A stretch of DNA of 64,000 bases from Alphaproteobacteria bacterium SO-S41 (GTDB lineage: Bacteria; Pseudomonadota; Alphaproteobacteria; Micropepsales; Micropepsaceae), in assembly GCA_019670725.1 (NCBI GenBank), contig AP024629.1, positions 1,860,001-1,924,000 on the forward strand. Direction: 5' to 3'. Both the position numbers and the translations under genes were made by a program. The notes beneath the pieces were generated by a model that worked only from the letters and a program-made list of their open reading frames with translations, made no database searches and was not told the DNA's origin. The stretch's first letter is position 1; every line of letters starts with the position of its first letter. Shown one piece after another: positions 1 to 64,000 of this stretch.

Positions 1-1
1 C

Positions 2-1096
2 ACGGGCTGGACGACGCTGGACGCCAAGGCGGTGTGGCGGGCGAGCGATGCGCTCGCCGTCAGCTTCGGCCTGCATCGAGATGCCGTGTCGCTGGATCTC
101 AAGCGCTTCACGACGGCGGACTGGGTCGGCGGTCCGGCGGGGGCGCTGGCGAGTGAGGCGCGCGGCCAGACGGAGACGAAGGCGGCCTGGGTGCAGGGCG
201 TCTGGGAGGTCGCGCCGGCGGTGACGGCGACGCTTGGCCTGCGCATCGAGGACTGGCGCGCGTCGGACGGCTACAACTATTCGCTGAGTCCGGCGCTGGC
301 GGTGACGCAACCTGAAGTGTCGGGGACGTTCAGCTCGCCCAAGGCCTCGCTGGCGTGGCGGCCGGACGACGCGTGGACGGTGACGGCGTCGTGGGGCGTC
401 GCCTATCGCATGCCGACGGTGACGGAACTGTATCAGACGATCACGACGGGCGCGGTGCTAACGGTGCCCAATCCGAACCTAAGGCCCGAGCATGCGAACA
501 GCTATGACCTTTCGGTCGCCTATGCCCGCGGCGAAGGGCGGGTGCGACTGTCGCTGTTCGCCGAGGATCTGGACGATGCACTGATCTCGCAATCGGCACC
601 GCTGGTGCCGGGATCGACGACGCTGTTCAGCTATGTCCAGAACATTGACGAGGTGCGATCGCGCGGCGTTGAAGCCGTCTTCGACTGGAACAATGTGCTG
701 ATCGACGGGCTGCAGCTTTCGGGCGCCGTGACCTATGTCGATTCCGAGATTGTCTCTGACCCCGCCTTTCGCGCGGCGGAGGGCAAGCGGACGCCGCAGA
801 TCCCGCGCTGGCGGGCGACGCTGGCGGCGACCTGGCGGCCGACAGAGGCGCTCTCGCTGACGCTGGCGGGGCGGTATGGCGACCGGTCCTACGGGACGAT
901 CGACAATAGCGATGTCGTCTCCGACACTTACCAGGGATTCGACGACTATTTCGTGGTGGATGCGCGGGTGCGTTACCAGCTCAACGAGCACTGGTCGGCC
1001 TCGGTCGGGGTGGACAATCTGAACGACGACCGGTCGTTCATTTTCCACCCGTTTCCGCAGCGAACGGTGCTGTTCGACCTGCACTATTCGGGCTGA
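2..1096 (+). CDS. TonB-dependent receptor, C-terminal part (truncated by window edge)
   Basis: The reading frame is open from the first bases and has no start codon in the window, so this is the 3' part of a larger outer-membrane gene. About 364 residues remain. They show alternating beta-strand patterns, with motifs such as WRPDDAWTVTASWGVAYRMP and NPNLRPEHANSYDLSV that are typical of the 22-strand barrel of TonB-dependent receptors (substrate import driven by TonB-ExbBD). The last strand ends in aromatic/hydrophobic residues (TVLFDLHYSG). The plug domain and TonB box lie outside the window, so the substrate (siderophore, B12, sugar or other) cannot be inferred. Confidence 0.85.
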   Translation, partial: TGWTTLDAKAVWRASDALAVSFGLHRDAVSLDLKRFTTADWVGGPAGALASEARGQTETKAAWVQGVWEVAPAVTATLGLRIEDWRASDGYNYSLSPALAVTQPEVSGTFSSPKASLAWRPDDAWTVTASWGVAYRMPTVTELYQTITTGAVLTVPNPNLRPEHANSYDLSVAYARGEGRVRLSLFAEDLDDALISQSAPLVPGSTTLFSYVQNIDEVRSRGVEAVFDWNNVLIDGLQLSGAVTYVDSEIVSDPAFRAAEGKRTPQIPRWRATLAATWRPTEALSLTLAGRYGDRSYGTIDNSDVVSDTYQGFDDYFVVDARVRYQLNEHWSASVGVDNLNDDRSFIFHPFPQRTVLFDLHYSG

Positions 1097-1115
1097 AGGC
1101 GGGGCACGTTGCCCG

Positions 1116-1144
1116 GGGGCGCGTCCTTAGGTAAAGAGCGCCCC
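1116..1144 (+). terminator. Hairpin after the TonB receptor gene
   Basis: GGGGCGC (1116-1122) pairs with GCGCCCC (1138-1144) around a 15-nt loop, about 20 bp past the receptor stop codon. No T-run follows, so it is at best a weak or factor-assisted terminator. Confidence 0.3.
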
Positions 1145-1182
1145 AACCCGCAACACCGCCGCCCCTGCCGAGGAGCCCGCCC

Positions 1183-2837
<1,655 letters not shown>

Positions 2838-2841
<4 letters not shown>

Positions 2842-3164
2842 CGCTGGGCGTCAAGCCGCATCGCAGCAAGTGGCGGGAGAGCGTTCTCATCTGCCGCAAA
2901 TGCTCGAAGAAGCTGCGCGGCGGGTTCGGGAAGAAGGGCAAGCGCACGCTGCGCGGCCTGCTGAAGGACGTCTATGGCGACGCCAAGGGACGGCGGGCGG
3001 AGCTCGGCATCGTCGAGGTGCCGTGCTTCAAGCTGTGCCCCAAGCGCGCGGTGAGCGTTGCCCTGGGGACGAAGCCGGGGACGCTCTATGAAGTACCGGA
3101 GGGTATGGACGTGGGGGATGTATTAGAGGCTCTAAATATCCCTGCCGTGGTCGGCAACCTCTAG
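2838..3164 (+). CDS. Small (2Fe-2S) ferredoxin-like protein
   Basis: The start chosen is GTG 2838, which overlaps the ettA stop (GTGA) and gives 108 residues. An upstream in-frame extension exists only as a shadow inside ettA. The product is basic, with an N-terminal ICRKCSKKL motif and a distal CFKLCPK motif. These four cysteines are the pattern expected for a thioredoxin-like (2Fe-2S) ferredoxin or metal-binding fold. Translational coupling suggests co-expression with ettA, but no functional link is known to me. The last 20 codons are noticeably AT-richer than the rest, at the edge of the low-GC patch that follows. Confidence 0.75.
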
Positions 3165-3189
3165 GAATCCCTTTATAGAGCGCGACGTG

Positions 3190-3882
3190 CTACGAGCGCG
3201 GTGGACGTGGCACTGTCACTTTGTCATAGCCGGGAGCGTATGAGGTTGCGACCGAGACCGTCAGCGCACGATCTTCTCCAGCAAATGTATATGATGCTGA
3301 GCAGGCGAAGCCTACTATGAACCCACCTTTGAGTTCTTCTTCAGTTAGCGGCTTCTGACGGATCGCATAGAGTCGCCGCTCGGTCGTCGAATGCGGTTGT
3401 AGAATCAAGAAGTCGGCGAGCGGTCTTTCCTGTGATTCAGGTTGTCGGTTCGTCTCAAAATCAATGTACGAAAATTGAATGGTTTCTTGCTGATCTTCTG
3501 AATGACACTTTATGCCATTCCGCAGGAAAACGGGCCTATCTTCACCATTCGCCAGCACAAAGTCCGAATAGTAGAAGTACCGATCTGGTGGAGTTATCTG
3601 CGCAACCGACGCGTACGCAGAGACGATATCGACTTTGGGCGTGTAAACAGCCTCCTTATAGACCTGCCAACCAACGCCTAGGAGAACGGACACAAGGGCG
3701 ACTATTAGGGAAAGTAGGGGCACCCAAGTTTGACTCGAGAAATGCAAACGTTGCCAGCTTCCGCAACGTATGCATTTCACGGCGCCCGTTCGAATTTCCT
3801 CAAAACAATAGCGACACCGGACGCTCTGATGAGCGTCCGGTGATGCGGCTGTAGTTCTTAAATCTTGCGTCTCCTCGCTCAA
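3190..3882 (-). CDS. Zinc-ribbon single-pass membrane protein, unknown function
   Basis: This 230-residue protein has an N-terminal zinc ribbon, C23-x2-C26 and C37-x2-C40 (CRYC...CIRC), followed by one hydrophobic segment at about 53-71 (VPLLSLIVALVSVLLGVGW). The C-terminal domain of about 150 residues, presumably extracytoplasmic, has no motif I recognise. Base composition is close to 50% GC by eye against clearly higher GC in all neighbours, and codon use differs accordingly, which points to recent acquisition. It is convergent with the ferredoxin-like gene and lies just downstream of the amidohydrolase on the same strand. A function cannot be assigned. Confidence 0.8.
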   Translation of the reverse strand: MSEETQDLRTTAASPDAHQSVRCRYCFEEIRTGAVKCIRCGSWQRLHFSSQTWVPLLSLIVALVSVLLGVGWQVYKEAVYTPKVDIVSAYASVAQITPPDRYFYYSDFVLANGEDRPVFLRNGIKCHSEDQQETIQFSYIDFETNRQPESQERPLADFLILQPHSTTERRLYAIRQKPLTEEELKGGFIVGFACSASYTFAGEDRALTVSVATSYAPGYDKVTVPRPPRS

Positions 3883-3897
3883 CAGACTGAACTTCTA

Positions 3898-5640
3898 CTA
3901 CTCCGCCGCCATCGCCAGCGGTTCGGCTTGCGGGCCGCGGATGAGGGCGCCGGGGCGTTCGCCGGTGGCGACGCCTTCACGGAAGGTGACCTTGCCGCTC
4001 TTGATCGTGGCGACATAGCCCTCGGCCTTTTGCAGCAGGCGCTTGCCGCCGGCGGGCAGATCGAAGGCGAGGTAGGGCTTCAGCAGGCGCAGGCGCTTCA
4101 GGTCGATCAGGTTCACGTCGCCGACGAGGCCGGGCTTCAGCGCGCCGCGATCGAGCAGGCCGTAGGCCGCGGCGGTGTGGGCGGTCTGGCGGTGGACCGC
4201 CTGCTCGAGGCTGAGGCGCTCGCCACGTTCGCGGTCGCGGACCCAGTGGGTCAGCATGAAGGTGGTGCTGGCGGCATCGCAGATCGTGCCGCAATGGGCG
4301 CCGCCGTCCGACAGGCTGACCAGCGTGTCCTTGTGGTCGAGCAGCTCGCGGACATGGTTGAGGTGGCGGTCGGTGTAGTTGAGGAGCGGCAAGTAGATGA
4401 AGCCGCGGCCCTCATCCTCCAGCATCAGCTCGTAGGCGTACTCGGCGGGATCTCGGCCTTCGCGCGCGGCGCGGGCGGCGATCGAGTCCTCGGGGCTGGG
4501 CTCGTAATCGGGATCGTCGGAGAGGCCGAAGTGACCGTCCCAGCCGGTGAACAGGTTTTTCGCCAGCGACGTGACGGGCATGCCCTGCGGCAGCGCCGGT
4601 TCGGACAGCAGGCGCGCCTTGAATTCGGGGTCCTGAAGCTTTGCGAGCTGCTGATCCCACGGCAGGCCGGCGATCGACTGCCAGCTCGGGCGCGGCATGA
4701 AGGGGTGAACCGTGCCGCGCCAGTTGAGCAGCAGGCCGGTGCCGCGCAGCGCGATCTGCGCGGTGATGCGCGCGCCGCGCGCGTTGGCTTGCTCGGTGCG
4801 GGCGATCGAGTCGCGCCAGCCTTCGGTGTCGCCGAGCGACTGAAGCAGGGCGTAGGTGACGGAGAGGCCGCTGTCGCGCGACAGCTCTTCCATCGTCGCG
4901 AACTCCTCCGCGTATTCAGCGAAGTCGGACGCCATTTCGAAGACGCCGTGGCCGGCGCGCTTCATGCCCATGCCGATGCCCAGCAGCTCGTCGCGGGCGG
5001 CAAAGGTGCCGGGCACGACTTCGCCGTCCTTGGCTTTGTGCAGCATGGTGCGGCTGGTGGAGAAGCCGAGCGCGCCGGCGTTGAGGCCCTGCTCGACAAT
5101 GCGCGACATGGCGGCGATGTCGGAGGCGGTCGCCGGTTCATTGCGCGCGCCGCGCTCGCCCATCACATAGGCGCGCACCGCGGCATGCGGCACCTGGGTG
5201 CCGACATCGACGGTGCGGGGCATCGCATCCAGTGCGTCGAGATATTCGGGGAAGGTTTCCCAGTTCCAGGTGAGGCCTTCCGCGAGCGCGGAGCCCGGGA
5301 TGTCCTCGACGCCTTCCATCAGTTCGATCAGCCAGTCGTGCCTTTCGGGCGCCGCGGGCGCGAAGCCGACGCCGCAATTGCCCATCACGACTGTCGTGAC
5401 GCCGTGCCAGGACGAGGGCGCGAGATCGGCGTCCCAGGTCGCCTGGCCGTCATAGTGCGTGTGAATATCGACGAAGCCCGGCGTGACGAGAAGGCCGGTC
5501 GCGTCGATCTCCTCCTTGCCCGTGGCGGTGACGGTGCCGACGGCGGCGATGCGGCCGTTGTCGATGGCGACGTCGCCGGTGAAGGCGGGCGCGCCGGTGC
5601 CGTCGACGATGGTGCCGTTGCGGATGACGAGATCATGCAT
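3898..5640 (-). CDS. N-acyl-D-amino-acid deacylase / D-aminoacylase-type amidohydrolase
   Basis: A 580-residue metal-dependent hydrolase of the amidohydrolase superfamily. The family removes acyl groups from N-acyl-D-amino acids, though many members have undefined substrates. The metal motif [12 protein letters not shown] places H60 and H62, and the NCG cysteine at 89 corresponds to the zinc-bridging Cys of D-aminoacylases. A distal [10 protein letters not shown] carries the catalytic Asp. I chose ATG 5640 because the N-terminus [14 protein letters not shown] is canonical and a GAGGG ribosome site lies 8 bp upstream; the ORF itself extends 18 codons further. There is no signal peptide, so it is probably cytoplasmic. 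Confidence 0.9.
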
Positions 5641-5748
5641 GGCGTTTCCCTCAGATTTTCTTATGGCGGAAAGCTGCGCGTGCCGCCCGATCAAGTCAAT
5701 CCGACGAAGGGTAAGCCGTGGATGGACCGCCGCCGCGGACCATGACAG

Positions 5749-6600
5749 TTATGGATTGTCCTTCCCGTCGATGCGGGTGCCGACGCGGAGGTCGCAGATG
5801 GAGAAGTCGGCGCGCTTCTGGCCTCTGATGGCGCCGACATAGGAGAGGAAATCGACGCTGGCGGGCCGCATGGCCTCGACGGTCGGGCGTTCGCCGGAGG
5901 GGATGTCGGCGGCGATGCGGACGCGGGTCATGACGTCGGGGGCGGCGGGCGGCTCGCCGGTGTTGAGCTTGTAGACGATCTCGAGCCCTTCGACGGTCAT
6001 GCCCCACGCCGTGTAGAGGCGGTCGAGGCGGCGGGCGGAACCGCGCATGAAGAAGAACTCGCTGTTGGCGCTGTCGAAGGCGTCGTCGCGGCCCATGCCG
6101 ACGACGCCGGGGCAGTAGGCGCCCCAGGTCTGCGTCGTGCCCTCGCCGCGGCGGGCGTCCTCGGCGGCGGAGACAGTCTCGACGGGCAGGGTGCCGAGAA
6201 AGCCGGTCGAGCCGTCGGAGCGGGTGGAGATCGGGACATAGCCAGAGGCGGGGGCGATCTTCGCCGTGAATTCGGGGGCCAGGTTGGGAAGGGCGGACTT
6301 GCCGCCGTCCTTGTTACCGGGATTGCCGGTCTGGGCGACGAAGCCGTCGATGACGCGGTGGAACTGGAGCCCGTCAAAGGTGCCGGCGCGGGTCAGTTCC
6401 TTGATGCGGGCGACGGCCAGCGGCGCGAGGTCGGGGCGCATCTCGACGATGATGCGGCCCTTGCCGGTTTCGATGACGAGCAGGTTCTCGGGATCGATGG
6501 TGCGCCAGTCCGGGTCCTCCGCCCCGCAGGCGGTGGGGAGCGTGAGGCTGAGGGCGATTGTGACGGCGAGGGCGGAGAGGCGCATGCCCCGCTTTAGCAT
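5749..6600 (-). CDS. Secreted cyclophilin-type peptidyl-prolyl cis-trans isomerase
   Basis: The protein has a hydrophobic signal segment (MRLSALAVTIALSLTLPTAC) and then a cyclophilin domain. The hallmark FHRVIDGFVAQTGNP and a GMTVEGLEIVYKLN end support a PPIase that assists protein folding in the periplasm. The start may be ATG 6600 (283 aa) or ATG 6585 (278 aa). The Cys at the end of the signal could be lipidated, but the residue at -3 is Pro, so a lipobox is doubtful. Compared with minimal bacterial cyclophilins it has an extended middle (about residues 115-170) and an extra tail. The ORF continues upstream to 6732 only as an antisense overlap of the divergent reductase gene. Confidence 0.88.
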   Translation of the reverse strand: MLKRGMRLSALAVTIALSLTLPTACGAEDPDWRTIDPENLLVIETGKGRIIVEMRPDLAPLAVARIKELTRAGTFDGLQFHRVIDGFVAQTGNPGNKDGGKSALPNLAPEFTAKIAPASGYVPISTRSDGSTGFLGTLPVETVSAAEDARRGEGTTQTWGAYCPGVVGMGRDDAFDSANSEFFFMRGSARRLDRLYTAWGMTVEGLEIVYKLNTGEPPAAPDVMTRVRIAADIPSGERPTVEAMRPASVDFLSYVGAIRGQKRADFSICDLRVGTRIDGKDNP

Positions 6601-6665
6601 CGCCGCGTTTGCGCATGAAGCGCTCCCTCGTGTATTGGGCGCGGACAGGGACATTGGGGAACACC

Positions 6666-7682
6666 ATGAAATCCAAGCGGCTGGGTAAAAGCGGGATCGC
6701 GGTTTCGACGATCTGCATGGGCACCATGACATTCGGCAACCAGGCCGACGAGGCGATGTCGCATCGCGTGCTCGACATGTCGCTGGATGCCGGGATCAAC
6801 TTCTTCGATACGGCCGAGAACTATCCCGTGCCGCCGGACGAGAAGTACGCGGGGCGCACCGAGGAGATCATCGGGCGCTGGATGAAGACCAAGAACCGCG
6901 ACGCCATCATCATGGCGACCAAGGTGTGCGGTCCGAGCCATGGCTGGCTGCGCGCGTCGCAGCGCGCCGGCATGACGGCGCTGGACCGGCACAACATCAT
7001 CCGCGCCGTCGAGGCGAGCCTGACGCGGCTGCAGACGGACTATGTCGACCTCTACCAGACCCATTGGCCCGATCACGGCACGCCCTATGAGGAGCAGATG
7101 GAGGCGCTGGACGATCTGGTGCGCGCCGGCAAGGTGCGGATCGTCGGCTGCAGCAACGAGACGAGCTGGGGCCTGATGAAGAGCCTGGCGGTGTCGGAGA
7201 AGAACGGCTTCGCGCGGCACCAGACGATCCAGAACAATTTCAGCATGAACAACCGCCGCTTCGAGGACGAGCTGGCGCAGGTGTGCCGGCAGGAAGGGGT
7301 GAGCGCGATCCCGTACTCGCCGCTGGCGGGCGGCGTGCTGACCGGCAAGTACCAGGGCGGCGCCCGGCCGGAAGGCGCGCGCTTCTCGAACTACCTCGCG
7401 ATCGGCGGACGGCAGGGCGTGATGGCCAAGCGCTTCGTGAACGAGAAGTCGCTGAGCTCGACCGAGCGCTTCATGGGAATCGCCGCGGAGCTGGGCATTT
7501 CGGTGACGACGCTGGCGACGGCGTGGAGCAAGCAGCACGACTTCGTGGCGTCGACGATTGTCGGCGTGACCCATGCCGACCAGGTGCCGGACATCCTCGC
7601 GGCCGCCGAGCTGACGCTCAGCGACGAGACGATGAAGAAGATCGACGCGGTGACGAAGGAGATCCTCTACCCGATGGGGTAG
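6666..7682 (+). CDS. Aldo/keto reductase family protein
   Basis: A 338-residue NADPH-dependent aldo/keto reductase ((beta/alpha)8 barrel). It shows the family N-terminus MKSKRLGKSGIAVSTICMGT, the catalytic-tetrad regions FFDTAENY (Asp, Tyr) and DLYQTHWPD (His), and the cofactor segment RIVGCSNETSW. A K in IMATKVCGP completes the tetrad. ATG 6666 is preferred over the upstream in-frame codon at 6609 because it matches the family N-terminus and follows a TTGGGG ribosome site. It resembles YhdN/Tas-like oxidoreductases; the true substrate is unknown. It is divergent from the cyclophilin gene and convergent with the monooxygenase gene. Confidence 0.93.
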   Translation: MKSKRLGKSGIAVSTICMGTMTFGNQADEAMSHRVLDMSLDAGINFFDTAENYPVPPDEKYAGRTEEIIGRWMKTKNRDAIIMATKVCGPSHGWLRASQRAGMTALDRHNIIRAVEASLTRLQTDYVDLYQTHWPDHGTPYEEQMEALDDLVRAGKVRIVGCSNETSWGLMKSLAVSEKNGFARHQTIQNNFSMNNRRFEDELAQVCRQEGVSAIPYSPLAGGVLTGKYQGGARPEGARFSNYLAIGGRQGVMAKRFVNEKSLSSTERFMGIAAELGISVTTLATAWSKQHDFVASTIVGVTHADQVPDILAAAELTLSDETMKKIDAVTKEILYPMG

Positions 7683-7683
7683 A

Positions 7684-7760
7684 GCGGGTGGGCCGGTGCG
7701 CTGCATCGGCCCCCTTCCCCCCTTCGGGGGACTTCCCCCGTAAGCACGGGGGAAGATAAG
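7684..7760 (+). repeat. Family C palindromic repeat, copy 1
   Basis: A GC-rich element between convergent genes contains the hairpin CTTCCCCCGTAAGCACGGGG followed by GAAG, preceded by CCCCCCTTCGGGGG. The same core recurs near 11240, 32046 and 33050. It may terminate both converging transcripts. Confidence 0.75.
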
Positions 7761-7765
7761 GGCGG

Positions 7766-9559
<1,794 letters not shown>

Positions 9560-10076
9560 GGTCCTGCTCCTGGGCCGCCCTCTGCGGGGCGCGTGATATT
9601 TTGTCAGGGCCAGTGTCGGGGCGGGCGGCGGACGGCGTCAAGGTGACGTGAGCGGAAACGGCAGGCTCCGGCTTGAACATCTGTTCCACGGCGAGGCAGC
9701 GCGCGGCCAAGGCTTCGCCAAGTTGCCGCGCGATGCGGTCGCGGGCGGCGACAGCAGCGCGGCTGACCCGCAGAAGGGCGAGGGAGAGGCGGCTGAGTTT
9801 GCGACAGCCGGTCATCGCATCCCGCAATTGGCGGGCGGGTTCGGCGGCGGTTTTACGTGCAGCGAGGGCGGCGGCGGTATCGCGGCCGTGTTTCAAAGCG
9901 ACGGCTGCACGAGAGCGGCCCTGATAATCTCTACGAATTGGTCACTGTTGACTGTGCTTGGATCGGCCATTGGGCGGTTCCTCGCTTTCGGCGGAACAGC
10001 ATCACGTAACGGGCGAACTTAAAAGTACTCCAGAAATCGATGCGTCAAATTCCAGAAATGACCGCGCCGCTATATT

Positions 10077-10112
10077 CGCGCGTGCCGCGCTGCGTGCCTC
10101 ACCATGACGGGG
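10077..10112 (+). repeat. Partial family A repeat (3' end only)
   Basis: CGCGCTGCGTGCCTCACCATGACGG-type sequence matches the last 35 bp or so of the full family A elements at 13041, 15588, 42635 and 43194. The 5' part is missing. Confidence 0.6.
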
Positions 10113-10190
10113 AGGGGTGGGCCGGTGCGCTGCATTTGCCCCCTCCACCGCTTCGCGGTCCCCCTCCCCCGCAGGCGGGGGAGGATCAAG
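10110..10190 (+). repeat. Diverged family C-like repeat
   Basis: It shares the leader GGTGGGCCGGTGCGCTGCAT with the 7684 element, then carries CTCCCCCGCAGGCGGGGGAG as its hairpin instead of the canonical stem. It directly abuts the -35 box of the ArsR gene. Confidence 0.6.
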
Positions 10191-10196
10191 AGGCGC

Positions 10197-10254
10197 TTGA
10201 CGGGTGGGGGCGGAGGCATTATTTAACCGATATGTTAATTGCTCGATACGTTAA
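10197..10254 (+). promoter_or_regulatory. Promoter and operator of the ArsR-SRPBCC operon
   Basis: TTGACG (10197-10202) and TATTTA (10220-10225) are spaced by 17 bp, a good sigma-70 promoter. The inverted repeat TTAAC-CGATAT-GTTAA (10223-10238) overlaps the -10 box. A direct copy of its right half, CGATACGTTAA (10244-10254), repeats CGATATGTTAA (10228-10238) with 16-bp spacing. This is the expected layout for autorepression by the ArsR protein. Confidence 0.6.
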
Positions 10255-10258
10255 ATAG

Positions 10259-10666
10259 ATGCACGCCGATCAGCTCACCGCGACCTTCTCTGCGCTTGCC
10301 GATCCGACGCGGCGGGCGATTTTGGCGCGGCTGGCGAAGGGCGAGACGACGGTGAATGAGCTCGCGGCGCCGTTTGCGATAAGCCTGCCGGCGGTGTCGC
10401 GGCATTTGAAGGTGCTGGAAAAGGCAGGCCTCGTCGCCAAGTCGCGCACCGCGCAGTGGCGGCCGTGCCGGCTAGAGGCCGGGCCGCTGAAAGAGGCGGC
10501 GGGGTGGATCGCGCATTATCGGCGCTATTGGGACGACAGCTTCGATCGGCTGGATGCCTATCTCGCCGAGGTGCAGGCGCCCAAAACCCGCGCCAAAGCC
10601 AAACCCCGATCCAACCCCCAATCCAACTCGGCGACCGGAGCGAAGACAGGAAAGGCCAAGTCATGA
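10259..10666 (+). CDS. ArsR-family transcriptional regulator
   Basis: This 135-residue winged-helix repressor has the typical core FSALADPTRRAILARLAKGE, recognition helix SLPAVSRHLKVLEKAGLV and wing. The C-terminal tail (about residues 105-135) is rich in Lys/Pro/Ser and looks disordered. No cysteine metal site such as CxCxx is visible, so it belongs to the non-metal ArsR group that usually precedes SRPBCC genes. The ATG at 10259 has no Shine-Dalgarno sequence and is preceded directly by TAG. It overlaps the next gene by ATGA, so the two are co-translated. Confidence 0.9.
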   Translation: MHADQLTATFSALADPTRRAILARLAKGETTVNELAAPFAISLPAVSRHLKVLEKAGLVAKSRTAQWRPCRLEAGPLKEAAGWIAHYRRYWDDSFDRLDAYLAEVQAPKTRAKAKPRSNPQSNSATGAKTGKAKS

Positions 10667-11121
10667 CGGCAATCGTGAAGAACATTCCCGCGGGGCATGA
10701 ACTGCTGATCACGCGGTTCTTCAAGGCGCCGCGCACGCTCGTCTACAAAGCGTGGACGGACAAGGAGATGGCGCTGCGCTGGTCGGGCCCGCGCGACTAT
10801 CCGCTGGTCGAGAGCGACCATGATGTGCGGCCCGGCGGCGCATGGCGCGGTTGCCTGCGCGGGGCAGACGGCGTCGATCTGTGGCAGGGCGGGACGTATC
10901 GCGAGGTCGTGCCGAACGAGAAGCTGGTCTTCACCTTCGGCTGGGACACCGACAAGGGCACCTCGCAGGGCGAGATGCTGGTCACCATCACCTTCGCCGA
11001 CAAGGACGGGGGCACCGAGATGGTGTTCCTGCAGCAGGGCTTCGTGGAGACCAAAGATCGCGACGGGCATCGCGGCGGGTGGAACAGCGCGTTCGACCGG
11101 CTGGCGGAGACGGTGGCGTAG
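10663..11121 (+). CDS. SRPBCC (AHA1/START-like) domain protein
   Basis: The 152-residue product belongs to the AHA1/activator-of-Hsp90-like SRPBCC fold, a hydrophobic ligand-binding helix-grip. Diagnostic pieces are FFKAPRTLVYKAWTD near the N-terminus, the VRPGGAWR turn, the EVVPNEKLVFTFGW strand and a C-terminal GGWNSAFDRLAE helix. ATG 10663 is chosen because it overlaps the ArsR stop as ATGA; a longer frame starts at 10456 inside that gene. The ligand is unknown. Pairing with ArsR suggests that the regulator controls this protein, as is common for these gene pairs. Confidence 0.88.
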   Translation: MTAIVKNIPAGHELLITRFFKAPRTLVYKAWTDKEMALRWSGPRDYPLVESDHDVRPGGAWRGCLRGADGVDLWQGGTYREVVPNEKLVFTFGWDTDKGTSQGEMLVTITFADKDGGTEMVFLQQGFVETKDRDGHRGGWNSAFDRLAETVA

Positions 11122-11404
11122 GGCGGCTCCCTATCGTCTTACTCCCGCCCGCTTGCGGGGGGAGACAGACCTTTCGATTGCGGAGCAAGCGGAAGGGCAG
11201 AGGGGGGCGTGTGATCGCGTGGAGCGGCGCTCTATGCCTTTGCCCCCTTCCCCCCTTCGGGGGACTTCCCCCGTAAGCACGGGGGAAGATAGGCGGTCCC
11301 CTTCCCGTGAACGGGGGAGGATGAAGAGGGCTAGCCGATATATTTTGCGGGGGCTGTCGGTTGTAGGGTTGGGGGAACGTCCTTGGCCTGAAGGAGCCCT
11401 GCCG
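11122..11404. other. Intergenic region made mainly of repeats
   Basis: It contains a short GC-rich inverted repeat near 11137-11168 (CTCCCGCCCGCTTGCGGGGGGAG), a family C element at 11240-11292, and a second related half, CTTCCCGTGAACGGGGGAGG, near 11300-11320. An AAGGAG ribosome site precedes the next gene. No gene is supported. Confidence 0.6.
11240..11292 (+). repeat. Family C palindromic repeat, copy 2
   Basis: CCCCCTTCCCCCCTTCGGGG, then the hairpin CTTCCCCCGTAAGCACGGGG and GAAG. The sequence is nearly identical to the 7684 copy. It lies downstream of the SRPBCC gene and could act as its terminator. Confidence 0.75.
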
Positions 11405-11770
11405 ATGCATTATGCGATCCTCTGCTACAACTCCGAAGCCGTGGTGACCTCCTGGACCAAGGAGGAGGACGATGCCGTCATGGCGAAGCTGCATGTCGTG
11501 CATGAGCGGCTGGAGAAGGCGGGGAAATTGGGGCCGTCGATCCGGCTGTTGCCGACGACCACCGCGACGACGCTGTTCAAGCAGAAGGACCTGGTGATCG
11601 ACGGGCCGTATGCGGAGACCAAGGAGCAGTTGCTGGGCTTCTACGTGATCGACTGCGCCGACCTGGACGAGGCGGTGGCGATCGCGCGCGAGCTGGGCGT
11701 CGCCAATCCCGGCGGGGCGTATGAGATCCGGCCGATGGCGCTGTTCCTGCCGGGCGTGCCCCTGTCATGA
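11405..11770 (+). CDS. YCII-related (DGPF-type) protein
   Basis: This 121-residue alpha+beta protein of the YCII superfamily starts MHYAILCYNSE and carries VIDGPYAETKEQLLGFYVID, the DGPF-like signature, followed by the PGGAYEIRPM C-terminal strand. In many bacteria these proteins are encoded next to ECF42-type sigma factors. Here the stop codon overlaps the start of the sigma gene (ATGA), so the pair is translationally coupled. The biochemical function of DGPF proteins is not established. AAGGAG lies upstream of ATG 11405; the longer upstream frame is repeat-derived and unlikely. Confidence 0.92.
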   Translation: MHYAILCYNSEAVVTSWTKEEDDAVMAKLHVVHERLEKAGKLGPSIRLLPTTTATTLFKQKDLVIDGPYAETKEQLLGFYVIDCADLDEAVAIARELGVANPGGAYEIRPMALFLPGVPLS

Positions 11771-13020
11771 CCGATCTCGCCTGGATCGACGGGGCGTTGA
11801 CCTCCGCGCGGCCCCAGGCGGTGAGCGCGCTGCTGCGCTATTTCCGCGACCTCGATGCGGCCGAGGAAGCGTTCCAGAACGCCTGTATCCGCGCGCTGAA
11901 AAACTGGCCGCAGAACGGGCCGCCGCGCGATCCCGCGGCGTGGCTGATCATGGTCGGGCGCAATGCCGGGATCGACCAGATGCGGCGCGGCAAGAAGCAG
12001 ACGGCGCTGCCCGACGAGGCGGCGATCTCGGACCTTGAAGACGCGGAGGCGGCGATCGCCGAGCGGCTGGACGGCGCGCAGTATCGCGACGACATCCTGC
12101 GGCTGCTGTTCATCTGCTGCCATCCCGATCTGCCGGCGACGCAGCAGATCGCGCTGGCGCTGCGCATCGTGTCGGGCCTCAGCGTGAAGCAGATCGCGCG
12201 CGCCTTCCTGGTCGGCGAGGCCGCGATGGAGCAGCGCATCACGCGGGCGAAGGCGCGGATCGCCAAGGCCGATGTCGCCTTCGAGGCGCCGGGTCCGGTG
12301 GAGCGGGCCGAGCGACTGGGCGCGGTCGCGGCGATGATCTATCTCGTCTTCAACGAGGGCTATTCGGCGGGCGCGGAAGACGCGGGCCACCGCGCGCCGC
12401 TGTGCGAGGAGGCGATCCGGCTGGCGCGCCTGCTGCTGGTGCTGTTTCCGGCCGAGCCCGAAATCATGGGGCTGGCGGCGCTGATGCTGCTGACCGAGGC
12501 GCGGCGGCCGGCGCGGTTCAATGCGGCCGGCGAGGCCGTGCTGCTGGAAGACCAGGATCGCGGTCTGTGGCGGCCGAAGATGATTGCCGAGGGCATGGCG
12601 CTGGTCGACAAGGCGATGCGCCATCGCCGGCCGGGGCCCTATCAGGTGCAGGCGGCGATCGCGGCGTTGCACGGGCAGGCGCGCTGCGCCCAAGAGACCG
12701 ACTGGGCGCAGATCGACCTGCTGTATGCGACGCTGGAGCGGCTGCAGCCCTCGCCGGTGACGACGCTGAACCGGGCGGTCGCGGTGGCGAAGGTGCGGGG
12801 CCCGGAAGCGGCGCTGGCGATGATCGCGCCGCTGGCGGACGCCTTGGGCGGGTATTTCCACTTCCACGGCGCGCGCGGGGCGTTCCTGCTGCAGACCGGG
12901 CGCAAGGGCGAGGCCCGCGAGGCGTTCGACCGGGCGATCGCGCTGGCCAATACGGCAGCGGAGGCGGCGCATATCCGCATGCATCTCGACCGGCTGATGC
13001 GGGAGAGCGCGGGGGCTTAG
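11767..13020 (+). CDS. ECF42-type RNA polymerase sigma factor
   Basis: The 417-residue protein has sigma-70 region 2 (about residues 20-90, DLDAAEEAFQNACIRALKNW...) and region 4 (about 115-165, SVKQIARAFLVGEAAMEQRI). A long C-terminal extension (DUF6596-like, about 180-415) contains TPR-like helices such as LQPSPVTTLNRAVAVAKVRG. This architecture and coupling to a YCII protein are diagnostic of the ECF42 group. In that group no anti-sigma factor is needed and the C-terminal domain is thought to control activity. Likely targets are YCII/VOC/SRPBCC genes such as those nearby, but this is inference. Confidence 0.93.
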   Translation: MTDLAWIDGALTSARPQAVSALLRYFRDLDAAEEAFQNACIRALKNWPQNGPPRDPAAWLIMVGRNAGIDQMRRGKKQTALPDEAAISDLEDAEAAIAERLDGAQYRDDILRLLFICCHPDLPATQQIALALRIVSGLSVKQIARAFLVGEAAMEQRITRAKARIAKADVAFEAPGPVERAERLGAVAAMIYLVFNEGYSAGAEDAGHRAPLCEEAIRLARLLLVLFPAEPEIMGLAALMLLTEARRPARFNAAGEAVLLEDQDRGLWRPKMIAEGMALVDKAMRHRRPGPYQVQAAIAALHGQARCAQETDWAQIDLLYATLERLQPSPVTTLNRAVAVAKVRGPEAALAMIAPLADALGGYFHFHGARGAFLLQTGRKGEAREAFDRAIALANTAAEAAHIRMHLDRLMRESAGA

Positions 13021-13040
13021 GCCGCCGTTCAACAGCTTTT

Positions 13041-13148
13041 CGTCATCCTGAGGTGCCCGCGTCAGCGGGCCTCGAAGGACGCAGGCTGCGTCAGTGTGCG
13101 TGGTTCGAGGCTCCGCGCCTGCGGCGCTGCGCACCTCACCATGACGGG
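13041..13148 (+). repeat. Family A intergenic palindromic repeat, copy 1
   Basis: It begins CGTCATCCTGAGG, contains CCTCGAAGGACGCAGGCTGC and GTGCGTGGTTCGAGGCTCCG, and ends CACCTCACCATGACGGG. The ends are complementary (CGTCAT...ATGACG), allowing a long imperfect hairpin. Homologous copies lie at 15588, 42635 and 43194, with fragments at 10077 and 38253. Confidence 0.8.
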
Positions 13149-13276
13149 TAGGGGAGAAAGAGAAAGAGCAGTCCGCCCGTTGAAACTTTTTTGAGGCGAC
13201 GTGTCGGGGTGGGTGGGGTTTGATCGTCCTTGGGGCAGACGCCGAGACGGCGCGCCAAAACGGAGAGGACGCAGCA

Positions 13277-13684
13277 ATGCCCAAGATGATTTTCGTCAAC
13301 CTGCCGGTGAAGGACCTGAAGGCGTCGATCGCGTTCTTCGATGCGCTGGGCTTCAGCTTCAACCCGCAATTCACCGACGAGACCGCGACCTGCATGGTGA
13401 TCTCGGACACGATCTTCGCGATGCTGCTGACGCACGACAAGTATCGCCAGTTCACGAAGAAGGAGATCGCGGACGCGACCAAAGTGAGCGAGGTGCTGAC
13501 CTGCCTCTCGACCGACAGCCGCGACGAGGTGAATGCGATGGTCGACAAGGCGATTGCCGCCGGCGGCACCGAGCCGCGCGCCGCCCAGGATATGGGCTTC
13601 ATGTTCAACCGCAGCTTCGACGATCTCGACGGTCACACCTGGGAGATCATGTGGATGGACCCCGCCGCGGTTCAGCCGACCTGA
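13277..13684 (+). CDS. VOC (glyoxalase/bleomycin-resistance-like) protein A
   Basis: The 135-residue protein is a single vicinal-oxygen-chelate unit. It starts MPKMIFVNLPVKDLKASIAF and ends with DDLDGHTWEIMWMDPAA, the typical last beta-alpha-beta-beta-beta module. The family binds a divalent metal in dioxygenases, isomerases and antibiotic-binding proteins. The H and E of HTWEIMW could be ligands, but the reaction is unknown. ATG 13277 has GGAGAGGA upstream; the ORF starts earlier at 13220 without support. It is followed 27 bp later by a paralogue, which suggests tandem duplication. Confidence 0.9.
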   Translation: MPKMIFVNLPVKDLKASIAFFDALGFSFNPQFTDETATCMVISDTIFAMLLTHDKYRQFTKKEIADATKVSEVLTCLSTDSRDEVNAMVDKAIAAGGTEPRAAQDMGFMFNRSFDDLDGHTWEIMWMDPAAVQPT

Positions 13685-13711
13685 GCGCAACAGCCGATAG
13701 TGGAGGGCATC

Positions 13712-14116
13712 ATGCCCAAGTTCTTCCTCAGCCTGCCCGTCGCGGACATCAAGCGCTCGACGGCGTTCTTCAAGAGCCTCGGCTTCGCGTTCAATCCCGC
13801 CTTCACCAGCGACACTTCCGCGTGCCTGGCGATTTCGGACACGACCTCGGTGATGCTGGCGCCGCGCGAACGGTTCGCCGACCTCACGAAGCTGGAGATC
13901 GCCGATCCCCGCAAGGCGGTCACCGGCCTCGTCTCGCTCTGGTTCGACACGCGCGAGGAGGTCGATGCGCTGGTCGACGCCGCGCTGAAGGCGGGGGGCA
14001 CGGAAGCCCACCCGGCGGAGGACGAGGGCTTCATGTATCAGCGCGCCATCTACGATCTCGACGGCCATGGCTGGGGCATCAGCTGGATGGACCCCACCGC
14101 GATGCCGCCGGCCTAA
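13712..14116 (+). CDS. VOC (glyoxalase-like) protein B, paralogue of the preceding gene
   Basis: The 134-residue VOC protein is clearly similar to its upstream neighbour: MPKFFLSLPVADIKRSTAFF against MPKMIFVNLPVKDLKASIAF, and DLDGHGWGISWMDPTAMPPA at the end. The Glu in HTWEI of protein A is Gly here (HGWGI), so a shared metal-binding chemistry is doubtful. A GGAGGG ribosome site precedes ATG 13712. The context (ECF42, YCII, SRPBCC) suggests a common regulon. Function unknown. Confidence 0.9.
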   Translation: MPKFFLSLPVADIKRSTAFFKSLGFAFNPAFTSDTSACLAISDTTSVMLAPRERFADLTKLEIADPRKAVTGLVSLWFDTREEVDALVDAALKAGGTEAHPAEDEGFMYQRAIYDLDGHGWGISWMDPTAMPPA

Positions 14117-14144
14117 TCAAAATCTGAAAGAGGAAACACGGATC

Positions 14145-14636
14145 ATGTCCGACGCTGCCCCCGCCCCTGAACCGATCGCCGCGCGCACGCTCGTGCTGGA
14201 GCGCATTCTCGACGCGACGCCGGACAAGGTGTTCGCCGCCTGGACGACGCCCGAGCTGCTGCTGAAGTGGTTCACGCCGAAGCCGTACGAGACGGTGAAG
14301 GTGGACCAGGATCTGCGCCCCGGCGGCCGGGCCAATATCACCATGCGCAGCCCTGAGGGCGTCGAGATGCCGAACCCCGGCATCTATCTGGAGATCGTGC
14401 CGAACAAGAAGCTCGTCTTCACCGACGCGATGCTGGAGGGGTGGGAGCCGGTCGGCGGGATGCCCTTCATGGTGGCGACCATCACCTTCGAGGACGCGCC
14501 GGGCGGCAAGACGAAATACACGGCGACGGCCAAGCATTTTTCGATCGCGTCCACCAAGCAGCACGAGGCGATGGGCTTCCACGCCGGCTGGGGCGCGGCG
14601 GCGGATCAGCTGAACGAGCTGGTGAAGACGCTGTGA
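14145..14636 (+). CDS. SRPBCC (AHA1/START-like) domain protein
   Basis: This 163-residue helix-grip protein contains LERILDATPDKVFAAWTTPE, DQDLRPGGRANITMRSPEGV, LEIVPNKKLVFTDAM and a C-terminal GFHAGWGAAADQLNELVKTL helix. It is an AHA1-like SRPBCC unit without catalytic motifs. The start ATG 14145 lies 28 bp after the VOC gene and follows AGAGGA, so it is probably in the same transcript. The binding partner is unknown. It is similar to the proteins at 10663, 19132 and 19600, giving four members of this family in 10 kb. Confidence 0.9.
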   Translation: MSDAAPAPEPIAARTLVLERILDATPDKVFAAWTTPELLLKWFTPKPYETVKVDQDLRPGGRANITMRSPEGVEMPNPGIYLEIVPNKKLVFTDAMLEGWEPVGGMPFMVATITFEDAPGGKTKYTATAKHFSIASTKQHEAMGFHAGWGAAADQLNELVKTL

Positions 14637-14646
14637 CTTAACAACC

Positions 14647-14772
14647 GTCATCCCGGCCGTAGCGAAGCGGAGAGCCGGTACCCAGGTGACCAGCTGCGGT
14701 GCTTGCCGCCCCTGGGTCCCTGGTCTCGGCGGTCCTCGGGTCAAGCCCGAGGGCGGCCTCGCCCGGGATGAC
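14647..14772 (+). repeat. Family B inverted repeat (GTCATCCCGGCC...CCCGGGATGAC), copy 1
   Basis: The ends GTCATCCCGG and CCCGGGATGAC are complementary, with CCCAGGTGAC / CTGGGTCCCTGGTCTCGG inside. Related elements are at 18417 and, in shorter form, 16179, 19011, 39933 and 44093. It sits between two same-strand genes. Confidence 0.8.
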
Positions 14773-14805
14773 ATTGAGTGTGAAGAACAACGAGGGAGAA
14801 CCACC

Positions 14806-15570
14806 ATGCAGTTTCTGTCGCTTTACACGCCCAGCGCGGCGCCGAGTGGGCCGCCGGCTCCTGAGCATATGGAGAAGATGGGCAAGTACATGATGGAGTC
14901 GTTCGCCAACGGCTCCCTGGTCGCGACGGGGGCGCTGCTGACGCGCGATCCGCATGCGATCACGGTGTCGCTGAAGAATGGCGATGTCAGCGTCGCCGAC
15001 GGGGCGAAGGGCGCGGCGGACTGGATGGCGGCGAGCGGGTTCGCGATTTTGAATGCGCCCGATCGCAAGGCCCTCGCCAAGATGCTGCAGGAGTTCCTGG
15101 AGCTCGCCGGCGACGGTACGTCGGAGGCGATCCAGTTGATGGACATGCCCCCGCCGCCGCCTGCCGCGGCCGGTCCGCATGGGGCGCCGCCGCAGCAGGG
15201 CGTGATCCCATATCTGACCATCGACGGCGCCGCCGAGGCGGCCGCGTTCTACAAAAAGGCGTTCGGGGCGACGGAGGCGGCGCGGATGCCAGCCGAGGAC
15301 GGCAAGCGGCTGATGCATTGTCATCTCGTCATCAACGGTGGCTCGCTGATGCTGGCCGACGGCTTCCCCGAATACGGCCATCCCGCGGTGCCGCAGACGG
15401 TCGTCATGCAGCTGGTGATCGAGGACGGCGAGACCTGGTGGAACCGCGCGATCGCGGCGGGCTGCAAGGAGAAGATGCCCTTCAACGTCGCGCCGTGGGG
15501 CGACCGCTATGGGCAGATGACCGATCCGTTCGGCATCACCTGGGGCTTCAACCAGCCGGCGAAGCGTTGA
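14806..15570 (+). CDS. YCII-like / VOC (PhnB-like) fusion protein
   Basis: The 254-residue protein has two parts. Residues 1 to about 112 form a YCII/DGPF-like domain (MQFLSLYTPSAAPSG..., DGAKGAADWMAASGFAILNA). A Pro-rich linker MPPPPPAAAGPHGAPPQQG follows, then residues about 133-254 form a PhnB-like VOC domain (VIPYLTIDGAAEAAAFYKKA, DPFGITWGFNQP). GAGGGAGA precedes ATG 14806. The fusion of the two fold families encoded separately in this cluster supports a functional link between them. The chemistry of either half is unknown. Confidence 0.88.
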   Translation: MQFLSLYTPSAAPSGPPAPEHMEKMGKYMMESFANGSLVATGALLTRDPHAITVSLKNGDVSVADGAKGAADWMAASGFAILNAPDRKALAKMLQEFLELAGDGTSEAIQLMDMPPPPPAAAGPHGAPPQQGVIPYLTIDGAAEAAAFYKKAFGATEAARMPAEDGKRLMHCHLVINGGSLMLADGFPEYGHPAVPQTVVMQLVIEDGETWWNRAIAAGCKEKMPFNVAPWGDRYGQMTDPFGITWGFNQPAKR

Positions 15571-15587
15571 TTGCGAGGTTTCCTTTT

Positions 15588-15698
15588 CGTCATCCTGAGG
15601 AGCGGCCGTCAGGCCGCGTCTCGAAGGACGCACGCTGAGTCAATGTGCGTGGTTCGAGGCTCCGCGCTGTCGCGCTGCGCACCTCACCATGGCGGGCA
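15588..15698 (+). repeat. Family A intergenic palindromic repeat, copy 2
   Basis: CGTCATCCTGAGGAGCGGCC at the start, GTCTCGAAGGACGCACGCTG in the middle and GCGCACCTCACCATGGCGGG at the end. It has the same organisation as the 13041 copy. Confidence 0.8.
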
Positions 15699-15746
15699 GG
15701 GGTGAATTTGAAGGAGGGCCTGCGGGCCGTATTTGGGGAGATTGTC

Positions 15747-16154
15747 ATGACCACGCTCGTGGAACCGGGAAAACAGACCAAGGCGATGAGCTGGGCCGGA
15801 TGGTGTCTGACGGGCCTCGTCGTGCTCTTCCTGACGATGGACGGTGTGATGAAGTTTCTGGGCCTGCCCATCGTCGCCGAGACGATGGTGGGGCTGGGGT
15901 GGCCGGCCGACTCGGCGATCCTGCTGGGCGTGCTGACGCTGGTGCCGACAGTGCTCTATGCGATCCCGCGCACGGCGGTGCTGGGAGCGATCCTGATGAC
16001 CGCTTATCTGGGCGGTGCGGTCGCGACCCATGTGCGGATCGGCAATCCGCTGTTCAGCCATGTGTTGTTCGGCGTCTATCTGGACGTCGCGATGTGGGCG
16101 GGGCTTTTCCTGCGCAGCCCGCGTCTCAGGAGCGTGATGCTAAGCGGAGTATGA
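15747..16154 (+). CDS. DoxX-like integral membrane protein
   Basis: The 135-residue protein has four hydrophobic helices (about 14-32, 52-70, 76-95 and 103-122). It shows the conserved AIPRTAVLGAILMTAYLGGAV and HVRIGNPLFSHVLFGVYLDV blocks of the DoxX_2 family. DoxX-like proteins are inner-membrane proteins linked to redox and stress responses in some bacteria, with no defined activity for this subgroup. ATG 15747 is the first supported start; the frame upstream is repeat-derived. It closes the cluster of YCII/VOC/SRPBCC genes and often occurs with such genes. Confidence 0.88.
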   Translation: MTTLVEPGKQTKAMSWAGWCLTGLVVLFLTMDGVMKFLGLPIVAETMVGLGWPADSAILLGVLTLVPTVLYAIPRTAVLGAILMTAYLGGAVATHVRIGNPLFSHVLFGVYLDVAMWAGLFLRSPRLRSVMLSGV

Positions 16155-16178
16155 GCGCGCACTGAAGCACTCAGGCGT

Positions 16179-16239
16179 GGGTCCTCGGGTTCCGTGGTCC
16201 TCGGATCAAGTCCGAGGACGGCGGCCCCGAGGATGACGT
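16179..16239 (+). repeat. Family B-type short inverted repeat
   Basis: GTCCTCGGATCAAGTCCGAGGAC forms a hairpin, with outer partly complementary ends ending in GAGGATGACG. It lies between the DoxX-like gene and the S46 peptidase gene. Confidence 0.6.
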
Positions 16240-16320
16240 GCGGCGGTGGGCGCGATCATCGGTCGCGCGCGCGGACGGCGGTTCTCGGGTCATACTGGTC
16301 TCGCCACTGGGGGGCCTGTC

Positions 16321-18381
16321 ATGCGTCGTCTGTTGATCGTTACCGCCGCGCTGTGCGCGGGGCTCGCGCAGGCGCGCGCGGATGAGGGCCTTTGGACCTT
16401 CGACACATTTCCCGCCGATGCCGTGAAGGCCGCCTATGGCTGGGCGCCGGATCAGGCGTGGCTGGACCGCGTGCAGCATTCGGCGGTGCGGTTGTCGTCA
16501 GGGTGTTCGGCGTCGATCGTCAGCGCCACCGGGCTGGTGCTGACCAACTGGCACTGCCTCAATTATTGCGCCGAGGAATTGTCGATCGGGGGTAAGGATT
16601 ACCTCGCCAACGGCTTCCTCGCGATGAAGCCGGAGGAGGAGGAGACCTGTCCGCATACGCAGGGCGAGATCCTGACCTCGATCAGCGACGTCACGACGCG
16701 CGTGCAGGCCGTCATGACGGCCGCCGGGGCGGCCGGCGCGGCGGATGCGCGCCAGGCCGAGATCGCCCGGATCGAGGACGAAGGCTGCAAGGCCGATCCC
16801 AAGACGAAGTGCGAGGTCGTGACGCTGTATCGCGGCGGGCAGTACAAGCTGTACGTCTACCGCGTCTATGACGACATGCGCGTGGTGTTCTATCCGGAGA
16901 ACCCGACGGGCGATTTCGGCGGCGATCTGGACAATTTCAATTTCCCGCGCTTCGCGCTCGATGCGGCGTTCCTGCGGCTCTACGAAGACGGCAAGCCGGT
17001 GGCGACGCCGGTGCACCTGACCTGGCGGGAGAGCGCGCCTGAGGATGGCGAATTGCTGTTCATCGCGGGCAATCCCGGGTCCACCTCGCGGCTCTTCACG
17101 GTCGCGCAGGCGGCGTTCGATCGCGACTGGCTGGCGCCGGTCCGCCAGTTGGTGCGGTCGGAGCTGCGGGGGCGGCTGATCGAGTTCCTGAACCATGAGT
17201 CCGACGCGAAGAACGCGGCGCAGACGAACCTTGGAGACATCGAGAACAACTTCAAACGCCAGTACGGCGAGTTTCGGGCTTTGCTGGACCCGGATTTCTT
17301 CAAGAGCCTGGTCGACAAGGAAGCCGATCTGCGCGCCCGGCTGGCCGGCAACGCGGCGTTGTCCGCCGAGGTCGGCGATCCCTGGGCGGACATGGAGAAA
17401 GCCGTTGCGGCGCAGCGGGAACTTTATCTCGCGCATGATTTCCTGGAGGTGCGGGCGGGCTCGCTGTCGGAGCTCTATGGCGATGCGCGCGTCCTGGTGC
17501 GCGGCGCGGCGGAGCGGGCCAAGCCCAACGACCAGCGGCTTGCGGGGTATGCGGACAACGATCTGCCCGAACTCGAACGCGCGCTCGGCGAAACGGCGCC
17601 GGTCCATCCCGAGCTTGAGCGCATCGGGCTGACGCTCTGGCTGAGCAAGGCGCGCGAATACATGACCGTGGACGATCCGCGTATCGTCCGTCTGCTCGGC
17701 AAGGAGAGCCCCGAGGGGCTTGCGGCGCGGCTGCTCGCGGGGACCAAACTCGGCGATCCCGCGGTGCGCCTGGATCTGTGGCGCGGCGGCGCGGCGGCGA
17801 TCGCGGCATCGGACGATCCGTTGATCGTGTTCGTGCGCCAGACCGACGAGGACGCGCGCGCCATTGCGGCGGCGTGGCGCGAACGGGTGGACGGGCCGAT
17901 GGCGCTGGCGGCGGAACGGCTGGCGCGGGCGCGCTTTGTGCTCGACGGCGCGAGCACCTATCCGGACGCGACGGGCACGCTGCGTCTCAGCTATGGCGCG
18001 GTGAAGGGGGTCAGCCTGCCCGGCCGCGAGATCGCGCCGTTCACGACGATCGGCGGCAAATATGAGCGCGCGACCGGCGCCTATCCCTTCGCACTGACCC
18101 CGAAATGGGCGGCGGCGGAAGCGGCCATCGACAAATCGGTGGTGCTGAACTTCGCGACCACGCACGATTTCATCGGCGGCAATTCCGGCTCGCCCGTCAT
18201 CGACCGCGAGGGCAACGTGGTGGGTGCGGGTTTTGACAGCAATATCTTCGGGCTCGGCGGCCCCTACGGCTATGATGGGCGAACGGGCCGCGCCGTCGTG
18301 GTGGCGACAGCGGGGATCGCGGAGGCGCTGCGCAAGGTCTATGGCGCGGATGCGCTGCTGGCGGAGTTGGAGCAGCCGTGA
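16321..18381 (+). CDS. S46 family dipeptidyl-peptidase (DPP7/DPP11-like)
   Basis: A 686-residue serine peptidase with a signal peptide (MRRLLIVTAALCAGLAQARA) that exports it to the periplasm. The chymotrypsin-fold N-terminal part carries TNWHC with H78 as catalytic His. The C-terminal part has GGNSGSPVID with S622 as the nucleophile and a following GAGFDSN. S46 enzymes release dipeptides from oligopeptide N-termini. The residue 25 positions after the Ser is Gly (G647), like DPP7 (hydrophobic P1) rather than the Arg of DPP11; this alignment is from memory. ATG 16321 is preferred because the signal peptide starts there. Confidence 0.94.
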   Translation: MRRLLIVTAALCAGLAQARADEGLWTFDTFPADAVKAAYGWAPDQAWLDRVQHSAVRLSSGCSASIVSATGLVLTNWHCLNYCAEELSIGGKDYLANGFLAMKPEEEETCPHTQGEILTSISDVTTRVQAVMTAAGAAGAADARQAEIARIEDEGCKADPKTKCEVVTLYRGGQYKLYVYRVYDDMRVVFYPENPTGDFGGDLDNFNFPRFALDAAFLRLYEDGKPVATPVHLTWRESAPEDGELLFIAGNPGSTSRLFTVAQAAFDRDWLAPVRQLVRSELRGRLIEFLNHESDAKNAAQTNLGDIENNFKRQYGEFRALLDPDFFKSLVDKEADLRARLAGNAALSAEVGDPWADMEKAVAAQRELYLAHDFLEVRAGSLSELYGDARVLVRGAAERAKPNDQRLAGYADNDLPELERALGETAPVHPELERIGLTLWLSKAREYMTVDDPRIVRLLGKESPEGLAARLLAGTKLGDPAVRLDLWRGGAAAIAASDDPLIVFVRQTDEDARAIAAAWRERVDGPMALAAERLARARFVLDGASTYPDATGTLRLSYGAVKGVSLPGREIAPFTTIGGKYERATGAYPFALTPKWAAAEAAIDKSVVLNFATTHDFIGGNSGSPVIDREGNVVGAGFDSNIFGLGGPYGYDGRTGRAVVVATAGIAEALRKVYGADALLAELEQP

Positions 18382-18416
18382 GGCTGTGTGGGCGGGGTGT
18401 TTTAGCAACCCCTCCC

Positions 18417-18518
18417 GTCATCCCGGCCTTGAGCCGGGATCCAGGTGACTGGGCTTCAGCGTATGCGGCCCCTGGGTCCCGGGTCTCGGACGCCTACGGC
18501 GGCCTCGCCCGGGATGAC
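18417..18518 (+). repeat. Family B inverted repeat, copy 2
   Basis: GTCATCCCGGCCTTGAGCCG at one end and CCTCGCCCGGGATGAC at the other. Internal CCAGGTGACTGGGCTTCAGC and GGCCCCTGGGTCCCGGGTCT match the copy at 14647. It lies between convergent genes. Confidence 0.8.
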
Positions 18519-18532
18519 GATTGGGAAGAGCC

Positions 18533-18910
18533 TCAGCGGCCGGCGCTGGTGCACTGGTAGCGTTTGACGACGCAGCGGTCGTCGTTTTCGCTGCACTTGT
18601 CGAGCGCGGCGTCGCTGGCGAAGTGCAGGTCCTCGCCCCACGACGCGCCCCAGCCGCCATTGCGGCCGACGGCGATGGCGCCGCACGCGCCGTCCCAGAA
18701 ATTGATCGCGGTCACGCAGTCGTCGGCGTTCTTGTAGCACGCGTTGAGGGCGGTGTTGATCGCGGCCTGCTTGCTGGACTGGTCGTAGCTGTAGCCGATC
18801 GCGCCGGTGCCTTCGGAATAGGCGATCGAGCCGTAATAGTGCTTGGCGGCGGCCGCGCCGGTGAGGGCGGCGGCGAAGGCGATGCCGGCAATGGTCTGGC
18901 GAAGGCGCAT
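18533..18910 (-). CDS. DUF4189 domain-containing exported protein
   Basis: The 125-residue protein has a signal peptide (MRLRQTIAGIAFAAALTGAAAA) and a DUF4189-type domain. It shows the repeated pattern QAAINTALNACYKNADDCVT and CGAIAVGRNGGWGASWGEDL. Six cysteines in the mature part probably form disulfides, which fits a periplasmic or secreted location. No enzymatic role is known for the family. ATG 18910 has GGGG upstream; the in-frame extension to 19006 is implausible because it is not signal-like. It is convergent with the S46 peptidase across a repeat. Confidence 0.85.
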   Translation of the reverse strand: MRLRQTIAGIAFAAALTGAAAAKHYYGSIAYSEGTGAIGYSYDQSSKQAAINTALNACYKNADDCVTAINFWDGACGAIAVGRNGGWGASWGEDLHFASDAALDKCSENDDRCVVKRYQCTSAGR

Positions 18911-19010
18911 CGTGATGGTCCCCTGGTAAGTCCGCGACAGAGCCTGCGAACTTTGGCGGAAATGAGGGGGAGTCGGAGGGCGGCGCAAGGGGCGTCGTTG
19001 CTTCACTTCG

Positions 19011-19110
19011 TCCTCATGGCCGGGCGGGTCCTCGGGTCAAGCCCAAGGACGGCCATCCAACACGGGAGCGGTCGCTGGCATGGATGGCCGCCTCAAGGGC
19101 GGCCATGAGG
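19011..19110 (+). repeat. Family B-type inverted repeat (catggccgg...ggccatga)
   Basis: TCCTCATGGCCGGGCGGGTC at the left end and GGCGGCCATGAGG at the right end are complementary. It contains AAGGACGGCCATCC and GGATGGCCGCC, giving nested stems. It lies between two minus-strand genes. Confidence 0.7.
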
Positions 19111-19131
19111 AAGGGAGGGTGGGTGGACTGG

Positions 19132-19584
19132 TTAGCCCGCCAGGAACGCGACCAGCTTGTCGGCGACTTCGTTCCAGCCGCCGTCGCGGTCGCCGGGGCT
19201 TTCGCCGCCGCCGAGATAGGCGGACTGGTCGGTGATCTTGAGGCGCGTGCCCTTGCCATGCGGCGCCAGTTCGACGGTGCAGAGCGTGGACGAGGAGCGC
19301 TGCTCGCCGAAATGCATGGTGCCGGCGGAGACGATGCGTTCGTTGGGGACGATGTCGAGATAGAAGCCCTTGGCGATGTATTGCGGGTCGTCGACGGGTC
19401 CGAAGCGCGAATATTCCTCGCCGCCGACGCGGAAGTCCTGGCGCTGTTCGGCGACGACCCATTCGGCGCTTGGGATGTCCCATTGGCGGCGCTGGTCGGG
19501 GTCGGCCCAGGCTTTGAAGACGCGGGCGGGGGCGGCGGCGAAGTCGCGTTCGATGACGACGGTGGCGTGGACGGTTTCGGTCAT
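19132..19584 (-). CDS. SRPBCC (AHA1-like) domain protein
   Basis: This 150-residue helix-grip protein contains VVIERDFAAAPARVFKAWAD, FRVGGEEYSRFGP, YLDIVPNERIVSAGTMHF and a C-terminal GGWNEVADKLVAFLAG helix. It is similar along its length to the gene upstream at 19600 (about 15 bp apart), so the pair is a tandem duplication. It is the last gene of the minus-strand ArsR-GST-SRPBCC-SRPBCC group. Function unknown, presumably binding of a small hydrophobic ligand. Confidence 0.9.
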   Translation of the reverse strand: MTETVHATVVIERDFAAAPARVFKAWADPDQRRQWDIPSAEWVVAEQRQDFRVGGEEYSRFGPVDDPQYIAKGFYLDIVPNERIVSAGTMHFGEQRSSSTLCTVELAPHGKGTRLKITDQSAYLGGGESPGDRDGGWNEVADKLVAFLAG

Positions 19585-19599
19585 GCGGTGGTCCTTTCC

Positions 19600-20067
19600 T
19601 CAGGCCGCGTCGGCGGCGGTGCTGTCGAGCCAGGCGCCGAAGGCGTCGAGGCCGATGCGGGTGCCTTCCTCGCGTTCGGCGATGTCGCCGCCGCCCTCGA
19701 GGAACGCGCCCTGTTCGGTGAAGGTGAGGCGCGTGCCGCCGGCATGGTCGGCGAACTCGACCGTCTCCAGCGAGAGCGACAGCAGGCGCTCGCCGACGCG
19801 CATGGCGTAGGCGAGGACGAGGCGCTCGTTCGGGACGATGTCGAGATAGGTCGCGTCGTAGGCGTGGACGTCGCCGCCGGCGGGGCCGGTGCGGTTGATC
19901 TCCTTGCCGCCGACGCGGAAGTCGAGCGTGTACTCGTAGCTGATCCAGTCGCCGTGGCAGGCGAACCATGCGCGCTTCTGGTCGGCCTTGGCCCAGGCCG
20001 CGAAGACGCGGGCGGGAGCGGCCTTGTAATCGCGCGTGATGACGAAGGTCGCGTGGGTGAGGCTCAT
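19600..20067 (-). CDS. SRPBCC (AHA1-like) domain protein
   Basis: The 155-residue protein carries ATFVITRDYKAAPARVFAAW, FRVGGKEINRTGPAGGD, TYLDIVPNERLVLAYAMRVG and EEGTRIGLDAFGAWL. It belongs to the same AHA1-like branch as its neighbour at 19132. Its ATG overlaps the stop of the upstream glutathione transferase gene (ATGA), indicating co-translation. The two SRPBCC proteins could be the effector pair of the ArsR module. The ligand is unknown. Confidence 0.9.
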   Translation of the reverse strand: MSLTHATFVITRDYKAAPARVFAAWAKADQKRAWFACHGDWISYEYTLDFRVGGKEINRTGPAGGDVHAYDATYLDIVPNERLVLAYAMRVGERLLSLSLETVEFADHAGGTRLTFTEQGAFLEGGGDIAEREEGTRIGLDAFGAWLDSTAADAA

Positions 20068-20711
20068 GCGGGGAACATATGGCGGAAGGGCTCGGCCTCT
20101 TTCAGCACGCGCGCATAGGACGGGCGGGCGCTGAGCCGCTGGTAGTAGGCGGCGAGGGTGGGGTGGGTTTCGGCGTAGGGGTGGACGCGCGCGGCATAGT
20201 CGAGCGCGGGGGCTGCGGCGCAGTCGGCGAGGGTGAAGTCATCGCCCATCATCCACGGTTTGTCGCCGAGCGCGGTGGCGACGATGTCGTAGCCAATGCT
20301 CATCTCGCGACGGGCATTCTCGACGCCGATGGGATCCTTGCCATCGGCGGGACGCAGGCGGTCGCCGACAACCCTCTGCATGTTGGTGTGGACATAGAGA
20401 TCGAGGATGCGGTCGATGAGGCGCGTGGCGCGCGCGCGGTCGGGATCGGTGGGGATGAGCCGCGCGGGGCCGGGATAGTGGCGGTCGAGATAGTCGATGA
20501 TGATGGTGGCTTCGGGGACGGTCTCGCCCGTTGCGCTGTCCTCGATCACCGGGAATTTCGCCATCGGCCAGACCGCGGCGAAGGCGGCGCGTTCGCCGGG
20601 GTCGCCGAGATTGACCGACTTGGGCGTGAAGGCGACGCCGGTCTCGTAGAGCGCGATCAGCGCCTTGTGACAGAAGGACGAGAGCGGATGGTAGTGCAGG
20701 GTCAGGGTCAT
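20064..20711 (-). CDS. Glutathione S-transferase family protein
   Basis: The 215-residue protein has an N-terminal thioredoxin-like domain (LHYHPLSSFCHKALIALYET, FPVIEDSATGETVPEATIII with the cis-Pro and the glutathione-binding E-A/S) and an all-helical C-terminal domain (DFTLADCAAAPALDY). The SSFCHK motif suggests a Ser or Cys active site. Members conjugate or reduce small electrophiles. ATG 20711 overlaps the ArsR stop (ATGA), and the frame upstream of that is antisense noise inside the regulator. Co-operonic with two SRPBCC genes. Confidence 0.93.
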   Translation of the reverse strand: MTLTLHYHPLSSFCHKALIALYETGVAFTPKSVNLGDPGERAAFAAVWPMAKFPVIEDSATGETVPEATIIIDYLDRHYPGPARLIPTDPDRARATRLIDRILDLYVHTNMQRVVGDRLRPADGKDPIGVENARREMSIGYDIVATALGDKPWMMGDDFTLADCAAAPALDYAARVHPYAETHPTLAAYYQRLSARPSYARVLKEAEPFRHMFPA

Positions 20712-21055
20712 GATGCGTCCGGGTCTTCGGGGTTGGCGTCGAGAAAGGCGCCGAGGCGGTCGAGGCGGCGTTCCCAGGTGAGGCGGCGGTCGGCGATCCA
20801 CTGCTCGGCGGAGCGGAGCGCGACGGTATTGAGCTGGCACGTGCGGACGCGGCCGACCTTGTCGGTCTTAACCAGGCCGCTGCCGGTCAGCACGTTGAGG
20901 TGCTGCATGATCGCGGAGAGCGTCATGGCGAAGGGCTTGGCGAGCTCGCCAACGCTGGCGGGGCCGCGCGTCAGGCGATCGAGCATCGCCCGGCGGGCGG
21001 GGTCGGCGAGGGCCTGGAACATCAGGTCGAGCGGGGAGGCTTGATACTGAAGCAT
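20708..21055 (-). CDS. ArsR-family transcriptional regulator
   Basis: A 115-residue winged-helix regulator: LDLMFQALADPARRAMLDRL, then VGELAKPFAMTLSAIMQHLNVL as the HTH and a wing with GRVRTCQLN. No metal-binding cysteine cluster is visible. The frame is open to a TTG at 21070, but ATG 21055 is preferred: a -10 box TACTTA (21066-21061) lies so close upstream that the transcript would start at or next to this ATG (leaderless). The start sits inside a 30-bp palindrome. It leads the operon with GST and two SRPBCC genes. Confidence 0.88.
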   Translation of the reverse strand: MLQYQASPLDLMFQALADPARRAMLDRLTRGPASVGELAKPFAMTLSAIMQHLNVLTGSGLVKTDKVGRVRTCQLNTVALRSAEQWIADRRLTWERRLDRLGAFLDANPEDPDAS

Positions 21056-21098
21056 TTGCTTAAGTATCAAGAGGTGGACGGCTTGGCAAGGCCCGGCG
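21041..21098 (-). promoter_or_regulatory. Promoter and near-perfect palindromic operator of the ArsR-GST operon
   Basis: Positions 21041-21070 form a 30-bp palindrome with outer arms TTGATACT / AGTATCAA and inner arms AAGCA / TGCTT; only the ninth pair and the AT centre break or flank symmetry. On the minus strand a TTGCCA box followed 17 bp later by TACTTA (21066-21061) overlaps the palindrome. The ATG of the regulator lies in its centre. Repressor binding would block both polymerase and the start site. Confidence 0.65.
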
Positions 21099-21113
21099 CG
21101 AGGCCGCAGGCCG

Positions 21114-21671
21114 CTAGAACAGGCCTTCGCGGTAGATGTCCTGGCCGTCGAGGCGCAGGGCCTTGATGGCGGCGGTGCCGTCGGCGGCGACGGCGAGGAC
21201 GACGTCGATGCGCTTGTCGCGCAGATTCTCCTCGATGGCGCGCGCGTGGCCTTCGGGCACGAAATACTGCTCGATGCCGTAGCGCAGCGTCGCCGAGGTG
21301 CGTGCGCTGGAGGTCGCTTCGCCGCGCAGGACGACGCGGTCGGCGGGGACGTCGGGTTTCACGCGCGACGCATAGTCGAAGACGTAGTGCGCGCCGTCGG
21401 GCTTCAGCACGACATAGACGGTGCGGTCGCGGTAGCGGTTGAAGTCGCGCGTGGGCGCGGTGTCCTCGGCGAGGCCGGGCGATGTGACGCTGGTGAAGTC
21501 GTAGTTGAGCGCGACGTAGTCGCCGCGGAAGAGATCGCGGGGATCGACGGGCTGCGCCGCAACGACGATCTCGCGGCCGTTGGCGAGCAGCATCACGCGG
21601 CCGGCGATCAGCGCGGCGACGATGCCGGTGAGGAGCAGCGCGGCGGCGAGGGTGCGGAAGAGCGGCGTCAT
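21114..21671 (-). CDS. GDYXXLXY domain membrane-anchored protein
   Basis: The 185-residue protein has one N-terminal hydrophobic helix (about 7-30, LAAALLLTGIVAALIAGRVM) and then the family hallmark RDLFRGDYVALNYDF, which is the GDYxxLxY signature. The remainder is a beta-rich, probably periplasmic domain. The biochemical role is unknown. It is usually encoded with a DUF2157 protein, as here, where the ATG overlaps the DUF2157 stop codon (ATGA). The start ATG 21671 gives a good signal-anchor; the longer frame is a shadow. Confidence 0.92.
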   Translation of the reverse strand: MTPLFRTLAAALLLTGIVAALIAGRVMLLANGREIVVAAQPVDPRDLFRGDYVALNYDFTSVTSPGLAEDTAPTRDFNRYRDRTVYVVLKPDGAHYVFDYASRVKPDVPADRVVLRGEATSSARTSATLRYGIEQYFVPEGHARAIEENLRDKRIDVVLAVAADGTAAIKALRLDGQDIYREGLF

Positions 21672-22954
21672 GCGGCGGCCTCCGCGCGCGCGAGCATGGT
21701 GCGGCGCATCCGGTCGAGCGCCCAGGCGCCGGCGATCAGGATGACGCCGCCGACCGCAAAGAACAGCGCGCCGTTGAGGAAACTGTCGAACACCGTGGCG
21801 TAGAGATAGACGATCCAGAGACCGAAGCCGATGAAGCCGAGATTGACGGCGAAACGGTCGCCGCGGCGCAGGCCCAGCGAGATGAGCCAGACGAGTTCCG
21901 CGCCGACCAGCGTCAGCACGGGGATGCGCAGATTGGTGCGATAGTTGCCGTCGAGCGGCATGACGATGGGCAGCAGCAGCATCACCAGCGCAAGCGCCAC
22001 GGCGACGAGCGCATCGAAGCCGGCCAGGCCGCGCGTGTGGACGGCGACAGCTGCTGCGGCGGCGAGGCAGAGGGTGACGCCGGCGGCGATGGGCAGCCAC
22101 TCTGCCACGGGGATGCCGACATAGATGTGAGCGGTGCCGAAGGTCGCGCCGATCGCGACGGCGATGGTCCAGTAGCGCGCGGCGCGGATCGCCCAGTCGT
22201 GGCGGGCGTCGAAGATGTGGAGCGCGCACCAGATCGCGAGGGCGATCGCCGCGAGGAAGGCGGCGGCGATGAAAAGCGGCCAGTCGAGCAGGGCGGCCGT
22301 GCGGAAGACCGCGAAGAGCAGCCAGACGACGGCGGCCGAGATCGCCGCCTGGATGGCGACCGACCAGCCCTGGCGGATCGACGGCACGATGGCGAGCGCG
22401 AAGGCGGCGGGGAAGACATAGAGCGCCGTCATGTCGCGCCGGTACCAGGCGACAGCGACCCAGACGAGGGCGATGAGGAAGCCGGCGGCGGCGGCGGCGT
22501 GGCTGCGCATCAGCAGGGCGGCGCCGAGTGCGCCGAGCGCCCAGAGCATCATCCCGTCCTCTGCGCCGCCGGCGAGATGATAGGTCTGCGAGACGAACCA
22601 GATCGCGCCGCCATAGACGCCGATGGCGATGAGGAAGGCGGTCTCGGCGATCGCCTCGCGGCCCCTAGCCTTCGCCCAGCCGGAGAGGCCAAGCGTCGCC
22701 CAGAGACTGCCAAACAGGATGACGAGGCGGGGGAGCTTGTCGAGGCCTTGCCAGTTGGCGGCGACGAAAGAGAGGATCGCCGCGGCGATCAGCAGCCCGC
22801 CGAGAATGCCGAGCACGGCGGGCACGCCGAAGCCGCCGCCGCTGCCGTCGACGCGGGCGAGGATCGCGGCCCGGTTCTCCGGCGCGACGAGACCGTCGGC
22901 GACCCAGTCGTCGAGATCGCGCGCAAGCTGGTTGCGGTAAAGCGGCGGGCGCAT
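21668..22954 (-). CDS. DUF2157 multi-pass membrane protein
   Basis: A 428-residue protein with a short cytoplasmic N-terminus (RNQLARDLDDWVADGLVAPE, the DUF2157 start) and about 11-12 hydrophobic helices. Among these are PAVLGILGGLLIAAAILSFV and the conserved YHLAGGAEDGMMLWALGAL segment. Its function is unknown. It is paired with the GDYXXLXY gene downstream in a tightly coupled operon, a known association suggesting a shared membrane process. Confidence 0.92.
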   Translation of the reverse strand: MRPPLYRNQLARDLDDWVADGLVAPENRAAILARVDGSGGGFGVPAVLGILGGLLIAAAILSFVAANWQGLDKLPRLVILFGSLWATLGLSGWAKARGREAIAETAFLIAIGVYGGAIWFVSQTYHLAGGAEDGMMLWALGALGAALLMRSHAAAAAGFLIALVWVAVAWYRRDMTALYVFPAAFALAIVPSIRQGWSVAIQAAISAAVVWLLFAVFRTAALLDWPLFIAAAFLAAIALAIWCALHIFDARHDWAIRAARYWTIAVAIGATFGTAHIYVGIPVAEWLPIAAGVTLCLAAAAAVAVHTRGLAGFDALVAVALALVMLLLPIVMPLDGNYRTNLRIPVLTLVGAELVWLISLGLRRGDRFAVNLGFIGFGLWIVYLYATVFDSFLNGALFFAVGGVILIAGAWALDRMRRTMLARAEAAA

Positions 22955-23005
22955 CGCCGCAGTCTATGCCGGGACATTGTGGCGAAGCGAGGACGTCGGG
23001 CGGCG

Positions 23006-24433
23006 TCAGGGCCTGGGTGGGGCCAGGATCGCCTTGAAGGCGGGGTCGTCGAAGAAGACTTCGAGATCGTTCTCGCTGGTGTCCTTCAGCTCGCCGTTGC
23101 TCTCCTTGAAGTACGGGTCCCAGAGGCGGGTGATCCAGGCGATGAGGCCGGGGTCGCGGGTGTCGCGGATCGTGGTGACTGTGGTCAGCGCCGTCGCGCG
23201 ATAGGCGGTGCCGTCTTCGCCCGATGCCTTGGCGTGACGGAACAGCTGGCCGTTGGCCGCCGCGCGATAGACGAGGCTGGCACCGCTGGGCGTGGCGCCG
23301 GCCGTCACGATCTCGTCGAGGGCGGCGAGCGCCTCGCGCGCTGCGGTGGGCGTTTCGACGTATAGCTTCCAGTTCGCCCACTGCTCGGAGAGCTGGCCCC
23401 ATCGCGCAAGGTCCTTGGCGCGGCGAGCGAGGGTGCGCGCGGTGTCGAGCTCGGCAAAGGCGTTCCGCGTGTCGTCCAGCAGCCAGAAGCAATAGGCGAG
23501 GTCGAAATGCAGGTCGGCATTGTCGGGTTCGACCTCGACGGCGATCTGCAGGGCGCGCAGGGCCTCGCGATAGTTGACGTCGGCGATCTGGGTGCTGGCA
23601 TAGGCGCGCAGCACGTCGACCTTGCGGCCGAGCGCCTCCAGCGGGACGGCGCGGGCGGCCTCGCGCGTTTCGGGCGACGGCATGGCCTTATCGGCTCCGG
23701 CGCCGTCCTCGGCCGTCTTGCCGTCGGCTTGACGGCCGCGGCGGTCGGCCGGATTGACGAAGTCGCGCAGAGGCTTGTTCACGAGGTCGGGATCCTCGCT
23801 GGCAAGGCGCTTGAAGCGGGTTTCGGGACTGCCGGGCGTGTCGATGCGCGGTAGAAGCGGCGCGACATAGAGCCGGGTGATGAGGTAGCCGGCGAGCATG
23901 CCGAGCACGAGATAGGCGACGAAGACGGTCTGCGCCACGACCGCGCCGATCTTCGGGTCGCCGCCCAGGCCGGCGGCGGCCCACTCGCCGTAGCCCGTGA
24001 GATAGCCGGGGACGTTGCGCAGCTCGATCAGGCCGATGCCGACGATGATCTTCGTCAGCCAGTCGGAAATCTCTTCGAGGTTGGCATTGACGATATAGTT
24101 GGTCGGCCGGCGCATCGGTTCGGCCGGGGCGGCCTGCGCCGCACCGGGTGCAGGTTTGGGATCGTCTTTCGGGCGTTCGGTCTTGGGAATGCCAAAGAGG
24201 AAGCCGATGAGAATGCCGACCGCGAAGGCGCAGATCGTGTTCAGCGCCGCGAAGGCGACGATCTGGACGCTTTTCAGGACGCCCCATGTGCAGGTGCCGC
24301 AGTCCCCGCCCTGGCCGAGCGCGAACAGAAGCTGAAACACCAGGCCGATCGCGGCGAAGATCAGCACGGCCTGGATGATGAGCGCGACCTTGCCCTCGGA
24401 CTCCCGTCGCAACTCGCGTTCCGTCTGGTCCAT
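23006..24433 (-). CDS. TPR-containing multi-pass membrane protein, unknown function
   Basis: The 475-residue protein (start ATG 24433, since the frame further upstream enters the neighbouring promoter) has two N-terminal hydrophobic helices (about 15-37 and 56-81). A Pro/Ala linker follows, then a third helix (about 158-185, VAQTVFVAYLVLGMLAGYLI). A Pro/Gly/Asp-rich spacer leads to TPR-like helices around residues 280-350 (NYREALRALQIAVEVEPDNADL) and a C-terminal helical domain. CGTC near residue 45 could form a disulfide. No family is recognised. It is divergent from the methionine operon, with about 150 bp between the genes. Confidence 0.85.
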   Translation of the reverse strand: MDQTERELRRESEGKVALIIQAVLIFAAIGLVFQLLFALGQGGDCGTCTWGVLKSVQIVAFAALNTICAFAVGILIGFLFGIPKTERPKDDPKPAPGAAQAAPAEPMRRPTNYIVNANLEEISDWLTKIIVGIGLIELRNVPGYLTGYGEWAAAGLGGDPKIGAVVAQTVFVAYLVLGMLAGYLITRLYVAPLLPRIDTPGSPETRFKRLASEDPDLVNKPLRDFVNPADRRGRQADGKTAEDGAGADKAMPSPETREAARAVPLEALGRKVDVLRAYASTQIADVNYREALRALQIAVEVEPDNADLHFDLAYCFWLLDDTRNAFAELDTARTLARRAKDLARWGQLSEQWANWKLYVETPTAAREALAALDEIVTAGATPSGASLVYRAAANGQLFRHAKASGEDGTAYRATALTTVTTIRDTRDPGLIAWITRLWDPYFKESNGELKDTSENDLEVFFDDPAFKAILAPPRP

Positions 24434-24532
24434 CGTGAAGGCCCCCCGCAGGCATACTCGTATGGCGAGATTTGTTCGGGCAATGCTACTTAAAGACGCA
24501 TACAGTCGAGCTGTAATCAGCGCCTTTCCGGC

Positions 24533-24577
24533 TTGCATTCACATATAAAGATATGTTTATATCACAGGCGAAAGGTG
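24533..24577 (+). promoter_or_regulatory. Promoter, AT-rich palindromic operator and RBS of the ArsR-methyltransferase/metF/metH operon
   Basis: TTGCAT (24533-24538) and TTTATA (24556-24561) are 17 bp apart. The 20-bp sequence ATATAAAGATATGTTTATAT (24543-24562) is an inverted repeat with a single broken pair (G:G) and covers the spacer and -10. AAAGG (24571-24575) is then the ribosome site for GTG 24586. The motif fits a site for the regulator encoded immediately downstream. Confidence 0.65.
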
Positions 24578-24585
24578 ACTCGCCC

Positions 24586-25569
24586 GTGCATGCTTTGCTG
24601 GAAGGTCTGAAAGCCGTTGCCGAACCGACGCGTCTGCGTCTGCTGGCGTTGCTGACCCGCGCCGAACTGACCGTCACCGAGATTACCCAGGTGCTGAAGC
24701 AGAGCCAGCCCCGGGTCAGCCGTCACCTGAAGTTGATGGTCGAGGCCGGGCTGCTGCGCCGGTTTCCGGAGGGGACCTGGGTGTTCTATCGCCTGGCCGA
24801 GGACGGCGAGGCGGCGGGGCTGGCGCGGGCCGTGACGGCGCTGATCGACGCCGACGATCCGGTGTTGTCGGAAGACACGGCGCGGCTGGAAACCATCCGC
24901 AAGGCGCGGGCCGACGAAGCGGCGGCGTATTTCGCGGCGAACGCCTCGCACTGGGATGAGATCCGCACGCTCTATCTGCCCGAGGATGCGGTCGAGCGGG
25001 CGATTGCGGCGCTGCTGGGCGAGAAGAGGATTGGGACGCTGCTCGATCTCGGTACGGGCACGGGCCGGATTCTGGAAGTGCTGAGCCCGCTCGCCGAGCG
25101 CGCGATCGGCATCGACACCAGTCACGAAATGCTGGGCATGGCGCGCGCCAATCTGGAGCGGGCGGGCGTGCAGAACGTGCAGGTGCGCTACGGCAACATC
25201 CTGCGGCTCGATCCGGGCGCGCTGGGCGTGGTGCCGCAGGCCGATGTCGCGGTGCTGCATCACGTGCTGCACTTCTTCGAGCATCCGCAGGAGGTGGTCG
25301 TGCAGGCCGCGCGGCTGCTGGCGCCGGGCGGACGGATGCTGATCGCCGACTTCGCGCCGCATGGGCTGGAGCAGCTGCGCGAAAGCCATGCGCATCGCCG
25401 GCTCGGTTTCGCCGATCGCGAGGTCGAGGCGTGGGCGCAGGCCGCGGGGCTGAGCCTTGTCGAGACGCGCGACCTGCCGCCGGCGGGAACGGCGCAACTG
25501 ACCGTCAAACTATGGCTGTTAGAGAAACCCAAAGGCGCCGCGACGCGCCGGGCCGGGGAGGCCGCGTAA
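24586..25569 (+). CDS. ArsR-type regulator fused to SAM-dependent methyltransferase
   Basis: The 327-residue protein has an N-terminal ArsR winged helix (EPTRLRLLALLTRAELTVTE, QSQPRVSRHLKLMVEAGLL) and a C-terminal class I methyltransferase domain (LLDLGTGTGRILEVLSP, the SAM-binding motif I, and ADVAVLHHVLHFFEHPQEVV). Such fusions next to metF/metH are thought to sense S-adenosyl-compounds and control the methionine cycle (compare SahR-type ArsR regulators). I choose GTG 24586 rather than ATG 24553 because the predicted transcript starts after 24561 and AAAGG precedes GTG. It is followed by metF after 1 bp. Confidence 0.88.
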   Translation: MHALLEGLKAVAEPTRLRLLALLTRAELTVTEITQVLKQSQPRVSRHLKLMVEAGLLRRFPEGTWVFYRLAEDGEAAGLARAVTALIDADDPVLSEDTARLETIRKARADEAAAYFAANASHWDEIRTLYLPEDAVERAIAALLGEKRIGTLLDLGTGTGRILEVLSPLAERAIGIDTSHEMLGMARANLERAGVQNVQVRYGNILRLDPGALGVVPQADVAVLHHVLHFFEHPQEVVVQAARLLAPGGRMLIADFAPHGLEQLRESHAHRRLGFADREVEAWAQAAGLSLVETRDLPPAGTAQLTVKLWLLEKPKGAATRRAGEAA

Positions 25570-25570
25570 C

Positions 25571-26440
25571 ATGCCGCTCAATGTGTCCTTCGAATTCTTC
25601 CCGCCGAAGAACGACGCCGCCGAGCAGACGCTGTGGCAGTCGATCGGACGGCTTGCGCCGCTGAACCCGAGCTTTGTGTCGGTCACCTATGGCGCGGGCG
25701 GGTCGACGCGCGAGCGCACGCACGCGACGGTGAAGCGCATCGTCGACGAGACGGCGCTGAAGCCGGCGGCGCATCTGACCTGTGTCGGGGCGACCAAGGC
25801 CGAGATCGACGGTGTCATCCGCGACTACTGGGATGCCGGCGTGCGCCACATCGTGGCGCTGCGCGGCGACATGCCCGACATGGGCGCGGCCTATCAGGCG
25901 ACGGCGGGCGGCTATGACTCGACGCCCGCGTTGATCGAGGGGATCAAGGCGATCGGCGATTTCGAGGTGAGCGTGTCCTGCTATCCCGAGAAGCATCCCG
26001 ATACGCCGAACCTCGATGCCGATATCGACCTGCTGAAGAAGAAGATCGACGCCGGCGCGACGCGGGCGATCACCCAGTTCGCGTTCGATACCGACAGCCA
26101 TATCCGCTTCCTAGAGCGGGCGCGGCGCCTCGGCGTGAAGATCCCGGTCGTGCCGGGGATCATGCCGACGACGAACTTCAAGGGCATCGTGCGCATGGCT
26201 GGCCGCTGCGGCGCCAGCGTGCCGCACTGGCTGCACGAGCGCTTCGAGGGGCTGGATGAGGATCTGGAGACCCGCAAGCTGATCGCCGCGACGGTGGCGG
26301 CCGAGCAGGTAGAGCGCCTGACCGCGATCGGCTTCGACAACATCCATTTCTACACGCTGAACCAGGCGGACCTGACCTACGCGATCTGCCGCATCCTGGG
26401 CATCAAGCCGCAAGGCGCGAAGCTGGATGCGGCGGCGTAA
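25571..26440 (+). CDS. metF: Methylenetetrahydrofolate reductase
   Basis: This 289-residue FAD-dependent TIM-barrel enzyme reduces 5,10-methylene-THF to 5-methyl-THF, the methyl donor for MetH. Family motifs are SFEFFPPKN at the N-terminus, FVSVTYGAGGSTRERT, LRGDMPD, SVSCYPEKHPD and FTQFAFD-like ITQFAFDTDSHIRF. Length matches bacterial MetF (about 290-300). Its ATG lies 1 bp after the regulator's stop codon, and metH follows 26 bp downstream, giving a three-gene methionine operon. Confidence 0.97.
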   Translation: MPLNVSFEFFPPKNDAAEQTLWQSIGRLAPLNPSFVSVTYGAGGSTRERTHATVKRIVDETALKPAAHLTCVGATKAEIDGVIRDYWDAGVRHIVALRGDMPDMGAAYQATAGGYDSTPALIEGIKAIGDFEVSVSCYPEKHPDTPNLDADIDLLKKKIDAGATRAITQFAFDTDSHIRFLERARRLGVKIPVVPGIMPTTNFKGIVRMAGRCGASVPHWLHERFEGLDEDLETRKLIAATVAAEQVERLTAIGFDNIHFYTLNQADLTYAICRILGIKPQGAKLDAAA

Positions 26441-26466
26441 CTGCGTTGTTTTGAAAGAGTAGTCAC

Positions 26467-30186
<3,720 letters not shown>

Positions 30187-30189
30187 GCG

Positions 30190-30981
30190 ATGGCGCGCGT
30201 CATCGGCACGATCGAGAGCCTGTGGCGCTATCCCGTGAAGAGCATGCGGGGCGAGGAATGCCCTGCTGTTTATGCCGGGTTCGCGGGGGTCTATGGCGAC
30301 CGGCTGTATGCGGTGCGCAACGCGGCGGCACCCAAGGTGTTTCCGTATCTGACCGGGCGAAACAAGCCGGAGATCCTGCTCTACGCGCCGCGTTTTCGCG
30401 ATGCTGCGCAGGCGGCGGCGCCGCCGCTGGTGGCCGAGCTGGAAAAGCTGGGGATCGGGGTGACGCCGATCTATCCGGAGAGCGAGGCGCTGGCCGTCGA
30501 GGTAGTGACGCCGTCCGGGGCGATCATGGCGATCGACGATCCGGCGCTGGTCGCGGAGCTCGGCGAGGGGCTGTCAGGCGCGCCGGTGCTGTCGCTGATC
30601 CGTTCGGATCGGGCGCTGACGGATTGCCGGCCGATGTCGCTGATCTCGCTGCAGACCGTGGCGGCGCTGGCTGGGGAAATGGGCATGGCGCTCGATAAGC
30701 TGCGCTTTCGCGCGAACCTCTATGCCGATCTGAGCGGCGGCGGGTTTGCCGAGGATGCGCTGGTCGGGCGGCAGGTGAAGATCGGCGACCGCGCGGTCAT
30801 CGCGATCACCGAGCGCGACGGACGCTGCGCGATGATCGGGATCGATCCGGATACGGCGGAGCGCGACGCCGCCATCCCGCGCCATGTCGTGCAGGCGCAT
30901 GAGGGCAAGGCGGGCGTCTATGGCGCCGTGCTGACCGAGGGCGTGGTGCGCGCCGGTGATGAGATCCTGCTGCTGGACTAG
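30190..30981 (+). CDS. MOSC domain-containing protein
   Basis: The 263-residue protein contains an N-terminal MOSC beta-barrel (IESLWRYPVKSMRGEECPAV, GVYGDRLYAV) and a C-terminal MOSC domain (LRFRANLYADL, GDRAVIAITERDGRCAMIGI). It includes a Cys (GRC) as in molybdenum-cofactor sulfurase C-terminal and YiiM/YcbX-type proteins. Members are molybdopterin-dependent or sulfur-carrying enzymes. It starts 3 bp after metH and could be co-transcribed. Its stop codon shares CTAG (30978-30981) with the convergent esterase gene. Confidence 0.9.
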   Translation: MARVIGTIESLWRYPVKSMRGEECPAVYAGFAGVYGDRLYAVRNAAAPKVFPYLTGRNKPEILLYAPRFRDAAQAAAPPLVAELEKLGIGVTPIYPESEALAVEVVTPSGAIMAIDDPALVAELGEGLSGAPVLSLIRSDRALTDCRPMSLISLQTVAALAGEMGMALDKLRFRANLYADLSGGGFAEDALVGRQVKIGDRAVIAITERDGRCAMIGIDPDTAERDAAIPRHVVQAHEGKAGVYGAVLTEGVVRAGDEILLLD

Positions 30982-31964
30982 GGCCAGAGGCGCTTCACGA
31001 AGTCGCCGATCGCTATGTCGATTTCCTTGTCTTCGGGCGAGATGCCGCCGAAGCCGGCGTGGGGCATGGCTTCCCAGACGTGGAGTTCGGCCTCGATACC
31101 GGCCTTCAGCAAGGCGCGGTGCATGCGGGCGCAGTTCGACAGGAAGAGATCGCGGGTGCCGGCCTGGAGCCAGGTGCGGGAAAAACCCTTGGTGAAGTCG
31201 CCGAGGAGCGGCGAGAGATAGGGGTCCGCGAGATCCGCGCCGCCGGCATAGAGCGCGGTCAGGGTTTCCAGCGGATAGGGCAGGACATTGTCGATGCCCA
31301 TATGGGTCGCGAAGCTGTCGCCGGATTCGGTGAGGTCGAGTTCGGGCGTGCGTAAGATCGCGCCGCCGGGCACCGGCAGGCCGGCATCGCGCGCCTTCAG
31401 GATCATCGCGGCGGCGATATTGCCGCCGGCCGAAATGCCGTTGACGACAATGTCGGAGGCGGCGTGGGTCTTCAGCGCCTCGCGATAGACCGCGACCGCC
31501 TGGTCGAGGCCGGCGGGATAGGGCGCGTCCGGCGGCATGACGTAATCGACCGACCAGGCGACGCAGCCGGTCTGGTCGGCAGAGCGCGCCGCGTCGAAGG
31601 CAGTGAGCGGGCCGCCGTAGAAAAGCAGCGCGCCGCCGTGGAAGGAGAGGCAGAGCTTGCCGGGACGTGCAGCACCTTGGCGCGGTTCGGCAATATAGAC
31701 GTCGGCGCCGGCGATGACATGTTTTTCGGCGCGGGCCATGCCGCGCGCGACGCGCTCGCCGCCCATGTCGAGGAAGAACTTGTCGCGCGAGGCGACGATC
31801 TTGCGCCACGCCTCAGTGTTGGTGAGCGCGGGGTAGTCGGGGAAGGGCGGGCGGGGCAGCGCGAGATAGGCGCGGGCCTGCTCGCTGACCGTCGTGGGCA
31901 GGGGGATGTCGCGGGCCGGCATGTTGAGCGTCCCGTCAGCTTCCGTCTTGGCGTCGACCTTCAC
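30978..31964 (-). CDS. Alpha/beta hydrolase, HSL-type esterase
   Basis: The 328-residue enzyme shows the HSL oxyanion motif SFHGGALLFYGG, the nucleophile elbow VNGISAGGN (GxSxG), and a C-terminal MPHAGFGG with the catalytic His. These features mark a carboxylesterase/acetyl-esterase. GTG 31964 is chosen over a longer frame (to 32198) because GGGAGAG lies 5 bp upstream; ATG 31923 is an alternative. There is no signal peptide. It is convergent with the MOSC gene, the stops overlapping by 4 bp. Confidence 0.9.
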   Translation of the reverse strand: MKVDAKTEADGTLNMPARDIPLPTTVSEQARAYLALPRPPFPDYPALTNTEAWRKIVASRDKFFLDMGGERVARGMARAEKHVIAGADVYIAEPRQGAARPGKLCLSFHGGALLFYGGPLTAFDAARSADQTGCVAWSVDYVMPPDAPYPAGLDQAVAVYREALKTHAASDIVVNGISAGGNIAAAMILKARDAGLPVPGGAILRTPELDLTESGDSFATHMGIDNVLPYPLETLTALYAGGADLADPYLSPLLGDFTKGFSRTWLQAGTRDLFLSNCARMHRALLKAGIEAELHVWEAMPHAGFGGISPEDKEIDIAIGDFVKRLWP

Positions 31965-32045
31965 GCGTCTCTCCCTCGGTTGTTTTGAAGAGTATTGGGC
32001 TGAGGGAGGGCATTGGCAATTGGTGAGGGTGGCGGCTCGAACGTG

Positions 32046-32095
32046 TCCCCCTTCGCCCCTTCGGGGCACTTCCCCCGTAAGGACGGGGGAAGATG
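32046..32095 (+). repeat. Family C palindromic repeat, copy 3
   Basis: CCCCCTTCGCCCCTTCGGGG then CTTCCCCCGTAAGGACGGGG and GAAG. It lies between the esterase start and the HxlR gene's stop codon, 3 bp from that stop, so on the minus strand it could terminate the HxlR transcript. Confidence 0.75.
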
Positions 32096-32097
32096 TT

Positions 32098-32433
32098 TTA
32101 GCGCTTCGCCCAGGTTTCCGACCATTCGATGAGCGGCCAGAGGGCATCGAGCAGCGTGGTGCCGTGATGGGTGAGGGCGTAGCCGTCGTCCGCCGCATCC
32201 ACGATGGCGGCCTCGCGGAGTTCGGCGAGGCGGGTGTTGAGGACGCTGGGGGCGATGGCGCCGCAGGCCGCCTGGAGCGCGCGGAAGGTGAGCGGGCCGC
32301 TGCGCAGCTCCCAGAGGATGCGCAGCGTCCAGCGGCGGCCGAACAGGTCCAGCGCCGCCATGATCGGCTTGCCGGTGGTGGAGCCGCGGACCTTGCGGCC
32401 AGGGAGGGGTGTGGCTTGTGCTATCTTTTTCAT
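32098..32433 (-). CDS. HxlR-family winged-helix regulator
   Basis: The 111-residue protein has the HxlR core: ALDLFGRRWTLRILWELRSG, RALQAACGAIAPSVLNTRLA (recognition helix) and YALTHHGTTLLDALWPLIEW. The usual N-terminal Cys of redox-sensing HxlR/HypR members is absent; the segment reads MKKIAQATPLPGRKVRG. It is divergent from the carboxymuconolactone-decarboxylase-like gene, and two copies of GCTAT-N7-ATAGC lie between them, one of which includes the start codon. Regulation of the neighbour and itself is likely. Confidence 0.9.
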   Translation of the reverse strand: MKKIAQATPLPGRKVRGSTTGKPIMAALDLFGRRWTLRILWELRSGPLTFRALQAACGAIAPSVLNTRLAELREAAIVDAADDGYALTHHGTTLLDALWPLIEWSETWAKR

Positions 32434-32470
32434 AGCGTCTTTGGTTTGGTCATGCTATGGAATTCATAGC
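32420..32470. promoter_or_regulatory. Paired HxlR operators GCTAT-N7-ATAGC
   Basis: Site 1: GCTAT (32420-32424), CTTTTTC, ATAGC (32432-32436), overlapping the HxlR ATG. Site 2: GCTAT (32454-32458), GGAATTC, ATAGC (32466-32470), extended to CATGCTATG / CATAGCATG. The centres are 34 bp apart. Matched arm and spacer length in the divergent region is strong internal evidence for a dimer-bound pair of operators. Confidence 0.65.
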
Positions 32471-32475
32471 ATGAG

Positions 32476-33040
32476 ATGGAGAGCCACGCCATGACGCCAC
32501 GCATCGCCCCCTTGGAGCCGCCTTATCCACCCGCAGCGCAGGCGGCGTTCGACGCGATCATGCCCAAGGGCGTGGCGCCGCTGACGCTGTTCACGACGCT
32601 GGCGCGGTCGGAGCGGGTCTATGGGAAGTTCCGGGCGGGCGGCTTGCTGGACAAAGGCACGATCACGTTGCGCGAGCGGGAGATTCATGATCGACCGGAC
32701 CTGCGCGCGGACGGACAATGAATATGAGTGGGGCGTACATGTCGCGTTCTTCGCGGAGCGCGCGGGGCTGGGTGCGGCCGAAATCGAGGCGCTGGCGAAG
32801 GGCGGCTGGGACGATGCGGTCTGGACGGCGGCGGAGCAGGCGATCCTGCGGCTGGCCGATGAACTGCATGACACGGCGGCGATTTCGGAGGCGGCGTGGG
32901 AGGATCTGCGCGCGCATTTCGACGAGGCGCAGGTTCTGGAGCTGATCGCGCTCGCCGGGTTCTACCGGACCGTCGCCTATTACTGTAACGGGCTGAAGCT
33001 GCCGCTGGAGAGCTACGGCGCGGCGTTGCCCACAGCCTGA
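32476..33040 (+). pseudogene. Carboxymuconolactone decarboxylase/AhpD-like gene with a frameshift
   Basis: Two overlapping frames make up one protein. The first (from ATG 32476 or 32491) reads to LREREI near 32690; it then runs out of frame and stops at 32721. The second frame continues IDRTCARTDNEYEWGVHVAF to 33040. Removing one base near 32687-32690 (GAGATTCATGATC to GAGATTATGATC) restores a continuous AhpD/CMD-like protein of about 185 residues with the family motif RTCARTDNEYEWGVH. The Cys of the family's C-x2-C active site is only partly matched (C-A-R-T), so peroxidase activity is doubtful. It may be a true mutation or an assembly error. Confidence 0.75.
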
Positions 33041-33049
33041 TGATCACGC

Positions 33050-33098
33050 GCCCCCTTCGCCCCTCGGGGCACGTCCCCCGTAAGCACGGGGGAAGATA
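33050..33098 (+). repeat. Family C palindromic repeat, copy 4
   Basis: CCCCCTTCGCCCCTCGGGGC, then CGTCCCCCGTAAGCACGGGG and GAAG, directly downstream of the frameshifted gene. The stem has one mismatch relative to the other copies. Confidence 0.72.
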
Positions 33099-33191
33099 AG
33101 AGGCGGCGAAGCTTATCGGCGCATATCCGTCTTGTGCATGACACGCGAGTTTCGTTCTCTCGTCGTGCGGTGACGCCGGGGGGCGAGTCGG

Positions 33192-34583
33192 ATGAATCAC
33201 GTCGATATGCTGGTGATCGGCAGCGGGCCGGCGGGGCGGCGGGCAGCCGTGCAGTCGGCGAAGCTCGGCAAGTCCGTGCTGGTGGTCGATCGCGGCAAGC
33301 GGCTGGGCGGGGTATCGGTGCATACGGGCACCATTCCGTCGAAGACCTTGCGCGAGACGGTGCTCAACCTGAGCGGATGGCGCGAGCGCGGCTTCTACGG
33401 CCGCGGCTACCGCGTGAAGCAGCACATCTCGTCGGGCGACCTCGTTGAGCGGCTGAAGAAGACGCTCGATCACGAGGTCGAGGTGCTGCAGCACCAGTTC
33501 ATGCGGAACATGGTGGAAAGCGTCTTCGCCAGCGCGACGTTCCTGGGTCCCAATCGCGTGCAGCTCACCACCGAGGCCGAAGAGGTGAGCGAGGTCGCGT
33601 TCGACCATGCGCTGATCGCGGTCGGCACGCATCCCTATCGCCCCGCCCATGTGCCATTCGACGGCAAGCGGATCTTCGACAGCGACGAGATCCTGGAGCT
33701 GGAACACCTGCCGCGCACGCTCACCGTGATCGGCGGCGGGGTGATCGGGGTGGAGTATGCGACGATCTTCTCGGCGCTCGACGTGCCGGTGACGCTGATC
33801 GAGCCGCGCGACGAGATCCTGGAATTCGTCGACCGCGAGATCGTCGACGATTTCATCCATCAGATGCGCGATCGCGGCATGACGATCCGCCTGGGCGGGG
33901 CGATCAAGGAGATCGTCTCCAAGCCCGACTGCGCCGAGGTGACGCTGGCCGACGGCCGACGGGTGCGATCGGAGATGCTGCTCTATGCGGCGGGGCGGTC
34001 GGGCAATATCGCTGGGCTGGGCCTGGACGCGCTGGGGCTGGACGCCGACAGCCGCGGGCGGCTGAAGGTCGATCCGCACACCTATCAGACCGCCGTGCCG
34101 CACATCTATGCGGCGGGCGACGTGATCGGTTTTCCGAGCCTCGCTTCGACCTCGATGGAGCAGGGGCGCGTCGCGGCGTGCCACGCTTTCGGCATGAAGT
34201 TGCCGCCGTCGCCGGAGACCTTTCCCTATGGCATCTATTCGGTGCCGGAGATTTCGACGGTCGGCCAGTCCGAGGAAGAGGTCAGGGCCAGCGGCGTCGC
34301 TTACGAATGCGGCATCGCGCGATTCCGCGAGACCTCGCGCGGCCACATCATGGGCGTCAATTCGGGGTTCCTGAAACTGATCTTCGCACTGGAGACGCGG
34401 CGCCTGCTGGGTGCGCATATCGTCGGCGAGGGCGCGACGGAGCTGATCCATATCGGGCAGGCGGTGATCAACCTGCACGGCACGGTCGATTTCTTCGTCG
34501 AGAACACCTTCAACTATCCGACGCTCGCCGAGGGCTACAAGATCGCCGGGCTGGATGCGTGGAACCGGATGGGGCAGGTCTGA
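33192..34583 (+). CDS. sthA: Soluble (Si-specific) NAD(P)+ transhydrogenase
   Basis: The 463-residue flavoprotein belongs to the disulfide-reductase fold (FAD motif GSGPAGRRAA at 10-19, NAD motif VIGGGVIGVEYA near 178-189, dimer domain at the C-terminus). The place of the redox disulfide reads GGVSVHTGTIPSKTLRET, with no CxxxxC, which is diagnostic of SthA. It interconverts NADPH and NADH and helps balance pyridine nucleotides. Start ATG 33192 with the sequence MNHVDMLVIGSGPAG. Length and C-terminus match the family. Confidence 0.95.
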   Translation: MNHVDMLVIGSGPAGRRAAVQSAKLGKSVLVVDRGKRLGGVSVHTGTIPSKTLRETVLNLSGWRERGFYGRGYRVKQHISSGDLVERLKKTLDHEVEVLQHQFMRNMVESVFASATFLGPNRVQLTTEAEEVSEVAFDHALIAVGTHPYRPAHVPFDGKRIFDSDEILELEHLPRTLTVIGGGVIGVEYATIFSALDVPVTLIEPRDEILEFVDREIVDDFIHQMRDRGMTIRLGGAIKEIVSKPDCAEVTLADGRRVRSEMLLYAAGRSGNIAGLGLDALGLDADSRGRLKVDPHTYQTAVPHIYAAGDVIGFPSLASTSMEQGRVAACHAFGMKLPPSPETFPYGIYSVPEISTVGQSEEEVRASGVAYECGIARFRETSRGHIMGVNSGFLKLIFALETRRLLGAHIVGEGATELIHIGQAVINLHGTVDFFVENTFNYPTLAEGYKIAGLDAWNRMGQV

Positions 34584-34615
34584 CGGGACCTGCGCGGTTG
34601 TGCTAGGGTAGCGTC

Positions 34616-35152
34616 ATGCGCGCGCTCTCCCGGTTCTTCTGGACAACACTGGCGGTCATCTTCCTGATCGAGGCGTGGCTGTGGTCGCATCTGGAGCCGC
34701 TGGTGGCGGCTGTGGTGCGTGCCATTCCGCTGGCGCGCGTGAAGGCGGCGATCGCGGCGGGAGTGAACCGCCTGCCGCCCTTTCTGGTGCTGTTCGTCTT
34801 CCTGATCCCGATGGCGGTGCTGTTCCCGTTCAAGCTGGCGGCGCTGTGGTTCCTCGCCAACGGGCAGATCGTGCTGGGCGTCGCCACCTTCGTGCTGGCG
34901 AAACTGGTGGGCGTCGCGGTGGCGGCGTTCCTGTTCGAGACCTGCAAGCCGAAGCTGATGCAGATGGCATGGTTCGCGCGGTTCTATGCCTGGTTCGTCA
35001 GGGTGTGGACCTGGGCGCATGGACTGGTCGATCCCATCAAGGCACGGATCAAGGGCTGGATGGCGCGGTTGCGCGGCAAGGCCCGCAGCGGCTTCGCCCG
35101 GCGCTTCGCCTGGCTGCGCGGCCGGGCGCGGCGGCGGGACGAAGCGGTTTAG
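34616..35152 (+). CDS. Conserved membrane protein, unknown function
   Basis: The 178-residue protein begins with a hydrophobic segment (about 9-25, FFWTTLAVIFLIEAWLW). Two further hydrophobic helices (about 53-75 and 84-107) follow, and a strongly basic C-terminal tail (about 135-178, rich in Arg/Lys). No domain is recognised. The tail suggests a cytoplasmic, nucleic-acid- or lipid-facing end. The gene lies 32 bp after sthA on the same strand and is followed by a terminator at 35160-35200. Confidence 0.82.
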   Translation: MRALSRFFWTTLAVIFLIEAWLWSHLEPLVAAVVRAIPLARVKAAIAAGVNRLPPFLVLFVFLIPMAVLFPFKLAALWFLANGQIVLGVATFVLAKLVGVAVAAFLFETCKPKLMQMAWFARFYAWFVRVWTWAHGLVDPIKARIKGWMARLRGKARSGFARRFAWLRGRARRRDEAV

Positions 35153-35159
35153 CCAAAGG

Positions 35160-35200
35160 AAAAGGGCCGGGGCTTTCGCCGCCGGCCCTTTTCAAATTTT
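35160..35200. terminator. Bidirectional intrinsic terminator
   Basis: AAAAGGGCCGG (35160-35170) pairs with CCGGCCCTTTT (35182-35192), a perfect 11-bp stem with an 11-nt loop that itself can pair partly. A-rich and T-rich flanks exist on both sides, so it can stop transcripts from the left gene and from the microprotein gene on the minus strand. Confidence 0.8.
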
Positions 35201-35213
35201 TGGGTCTGCCTCT

Positions 35214-35285
35214 TTAGAGGAAAAACAGAATGGCCCCGAGGAAGAGGAAGACTGCACCCGTGGTCAACGCACCGACCTGTTGCAT
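35214..35285 (-). CDS. Predicted 23-residue single-span membrane microprotein
   Basis: An ATG at 35285 preceded by GGGAGAG (5-bp spacing) opens a 24-codon frame ending in TAA at 35214, just before the bidirectional terminator. The product starts MQQVGALTTG and continues with about 13 almost purely hydrophobic residues (AVFLFLGAILFFL), enough for one membrane helix. No homologue is recognised. The combination of a good ribosome site, all-hydrophobic coding and a dedicated terminator makes it a plausible small gene, but this is inference. Confidence 0.5.
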   Translation of the reverse strand: MQQVGALTTGAVFLFLGAILFFL

Positions 35286-35478
35286 GTGAACTCTCCCTGA
35301 ACAGCTACGGCCTTAACTGTGGCCGGAAAGCGACAAATCACCAAATCAAAACGATTCCGCACTGCAACCGGTTCCGCAACTTTGTTGCCGTAACGGAAGC
35401 GTTCGTGTCGTCGGACACCCCGTACATAGGCGAGAAGTTGCGGGGGAGCGATAAGCCGGACTTATGTCTCGCTTTACC

Positions 35479-36171
35479 CTACCAGCGCTGCGGCGAGCCG
35501 TCGTAGTCGATGAGCTTGCCCGAATCGGCCGGGGTCAGCCGGTCGATGGCGGCGCGCATGGCCCCGATGCTCTGTTCCGGCGACAGCGGGGCGCCGGGGC
35601 CGCCCATGTCGGTCCGCACCCAGCCGGGGCTGACGGGGACGGCGATGATGCCGTCGGACCGCCAGTCCTGCGCGAGGGTCGAGACCAGCTTGTTCACCGC
35701 CGCCTTCGAGGTGCGATAGGCGAGCTGGCCGCCGCCCTTGTCGGCGTTCGAGCCCATGCCCGAGGTGATCGCGATGAAGCGCTTGCCCGTGCCCGCGGCG
35801 AGGCCGTCATGCACGATGGACGCGATGCGCAGGACGCTGAGCGTATTCGTCGCGAAGAGGTCGAGCCAGGCAGAGTAGTCCATGTCGCGCCAGGTTTGGT
35901 GGTCGCCGCCATAGGAGCCGGCATTGGCGATGACGATGTCGAGCGGGTGGCCCTTGAGGACCGCCTTCAGCGCCTGAACCGAGGTGTCGTCGGTGACGTC
36001 GAGGGGATGCAGCGTGACGCGGCCGTTCGCGCCCGCGGCGATCGCGCTGAGGGCGTCGGCATCGGCGGGCGTGCGGCAGGCCGCGAAGACGCGGGCGCCG
36101 GCGGCGGCATATTGGCGGACGAATTCAAGACCGAGGCCGCGATTGGCTCCGGTGATCAGAACGGACGTCAT
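35479..36171 (-). CDS. Short-chain dehydrogenase/reductase
   Basis: The 230-residue SDR has TGANRGLGLEFVRQY (GxxxGxG cofactor motif), IVIANAG (NNAG-like), the catalytic Ser in AITSGMGSN and the Tyr-x3-Lys motif AYRTSKAAV. SPGWVRTDMGG follows. It resembles the sniffer/CsgA-like SDR branch, NADP-dependent with unknown carbonyl substrate. ATG 36171 begins with MTSVLITGANRGLG. It is upstream on the minus strand of the oxoprolinase gene's 3' end region. Confidence 0.92.
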   Translation of the reverse strand: MTSVLITGANRGLGLEFVRQYAAAGARVFAACRTPADADALSAIAAGANGRVTLHPLDVTDDTSVQALKAVLKGHPLDIVIANAGSYGGDHQTWRDMDYSAWLDLFATNTLSVLRIASIVHDGLAAGTGKRFIAITSGMGSNADKGGGQLAYRTSKAAVNKLVSTLAQDWRSDGIIAVPVSPGWVRTDMGGPGAPLSPEQSIGAMRAAIDRLTPADSGKLIDYDGSPQRW

Positions 36172-36256
36172 AGGCGCCTCCTCGGCCGCCGCATCGGTGC
36201 GGCGGGGGTTATGTAGGCAGCCTCAGAGCCAGCGCAAACGGGCGGGGCGCGAAAGG

Positions 36257-39200
36257 CTAAGCCGCGCCGTAGCCGCCGCCGCCGGGGGTTTCGATGAGGA
36301 TGGCATCGCCGGCGGCCATTTCGGTCTGGTCCGCCCCGCCGAGCGGCGCGCGCGTGCCGTCGGCGCGGAGGACGGTGTTGCGGCCCATGGCGGCGTCGCC
36401 GCCGCCGGCGAGGCCGAAGGGGGCGGTTTCGCGCCGGGTGGCGAGGATCGAGCAGGTCATCGGGGCGCGGAAGGTGATGCGGCGCGCGACGCCGTCGCCG
36501 CCCTTATGCGCGCCCGTGCCGCCGGAGCCGCGGCGGATGGCGAAGCTGTCGACCAGGACCGGGAAACGCTGTTCGAGGATTTCGGGATCGGTCAAGCGCG
36601 AGTTGGTCATGTGGGTGTGGACAGCGGAGGCGCCGTCGAAATCCGGCCCCGCGCCGGCGCCGCCGCAGATCGTCTCGTAATACTGGTAGCGCGCGTCGCC
36701 GAAGGTGAGGTTGTTCATCGTGCCCTGGCTGGCGGCGATGACGCCCATCGCGCCGAAGATAGCGTCGGTGACGGCCTGGCTGGTTTCGACATTGCCCGCG
36801 ACGACCGCGGCGGGATAGCGGGGTGCGAGCATCGAGCCGGCGGGGATATGGATGTCGAGCGGGCGGAGGCAGCCGGCATTCAGCGGGATGTCGTCGTCGG
36901 CGAGGCAGCGGAAGCAATAGAGGACGGCGGCCTTGGTGACGCTGGAGGGGGCGTTGAAATTGTTGGGCTGCTGCTCTGAGGTGCCGGCGAAGTCGATGCG
37001 GGCGGAACGGGCGACGGGGTCGACATCGATCGTCACACGGATGGTTGCGCCGCCGTCCATGGGGACTTCGAAACTGCCGGGCTTGAGGGCCGCGATGGCC
37101 TGGCGGACGACGGCTTCGGCATTGTCCTGAACGTGGCCCATATAGGCCTTCACGACGGCGAGCCCGTATTGCGCAGTCATGCGGTGGAGTTCGTCGGCGC
37201 CCTTGGTGCAGGCGGCGATCTGGGCCTTGAGGTCGGCGACGTTCTGGTCGGGGTTGCGCGAGGGATGCTTGCCCGCGCCGAGGAGGACGCGCAGGCCGGC
37301 TTCGTCGAACTGGCCGGCATGGACGATCTGGACGGCGTCGAGCAGGACGCCCTCGTCTTCGACGCTGCGCGAGAAGGGCGGCATGGAGCCGGGGGCGATG
37401 CCGCCGATATCGGCATGGTGGCCGCGGGCGGCGCAGAAGAAGCGCGGGGTCGTGTCGCCGTCGCCGAAGACGGGCATGACGACCGTGACGTCCGGCAGGT
37501 GTGTGCCGCCGGCATAGGGGGCGTTGAGGGCGAAGGCGTCGCCCGGCTGCATGTCCGGGTGGCGCGCGCGCACGGCTTCGACGCTGTCGCCCATGCTGCC
37601 CAGATGCACCGGCATGTGCGGCGCGTTGGCGATGAGCGCGGCGTCGGCATCGTAGATGGCGCAGGAGAAATCGAGCCGCTCCTTGATGTTCACGGAGGCC
37701 GCGGTCTTTTCCAGCGTCAGGCCCATTTGCTCGGCGATGGACATGAAGAGGTTGTTGAAGATTTCCAGCATCACCGGATCGGCCGCGGTGCCGGCGACCG
37801 CGCGATGCGGGCGGGCGGCGATGCGGCGGAGGATGACTTCGCCGCCGGGGGCGATCTCGGCGCGCCAGCCGGGTTCGATGACGACGGTCTGGTTCGGTTC
37901 GATGAGGAGGGCGGGGCCAGGCAAGTTCTGGCCGTGCCCGAGCTGTTCGCGGCGGTGGACGGGGGCGTCGTGGAAGGCACCGTCCATGAAGAGGCGCGTG
38001 GTGGCCGAGGGCGCGGGCAAGGGGGCGGTAGTGGGCGTGGCCGTGACGTGCGGTTGGGTCGCGCCGCCTCCGCTGGCTTCGGCCTGGAGCGAGTCCACGA
38101 CGAGGCCGCGGCCCTCGAAGCCGAACCCGAAGCGCTTGGTGTGCGCGGCGGTGAAGGCGGCGCGCATCTCGTCCAGCGCGCCGAACGGGATTTCGAGCGT
38201 GGTGTCGGTGCCGTCATAGCGGATCTGCGCGGCGAGGGTGGTGTGGATGGAAGGTGCGTCCTTCGAGACGCCGCTGCGCGGCTCCTCAGGATGAGGAGCG
38301 TGGGGGTTTAGTTGGGCTTCCAGCTCTGCGTGCGTTTCGGCGGCCAGTTGCTGGGCGATGATGTGAAGGTCGTCCATCGCGTCAAAGGTCAGCGGCGTGC
38401 CGACGGCGCGTTGTTTGAAGGCGCGCAGTTTCGCGAGTCCGATGCCGTAGGCGGAGAGGAGGCCCGAGAAAGGGTGGATCAGCACGGTCTCCATGCCCAG
38501 CGCGTCGGCGACGAGGCAAGCATGCTGGCCGCCCGCGCCGCCGAAGCAGTTGAGCGCATAGGCGGTGATATTGTAGCCGCGGGCGACGGAGATCTTCTTC
38601 ACCGCATTCGCCATGTTGGCGACGGCGATGGCGACGAAGCCTTCGGCGATGTCTTCGGCGGGCTTGCCGATCTGCGCGGCAAGGTCGGCGAAGGCGGTGC
38701 GGACGGCGTCGGCGTCGAGCGGTTCGTTCTCGGCGGGTCCGAAGATGGCGGGGAAGAAAGCGGGCTGGAGCTTGCCCAGCATGACATTCGCGTCGGTGAC
38801 GGTGAGCGGGCCGCCGCGGCGATAGGCCTTCGGCCCCGGATTGGCGCCGGCGCTGTCGGGGCCAACGCGCATGCGCAGGCCGTCGTAATGTAGGATCGAG
38901 CCGCCGCCGGCCGCGACGGTGTGGATCAGCATCATCGGCGCGCGCAGGCGGACGCCGGCGACCATAGTTTCCTGCTCGCGTTCGTACTGGCCGTCGAAGT
39001 GGCAGACATCGGTGGACGTGCCGCCCATGTCGAAGCCGATGATCTTGTCGAAACCCGCGGCGCGTCCGCTCTCCGCCGCGCCGACCACGCCGCCCGCGGG
39101 GCCGGAGAGGACGGCGTCCTTGCCTTGAAAGCGCGCGGCGTCGGTGAGGCCGCCGGAGGACTGCATGAAGTGGAGTTTCGCGTCGGCGCCGAGGCCGGCG

Positions 39201-39886
39201 CGCACGCGGCCGACGTAACGGCCGAGGACGGGGGAGAGATAGGCGTCGACCACTGTGGTGTCGCCGCGCGAGACGAATTTCTGCAGCGGGGAGACTTCGT
39301 GGCTGACGCTGACCTGCGTGAAGCCGAGCGCGCGGGCGATGGCGGCGGCGCGGGCTTCGTGGGCGGGATAGCGGTAGCCGTGCAGGAGGCAGATGGCGCA
39401 GGCGGTGAGGCCACCGGCGCGGGCGGCGGTGAGCGCGGTGGTCAGGGCGGCTTCGTCGAGCGGGGCGAGGATTTCGCCTTCGGCGGTGACGCGCTCACCG
39501 GCCTCGATGACGCTATCATAGAGCATGTCCGGCAAGTCGATCCGGCGAACGAACAGCTTGGGGCGGTTCTGGTAGCCGATGCGAAGCTGGTCGGCGAAGC
39601 CGCGCGTGACGACAAGGACCAGCGGCTCGCCCTCGCGCTCGAGCAGCGCGTTGGTGGCGACGGTGGTGCCCATCTTCACGGCGTCGATGCGGTCGGCGGG
39701 GACGGGGGCGCCGGGCGCGAGGGCAAGAGCGCGGCGGATGCCTTCGACGGCGGCGTCCGGATAGCGCTCGGGGTTTTCGGAGAGCAGCTTGGTGGCGCTG
39801 AGCGCCCCGTCCGGCGCGCGGGCAATGACGTCGGTGAACGTGCCGCCGCGATCGATCCAGAACTGCCAGGTGTCAGAGGTCATCAT
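36257..39886 (-). CDS. Hydantoinase/5-oxoprolinase family protein (HyuA-HyuB fusion)
   Basis: A 1209-residue ATP-dependent amide hydrolase. An N-terminal HyuA-type half (about 1-690, [18 protein letters not shown], actin-like ATPase motifs [11 protein letters not shown]) is joined to a HyuB half (about 705-1205, [18 protein letters not shown], ...TPGGGGYG). Members hydrolyse 5-oxoproline or hydantoins using ATP. Unusually, residues about 531-545 ([13 protein letters not shown]) derive from a family A repeat at 38253-38300. The frame stays open, so the gene may still be functional. The insert lies near the domain boundary of HyuA and may be tolerated as a loop. Confidence 0.93.
38253..38300 (+). 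repeat. Partial family A repeat inside the oxoprolinase gene
   Basis: GTGCGTCCTTCGAGACG and GCTCCTCAGGATGAGGAG match, in reverse complement, the first ~45 bp of the family A elements at 42635 and 15588. It is in frame and adds about 15 codons to the minus-strand gene. Confidence 0.8.
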
Positions 39887-39932
39887 GGGAAAATGTCATG
39901 GCGGCAGGTGCGGTGCCACGCCTTTCCTGCTT

Positions 39933-39995
39933 GTCATGCCCGCGCGGGCGGGCATCCATGTGCGGCTGCTGGATGCCCGCCTGCGCGGGCATGAC
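39933..39995 (+). repeat. Family B-type palindrome
   Basis: GTCATGCCCGCGCGGGCGGG near the left end and GCCCGCCTGCGCGGGCATGAC at the right end form a near-perfect inverted repeat around GCATCCATG...CTGGATGC. It lies in the divergent region between the oxoprolinase and the dienelactone hydrolase genes. Confidence 0.75.
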
Positions 39996-40028
39996 GGAAA
40001 GCTGGAATGAGCGGGAAGGAAATACGCC

Positions 40029-40766
40029 ATGCAGAAGACTGCGGTCGAGATCGAGACGCCGGATGGGGTGGCGGATGGGTATGTGTTCACACCGAAGGGC
40101 GAGGGGCCGTTTCCGGGGGTGATTTTCCTGGTCGATATCGGCGGTATCCGTGAGGCCAATCTCGGCATGGCCGAGCGGCTGGCGGGCGAAGGGTTCGTGG
40201 TGGCGATGCCGAACCCGTTCTATCGCACCGGGCGGGGGCAGGTGCTCGACTTCGGGGCGCCGCGCGAAGAACTGATGAAGCGCTTCGGCGAACTGGCGAC
40301 GCCGCTGACCCCGCAGGCGGTGGCGAAGGACGAATCAGCGTTCGTGGATTTCCTGGAGCGGCAGGCAAAGGTGAAGCAGGGCGCCTATGGCGTCGTCGGC
40401 TATTGCTTCACCGGCGCGCATGCGATGCGCGCGGCGGCGGCGCGGCCGGACAAGATCGCGGCGGCGGCCTCGTTCCATGGCGGGCGGTTGCTCATCGACG
40501 GGCCGGACAGCCCGCATCTGCTGCTGCCCGAGATCAAGGCGCGGCTCTATTTCGGGCACGCCGTGCAGGACCAGAGCATGACCGCCGAGCAGATCCTGAA
40601 ATTCGAGGACGCGCTCGGCCAATGGGGCGGGCATTTCGCGAGCGAGACCTATGAGGGCGCGCTGCATGGCTGGACCGTTCCGGGCCGCGCGGACATCTAC
40701 AACCAGCCGCAGGCCGAGCTGGCACACGAGAAGCTGACGGCGTTTCTCCACGCGGCGTTGAAGTAG
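40029..40766 (+). CDS. Dienelactone hydrolase family protein
   Basis: The 245-residue alpha/beta hydrolase has the nucleophile motif GVVGYCFTGAHAM (Cys in the GxCxG elbow, as in dienelactone hydrolases), VIFLVDIGGIREANLG near the oxyanion side, and the C-terminal GALHGWTVPGRADIY with the catalytic His. Members open enol-lactones in aromatic-compound degradation, but many have other ester substrates. ATG 40029 follows AGGAAAT. It is convergent with the DUF1801 gene, with only 2 bp between the stop codons. Confidence 0.92.
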   Translation: MQKTAVEIETPDGVADGYVFTPKGEGPFPGVIFLVDIGGIREANLGMAERLAGEGFVVAMPNPFYRTGRGQVLDFGAPREELMKRFGELATPLTPQAVAKDESAFVDFLERQAKVKQGAYGVVGYCFTGAHAMRAAAARPDKIAAAASFHGGRLLIDGPDSPHLLLPEIKARLYFGHAVQDQSMTAEQILKFEDALGQWGGHFASETYEGALHGWTVPGRADIYNQPQAELAHEKLTAFLHAALK

Positions 40767-40768
40767 GG

Positions 40769-41146
40769 CTAGTCGGCCTTCGCCTTCGCCGCGTCGTTCA
40801 GCTCCTGCGCGCGTAGCTTCGCGATGCGGGCGATCAGCCTGGCCGGGACCGGGCGGCCCAGCGGAAATCGGATCGTGCCTTTCTCGATCTCGAAAGGTGC
40901 GAGGTCCTTCGCGCAGGCGGCGAGGATTTCGGGCGAGACGGGATAGAGCGCGTAGTGCTTTTTCCAGCCCGCGAAATACAGCATCGCGCGGCCGTTCAGC
41001 TTGTAGGTCGGGATCTTGTACGAGATCGATTCGGCCGCCTTCGGTACCGCGTTGCGGATCGCGGCGCGGACTTCGGCGAGCAAGGCGCGGACTGCATCCG
41101 TTTGGGCGGCGAGATAGGCGTCCACGGAGGATGCTGGTTCAGACAT
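40769..41146 (-). CDS. DUF1801 domain protein
   Basis: The 125-residue protein has the DUF1801/YdhG-like pattern VRAAIRNAVPKAAESISYKIPTYKLNG and MLYFAGWKKHYALYPVS, ending with FEIEKGTIRFPLGRPVP. This fold is frequent beside SRPBCC and YCII genes, but its role is unknown. ATG 41146. It is divergent from the DjlA-like gene at 41226, with about 80 bp between them. Confidence 0.88.
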   Translation of the reverse strand: MSEPASSVDAYLAAQTDAVRALLAEVRAAIRNAVPKAAESISYKIPTYKLNGRAMLYFAGWKKHYALYPVSPEILAACAKDLAPFEIEKGTIRFPLGRPVPARLIARIAKLRAQELNDAAKAKAD

Positions 41147-41225
41147 GGACGGTCCTTCACGCGGCGGTGTCGCTGGTCACGTTACATTGCATGACAGGCA
41201 GCGCCCAATCGCCTAAACAGGGTGC

Positions 41226-41939
41226 ATGTCCATCTGGGGCAAGATAGGCGGAGCGGCCGCCGGGTTTATTCTGGGAGGCGGGCCGATCGGGGCCGCTTTG
41301 GGGGCGCTCGCGGGTCATGCGGTGTTCGACCGCGAGCCCGGCGAGGACGAGAAGCAGGTCGCCTTCACCATGGGCGTCACCGCGCTCGCCGCCAAGATGG
41401 CGCGGGCCGACGGGCAATCGACCGACGCCGAATTCAACGCCTTCAAGCGCATTGTCCATATCGAGCCGGGTTTCGAGGGCGACGTGCGCCGGGTCTACAT
41501 GCTGGCGCATGAGACGGTGGCGGGGTTCGAGGCCTATGCGAGCCAGCTCGGACGGCTGTTCCGCGACAATCCCGGTCTGCTGGAGGATCTGCTCGATGCG
41601 CTGTTCTTCGTCGCGGCGGCGGACGGGACGATCCACGATGCGGAACTCGCCTATCTGCATGAGGTGGCGCGGCGCTTCGGCATTTCGGACGCGGCGTTCA
41701 ACAATCTCTGCGCGTCGTATGGCGGGCCATGCGAGCCCGATCCCTATGCGCTGTTCAATATCGATCCCGATGCGACGGACGACGAGCTGCGCAAGGCGTA
41801 TCTGCAGGCGGTGCGCGAGAATCATCCCGACCGCATGATGGCGCGCGGCGCGCCGGCGGAATTCCTGGCGGTCGCCAACGAGAAACTGGCGCGCATCAAC
41901 ATCGCCTATGCCGAAATCCGGAAGGCGCGCGGCCTGTGA
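41226..41939 (+). CDS. DjlA-like membrane-associated co-chaperone (TerB-DnaJ)
   Basis: A 237-residue protein. The N-terminal glycine-rich hydrophobic stretch (MSIWGKIGGAAAGFILGGGP) resembles a membrane anchor. A TerB/DjlA domain follows (about 50-160), with DNPGLLEDLLDALFFVAAAD and DAELAYLHEVARRFGI. A C-terminal J domain (about 175-237) contains the HPD motif (RENHPDRM) needed to stimulate DnaK. It is a DjlA-type J protein, probably at the inner membrane. The stop codon overlaps the GTG of the amidase gene (GTGA), so the two are coupled. Confidence 0.9.
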   Translation: MSIWGKIGGAAAGFILGGGPIGAALGALAGHAVFDREPGEDEKQVAFTMGVTALAAKMARADGQSTDAEFNAFKRIVHIEPGFEGDVRRVYMLAHETVAGFEAYASQLGRLFRDNPGLLEDLLDALFFVAAADGTIHDAELAYLHEVARRFGISDAAFNNLCASYGGPCEPDPYALFNIDPDATDDELRKAYLQAVRENHPDRMMARGAPAEFLAVANEKLARINIAYAEIRKARGL

Positions 41940-42646
41940 CGCTGAAGATCGTCGCGTTGCCGTCGCCGAACTTCAACGAACGGCCCGGGCCGGTTGATAT
42001 GCTGGTGCTGCATTATACCGGCATGCCGAGCGCCAAGGGCGCGCTCGATATCCTGACTGACGGGACGCGCGAGAAGCGGGTGAGCGCGCATTACACGCTG
42101 GACCGCGACGGGACGTTCTACGCGCATGTGCCTGAGGACATGCGCGCGTGGCACGCGGGCGTGTCGTGGTGGGGCGGGCGCGACGATGTGAACTCGCGCT
42201 CGATCGGGATCGAGATCGTCAATCCCGGGCATGAGTGGGGCTATCGCGATTTTCCCAAGAAGCAGATCGATGCGTTGATCGCGATGTGCCGCGGCATCCT
42301 GCGGCGGCATCCGATCCCGGCGCGCAATGTCGTGGGGCATTCGGACATCGCGCCGGGGCGGAAGGTCGATCCGGGCGAAAAGTTTCCCTGGCCACGCCTG
42401 GCGCGAAACGGAATCGGGCTGTTTCCGCGCGCCGGTGTTGCGGCGGTGCAGGAGGGCGCGGTCGCCGAGACGCTGCGGGCGATCGGTTATGGCGTGGCGC
42501 CGGAGACCGACAAGCTGGTCGAGGTGGTGCTGAAGGAATTCCAGCGGCGGTTTCGCGTGGCGCAGATCGATGGTGTCGCGGACGAGGAAACGCGGCGGAT
42601 GCTGGCGGCGGTAGCGGCGGCAATCCATCCATCCTCGTCATCCTGA
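41936..42646 (+). CDS. N-acetylmuramoyl-L-alanine amidase (AmpD-like)
   Basis: The 236-residue protein has an amidase_2 (AmpD-like) domain. Zinc-ligand motifs are HYTGMPSAKGALDIL (His), WHAGVSWWGGRDDVN and the distal GHSDIAPGRKVDPGE (His-x-Asp). A peptidoglycan-binding-like C-terminal helical domain follows. No signal peptide is visible, which fits a cytoplasmic recycling enzyme cleaving anhydromuropeptides. The start is GTG 41936, coupled to the co-chaperone gene. The last codons and the stop TGA (42644-42646) lie inside a family A repeat, so the tail (HPSSSS) is repeat-made. Confidence 0.9.
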   Translation: MTLKIVALPSPNFNERPGPVDMLVLHYTGMPSAKGALDILTDGTREKRVSAHYTLDRDGTFYAHVPEDMRAWHAGVSWWGGRDDVNSRSIGIEIVNPGHEWGYRDFPKKQIDALIAMCRGILRRHPIPARNVVGHSDIAPGRKVDPGEKFPWPRLARNGIGLFPRAGVAAVQEGAVAETLRAIGYGVAPETDKLVEVVLKEFQRRFRVAQIDGVADEETRRMLAAVAAAIHPSSSS

Positions 42647-42743
42647 GGAGCGGTCGAAGACCGCGTCTCGAAGGACGCACGCTGCATCGGTGTGCGTGGT
42701 TCGAGGCTCCGCGCGTTCCGCGCTCCGCACCTCACCATGACGG
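42635..42743 (+). repeat. Family A intergenic palindromic repeat, copy 3
   Basis: CGTCATCCTGAGGAGCGGTC start, CGTCTCGAAGGACGCACGCT middle, CACCTCACCATGACGGCC end. Its first bases encode the last codons and TGA of the amidase gene. Confidence 0.8.
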
Positions 42744-42789
42744 CCACGGTGAACTTGACCGGTGGTCGATAAAAGCGCACCTCACGCCG

Positions 42790-43152
42790 GCGTCAGATGG
42801 CTGGATGGCCGCGGCATTTCGGTGTCGAGGAAAGTCCGGGCTCCACGGAGAGATGGTGCCGGGTAACCCCCGGCGGGGGCGACCCCAGGGATAGCGCCAC
42901 AGAAAACAAACCGCCCGGAACGCGTTCCGGGTCAGGGTGAAACGGTGGGGTAAGAGCCCACCGCGGATGCGGCAACGCAGACGGCACGGCAAGCCCCACC
43001 AGGAGCAAGACCGAATAGGGGTGGCATATGGGCCTTCTTCGGCTCGTCGCCCGGGTTGGTCGCGCGAGGCGTTCGGCAACGAACGTCCCAGAGGAATGGT
43101 CATCCATCCGCGCAAGCGGGGGACAGAACCCGGCTTACAGGCCATCTGACGC
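42790..43152 (+). ncRNA. rnpB: RNase P RNA, class A (alphaproteobacterial)
   Basis: The core GAGGAAAGTCCGGGCTCCAC, GGTGCCGGGTAACCCCCGGC, GGGCGACCCCAGGGATAGCG and CCACAGAAAACAAACCGCCC at the 5' side are conserved P RNA segments. GGTGGGGTAAGAGCCCACCG and GAACCCGGCTTACAGGCC complete the pseudoknot regions. GCGTCAGATGGC (42790-42801) pairs with GCCATCTGACGC (43141-43152) as the P1 helix, which fixes the ends. A T-rich run (TTTTCATTTTC) follows. It is the catalytic RNA that matures tRNA 5' ends. Minus-strand frames over it are chance. Confidence 0.96.
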
Positions 43153-43193
43153 TTTTCATTTTCTTTTTGAGGCCGAGGGCGAACGCCCAAGCC

Positions 43194-43303
43194 CGTGATC
43201 CTGAGGAGCGGCAACGGCCGCGTCTCGAAGGACGCACGCTGGAGCAGTGTGCTTGGTTCGAGGCTTCGCGCGTGCCGCGCTGCGCACCTCACCATGACGG
43301 AGA
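43194..43303 (+). repeat. Family A intergenic palindromic repeat, copy 4
   Basis: CGTGATCCTGAGGAGCGGCA start, GTCTCGAAGGACGCACGCTG middle, GCACCTCACCATGACGGAG end. With copy 3 it brackets rnpB in the same orientation. Confidence 0.8.
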
Positions 43304-43355
43304 GCGGAGCAGTCACGGGCGAGGCCGGGCCGTCGAGAAATTTTCGATGCTCTCC

Positions 43356-43384
43356 TTGACACATACTTTCGATATATCTAAATA
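43356..43384 (+). promoter_or_regulatory. PadR gene promoter with overlapping palindrome
   Basis: TTGACA (43356-43361) and TAAATA (43379-43384) have a 17-bp spacer. A 16-bp near-palindrome TTTCGATATATCTAAA (43367-43382), with one mismatched pair, lies across the spacer and the -10 box, a likely autorepression site for the PadR protein. Confidence 0.6.
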
Positions 43385-43417
43385 CCGGCTCACATGATCG
43401 AACGAAAGGACATGCAC

Positions 43418-44062
43418 ATGTATGGCAGATGCCATTCCGGCGAAGGACGCCGGGACAAGATGCGCGCCGCATGGCGCGAGATGGCCGAGCGCGGTTTTGC
43501 GCCCGGCGGGCGTGGTGAGCGCGGCGGTCGCGGCGGCTTTGGCCGGGGCGAGGGCGGTTTTGGCGGGTTCGGGCGCTTCGGCGGCCCCGGCGGTGGCGGG
43601 CGGATGCTCGGCCATGGAGACCTGCGCCTGCTGCTGCTGGCGCTGATCGGCGAGAAGCCCCGTCACGGCTATGACCTCATCCGCGCGGTGGAGGAGAAGT
43701 TCGGCGGCGCCTACGCGCCCAGCCCCGGCGCGGTCTATCCCACGCTGCAGATGCTGGAAGAGCAGGACCTGATCCGGGCGGAAGCGTCGGAGGGCTCCAA
43801 GAAGCTCTTCGCGATCACGCCCGAAGGCCAGGCCTTCCTGAAGGAGAACGACGCGGCGGTGCAGGGCATCCTGACGCGCATCGCGATGGCGGCGGCGGCC
43901 TTCTCGACCGAAGCCACTCCGGACAGCGTGCGCGAGGCGGTGAAGACCCTGAAGCAGGCGCTGCAGATGCGACGCGGTCCCTGGAGCGACGAAGAGGCGG
44001 CGCGGGTGCGCGGCCTGATCGAAAAGGCGGCCCGGGATATTTTGGGAACGAGCGGCAGCTAG
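43418..44062 (+). CDS. PadR-family transcriptional regulator
   Basis: The N-terminus (about residues 1-65) is an Arg/Gly/Phe-rich low-complexity region (GGRGERGGRGGFGRGEGGFG). The winged helix follows (LRLLLLALIGEKPRHGYDLI, YAPSPGAVYPTLQMLEEQDL) and then a C-terminal helical dimerisation arm. The frame opens at ATG 43394, but AAAGGA gives the best spacing to ATG 43418 (214 residues). Gly-rich N-termini are typical of this PadR group. No target is identified, but the operator overlap suggests self-control. Confidence 0.9.
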   Translation: MYGRCHSGEGRRDKMRAAWREMAERGFAPGGRGERGGRGGFGRGEGGFGGFGRFGGPGGGGRMLGHGDLRLLLLALIGEKPRHGYDLIRAVEEKFGGAYAPSPGAVYPTLQMLEEQDLIRAEASEGSKKLFAITPEGQAFLKENDAAVQGILTRIAMAAAAFSTEATPDSVREAVKTLKQALQMRRGPWSDEEAARVRGLIEKAARDILGTSGS

Positions 44063-44092
44063 CCTGTCGCTTCAGTCCTGATCCAACCCCTC

Positions 44093-44174
44093 GTCATGGC
44101 CGGGCCTGACCCGGCCATCCAGCCGGCACCGCTCGGTTGCCCCTGGATGGCCGCCTCGTGGGCGGCCATGACGG
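44093..44174 (+). repeat. Family B-type inverted repeat
   Basis: GTCATGGCCGGGCCTGACCC at one end and GGCGGCCATGACGG at the other, with CCATCCAGCC / CTGGATGG inside. It sits just downstream of the PadR gene. Confidence 0.7.
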
Positions 44175-44611
44175 AAATGGGCTGGATTGGGATCTTGCTC
44201 GATGCGTAACCCCGCCTGAATGGCCCCCACAGAGTTACCCACAGGCGGAAGCGGTGCTTCCGCCTGTGTTGTTTGCGAAACAGGCGGCGGGAAATTTCGG
44301 CGCAAATGCGAGTCTAAATCGGGATATCCACAGCACTGTCCACTATTGTTCTTGGCTTGTTCCGCGTTTTACCAAATCTTTACTATACAGACGCACAATT
44401 TGGTCCACAGGACGGCGAAAAGTCCAAACCTTTCAAAGTTCTAAACCTCATTTCCATTGACGGCCCGGTTTTCCCCATGGTATCCCAAATCGTCCCAAAC
44501 GAGGGGCGAGGGGTGCCCAATCGGGCCCATCCGGCGACCACCGTGTGAACCCAGCCCTCCGCCTCCGTAATCGGGACGTCGGCATGGGGATGTGCCGGTT
44601 GGGCGGGGTGA
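44175..44611. other. 437-bp leader region upstream of mraZ
   Basis: Non-coding by absence of any credible frame. It is AT-richer than the surrounding genes and contains TTGACG near 44457-44462, a set of MraZ boxes from 44473, and repeated GGCGGAAGCGG-type sequences near 44245-44270 (GGAAGCGGTGCTTCCGCCTG forms a hairpin). It is the probable control region of the dcw cluster. Confidence 0.6.
44473..44529 (+). promoter_or_regulatory. MraZ operator boxes
   Basis: Three pentamers CCCCA (44473-44477), TCCCA (44483-44487) and TCCCA (44493-44497) are separated by exactly 5 bp. Two more, GCCCA (44515-44519) and GCCCA (44525-44529), are also 5 bp apart. On the minus strand these read TGGGN-N5-TGGGN, the known MraZ recognition pattern in bacteria. 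A TTGACG lies just upstream at 44457-44462. This implies MraZ autoregulation of the dcw promoter. Confidence 0.75.
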
Positions 44612-45106
44612 ATGTCTAAGTTCTACTCCAATTTCGAGAAGCAGATCGACGCGAAGGGACGCGTGTCGGTGCCGGCGCCGTTTCGCGCGTCGGTCAGTGC
44701 GCTCGGTGGAGACCGCATCTACTGTTTCCCCAGCTTTGTCGACGCGGCGATCGAGTGCTATCCGCCGCCGGCCTATTTCGCGCTGCTGGAGCGCATCGAA
44801 GGCATCGTCGAAAGCCCCGAAGCGCGCGAGCAGCTGGAGCTCGCGGTCATCACGCGCGGCGTCGAGCTGGCGTTCGACGGCGAGGGCCGGGTCATGTTGC
44901 CCGAGCGGCTGCTGAAGGCGGTCGGCATCGAGAAGGCCATCACCTTTGCCGGGCGCGGCGACCGCTTCCAGATCTGGGCGCCCGAGGAATTCGCACGCAT
45001 CGAGGCCGAGGCGATGGCCAAGGCCGCGCAGTACCGCCACCTGCTGCTGACCGGCGCGAAGTCGCCGGCCATCCCCGCGGCGCCCAAGAGCGAGGGCGTG
45101 CTGTGA
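44612..45106 (+). CDS. mraZ: Transcriptional regulator MraZ
   Basis: A 164-residue protein with two AbrB-like (SpoVT) swapped hairpin domains. The repeated motif is seen as QIDAKGRVSVPAPFR and FDGEGRVMLPERLLK. MraZ forms rings and binds TGGGN repeats upstream of its own gene; such boxes are present at 44473-44529. It is the first gene of the cluster. The stop codon overlaps the rsmH GTG (GTGA), indicating coupling. Confidence 0.96.
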   Translation: MSKFYSNFEKQIDAKGRVSVPAPFRASVSALGGDRIYCFPSFVDAAIECYPPPAYFALLERIEGIVESPEAREQLELAVITRGVELAFDGEGRVMLPERLLKAVGIEKAITFAGRGDRFQIWAPEEFARIEAEAMAKAAQYRHLLLTGAKSPAIPAAPKSEGVL

Positions 45107-46089
45107 GCGAGCGGCATATCCCGGTCCTGCTGGACGAAGTGATCGCGGCGCTGGCGCCACAGGCTGGCGAGCGCATGATCGACGGCACGTTCGGCGCGGG
45201 TGGCTATAGCCGCGCGATCCTGGCGACCGCGGGCGTGCATGTGCTGGGCATCGACCGCGACCCGAGCGCCATCGCGGCCGGCGAGGCGCTGGGTCTTGCC
45301 CATCTCACCATCAGAAGCGGCGTTTATTCCGACATGGAAGCGCTGGCGGACGCGGCCGGCTTCGCGCCGGCCAACGGCATCGTGCTGGATATCGGCGTCT
45401 CGTCCATGCAGATCGACGATGCGGCGCGCGGCTTTTCCTTCCAGAAGGACGGGCCGCTGGACATGCGCATGTCGTCGGACGGGCCGAGCGCCGCCGACGT
45501 CGTCAATCGCGGCAGCGAAGGCCTGATCGCCGACATCCTGTTCCATTACGGCGAAGAGCGCCGCGCGCGGGCCATCGCCAAGGCGATCGTCGCGCAGCGC
45601 AAGGACAAGAAATTCGAGCAGACGAGCGATCTCGTCGCCGCCGTCGTCTCGGTGCTGGGGCGCGGCCGGCCGGACCAGATCCATCCCGCGACGCGCACCT
45701 TCCAGGCGCTGCGCATCTTCGTGAACGACGAGCTCGGCGAGCTCGCGCGCGGGCTCGCCGCCGCCGAGCGCCTGCTGGCGCCTGAGGGGCGGCTCGCGGT
45801 CGTCACCTTCCATTCGCTGGAAGACCGCATCGTGAAGCGTTTCCTCGCCGCGCGTTGCGGCCGTCAGGCCGGGCCGTCGCGCCACATGCCGCAACTGCCG
45901 AGCGCGACGCCGAGCTTCTCGCAGCTCGAAAAGGGCGTCGTGTCGGCCAGCGATGAAGAGCTGGCCCGCAATCCGCGCGCCCGCTCCGCCAAGCTGCGCG
46001 CCGCCCGCCGCACCCATGCCCCGGCCCACAAGGCCGACGCGCTCGATTTCAACGTGCCTGCCGTTAGCTCAGAGGAGTGGTCGCGATGA
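45103..46089 (+). CDS. rsmH: 16S rRNA m4C1402 methyltransferase RsmH (MraW)
   Basis: The 328-residue SAM-dependent enzyme starts with VSERHIPVLLDEVIAALAPQ. It shows DGTFGAGGYSRAIL (SAM site), VLDIGVSSMQIDDAARGFSF and the C-terminal VTFHSLEDRIVKRFLAAR, all hallmarks of RsmH. It methylates N4 of C1402 in 16S rRNA. GTG 45103 is chosen since it overlaps mraZ; the longer frame at 44755 lies within mraZ in another frame. It overlaps ftsL by 4 bp. Confidence 0.96.
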   Translation: MSERHIPVLLDEVIAALAPQAGERMIDGTFGAGGYSRAILATAGVHVLGIDRDPSAIAAGEALGLAHLTIRSGVYSDMEALADAAGFAPANGIVLDIGVSSMQIDDAARGFSFQKDGPLDMRMSSDGPSAADVVNRGSEGLIADILFHYGEERRARAIAKAIVAQRKDKKFEQTSDLVAAVVSVLGRGRPDQIHPATRTFQALRIFVNDELGELARGLAAAERLLAPEGRLAVVTFHSLEDRIVKRFLAARCGRQAGPSRHMPQLPSATPSFSQLEKGVVSASDEELARNPRARSAKLRAARRTHAPAHKADALDFNVPAVSSEEWSR

Positions 46090-46478
46090 TCCGCGCTCTC
46101 AATCTCGCCATGTTGGCGCTTACCGTGATGATCTGCTTCGGCCTCTATCGCGTGACCCACGCGGCGCAAGAGCGCGAGGCCGATCTCCGCAAGGTCGAAA
46201 GCCAGATCTCGGAAGAGGAGCGGGCGATCGGCGTGCTGAAGGCGGAATGGACTCATCTCAGCCAGCCTTCGAAGATGCAGGCCATGGCGACGCGCTATCT
46301 CGACCTGCAGCCGATGAAGGCGACCCAGATCGCGTATCTCAACGACATTCCGATGCGCCCCGAGGGCTCGCTGTCCGACATTGACGCGATCCCGTTCGCC
46401 AAGACCGCGAACGGCGCGCCGGTCTATGACGATAGCGCGCCAACCCCGCTCGCCAAGCCGAAATCCGTGGAGCGCTGA
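46086..46478 (+). CDS. ftsL: Cell-division protein FtsL
   Basis: The 130-residue bitopic protein has an N-terminal membrane helix (about 2-22, LNLAMLALTVMICFGLYRVT) and a periplasmic coiled-coil (READLRKVESQISEEERAI, LKAEWTHLSQP). The L-P-E/P-x-R-like tail is poorly conserved, as usual for FtsL. The assignment rests on topology and position between rsmH and ftsI. ATG 46086 overlaps the rsmH stop (ATGA). FtsL joins FtsB and FtsQ in the divisome. Confidence 0.88.
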   Translation: MIRALNLAMLALTVMICFGLYRVTHAAQEREADLRKVESQISEEERAIGVLKAEWTHLSQPSKMQAMATRYLDLQPMKATQIAYLNDIPMRPEGSLSDIDAIPFAKTANGAPVYDDSAPTPLAKPKSVER

Positions 46479-46480
46479 GT

Positions 46481-48175
46481 ATGGCACCGTCCGGCGAGGA
46501 TCCGCGGGCAAGACGTCTCCGCGAGCGGGCCGATCCCGCGCGCGGCCGTGTGGCATTCTGCGCCGCGGTGTTTGTCGGCGTTTTCTCGCTGATCGGCGCG
46601 CGCATGGTGCAGATCGCGCTGTTCAACGACGGTGGCGAAAAGGGCAGTGCCCTCGCGACGGTCGGCCCGATCGGGCGGCCCGACATTCTGGACCGCAACG
46701 GCGTGATCCTGGCGACTGACCTTTCAGTCGCGTCGGTCTATGCCGATCCGCGCAGCGTGTGGGATGCGGCGGAAACCGCGCGGGCGCTGGCGACGGTGTT
46801 CCCTGAACTCAATGTCGAGGAACTGACCGCGAAGCTGTCGACCAAGACGGCCTTCGTGTGGATCAAGCGCGATATCACGCCGCGCCAGCACGCGGCGGTG
46901 CACGATCTCGGCCTTGCTGGCATCGATTTCCGCCAGGAGCTGAAGCGCGTCTATCCCAATGGTCGGGCCGCGGCGCATGTCATCGGCTTCGTCGATGTCG
47001 ACAATAAGGGCCTCGGCGGCATCGAGCGGGCGATCGACACGACGCTGGCCGACAAGGTCGCGCATGGCGAACCGGTGCGCCTGTCCATCGACGTGCGCGT
47101 GCAGCATGTCGTGGAAGACGAGTTGGCGAAGACCGTTCAGACCTTCAGCGCAATCGGCGGCGCCGGACTGGTGATGGACGTGCAGACGGGCGAGGTGATC
47201 GCCATGGTCTCGCTGCCCGACTTTGACCCCAATCACGTGATGGATGATCCGGCGGAGAATAGGTTCAACCGCAATACGCTCGGCGTCTACGAGATGGGCT
47301 CGACGTTCAAATCGTTCAACACGGCCATGGCGCTGGATGCCGGCGTTTCGTCGAAGGATTATTTCGACGCGCGCGGCTCGATCCGCATCGGCCGCTTCAC
47401 GATCAAGGACTATCACCCGATGGGCCGCGCCCTGACGGTTGAGGAAATCTTCGAGCATTCGTCCAATGTCGGCTCGGCCAACATGGCGCGGAAGTTCGGC
47501 GAGGATCACCAGAAGTCGTTCCTCGCCTCGCTCGGCCAGCTGGAGCCGATGCCGTTGGAGCTGCCCGAGCGCGGCGCGCCGCTTTATCCCAAGAACTGGG
47601 GCGAGGTCGCGATGCTGACGATCTCGTTCGGCCACGGCATCGCGGTGTCGCCCATGCATGTCGTGACCGGCGTGTCGGCGATGGCGAATGGCGGCATGTT
47701 CATCCAGCCGACCGTGCTGATGCGCGACGCCAAGGCGCCGCTGCCCGAACATCGCGTGCTGAAGGAAGAGACGAGTTCGGAGATGAACCGCCTGTTTCGC
47801 CTGGTGGTCGAGAAGGGCACCGCGCGCAAGGCCGACGTGCCCGGCTATCCCGTCGGCGGCAAGACCGGCACGGCGGAAAAGATCAGCGGGCGCGGTTATG
47901 CGCACAAGACGCTGCTCTCGTCGTTCATCGGCGTCTTCCCCGCGAACAAACCGCAATATGCGGTGCTGGTGATCGTCGACGAGCCGAAAGGCACGAAGGA
48001 AACTTCGGGTTTCGCGACTGGCGGCTGGACCGCCGCGCCGGCGACCAGCCGCATCGTCGCGCGCATCGCGCCGATGCTGGGCGTCGAGCCGACGCGCGAT
48101 CCCAATGCCGCGCCGCCGGTGGTGGCGAAGGCGGATTCCGAAGCCGATGCCGTGATGCTGGCGCAGGATCATTGA
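46481..48175 (+). CDS. ftsI: Peptidoglycan transpeptidase FtsI (PBP3)
   Basis: A 564-residue septal D,D-transpeptidase. After a short cytoplasmic tail, a membrane helix (about 24-44, AFCAAVFVGVFSLIGARMVQ) anchors a PBP dimerisation domain and the transpeptidase domain. Active-site motifs are STFK (Ser near residue 274), SSN near 328 and KTGTAEK near 464. Length fits alphaproteobacterial FtsI. It acts with FtsW in septal wall synthesis. It follows ftsL by 2 bp. Confidence 0.96.
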   Translation: MAPSGEDPRARRLRERADPARGRVAFCAAVFVGVFSLIGARMVQIALFNDGGEKGSALATVGPIGRPDILDRNGVILATDLSVASVYADPRSVWDAAETARALATVFPELNVEELTAKLSTKTAFVWIKRDITPRQHAAVHDLGLAGIDFRQELKRVYPNGRAAAHVIGFVDVDNKGLGGIERAIDTTLADKVAHGEPVRLSIDVRVQHVVEDELAKTVQTFSAIGGAGLVMDVQTGEVIAMVSLPDFDPNHVMDDPAENRFNRNTLGVYEMGSTFKSFNTAMALDAGVSSKDYFDARGSIRIGRFTIKDYHPMGRALTVEEIFEHSSNVGSANMARKFGEDHQKSFLASLGQLEPMPLELPERGAPLYPKNWGEVAMLTISFGHGIAVSPMHVVTGVSAMANGGMFIQPTVLMRDAKAPLPEHRVLKEETSSEMNRLFRLVVEKGTARKADVPGYPVGGKTGTAEKISGRGYAHKTLLSSFIGVFPANKPQYAVLVIVDEPKGTKETSGFATGGWTAAPATSRIVARIAPMLGVEPTRDPNAAPPVVAKADSEADAVMLAQDH

Positions 48176-48179
48176 TCGC

Positions 48180-49622
48180 ATGAAGCTTTCCGCGCTCATC
48201 GACGGCTGGCAGGGGGCAGGCGATCCCGAGATCGCCGGGCTGACCGCCGACAGCCGGGCGGTGAAGCCGGGTTTCCTGTTCGCCGCGCTGCCGGGCGTGA
48301 AGGCGGACGGACGGACGTTCATTCCCAAGGCGATCGACGCCGGGGCCGCGGCCGTCATCGCTGTGCCCGGCACCGACGCCGCCGTGCCGGTCGTCGCGAA
48401 CGACAATCCGCGCAAAGCCTTCTCGCTGGCCGCAGCGCGCTTCTATGGCCGCCAGCCGGCGGTGGTCGCCGCGATCACCGGGACCAACGGCAAGACCTCC
48501 ATCGCCGCCTTCGTGCGCCAGATCTTCACGGCCTGCGGTCGACAGGCTGCGAGCATTGGTACGGTCGGCATCGTCTCGCCCTCGGGCGAGCGGGCGCTGA
48601 GCCATACGACGCCCGATCCGGTCGTGGTGCATGAGGCGCTGGCGCGGCTGGCGGACGAGGGCGTGACGCATCTCGCGCTGGAGGCGTCGAGCCACGGGCT
48701 CGATCAGTACCGGCTGGACGGGGTGAAGATCGCCGCCGCCGCCTTTACCAATCTGACGCGCGACCATCTCGACTATCACGAGACGTTCGACGCCTATCGC
48801 GACGCCAAGCTGCGGCTTTTCATCGAAGTGGTGGAGGCGGACGGCGTGGCGGTGATCGACGCCGATGGCGACGGGGCCGAGGATTTCGTGGCGGCGTCGC
48901 GTCGGCGCGGCCTCAGGGTTCACACGGTCGGCGAGCAGGGCGAGATGCTGCGGCTCGTGGCGCGCGAGGCGCATATCGACGGCCAGGTGCTGACTGTCGC
49001 GCATGGCGGCATCCGCTATATCGTGCGCCTGCCGCTGGCGGGCTCGTTCCAGGCGTCGAACGCGTTGGTCGCCGCGGGGATTGCGATCGGACTGGGCGAG
49101 AGCCCGTCGCAGGTTTTCTCGGCTCTTGCCGCGCTGAAGGGCGCGAAGGGCCGGCTGGAGCACGTCGCGACGTCGCAGGCCGGCGCGCCGATCTTCGTCG
49201 ACTACGCCCATACGCCGGATGCGCTGGAGACCGTGCTGCAGACCATGCGCCCGCATGTGCAGGGCAAGCTGGTCGTCGTGTTCGGCTGCGGCGGTGATCG
49301 CGATCCCGGCAAGCGTCCGTTGATGGGCGCGGCTGCGGCGGCAAACGCTGATGTCGTGATCGTCACCGACGACAATCCGCGCACCGAAGATCCCGCGCTT
49401 ATTCGTGCCGCAGCGCTGACGGGTGCGCCGGGCGCGCGCGAGATTGGCGACCGGGCCGAGGCGATCGATGTCGCGGTGGCGGCGCTGGCCGAGGGCGACA
49501 TTCTGGTGATCGCGGGCAAGGGTCACGAAGCCGGGCAGACCATCGGTACGGTGACGCTGCCCTTCGATGATGGCGACGAAGCGCGCCGCGCGGCCGTTTC
49601 GCATGGCGGGCGGTCTCTATGA
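48180..49622 (+). CDS. murE: UDP-MurNAc-L-Ala-D-Glu:meso-DAP ligase MurE
   Basis: The 480-residue ATP-dependent ligase adds the third residue of the stem peptide. It shows the P-loop GTNGKTSIAAF, LEASSHGL, FTNLTRDHLDYH and the DNPR motif (TDDNPRTEDPALI), which in this family indicates meso-diaminopimelate as substrate rather than lysine. It starts 4 bp after ftsI and overlaps murF by ATGA. Confidence 0.96.
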   Translation: MKLSALIDGWQGAGDPEIAGLTADSRAVKPGFLFAALPGVKADGRTFIPKAIDAGAAAVIAVPGTDAAVPVVANDNPRKAFSLAAARFYGRQPAVVAAITGTNGKTSIAAFVRQIFTACGRQAASIGTVGIVSPSGERALSHTTPDPVVVHEALARLADEGVTHLALEASSHGLDQYRLDGVKIAAAAFTNLTRDHLDYHETFDAYRDAKLRLFIEVVEADGVAVIDADGDGAEDFVAASRRRGLRVHTVGEQGEMLRLVAREAHIDGQVLTVAHGGIRYIVRLPLAGSFQASNALVAAGIAIGLGESPSQVFSALAALKGAKGRLEHVATSQAGAPIFVDYAHTPDALETVLQTMRPHVQGKLVVVFGCGGDRDPGKRPLMGAAAAANADVVIVTDDNPRTEDPALIRAAALTGAPGAREIGDRAEAIDVAVAALAEGDILVIAGKGHEAGQTIGTVTLPFDDGDEARRAAVSHGGRSL

Positions 49623-51019
49623 GCGCGCTCTGGACAGCCAAGGATGCCGCGGCGGCGACGAGCGGCAAGACCAGCGGAAGCTGGGAGATCAACGGCGTGT
49701 CGATCGACACGCGGACCATCAAGGACGGCGATCTGTTCGTCGCGCTGGTCGGCGAGAACCGCGATGCGCACGGCTTTGTCGGCGAGGCGATTTCCAAAGG
49801 CGCGGCCGCCGCGCTGGTGACGCGCTCGATCGGCGGGGTCGATGAATCCAGGCTGCTCTTCGTGCGCGATACGCAGGACGGGCTCGAGGCGCTGGGCGCC
49901 GGGGCGCGGGCGCGGACGAAGGCGAAGATTGCTGCCATCACCGGCAGCGCCGGCAAGACGAGCACCAAGGAAGCGCTGCGCACCGTGCTGGGGATGCAGG
50001 CGGCGACGCATGCGTCGGAAGCCTCGTACAACAATCTCTGGGGCGTGCCGCTGACGCTGGCGCGCATGCCGGCGGCGACGCGCTACGGCATTTTCGAGAT
50101 CGGCATGAACCATGCCGACGAGATCCGTCCGCTGGTGAAGCAGGTGAAGCCCGACGTCGCGATGGTGACGACGGTCGAGGCCGTGCATCTCGCGCATTTC
50201 GAAAATGTCGAAGCGATCGCCCACGCCAAGGCGGAAATCTTCGAGGGCCTCGCGCCCGGCGGCGTCGCTGTCATCAATGCCGACAACGCGCATGCCGCGC
50301 TGCTGGCGGCGGCGGCGAACAAAGCGGGCGCCCGGATCTGGACGTTCGGTGAGAAGGGCGGCGAGGCGCAGTTCATCTCGCTCAGCCTCGGCGAGACCTC
50401 GTCCGAGATCGAGGCCGACATTCTGGGCGAGCAGGTGCGTTTCACCTATGGCGCGCCGGGCCGGCATTTCGCGCAGAACGCACTCGGCCTGCTGCTGGTC
50501 GTGAAGGCGCTAGGCGCCGATGTGCGCGCCGCCGCTGAGGCGCTGCGCGAGGTGCGCGCGGTCAAGGGTCGCGGCGCGCGCGAGACGATCAAGATCGAGG
50601 GCGGGTCGTTCGATCTGCTGGATGAATCCTACAACGCCAATCCCGCCTCCATGGCCGCGGCGCTGGCGCTGCTCGGCGTCGCGAAACCCGGCCCCGGCGG
50701 GCGGCGCATCGCGATCCTCGGCGACATGCTGGAACTGGGTCCGCAGAGCGACGCGATGCATGCCGCGCTGGCCGCGCCGGTTCTCGCCTCGTCGTGCGAT
50801 CTCGTCTTTGCAAGCGGCCCGTCGATGTCGCATCTGTGGGCGCAACTGCCTGTTTCGATTCGCGGCGCCTACGCGCAGACTTCAGCGGATTTCGTGGACC
50901 TCGTGGCGGCCGACATCCGGCCGGGCGACGTCGTCATGATCAAGGGCTCTCTGGGCAGCCGGATGGGCCTGATCGTCGAGGCGCTGAAGGCGCGCGCGAT
51001 CGAAACGGCGGCAGGATAA
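49619..51019 (+). CDS. murF: UDP-MurNAc-tripeptide:D-Ala-D-Ala ligase MurF
   Basis: A 466-residue ligase with the P-loop TGSAGKTSTKEALR, NNLWGVPLTLARM, GMNHADEIRPL and LDESYNANPASM motifs of MurF. It adds D-Ala-D-Ala to UDP-MurNAc-tripeptide, completing the pentapeptide. ATG 49619 overlaps the murE stop. mraY begins 12 bp later with an AAGGGA ribosome site. Confidence 0.96.
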   Translation: MSALWTAKDAAAATSGKTSGSWEINGVSIDTRTIKDGDLFVALVGENRDAHGFVGEAISKGAAAALVTRSIGGVDESRLLFVRDTQDGLEALGAGARARTKAKIAAITGSAGKTSTKEALRTVLGMQAATHASEASYNNLWGVPLTLARMPAATRYGIFEIGMNHADEIRPLVKQVKPDVAMVTTVEAVHLAHFENVEAIAHAKAEIFEGLAPGGVAVINADNAHAALLAAAANKAGARIWTFGEKGGEAQFISLSLGETSSEIEADILGEQVRFTYGAPGRHFAQNALGLLLVVKALGADVRAAAEALREVRAVKGRGARETIKIEGGSFDLLDESYNANPASMAAALALLGVAKPGPGGRRIAILGDMLELGPQSDAMHAALAAPVLASSCDLVFASGPSMSHLWAQLPVSIRGAYAQTSADFVDLVAADIRPGDVVMIKGSLGSRMGLIVEALKARAIETAAG

Positions 51020-51031
51020 GGGAACCGCCGC

Positions 51032-52120
51032 ATGCTCTATCTCCTCCTCGAACCGCTCGCCTCCGACTTCCGGGTCTTCAACCTGTTCCGGTACCTGACG
51101 TTCCGCACCGGCGGCGCGATCATGACGGCGCTGGTGATCGGCCTGATCTTCGGTCGGCCGCTGATCGACTTCCTGAAGGTCCGCCAGGGCAAGGGTCAGC
51201 CGATCCGTGACTTCATGGGCGACGCCCATGTCATCGGCAAGAAGGGCACCCCCACGATGGGCGGCCTGCTGATCCTCATCTCGGTCTTCGTCTCGACGCT
51301 GCTGTGGGCCGATCTTTCCAACCGCTATGTCTGGATCGTTCTCGGCGTCACGGCCCTCTTCGGCGTGCTCGGCTTCTATGACGACTATCTGAAGGTCACG
51401 AAGCAGAAGTCGGACGGCGTCTCGGGCAGACTGAAGCTAGTCGTCCAGTTCGCCGGCGCGATCGCCGCGGCCTGGTTCATCATGGAATCCCATCCGGCGA
51501 TCCTGCAGGGCAAGGTCGCGGTGCCGTTCTTCAAGGACTTCCTGATCCCGCTCAGCTACGGCTTCATCGCGTTCGGCGCGCTGGTGATCGTGCTGTTCTC
51601 GAACGCGGTGAACCTGACCGACGGGCTCGACGGGCTCGCCATCGTGCCGGTCATGATCGCGGCGGCGTGCTTCGGCCTCATCGCCTATCTCGTCGGCAAT
51701 CTCGTCTTCGCGGACTATCTGCAGATCATTCCGGTGCCCGGCACGGGCGAACTCGCCGTGCTGTGCGGCGCGGTGATGGGCGGCGGGCTCGCCTTCCTGT
51801 GGTTCAACGCGCCGCCCGCGATGGTCTTCATGGGCGACACCGGATCGCTGGCGCTGGGCGGCACGCTCGGCAGCATCGCGGTGATCACCAAGCATGAGAT
51901 CGTGCTGGGCATTATCGGCGGCCTGTTCGTGGTGGAGGCGCTCTCCGTCATCGTCCAGGTCATCTCGTTCAAGACGACGGGCAAGCGTGTCTTCCGCATG
52001 GCCCCGATCCACCATCACTACGAAAAGAAGGGATGGGCGGAGTCGACTATCGTGATCCGGTTCTGGATCGTGGCGGTCATCCTCGCGCTCATCGGCCTGT
52101 CGACGCTCAAACTGAGGTGA
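51032..52120 (+). CDS. mraY: Phospho-MurNAc-pentapeptide translocase MraY
   Basis: The 362-residue integral membrane enzyme has about ten helices. Conserved cytoplasmic loops are [35 protein letters not shown] and [15 protein letters not shown]. The C-terminus includes [17 protein letters not shown], the HHH motif. It makes lipid I by transferring phospho-MurNAc-pentapeptide to undecaprenyl phosphate. It is followed by murD after 4 bp. Confidence 0.97.
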
Positions 52121-52124
52121 CGCC

Positions 52125-53636
52125 GTGATCCCCGTTCCACTCTTCCCTGGCCAGACCGTCGCCGTCCTTGGACTGGCGCGTTCCGGACTCAGCGCCGCGC
52201 GCGCGCTCATTGCGGGGGGAGCGAACGTCGTGGCCTGGGACGACCAGGAAAAGGGCCGGGCGGCGGCGGAGGGCGAACTCCTGCTGCGCGAACCCGCGAT
52301 GTGGAACTGGAGCCAGATCAAGGCGCTGGTGCTGTCGCCGGGGATCCCGCTGACGCATCCCAAGCCCCATCCCGTGGCGGCCGAGGCGCTGGCCCGCGGG
52401 ATCGAGGTGATCGGCGATGTCGAGCTGTTCTACCGCACGCTGAAGCATATGGGGCATGTGAACGGGAACGGCGGGGCCGCTTTTTTTTCGCAAGGCCCGG
52501 TTAACCCTACCCACGGGTTAAAGGGGAACGGCAACGGTAACGTTTCGAAAGCCAAGACGCCGCTGATCTGCATCACCGGCACGAACGGCAAGTCCACCAC
52601 GACGGCGCTGATCGGGCATCTGCTCGCCAAGAACGGCTGGGACGCGCAGGTCGGCGGCAATATCGGCAAGCCGGTGCTGGAGCTGGGACCGCCGCGCGAA
52701 GGCACCGCCTATGTGCTGGAGCTGTCGTCCTATCAGCTCGATCTGTCGCCGACGCTGAAGCCGAGCGTCGCGCTGCTGCTCAACATCACGCCGGACCATC
52801 TGGAGCGCCATGGCGGGATGGCCGGCTATATCGCCGCCAAGCGCCGCATCTTCGCGCGGCAGGGGACGGGCGATCTCGCGGTGATCGGGGTCGATACGAC
52901 GGCGGCGGCGGAGACCTGCACCTATGTCTCGGCCCGCGGCGGGCCGACGGTCGCGCCGATCTCGGTCGATCACGTGATCGGGCGCGGTATCTATGCGCTG
53001 GATGGCGTGCTCTATGACGGGCTCTATTCGCCGCCGGCCGAGATCGTGGATCTTAAGAACGTCGCCTCGCTGCCCGGCGCCCATAACTGGGAGAATGCCG
53101 CGGCGGCCTATGCGGCGGTGCGCGGCTATATCAAGGACCCCAAGGCGATCGGCCGGGCCTTCGCCAGCTTCCCCGGCCTGCCGCACCGGATCGAGGCGGT
53201 CGGCAAGATCGGCAAGGTGCGCCTGTTCAACGACAGCAAGGCGACCAATGCCGACGCCGCGGCCAAGGCGCTCGCGGCGTATCCGAAAGACATCTACTGG
53301 ATCCTCGGCGGCCGGGCGAAAGAGGGCGGGATCGAGAGCCTGGCGCGCTATTTCCCGCGGGTGAAGCATGCCTATCTCGTCGGCGAGGCGACCGAGGAGT
53401 TCGCGGCGACGCTGGACAAAGGCGGCCCGGCCTATACGCGCTCGGCATCGCTTGCCGAAGCGGCGCGGGCGGCTCTCGCGGCGGCGCTGGCGGGCGAGGG
53501 GGAGGCGCCGATCGTGCTTTTCTCGCCGGCGGGGGCTTCTTTCGATCAATTTAAGGACTTTGAAGATCGCGGTAACCATTTCCGCCGCATTGTCGCCGAG
53601 CTCGCACGGGGCAATGGAGCGGCAGCCGCAGCATGA
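52125..53636 (+). CDS. murD: UDP-MurNAc-L-Ala:D-Glu ligase MurD with an inserted linker
   Basis: A 503-residue ligase (GTG start). The N-terminal UDP-binding domain (VAVLGLARSGLSAARALIAG) is followed by the ATP-binding domain (ICITGTNGKSTTTALIGHL) and a C-terminal domain (FNDSKATNADAAAKAL). It is longer than usual MurD (about 440-470). Much of the excess is a Gly/Asn-rich insert at residues about 108-145 (VNGNGGAAFFSQGPVNPTHG...KGNGNGN) just before the P-loop, with T8 at 52483-52490 and unusual AT-rich codons. The enzyme adds D-Glu to UDP-MurNAc-L-Ala. The insert is in frame and lies between domains. Confidence 0.93.
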   Translation: MIPVPLFPGQTVAVLGLARSGLSAARALIAGGANVVAWDDQEKGRAAAEGELLLREPAMWNWSQIKALVLSPGIPLTHPKPHPVAAEALARGIEVIGDVELFYRTLKHMGHVNGNGGAAFFSQGPVNPTHGLKGNGNGNVSKAKTPLICITGTNGKSTTTALIGHLLAKNGWDAQVGGNIGKPVLELGPPREGTAYVLELSSYQLDLSPTLKPSVALLLNITPDHLERHGGMAGYIAAKRRIFARQGTGDLAVIGVDTTAAAETCTYVSARGGPTVAPISVDHVIGRGIYALDGVLYDGLYSPPAEIVDLKNVASLPGAHNWENAAAAYAAVRGYIKDPKAIGRAFASFPGLPHRIEAVGKIGKVRLFNDSKATNADAAAKALAAYPKDIYWILGGRAKEGGIESLARYFPRVKHAYLVGEATEEFAATLDKGGPAYTRSASLAEAARAALAAALAGEGEAPIVLFSPAGASFDQFKDFEDRGNHFRRIVAELARGNGAAAAA

Positions 53637-54766
53637 TGACTTTCGATCGCACCAACCGCAGCGCAATTGCGGAATGGTGGTGGACTTCCGACCGCTGGCT
53701 GTTCGCGGTGGTCTCGTTCCTGATGTTCGCCGGCGTGCTGCTGGGCATGGCGGCGAGTCCGGCGATCGCCGAGAAGCTGCACTACGACACGTTCCATTTC
53801 GTCTCCCGCCAGATCGTCTTCGCGCTGCTGGCGCTGAGCGTGATGATGCTGGTGTCGCTCTTGAAGATCCGCGACATCCGCCGCCTGTCGCTGCTGGGCT
53901 TCTTCGGCGGGCTCGCCTTGATGGGGCTCGCGCTGGTGATCGGCCCGGAAGTGAAGGGCGCGCATCGCTGGCTCGATTTCGGGCCGCTCTCGATCCAGCC
54001 CTCCGAATTCACCAAGCCTGCCTTCGTCGTGCTGTGCTCGGCCTGCCTTGCGCAGTGGCAGCGGACGGGCAAGCCGATCGGCCTGATCGCCGGCGTGCTG
54101 CTCTACGGCATGTTCGCGGGCATGCTGATGCAGCAGCCCGATTTCGGTCAGACGCTGCTGGTCTCGATGACCTTCGGCGCGCTGCTGTTCTTCGCCGGGA
54201 TTTCGATGTGGATCATCGGCATCTTCATCGCCGGCGGCATGGGGGCGGGCGTCCTCGCCTATCTCTTCTTCCCGCACATCCAGAGCCGCGTCGACCGCTT
54301 CCTCAATCCGGACAGCGGCGACACCTATCAGGTCGATCGCGCGCTGGCGGCGCTGCATAATGGCGGCTTCCTGGGCGTCGGCCCGGGCGAGGGCACGGTC
54401 AAATCCAGCATTCCCGACGCCCATACCGACTTCATCCTGGCGGTGGTGGGCGAGGAATTCGGGCTGATCGCCTGCATGCTGCTCGCGGTCGTCTTCTGTT
54501 TTCTCGTCTTGCGTGCGCTCCATCGCAGCCTGCAGTGCCCGGATGCGTTCTCTCAGATCGCCGCGGCCGGTTTGGCCGTGATGCTCGGTCTGCAGGCGGT
54601 CATCAACATGTCGGTCAATCTCCAGCTGATGCCCGCCAAGGGCATGACGCTGCCCTTCATCTCCTATGGCGGTTCGTCGATCATCGCGCTCGCGCTGACC
54701 GTCGGCTGCCTCATCGCGCTCACCCGAAAGCGGCCCGGCGCGCGGCGGAAGAGGCCGGTCAGATGA
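53633..54766 (+). CDS. ftsW: Septal glycosyltransferase/SEDS protein FtsW
   Basis: The 377-residue SEDS protein has about ten membrane helices. Conserved segments are GAHRWLDFGPLSIQPSEFTK, FLNPDSGDTYQVDRALAAL and MPAKGMTLPFISYGGSSIIA. It polymerises lipid II during division with FtsI. ATG 53633 overlaps the murD stop. A C-terminal basic tail (RKRPGARRKRPVR) faces the cytoplasm. Confidence 0.95.
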   Translation: MMTFDRTNRSAIAEWWWTSDRWLFAVVSFLMFAGVLLGMAASPAIAEKLHYDTFHFVSRQIVFALLALSVMMLVSLLKIRDIRRLSLLGFFGGLALMGLALVIGPEVKGAHRWLDFGPLSIQPSEFTKPAFVVLCSACLAQWQRTGKPIGLIAGVLLYGMFAGMLMQQPDFGQTLLVSMTFGALLFFAGISMWIIGIFIAGGMGAGVLAYLFFPHIQSRVDRFLNPDSGDTYQVDRALAALHNGGFLGVGPGEGTVKSSIPDAHTDFILAVVGEEFGLIACMLLAVVFCFLVLRALHRSLQCPDAFSQIAAAGLAVMLGLQAVINMSVNLQLMPAKGMTLPFISYGGSSIIALALTVGCLIALTRKRPGARRKRPVR

Positions 54767-55851
54767 CCCGTCCCATCGTCATCGCGGCGGGGGGCACAGG
54801 GGGACATACATTTCCGGCGCAGGCGACGGCGCAGGCGCTGATGGCGCGAGGGCACCGTGTGCTGCTCGCGACCGATCCGCGCGGCGCCAATTTCGCCGCC
54901 AAGGTGCCGGGCGCCGAGATCCTGCCGATCCGCTCGGCGACGTTCGACGGGCGCAATCCCATCAAGGTGCTGAGCGGGATCAGCCAGATCAGCCGCGGCA
55001 TCTGGCAGGCGCGCCATGCCTTCAAGCGCGAGAAGCCGCTCGCGGTCGTGGGGTTCGGCGGCTATCCGGCGCTGCCCTCGATGCTGGCGGCGCGGTTCAC
55101 CGGTACGCCCTCGATCATCCATGAGGCGAATGCGCTGCTGGGGCGAGTGAACCGCCTGGTCGCCAAGCGCGTGACCAAGATCGCGGTCGCCTTCCCACAT
55201 ACCGAATGGCTGCCCGCCAATGCGGCGGAGAAGACGATCCTGATCGGCAATCCCGTCCGGCCCGAGATCGTGTCGAAGACTGTTCCTTACGAGCCACCCG
55301 GTGAGACGGGTCCGATCAACCTGCTGGTCTTCGGCGGCTCGCAGGGCGCGCGCGTGATGAGCGACGTGATGCCGGCGGCGCTGGCGCAGTTGCCAGAGGC
55401 GATACGCGCGCGGCTGAAGGTGACGCAGCAGGCGCGGGGCGAGGATCTGATGCGCGCGCGGGATGCGTACCGTGCGCTGGGCGTCGAGGCCGAGACGGCG
55501 GACTTCTTCGGCGACCTGCCGGAACGCATGGCCGGCGCGCATCTGGTGATCTGCCGCTCGGGTGCGTCGTCGTGCGCGGAGCTGACGGCGATGGGGCGGC
55601 CTTCGATCCTCATCCCCTATCCGTTCGCAACGGACGATCATCAACGCTACAACGCGCGCGTTCTGGCCGATTCAGGAGCCGCGATCATGATTCCCCAGCC
55701 CGAATTCTCAGCTGAGCGCGCCGCCAAGGAGATGAGCGATCTCTTCGCCGCGCCCGGCCGCATCCTCGCCATGGCGACGGCGGCGAAGTCGCTGGGCCGG
55801 CCGAACGCCGCCGAGGCGATGGCCGACGCGATCGAGGCGCTCGCGCGATGA
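54763..55851 (+). CDS. murG: UDP-GlcNAc:lipid I transferase MurG
   Basis: The 362-residue GT-B glycosyltransferase starts MTRPIVIAAGGTGGHTFPAQ (the GGTGGH motif) and contains VVGFGGYPALPSMLAAR, NLLVFGGSQGAR and CRSGASSCAELTAMGRPSIL. It transfers GlcNAc to lipid I to give lipid II at the cytoplasmic face of the inner membrane. ATG 54763 overlaps the ftsW stop (ATGA); the frame upstream is a shadow. Followed by murC, also overlapping. Confidence 0.97.
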   Translation: MTRPIVIAAGGTGGHTFPAQATAQALMARGHRVLLATDPRGANFAAKVPGAEILPIRSATFDGRNPIKVLSGISQISRGIWQARHAFKREKPLAVVGFGGYPALPSMLAARFTGTPSIIHEANALLGRVNRLVAKRVTKIAVAFPHTEWLPANAAEKTILIGNPVRPEIVSKTVPYEPPGETGPINLLVFGGSQGARVMSDVMPAALAQLPEAIRARLKVTQQARGEDLMRARDAYRALGVEAETADFFGDLPERMAGAHLVICRSGASSCAELTAMGRPSILIPYPFATDDHQRYNARVLADSGAAIMIPQPEFSAERAAKEMSDLFAAPGRILAMATAAKSLGRPNAAEAMADAIEALAR

Positions 55852-57254
55852 TGCCGCCGCCGGACGCGGTGGGTCCGATCCACTTCATCGGGATCGGCGG
55901 CATCGGCATGTCAGGCATCGCTGAAGTGCTGGCGCTGCAGGGCTACCGCGTGCAGGGCAGCGATGCGGCGGAAGGCTATACGCTGGACCGGCTGCGCGGG
56001 CTGGGCGTCACCGTGTTTGTCGGACACCAGGCGTCGAACGTGGCGGGCGCGGCGGTGGTCGTGATGTCCTCCGCGATCAAGGACGGCAATCCGGAACTGG
56101 CGGCGGCGCGCGCGGCGGGCCTGCCCATCGCGAAGCGGGCCGAGATGCTGGCCGAGCTGATGAAGCCGCGTCGCGCGATTGCGGTCGCGGGCACGCACGG
56201 CAAGACGACGACGACGACGATGGTCGCGGCGCTGGTCGAGGCGGGCGGGCTGGACCCCAGCGTGATCAATGGCGGGATCATCAATGCCTACGGCTCCAAC
56301 GCCAAGCTGGGGCAGGGCGCCTGGATGATCGCCGAGGCCGACGAAAGCGACGGCACCTTCCTGAAGCTGCCGGCCGAAGTCGCGGTCGTGACGAACGTCG
56401 ACCCCGAGCATCTCGACCACTTCAAGACCTATGACGCGGTGAAGACGGCGTTCCGCAGTTTCATCGAGAACGTGCCGTTCTACGGCTTTGCGGTCGTGTG
56501 CGCGGATCACGCGGAGACGATGGCGATTGCGGCCTCGGTGAGGGATCGCCGCGTGCTGAGCTATGGCTTCGCGGAGGGCGCGGATGTGCGGGCGCTGAAC
56601 CTCGCCGCGGATCGCGACGGGATGACGTTTGATGTGATGCTGTCGGCGCGGCTGACAGGCGGGGCGGCGACGCTGAGCCAAGTGCGGTTGCCGATGCCGG
56701 GGAAGCACAATGTGTTGAACGCCTTGGCCGCGATAGCGGTGGCGCGTGAGCTGGGTGTTGCCGATGCCGATGCGGTGGCGGGGCTCGCCGGGTTCGAAGG
56801 CGTGCAGCGGCGGTTCACGAAAGTGGGGAGCTGGAACGGCGTCACCATCATCGACGACTACAGCCACAACCCGCCCAAGATCGCGGCCGCCATCGAGGCG
56901 GCGCGGCAGGTGGCGGAGGGCCGCGTCATCGCGGTCATGCAGCCGCATCGTTTCACGCGGGTGCGCGATTTGTTTGACGGGTTCGTCGCGTGCCTGGACG
57001 GCGCGGATGTCGCCATCGTGTCCGACGTCTACACGGCAGGCGAGGCGCCGATTGAGGGGATCACCGGTGCGGCGCTGGTCGAGGCAATGAAAGCGCATGG
57101 GCATGGGGATGCGCGCTATCTTCCGTCTCCGGACGATCTGCCCGGTTTGATCCATCGCGTGGCGCGGCCGGGCGATTATGTGATCGTGCTGGGTGCGGGG
57201 TCGAACACGACTTGGGCGAAGAAGCTGCCGGGGCAGTTGGAGGCGTTGGGGTGA
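55848..57254 (+). CDS. murC: UDP-MurNAc:L-Ala ligase MurC
   Basis: A 468-residue ligase, the first of the peptide-adding enzymes. Motifs are IHFIGIGGIGMSGIAEVLAL (UDP-MurNAc binding), AVAGTHGKTTTTTMVAALVE (P-loop), EADESDGTFLKLP and IIDDYSHNPPKI. Length matches MurC. ATGATG at 55848 gives two adjacent starts, and the first overlaps the murG stop. murB follows after 44 bp. Confidence 0.97.
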   Translation: MMPPPDAVGPIHFIGIGGIGMSGIAEVLALQGYRVQGSDAAEGYTLDRLRGLGVTVFVGHQASNVAGAAVVVMSSAIKDGNPELAAARAAGLPIAKRAEMLAELMKPRRAIAVAGTHGKTTTTTMVAALVEAGGLDPSVINGGIINAYGSNAKLGQGAWMIAEADESDGTFLKLPAEVAVVTNVDPEHLDHFKTYDAVKTAFRSFIENVPFYGFAVVCADHAETMAIAASVRDRRVLSYGFAEGADVRALNLAADRDGMTFDVMLSARLTGGAATLSQVRLPMPGKHNVLNALAAIAVARELGVADADAVAGLAGFEGVQRRFTKVGSWNGVTIIDDYSHNPPKIAAAIEAARQVAEGRVIAVMQPHRFTRVRDLFDGFVACLDGADVAIVSDVYTAGEAPIEGITGAALVEAMKAHGHGDARYLPSPDDLPGLIHRVARPGDYVIVLGAGSNTTWAKKLPGQLEALG

Positions 57255-57298
57255 GCATGCGCCGCGAGGATGACAAAGTTATTTGAGATGATTGATGC

Positions 57299-58213
57299 AT
57301 GACTGACCTGATCTCCCGTCTCCCGAAAATCCGCGGCGCGTATACGGCCAATGCGCCGATGGCTGACTTCACCTGGTTTCGTGCGGGTGGGCCGGCGGAG
57401 GTGTTGTTTCGGCCGGCTGACATCGGCGATCTGCAGGACTTCCTGAAGAACAAGCCGGACGATGTGCCGGTCACCGTTGTCGGCGTTGGCTCGAATCTGC
57501 TGGTGCGCGATGGCGGCGTGAAGGGCGTGGTGATCCGGCTCGGCGCGATCTTCGGCAAAGCGCATGCGGAGGAGGGCTATCGCCTGCGCGCCGGCGCGTC
57601 GGCGCTGGATGTTTCGGCGGCGCATACGGCGGCGAAGGCGGGGATTGCGGGGCTGGAATTCCTGCGCGGGATTCCCGGCACGATCGGCGGCGGGCTTCGC
57701 ATGAATGCCGGCGCCTATGGCGGCGAGTTCAAGGACGCGCTGATCGAGGCGACGGCGGTGGACGGGACGGGCGAGATCAAGGTCTTCAAGCCCGCGGATC
57801 TCGGCATGACCTACCGTCAAACGACGGCGCCGGCCGATCTCATCTTCGTCGAGGCGCTCTTCCAGGGGCGGGCCGGTAACTACGACGAGATCAAGGTCCA
57901 GATGGACGAGATCACCGCCAAACGGGAGGCGAGCCAGCCTGTGAAGACCCGGACCGGGGGGTCGACCTTCAAGAACCCGGACCTAACCATGAGTGGCGGG
58001 CGGAAAGCCTGGCAACTGATCGAAGCGGCGGGCTGCCGCGGGCTAACGCGCGGAAAAGTAATGGTTTCCGATCTTCACTGTAACTTCCTCGTTAACCTTT
58101 CTGAAGCAAAAGGAAACGAGATTGAAGCTCTGGGCGAAGAGGTCCGCGCACGGGTGAAGACTGTCACCGGCGTCGACCTCGAATGGGAAATCAAGCGGAT
58201 CGGCGACGCCTAA
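57299..58213 (+). CDS. murB: UDP-N-acetylenolpyruvylglucosamine reductase MurB
   Basis: The 304-residue FAD-dependent reductase shows WFRAGGPAEVLFRPAD, VVGVGSNLLVRDGGVKGVVI (FAD site), LEFLRGIPGTIGGGLRMNAG and the C-terminal RTGGSTFKNPDLTMSGGRKA with the proton-donor Ser. It reduces UDP-GlcNAc-enolpyruvate with NADPH to UDP-MurNAc. The last 60 codons are AT-richer than the upstream part (GGAAAAGTAATGGTTTCC, TTAACCTTTCTGAAG), which may hide a promoter. ddl follows 16-22 bp later. Confidence 0.96.
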   Translation: MTDLISRLPKIRGAYTANAPMADFTWFRAGGPAEVLFRPADIGDLQDFLKNKPDDVPVTVVGVGSNLLVRDGGVKGVVIRLGAIFGKAHAEEGYRLRAGASALDVSAAHTAAKAGIAGLEFLRGIPGTIGGGLRMNAGAYGGEFKDALIEATAVDGTGEIKVFKPADLGMTYRQTTAPADLIFVEALFQGRAGNYDEIKVQMDEITAKREASQPVKTRTGGSTFKNPDLTMSGGRKAWQLIEAAGCRGLTRGKVMVSDLHCNFLVNLSEAKGNEIEALGEEVRARVKTVTGVDLEWEIKRIGDA

Positions 58214-58235
58214 TCGCCCCGCTAAGGGTTTGATT

Positions 58236-59165
58236 TTGGGGACTATTCCTCACGTTGCTGTGCTGAAGGGCGGCTGGTCGGCCGAGCGGGAAGTGTCTCT
58301 CGTCTCGGGCTCCGGATGCGCCGCAGCTCTGCGCGCCGAGGGATTCGAGGTTACCGAAATCGACGCCCAGCCCGATCTCGGTGAAAATTTATCGCGGCTG
58401 AAGCCGGATGTCGTTTTCAACGCGCTGCACGGCAAGTGGGGCGAGGACGGCTGCGTCCAGGGCCTGCTGGAGATCCTCCAGCTTCCCTACACCCATTCCG
58501 GCGTGCTCGCCTCGGCGCTCGCCATGCACAAGGAGCGGGCCAAGGCGGCGTTCGCCGTGGCCGGCATTCCGATCGCGAAGAGCATCGTCGCCTCGCGCCA
58601 AGCCGCGTCCGAGACGCATCTGATGGAGCCGCCCTATGTGGTGAAGCCGGTCGCCGAAGGCTCGTCGGTCGGCATCTTCATCGTCCGCAAGGGCGACAAC
58701 CGTCCGCCCGAGGCGCTGCGTGCCAGCACGTGGGAGCTCAGCGACGAGATGATGGTCGAGGAGTTCGTGCCGGGGCGCGAACTCACCGTCGCGGTGATGG
58801 ACGGCAAGGCGCTGGCGGTCACGGAAATCCTGACCAAGGGCCACGCCTTTTACGACTACGAATCGAAATACTCCGAAGGCGGATCGGATCACGTCATCCC
58901 CGCCCAGGTGCCGGACGAGATCGCCGCCACGGCGATGCGCTATGCCGAACTCGCGCACGCCGCGATGGGCTGCCGCGGCGTCTCGCGCAGCGACTTCCGC
59001 TATGACGACACCGTGCCCGGCAAGCCGCGGCTGATCATCCTGGAGATCAATACCCAGCCCGGCATGACACCGACCTCGCTGGTGCCGGAGCAGGCTGCCT
59101 ACAAGGGCATCTCCTACGCCAAGCTCTGCGCCTGGATGGTGGAGGACGCGTCGTGCGGGCGGTGA
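58236..59165 (+). CDS. ddl: D-alanine-D-alanine ligase
   Basis: A 309-residue ATP-grasp ligase that makes D-Ala-D-Ala for MurF. Motifs include HVAVLKGGWSAEREVSLVSG, NALHGKWGEDGCVQGLLEIL, PYVVKPVAEGSSVGIFIV and EINTQPGMTPTSLVPEQ. No ATG exists in the right place; TTG 58236 is chosen because AAGGG (58224-58228) lies 7 bp upstream. TTG 58230 (311 aa) is less likely since the ribosome site would be 1 bp away. A 13-bp overlap with ftsQ follows. A rare start may lower its expression. Confidence 0.93.
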   Translation: MGTIPHVAVLKGGWSAEREVSLVSGSGCAAALRAEGFEVTEIDAQPDLGENLSRLKPDVVFNALHGKWGEDGCVQGLLEILQLPYTHSGVLASALAMHKERAKAAFAVAGIPIAKSIVASRQAASETHLMEPPYVVKPVAEGSSVGIFIVRKGDNRPPEALRASTWELSDEMMVEEFVPGRELTVAVMDGKALAVTEILTKGHAFYDYESKYSEGGSDHVIPAQVPDEIAATAMRYAELAHAAMGCRGVSRSDFRYDDTVPGKPRLIILEINTQPGMTPTSLVPEQAAYKGISYAKLCAWMVEDASCGR

Positions 59166-60118
59166 GGCGCGAACCCGATTTCGACGATGACGACGTGCCG
59201 GTCCGCCGCACGCGCCGCAGCGGCGCGCTGGACGGCGCCTCGCGTCCGGTCATCGTCACGGATCGCCGTGCGCCCAAGCGCAGCAAGCGCCGCGCCGAGC
59301 CGGAAGTCGAAGAAGGCTGGAGCGTGCTGCCGAAATTCGGGCGGCCCTCGATCGGCGCGATGGCGATGGGCGCGTTCCTGCTGCTCGCCGCCGGCGCGGG
59401 TCTGGTGCAGGGCGGGCATCTGGGTCTGGGCGGCAGTGGCGCCGGCGAGCAGCACGTTGCAGCGGCCGCGCCGGCTTCGTCCGCGTGGTTCCCCATCGGT
59501 GAAATTCTCGCGGCCGGGCATTACCACACCCGCCGCGCCGACCTGCTGCAGGCCATTGGCGTGAAGCCGGGCGACGACATGATCGATGTCGATCCCGAAG
59601 CCATTCGCGTCACCGTCGAAGCGCTCGACTGGATCGACAGCGCCAAGGTCGCGCGGCTGTGGCCGGCGACGCTGAAGGTCGAGGTCGTCGAGAAGGAGCC
59701 CTACGCGATCTGGCAGTCGAAGGGCGTCTCCTGGCTGATCGACAAGAAGGGCTCGACGATCACCAAGGACGACATCGCGGAATTTGCGGGCCTGCCGCTG
59801 GTCGTCGGCGACGGCGCGCCGAAGCATGCCGTCGAGCTGATCGACATCCTGATGCGCTTCCCCGCCATCCAGCGCCAGACCAAGGCGTCGGTGCGGGTGG
59901 GCGACCGCCGCTGGGACCTGCACCTGAAGAACGGCATCCAGGTGCGCCTGCCCGAAGACGGCATCGAGGACGCGCTCCACCGTCTGACGGTGCTGGAGCA
60001 GGAACAAAAGATTTTCGAGCGCGACATCGAGTCGATCGATCTGCGCTTGCCGGACCGTCTCGTCATCAAGCCGCGCGGGGGTGCGGCGGAGTCGGTTGCG
60101 AAGGGCGAGAGCACATGA
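59153..60118 (+). CDS. ftsQ: Cell-division protein FtsQ
   Basis: The 321-residue protein has a basic cytoplasmic tail (RRTRRSGALDGASRPVIVTD), one membrane helix (about 65-90, AMAMGAFLLLAAGAGLVQGG) and a periplasmic part. The POTRA domain is near 110-185 (EILAAGHYHTRRADLLQAIG..., KVEVVEKEPYAIWQ) and is followed by the beta domain. FtsQ scaffolds the divisome with FtsL/FtsB. The start is GTG 59153, overlapping ddl. ftsA overlaps the stop by 4 bp. Confidence 0.94.
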   Translation: MRAVRREPDFDDDDVPVRRTRRSGALDGASRPVIVTDRRAPKRSKRRAEPEVEEGWSVLPKFGRPSIGAMAMGAFLLLAAGAGLVQGGHLGLGGSGAGEQHVAAAAPASSAWFPIGEILAAGHYHTRRADLLQAIGVKPGDDMIDVDPEAIRVTVEALDWIDSAKVARLWPATLKVEVVEKEPYAIWQSKGVSWLIDKKGSTITKDDIAEFAGLPLVVGDGAPKHAVELIDILMRFPAIQRQTKASVRVGDRRWDLHLKNGIQVRLPEDGIEDALHRLTVLEQEQKIFERDIESIDLRLPDRLVIKPRGGAAESVAKGEST

Positions 60119-61413
60119 TCGGGCGGATGAGCAAAGACAAGCGCGCGAAGAAGGCTCCCGAGGTGCGCCCCGGCGTCTATGCCTCGCTGGACGTCGGCAG
60201 CTCGAAGGTCGTGTGCCTCGTCGCGCGGGTCGAGCCCGGCCGCGACGGCGCGCGGGCGAAAACCAAGGTGCTGGGCGTCGGCTTTGGCGAATCGGCCGGC
60301 ATCCGCCAGGGCCAGATCGCCGAGCTCGACCGGGTCGAAGCCTCGATCCGCCAGGTCGTGACGAAGGCCGAGGAGATGGCCGACCTGCAGATCGAGGACG
60401 TCTTCATTTCGTTCTCGTGCGGCAAGCCGCAGAGCCAGATCGTGCGCGCCGAAACGCCGCTGAACGGCGGCGAAGTCGGCGACAATGAAATCCGCCGTGT
60501 ACTCTCCATGGCGCGGGCGCAGACGAGCCGCACCGACCGCGAGGTCGTGCATTCCTCGCCGCTTGGCTATGCCGTCGATGCGGCGAGCGGCATCCGCGAT
60601 CCGCGCGGCATGTTCGGCGATCGCCTGGGCGTTTCGGTCCACATGGTCACCGCGGCGATCGCGCCGCTGCACAATCTCGAGGTCTGCATCGAAAAGTGCC
60701 ATCTCGATATCGGCGGCCGCGCCATCGCCGCATACGCGGCCGGCCTCGGCTGTCTGCATGACGAGGAACTGGAATACGGTGCAACCATTGTCGATATGGG
60801 CGGCGGAACCACTTCCATCGCGGCGTTCTCCGAGGGAAAACTAGTTTTTTGCGACGTGATTCCCGTGGGCGGACGCCACATCACCAACGATATCGTACGT
60901 GGGCTTTCGACGCCCTTCCGTGAGGCCGAGCGGTTGAAGACCCTGCACGGCAATGCGCTGCCGGTGCCCGGGGCGCATGGCGAGATGATCCGTGTCGCCC
61001 AGATCGGCGAAGAGCGCGATGTCGACGGCAACCGCGTGCCGCGCGAGGAACTGATTTCGATCATCCAGCCGCGCGTCGAGGAGACGATCGAACTGGTCGC
61101 CGACCGGCTGAAGGCCGCGGGCGCCGACAAGATCGGCGGCAATGTCGTGGTCCTGACCGGCGGTGCGTCGGAGCTGATGGGCCTGCAGGAATTCACCAGC
61201 CGCGCGCTCGCCAAGCGCGTGCGGATCGGCCGGCCGATGCGCCTCGATGCGCTGCCGCCGTCGGTGTCGGGTCCGGCCTTCTCGGCCGCGGCCGGCCTGA
61301 TCGGCCTCGCGCAGGCCGGCGGCGTCCGCGAGCAGGCGGCGGCGATCGGCGGTCCGCAGCGGGCCCAATCCTTCGGGCGTTTCGGCGCCTGGATCAAAGA
61401 GACGTTCTTATGA
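60115..61413 (+). CDS. ftsA: Cell-division protein FtsA (actin-like ATPase)
   Basis: A 432-residue actin homologue with VYASLDVGSSKVVCLVARVE (phosphate 1), the SHS2/1C domain, VDMGGGTTSIAAFSEGKLVF (phosphate 2), and the FtsA/SHS2 C-terminal ILTGGASELMG-type motif. The end, FGRFGAWIKETFL, is the amphipathic membrane-targeting helix. It anchors FtsZ to the membrane. ATG 60115 overlaps the ftsQ stop. The palindrome AAAACTAGTTTT (60837-60848) is inside this gene and is probably chance. Confidence 0.96.
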   Translation: MIGRMSKDKRAKKAPEVRPGVYASLDVGSSKVVCLVARVEPGRDGARAKTKVLGVGFGESAGIRQGQIAELDRVEASIRQVVTKAEEMADLQIEDVFISFSCGKPQSQIVRAETPLNGGEVGDNEIRRVLSMARAQTSRTDREVVHSSPLGYAVDAASGIRDPRGMFGDRLGVSVHMVTAAIAPLHNLEVCIEKCHLDIGGRAIAAYAAGLGCLHDEELEYGATIVDMGGGTTSIAAFSEGKLVFCDVIPVGGRHITNDIVRGLSTPFREAERLKTLHGNALPVPGAHGEMIRVAQIGEERDVDGNRVPREELISIIQPRVEETIELVADRLKAAGADKIGGNVVVLTGGASELMGLQEFTSRALAKRVRIGRPMRLDALPPSVSGPAFSAAAGLIGLAQAGGVREQAAAIGGPQRAQSFGRFGAWIKETFL

Positions 61414-61521
61414 ATTGCCGCAGTCACACGACGAACGGCGTAACGAATTCGACCGGTCAAACCGGCGGATGCCACGAACAATGGCGGGGATCAGGCGACA
61501 TGACCAAACTGGAGGCACACT

Positions 61522-63210
61522 ATGTCTATTAAATTTCATGCCCCGGAATCGCCCGAGCTGAAGCCCCGCATCGTGGTCTTCGGCGTCGGCGGGGCCGGCG
61601 GTAATGCCGTCAACAACATGCTGACGTCCGAGCTGATGGGCGTCGAATTCGTCGTCGCGAATACCGACGCGCAGGCGCTGATTCAGAACCTTGCCCCGCG
61701 CAAGATCCAGCTGGGCCAGAACGTGACGCTCGGCCTCGGCGCGGGCTCCAAGCCCGAGATCGGCGCCCAGGCGGCGGAAGCCTCGGCGGCCGAGATCGAG
61801 GATGTCCTCACCGGCAGCCACATGACCTTCATCACCGCCGGCATGGGCGGCGGCACCGGCACCGGTGCGGCCCCCGTCATCGCGCGCATCGCGCGCGAGA
61901 TGGGCATCCTGACCGTCGGCGTGGTGACCAAGCCCTTCCACTTCGAAGGCGACCGCCGTATGCGCCAGGCCGAAGCCGGCATCGCGCAGATGCAGGACAT
62001 CGTCGACACGCTGATCGTCATTCCGAACCAGAACCTGTTCCGCGTCGCCAACGAGAAGACGACGCTGGCCCAGTCGTTCGCGATGGCCGACGAAGTGCTG
62101 CACTCCGGCGTGCGCGGCATCACCGATCTGATGATCGTGCCCGGCCTGATGAACCTCGATTTCGCCGACGTCCGCACCGTCATGATGGAGATGGGCAAGG
62201 CGATGATGGGGACGGGCGAGGCCGAAGGGCCGAAGCGCGCGCTCGACGCCGCCGAGGCCGCGATCTCGAACCCGCTGCTCGACGATGTCTCGATGAAGGG
62301 CGCCAAGGGCGTGCTCATCCACATCACCGGCGGCCCCGACCTGACGCTGTTCGAGGCCGACGAGGCCGCCAACCGCATCCGTTCGGAAGTCGACGCGGAA
62401 GCCAACATCAAGGTCGGCTCGACCTTCGACGCCAAGCTTGAGGGGCGCATTCGCGTGTCGGTCGTCGCGACCGGCATCGATGCGCACGAACGGGCGCAGC
62501 CCAAGCCCGTGACCCACGCGCCGGTGAACCAGATCGGCCGCGCGCCGATCCGGACCCAGCCCGTCGCCGCGCCGGCGCCCGCCGCCGCCCCGGTCACCGC
62601 GCAGCTCTCGCTGCCGGAAAACCTGGTCGCCGCGCAGCCGGAAATCTTCGTCCGTCCCGCCGCGCCCCAGCCGAACCCTGTGCACGCGATGCAGACGGCG
62701 GCCGAGGAAAAGCTGCAGGCCGATCTCGCCAGCCAGCAGAAGGCGCTCGACGAAGCGCGCGCCAAGGTCGCCGAGGCCGAAGCCGCGATCAGCCGCCAGC
62801 GTCAGGCGCCGCAGCCGGTTGCCGCCACCGTGACCCGTCCCACCGTGACGTTCGACGATTTCGCCATCTCGGCCGAATCGGGCGGCATCCGCGGCGGCGT
62901 CTCCGAGCCGATGGCCCGTCCCGGCCTGACGCCTGAAGCGCCGACCGGCATCATGGGCACGATCGGCGGGCTCTTCACCCGCAGCAAGGCCAAGCGCGCC
63001 GAAACCGGTCCGCAGACCCGCTACCAGCCCGAGCCGGAAGCGACGATCAACGCGCCGCGTCCGATCGAGCCGCGCTTCGCCGACCCGGCCGCGCCGCGCG
63101 CGACCGCCCGCACCGTGAAGGCGCCGGAAACCCCGTCGCTGTTCGCCAGCAGCCCGGCCGAGGATCCGCTGGAGATCCCCGCCTTCCTGCGCCGCCAGGC
63201 GAACTCGTAG
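61522..63210 (+). CDS. ftsZ: Cell-division GTPase FtsZ
   Basis: A 562-residue tubulin homologue. The GTPase core (about 10-320) contains [13 protein letters not shown], the tubulin signature [14 protein letters not shown], and the T7 loop [21 protein letters not shown] long intrinsically disordered linker follows (about 330-545, rich in Ala/Pro/Gln). The C-terminal peptide [14 protein letters not shown] binds FtsA and regulators. The long linker matches alphaproteobacterial FtsZ. A 108-bp gap separates it from ftsA, so a separate promoter is likely; GGAGG precedes ATG 61522. Confidence 0.97.
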
Positions 63211-63230
63211 GACTCGAGACGTTTCAACAG

Positions 63231-63268
63231 CCCGCCCCTGAGCAATCCGGGGCGGGTTTTCTTTTGTT
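63231..63268 (+). terminator. Intrinsic terminator after ftsZ
   Basis: CCCGCCCC (63231-63238) pairs with GGGGCGGG (63249-63256) around a 10-nt loop, followed by TTTTCTTTTGTT. It marks the 3' end of the dcw transcript, separating it from lpxC. Confidence 0.9.
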
Positions 63269-63418
63269 ACAGGCGTGTCATCTGGCGTCCGATTGTCCAG
63301 TAATATCAATCGGTTGATTGCTGAAACAGTTGGAAACAATCCTTGTTTCGCTGCAGCGCAAAATAAACCCTATTTACTTCGGCGTGGAGCGGGGAATTTC
63401 CGGTCCGGGAGTACGCAC

Positions 63419-64000
63419 GTGAAGACCTATCAAACGACCATCAAGCAGAGCGTCTCGTGCCGCGGCACCGGGCTGCACTCGGGCGTCGATGCCGTGCTGA
63501 CCCTGCACCCCGCGCCGGCCCATCATGGCATTGTCTTCCAGCGCGTCGATATCGGCGGCCGCGAAGCCCGCGTTCCCGCGCGTTTCGATCTGGTCGGCTC
63601 GTCCGCCTATGGCACCACGCTGCGCAACGATGCCGGCGTGGAAGTGCGCACCGTCGAGCACCTGATGGCCGCGCTGTCGGCCGCGGGCGTCGACAATCTG
63701 CTCGTCGAGATCGACGGGCTCGAAATTCCGATTATGGACGGCAGCTCGGCCGCCTTCGTGGCGCTGATCGAAGCGGCGGGCCTCCGTTCGCAGGCCGCGA
63801 CGCGTCACTATATCCGCGTGCTGCGGCCGGTCGAAGTGCGCGACGGCGACAAGATCGCGCGTCTGGCGCCTTATGACGGTTTCCAGATCGACTGCGACAT
63901 CGACTTCGAGGCCGCGGCGATTGCCCGCCAGCGCTTCGTGTTCGAGGTCAAGGGCGACATCTTCAAGAACGATGTCGCGAGCGCCCGCACCTTCACCCAG
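63419..64000 (+). CDS. lpxC: UDP-3-O-acyl-N-acetylglucosamine deacetylase LpxC (truncated by window edge)
   Basis: The first 194 codons of LpxC, starting at GTG 63419 with GGGAG upstream; the stop codon lies beyond the window. Motifs are TIKQSVSCRGTGLHSGVDAV, VRTVEHLMAALSAAGVDNLL (with the zinc His in EHLMA) and IPIMDGSSAAFVALI. It carries out the committed step of lipid A synthesis. Its position after ftsZ is typical of this cluster. It has its own upstream region after the terminator, with AT-rich stretches (AAATAAACCCTATTTAC). Confidence 0.93.
   Translation, partial: MKTYQTTIKQSVSCRGTGLHSGVDAVLTLHPAPAHHGIVFQRVDIGGREARVPARFDLVGSSAYGTTLRNDAGVEVRTVEHLMAALSAAGVDNLLVEIDGLEIPIMDGSSAAFVALIEAAGLRSQAATRHYIRVLRPVEVRDGDKIARLAPYDGFQIDCDIDFEAAAIARQRFVFEVKGDIFKNDVASARTFTQ

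Follow-up and report, generated by a model that had tools for sequence, protein, structure and literature searches.

Does the short open reading frame at positions 35214 to 35285 (minus strand) of the window, the whole 64,000-nucleotide stretch of Alphaproteobacteria bacterium SO-S41 DNA that was analysed, encode a protein, and if so, what might this protein do? The frame comprises 23 codons from an ATG start, followed by a TAA stop, and was delineated on the basis of its sequence and of in-frame conservation, with MQQVGALTTGAVFLFLGAILFFL as its product. A Shine-Dalgarno-like sequence (AGGGAGAG; 35291 to 35298, minus strand) is recognisable from the sequence, with its last base five bases before the ATG. 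The window protein has a GRAVY of 1.77 (2.2 over its top 19-residue stretch), and its composition includes a single hydrophobic stretch of bilayer-spanning length. A first-pass annotation had proposed a real small gene here, with a good ribosome site, an almost entirely hydrophobic product capable of one membrane span, and a terminator just after the stop codon. The first two of these features are borne out, and the product is predicted from its composition to insert as a single-pass inner-membrane protein.

The DNA of the locus was matched in 9/41 genomes, the window's own included. Three of the matches (L009 to L011), one of them the sole match in genome G015, span the terminator-like part only and not the ORF, while the remaining matched loci contain the same frame, each with its own start and stop codon. 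At the genus level, both the DNA and the frame are present in 5/5 genomes examined, again counting that of the window. Using a profile of 31 members and a cut-off of E <= 0.005, homologues of 23 to 26 residues could be distinguished in 39/96 genomes of the order, with exactly one match per genome, and these represent seven of the seven genera (g1, 5/5 genomes; g2, 5/7; g3, 1/1; g4, 2/2; g5, 9/11; g6, 16/69; g7, 1/1). No copy could be detected in 57/96 order genomes, and the microprotein is therefore either dispensable or diverged in those strains. A sample of 385 genomes of the class, searched with an earlier 21-member profile (E <= 0.01), yielded five with a match: the genome of the window, G217 and G320, which belong to one family, G151, from a second family, and G414. 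The last was discarded, its match being part of a 383-aa frame. Outside the order of the window, homologues are carried by three genomes in two other alphaproteobacterial orders, with 2/2 genomes positive in the order of G217. The 38 members compared below comprise those of 35 of the 39 order genomes and the three from outside, four g6 genomes (G045, G048, G065 and G086) having yielded no locus; related sequences among them are not independent of each other. ATG is the start codon in 33 members, GTG in two and TTG in three.

Pairwise codon changes among the members are predominantly silent. In g1, 83 of 93 changes are silent and 10 alter the residue, against 31.7 silent changes expected, while the corresponding values for g1, g3 and g4 combined are 284 silent and 74 changing (122.2 silent expected), for g5 412 and 129 (163.6 expected), and for the 12/17 members of g2/g6 taken into the analysis 862 and 654 (483.1 expected). 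Members of g7 and those from outside the order were left out of these comparisons. The excess of silent changes has the same direction in every group, the pairs not being independent, and omega-like values of 0.06 (g1; five members), 0.14 (g5; nine members) and 0.35 (g2/g6; 12/17 members) were obtained. The alignment of the members is most strongly conserved at F-x-F-L-G-A and at a glycine near the end, with a family pattern of roughly M-x(3)-[LV]-x-x-L-T-T-G-x-V-F-x-F-L-G-A-[IV]-x-x-G. Near the C-terminus, the proteins of the window and of G003 are one residue shorter than those of the other genus members. The very short length of the frame and the hairpin directly 3' of it would also suit a chance ORF, a leader peptide or a small RNA without a product. 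The silent-change bias argues against this group of explanations, and a chance ORF is rejected by the codon-change pattern.

The signals flanking the frame are likewise retained. A strict Shine-Dalgarno sequence is found 4 to 20 bases before the start in 33/38 members, as compared to 4.5 % in shuffled sequences, and a hairpin of <= -20 kcal/mol, followed by a T run and no more than 110 bases from the stop, in 29/38 members versus 1/114 shuffles. At a laxer limit of -8 kcal/mol, a hairpin is found in 34/38 members and 62/114 shuffles, and discrimination is small. In the window, an intrinsic-terminator-like hairpin, delineated by folding and by its counterparts in the members (35159 to 35193, with no strand assigned), begins 20 bases past the stop codon and folds at -31.9 kcal/mol with its flanks; on either strand, none of 200 shuffles folds as well (z -3.8 on the minus and -4.4 on the plus strand). 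The terminator of the first-pass annotation is thus present, but it is bidirectional, being also situated directly 3' of a convergent gene (34616 to 35152, plus strand) to which it is common, and in the window alone it provides no proof of a terminator for this ORF. The hairpin is nevertheless retained in relatives in which the downstream gene differs. A scan of positions 34000 to 36500 against strict consensus sequences listed neither a terminator nor a promoter. With regard to the leader peptide, a same-strand downstream gene is common to at most 5/24 loci (cluster c7 in five, c16 in three); there is hence no common gene to attenuate, and the leader peptide is rejected. Overall, a chance ORF, a leader or a productless RNA is considered extremely improbable. 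The same frame in 5/5 genus genomes and the omega-like value of 0.06 provide the conserved coding in relatives to which the first-pass annotation had looked, and both frame and translation signal are conserved. With the frame, stop codon, ribosome site and hairpin kept across seven genera and, outside their order, in genomes belonging to two more, the stretch from 35214 to 35285 on the minus strand is a genuine, evolutionarily conserved protein-coding gene.

The genes surrounding the microprotein recur across the loci. Upstream in the window, on the same strand, are a short-chain dehydrogenase (SDR) gene (35479 to 36171, minus strand; Pfam adh_short, 4.9e-32), and a hydantoinase A/B gene of the 5-oxoprolinase type (36257 to 39886, minus strand; PF02538, 1.1e-199), both of which are frequent neighbours on the basis of synteny. 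The product of the convergent gene, 178 aa in length, is membrane-like and has no match in Pfam. The window also contains a B12-dependent methionine synthase gene (metH; Pfam 4.1e-127). Across 24 loci with wide flanks, for which genes were delineated with a simple caller and counts read off the synteny table (L139 and L140, where the ORF was missed by the pattern, and the repeats L052 and L053 being excluded), a hydantoinase or SDR gene is located upstream on the same strand in 21/24, the exceptions being L132, L136 and L138. Similarly, metH occurs within about 6 kb downstream in 21/24 loci, on the same strand in L047, and was not seen in L128 (a short contig), L138 and L145. The Pfam-based neighbour names rest on the genes of the window. 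Further neighbours presumably represent metF and arsR-type genes. The hydantoinase gene is also found upstream in both other orders (G217 and G151). We take these neighbours to mark an old genomic place rather than an operon. The SDR stop and the microprotein start are separated by 193 bases in the window, and with an upstream region and a hairpin of its own, the microprotein would form a separate unit. The 178-aa convergent protein (cluster c14) adjoins the microprotein in 3/5 genus genomes, as delineated by the simple gene caller.

Small size and hydrophobicity are also features of type I toxins and other toxic hydrophobic peptides of toxin-antitoxin pairs. A toxin is, however, difficult to reconcile with a single copy per genome, the location of which is largely constant in three orders. 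Furthermore, no match was obtained against PADLOC (31 members), nor against plasmids and phages at E 10, the latter being a weak test as a single 24-aa member was searched with the BLAST low-complexity filter on. A toxin or mobile element was rejected on the basis of these missing plasmid, phage and PADLOC matches, and a toxin is regarded as most improbable.

Comparison of the family with known proteins provided no convincing match in Pfam (21 members), NCBIfam, PHROGs or PADLOC (31 members each), and the 21-member profile retrieved no PDB chain at E 10. The absence of an NCBIfam model agrees with the suggestion of the first-pass annotation that standard callers would overlook the gene. Pfam DUF3188 is matched weakly along the whole ORF (0.037) and matches 2/21 members at E 1; its score of 14.1 bits does not reach the cut-off of 24.6 bits, so that membership was rejected and the match treated as similarity between hydrophobic helices. 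The other weak matches, for which no cut-offs are given, are to DUF7521 (0.0071; 1/21 members), HmcD (best 0.014; 5/31 members), YldA (0.02; 2/31 members), an unnamed PHROG (0.036; 2/31 members) and the NCBIfam family CcoM (0.59; 1/31 members). The literature searched contained neither of the peptide strings VFLFLGAI and VFAFLGAI. CydX, CcoM, KdpF, AcrZ and MgtS are bacterial small membrane proteins with a single helix, and the microprotein resembles these in being very short, with one hydrophobic helix and its own translation signals. It differs from them in lacking a convincing sequence relation and a recognised partner gene alongside. On sequence comparison the family is thus new, although small membrane proteins as a kind are known, and a link to the regulator PhaR, considered below, would be its interesting part.

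An alternative is that a respiratory or transport complex has the microprotein as a constitutive accessory subunit, as for CydX or CcoM, in which case the TGC element in its promoter would not be that of PhaR, or PhaR would be incidental. Small accessory subunits are short, consist of one hydrophobic helix and are encoded in single copy, and the microprotein fits in all three respects. The weak matches to CcoM and HmcD point the same way, but are of the sort given by any hydrophobic helix. In two g2 loci (L132 and L138), the adjoining or overlapping gene is one which we take to encode an EamA-type transporter, but this neighbour is not retained at other loci. No oxidase was recognised by eye among the recurrent neighbour clusters c0 to c25. 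The absence of a PDB chain at E 10 and the operator-like element common to phasin genes further weigh against an accessory subunit, which we consider unlikely.

The promoter region of the microprotein contains a PhaR-like operator, recognised by the published PhaR consensus (TGCAGTGCGGAATCGTTTT; 35348 to 35366, minus strand), with its core (TGCAGTGC; 35359 to 35366) 81 bases before the ATG. PhaR of B. diazoefficiens binds TGCRNYGCASMA (PMC6201568), while work on S. meliloti led to a PhaR palindrome, WNWDDNYGCRNYGCRNHHWNW, centred on YGCRNYGCR (PMC12542648). The core YGCRNYGC is located at -73 to -92 from the start in 23/38 microprotein promoters, versus 5/132 upstream regions of neighbour genes, and over the rest of the same upstream sequences the background is 0.046 per 20 bases; the interval was chosen after the sites were seen. 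The core is present in g1 (5/5), g4 (2/2), g5 (9/9), g7 (1/1), g2 (3/5) and the two other orders (3/3), and absent from g6 (0/12), g3 (0/1) and the remaining 2/5 g2 members. The genome of the window encodes PhaR (PF07879; 2.0e-30) and two phasins (Phasin_2; PF09361). The likeness to the PhaR (AniA) regulon of S. meliloti and B. diazoefficiens consists in this operator core, common to phasin genes, together with the presence of phaR. Phasin, PHB, central-carbon and exopolysaccharide genes are among the reported targets of that regulon, as are the cyo operon and the sRNA MmgR (PMC6201568, PMC12542648, as far as available). The term 'small protein' is absent from the main text, in its available parts, of the PhaR papers PMC12542648 and PMC10888616.

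A matrix trained on 18 sites from other species was used to scan 206,716 bases of this genome, which include overlaps, loci picked by pattern searches and two more copies of the window site (L092 and L113). The window's own site ranks first, with 30.1 bits. Rows two to eight represent four places, as the phasin sites and the site near 63.3 kb are each listed twice, and include both phasin promoters (L124, 21.3 and 19.6 bits on the two strands; L125, 19.5 and 16.3 bits), L096 (20.8 bits) and window positions 63343 to 63375 (17.7 and 17.2 bits). An operator-like element is thus common to the microprotein and this genome's own phasin genes. This could also be expected of a mini-phasin, with its helix on or in the surface of the PHB granule rather than in the membrane. 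A near-uniformly hydrophobic helix would, however, be more at home in a bilayer than on a granule surface, and Phasin_2 was not matched by any of the 21 members scanned, making a mini-phasin an improbable reading.

Other comparisons set bounds to the case for PhaR. At least 18 matches to the 21-letter S. meliloti consensus are found in 30/38 promoters versus 63/137 controls, so that single promoters are not separated; the shuffle p is <= 0.05 in 5/38, with the window promoter reaching 19/21 matches (p 0.13). Promoter by promoter, the 12-letter published PhaR consensus gives p values from 0.01 to 1.00. The core lies upstream of phaR itself in 10/31 loci read, drawn from the 89 genomes with a PhaR match, which is not convincing. 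A PhaR match occurs in 89/96 order genomes, with or without the microprotein, and because PhaR is near-universal in the order its co-occurrence with the microprotein is uninformative. Four genomes with the microprotein (G012, G064, G078 and G111; drafts of 74 to 82 % completeness) gave no PhaR match. PhaR control of the microprotein promoter is strongly suggested by the placement of the core and by the matrix scan; since the 21-letter consensus does not discriminate, the region upstream of phaR mostly lacks the core and PhaR is near-universal, it is suggested rather than shown.

Two further promoter candidates could be discerned. One is a possible housekeeping promoter (TTGGTG-N17-CACAGT; 35316 to 35344, minus strand), a weak and tentative assignment made by eye and missed by the consensus scan; some relatives in the genus have similar letters at this position. 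The other is a possible and likewise tentative EcfG-type promoter (GGAAC-N17-CGTTT; 35349 to 35375, minus strand), distinguished by a pattern scan and the genus alignment, and it would make the microprotein a small general-stress protein expressed from a GGAAC-N16/17-CGTT promoter. The element is present in 5/5 genus genomes, that of the window included, four having a spacing of 17 and one of 16, and never departs from the pattern by more than one mismatch; this genome contains 34 EcfG-like sites versus 10 for the reversed control pattern. The published promoter is GGAAC-N16-CGTT (PMC7083833), however, and in this genome 29/34 sites have a spacing of 16 and 5/34 a spacing of 17, the control not being split by spacing. 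As the spacing of the window element is the rarer one here, little weight is placed on it. Furthermore, GGAAC is absent at the matching spacing from the nine g5 promoters, and the overlap of the element with the PhaR core may be partly coincidental. EcfG was accordingly demoted as the main promoter on account of the spacing and the g5 promoters, and a general-stress protein appears even less probable than a mini-phasin.

The explanation we favour, with a probability of roughly 0.6, is that the microprotein is encoded by a single-gene unit of the PhaR regulon and is a single-pass inner-membrane protein that, while the cell stores carbon, tunes a partner in the membrane. PhaR is described, in the available text, as associated with PHB granules. 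As PHB builds up, granules would draw PhaR away from the operator situated 81 bases upstream of the start codon, and the operator thus freed would allow the microprotein to be produced and to insert in the inner membrane as one helix. There it may adjust a larger membrane protein, such as a transporter or a respiratory complex, to carbon-storage metabolism, both the partner and the effect being a guess. The PhaR-type element suggests production of the microprotein when cells store carbon, while PhaR binding, the sign of the regulation and membrane insertion are what we infer. Concerning the sign, the available parts of the literature report repression of most motif-bearing PhaR targets in S. 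meliloti (PMC12542648), and in R. eutropha repression of one phasin gene and activation of another (PMC12849132). As the product is a 23-residue chain that offers a single hydrophobic helix but lacks a soluble part, its most likely mode of action is contact with a component in or on the membrane. No conserved helix face could be discerned (moment p 0.63), and a partner surface is not supported by this helix-face test.

The family adds proteins of 23 to 26 residues to those without a convincing match in the databases searched, and it comes with a testable candidate regulator. Should PhaR control the microprotein, the response to stored carbon would reach a membrane target besides the granule surface, and the passage of PHB status to membrane processes would become testable. 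More tentatively, the family may represent a new class of PHB-responsive one-helix regulators, switched on by PhaR and retuning a membrane transporter or respiratory complex, a possibility to which we lean less than to the favoured explanation. If true, this would constitute a direct granule-to-membrane link through a protein of 25 residues, in at least three alphaproteobacterial orders.

Several other features of the genomes compared may be mentioned. Only 16/69 g6 genomes contain the microprotein, and none of the 12 g6 promoters read contains the core, which points to loss or regulatory rewiring inside one genus. A PhaR-like CGCTGCAGCGCAAAATAAA occurs at window positions 63343 to 63375, in the gap between genes which we presume to be ftsZ-like and lpxC-like, and precedes the latter; this element could connect outer-membrane lipid synthesis with storage. 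At L096 (G000:C1, about 2942392), positions 1482 to 1520, GGAAC-N16-CGTTT adjoins TTGCACTGCAA at the start of what we take to be an otsB-like gene, and EcfG-like and TGC elements are thus paired there, as they are in the microprotein promoter. The sole Rfam match in the window, away from the microprotein, is a class A RNase P RNA at positions 42793 to 43153 (312 bits).
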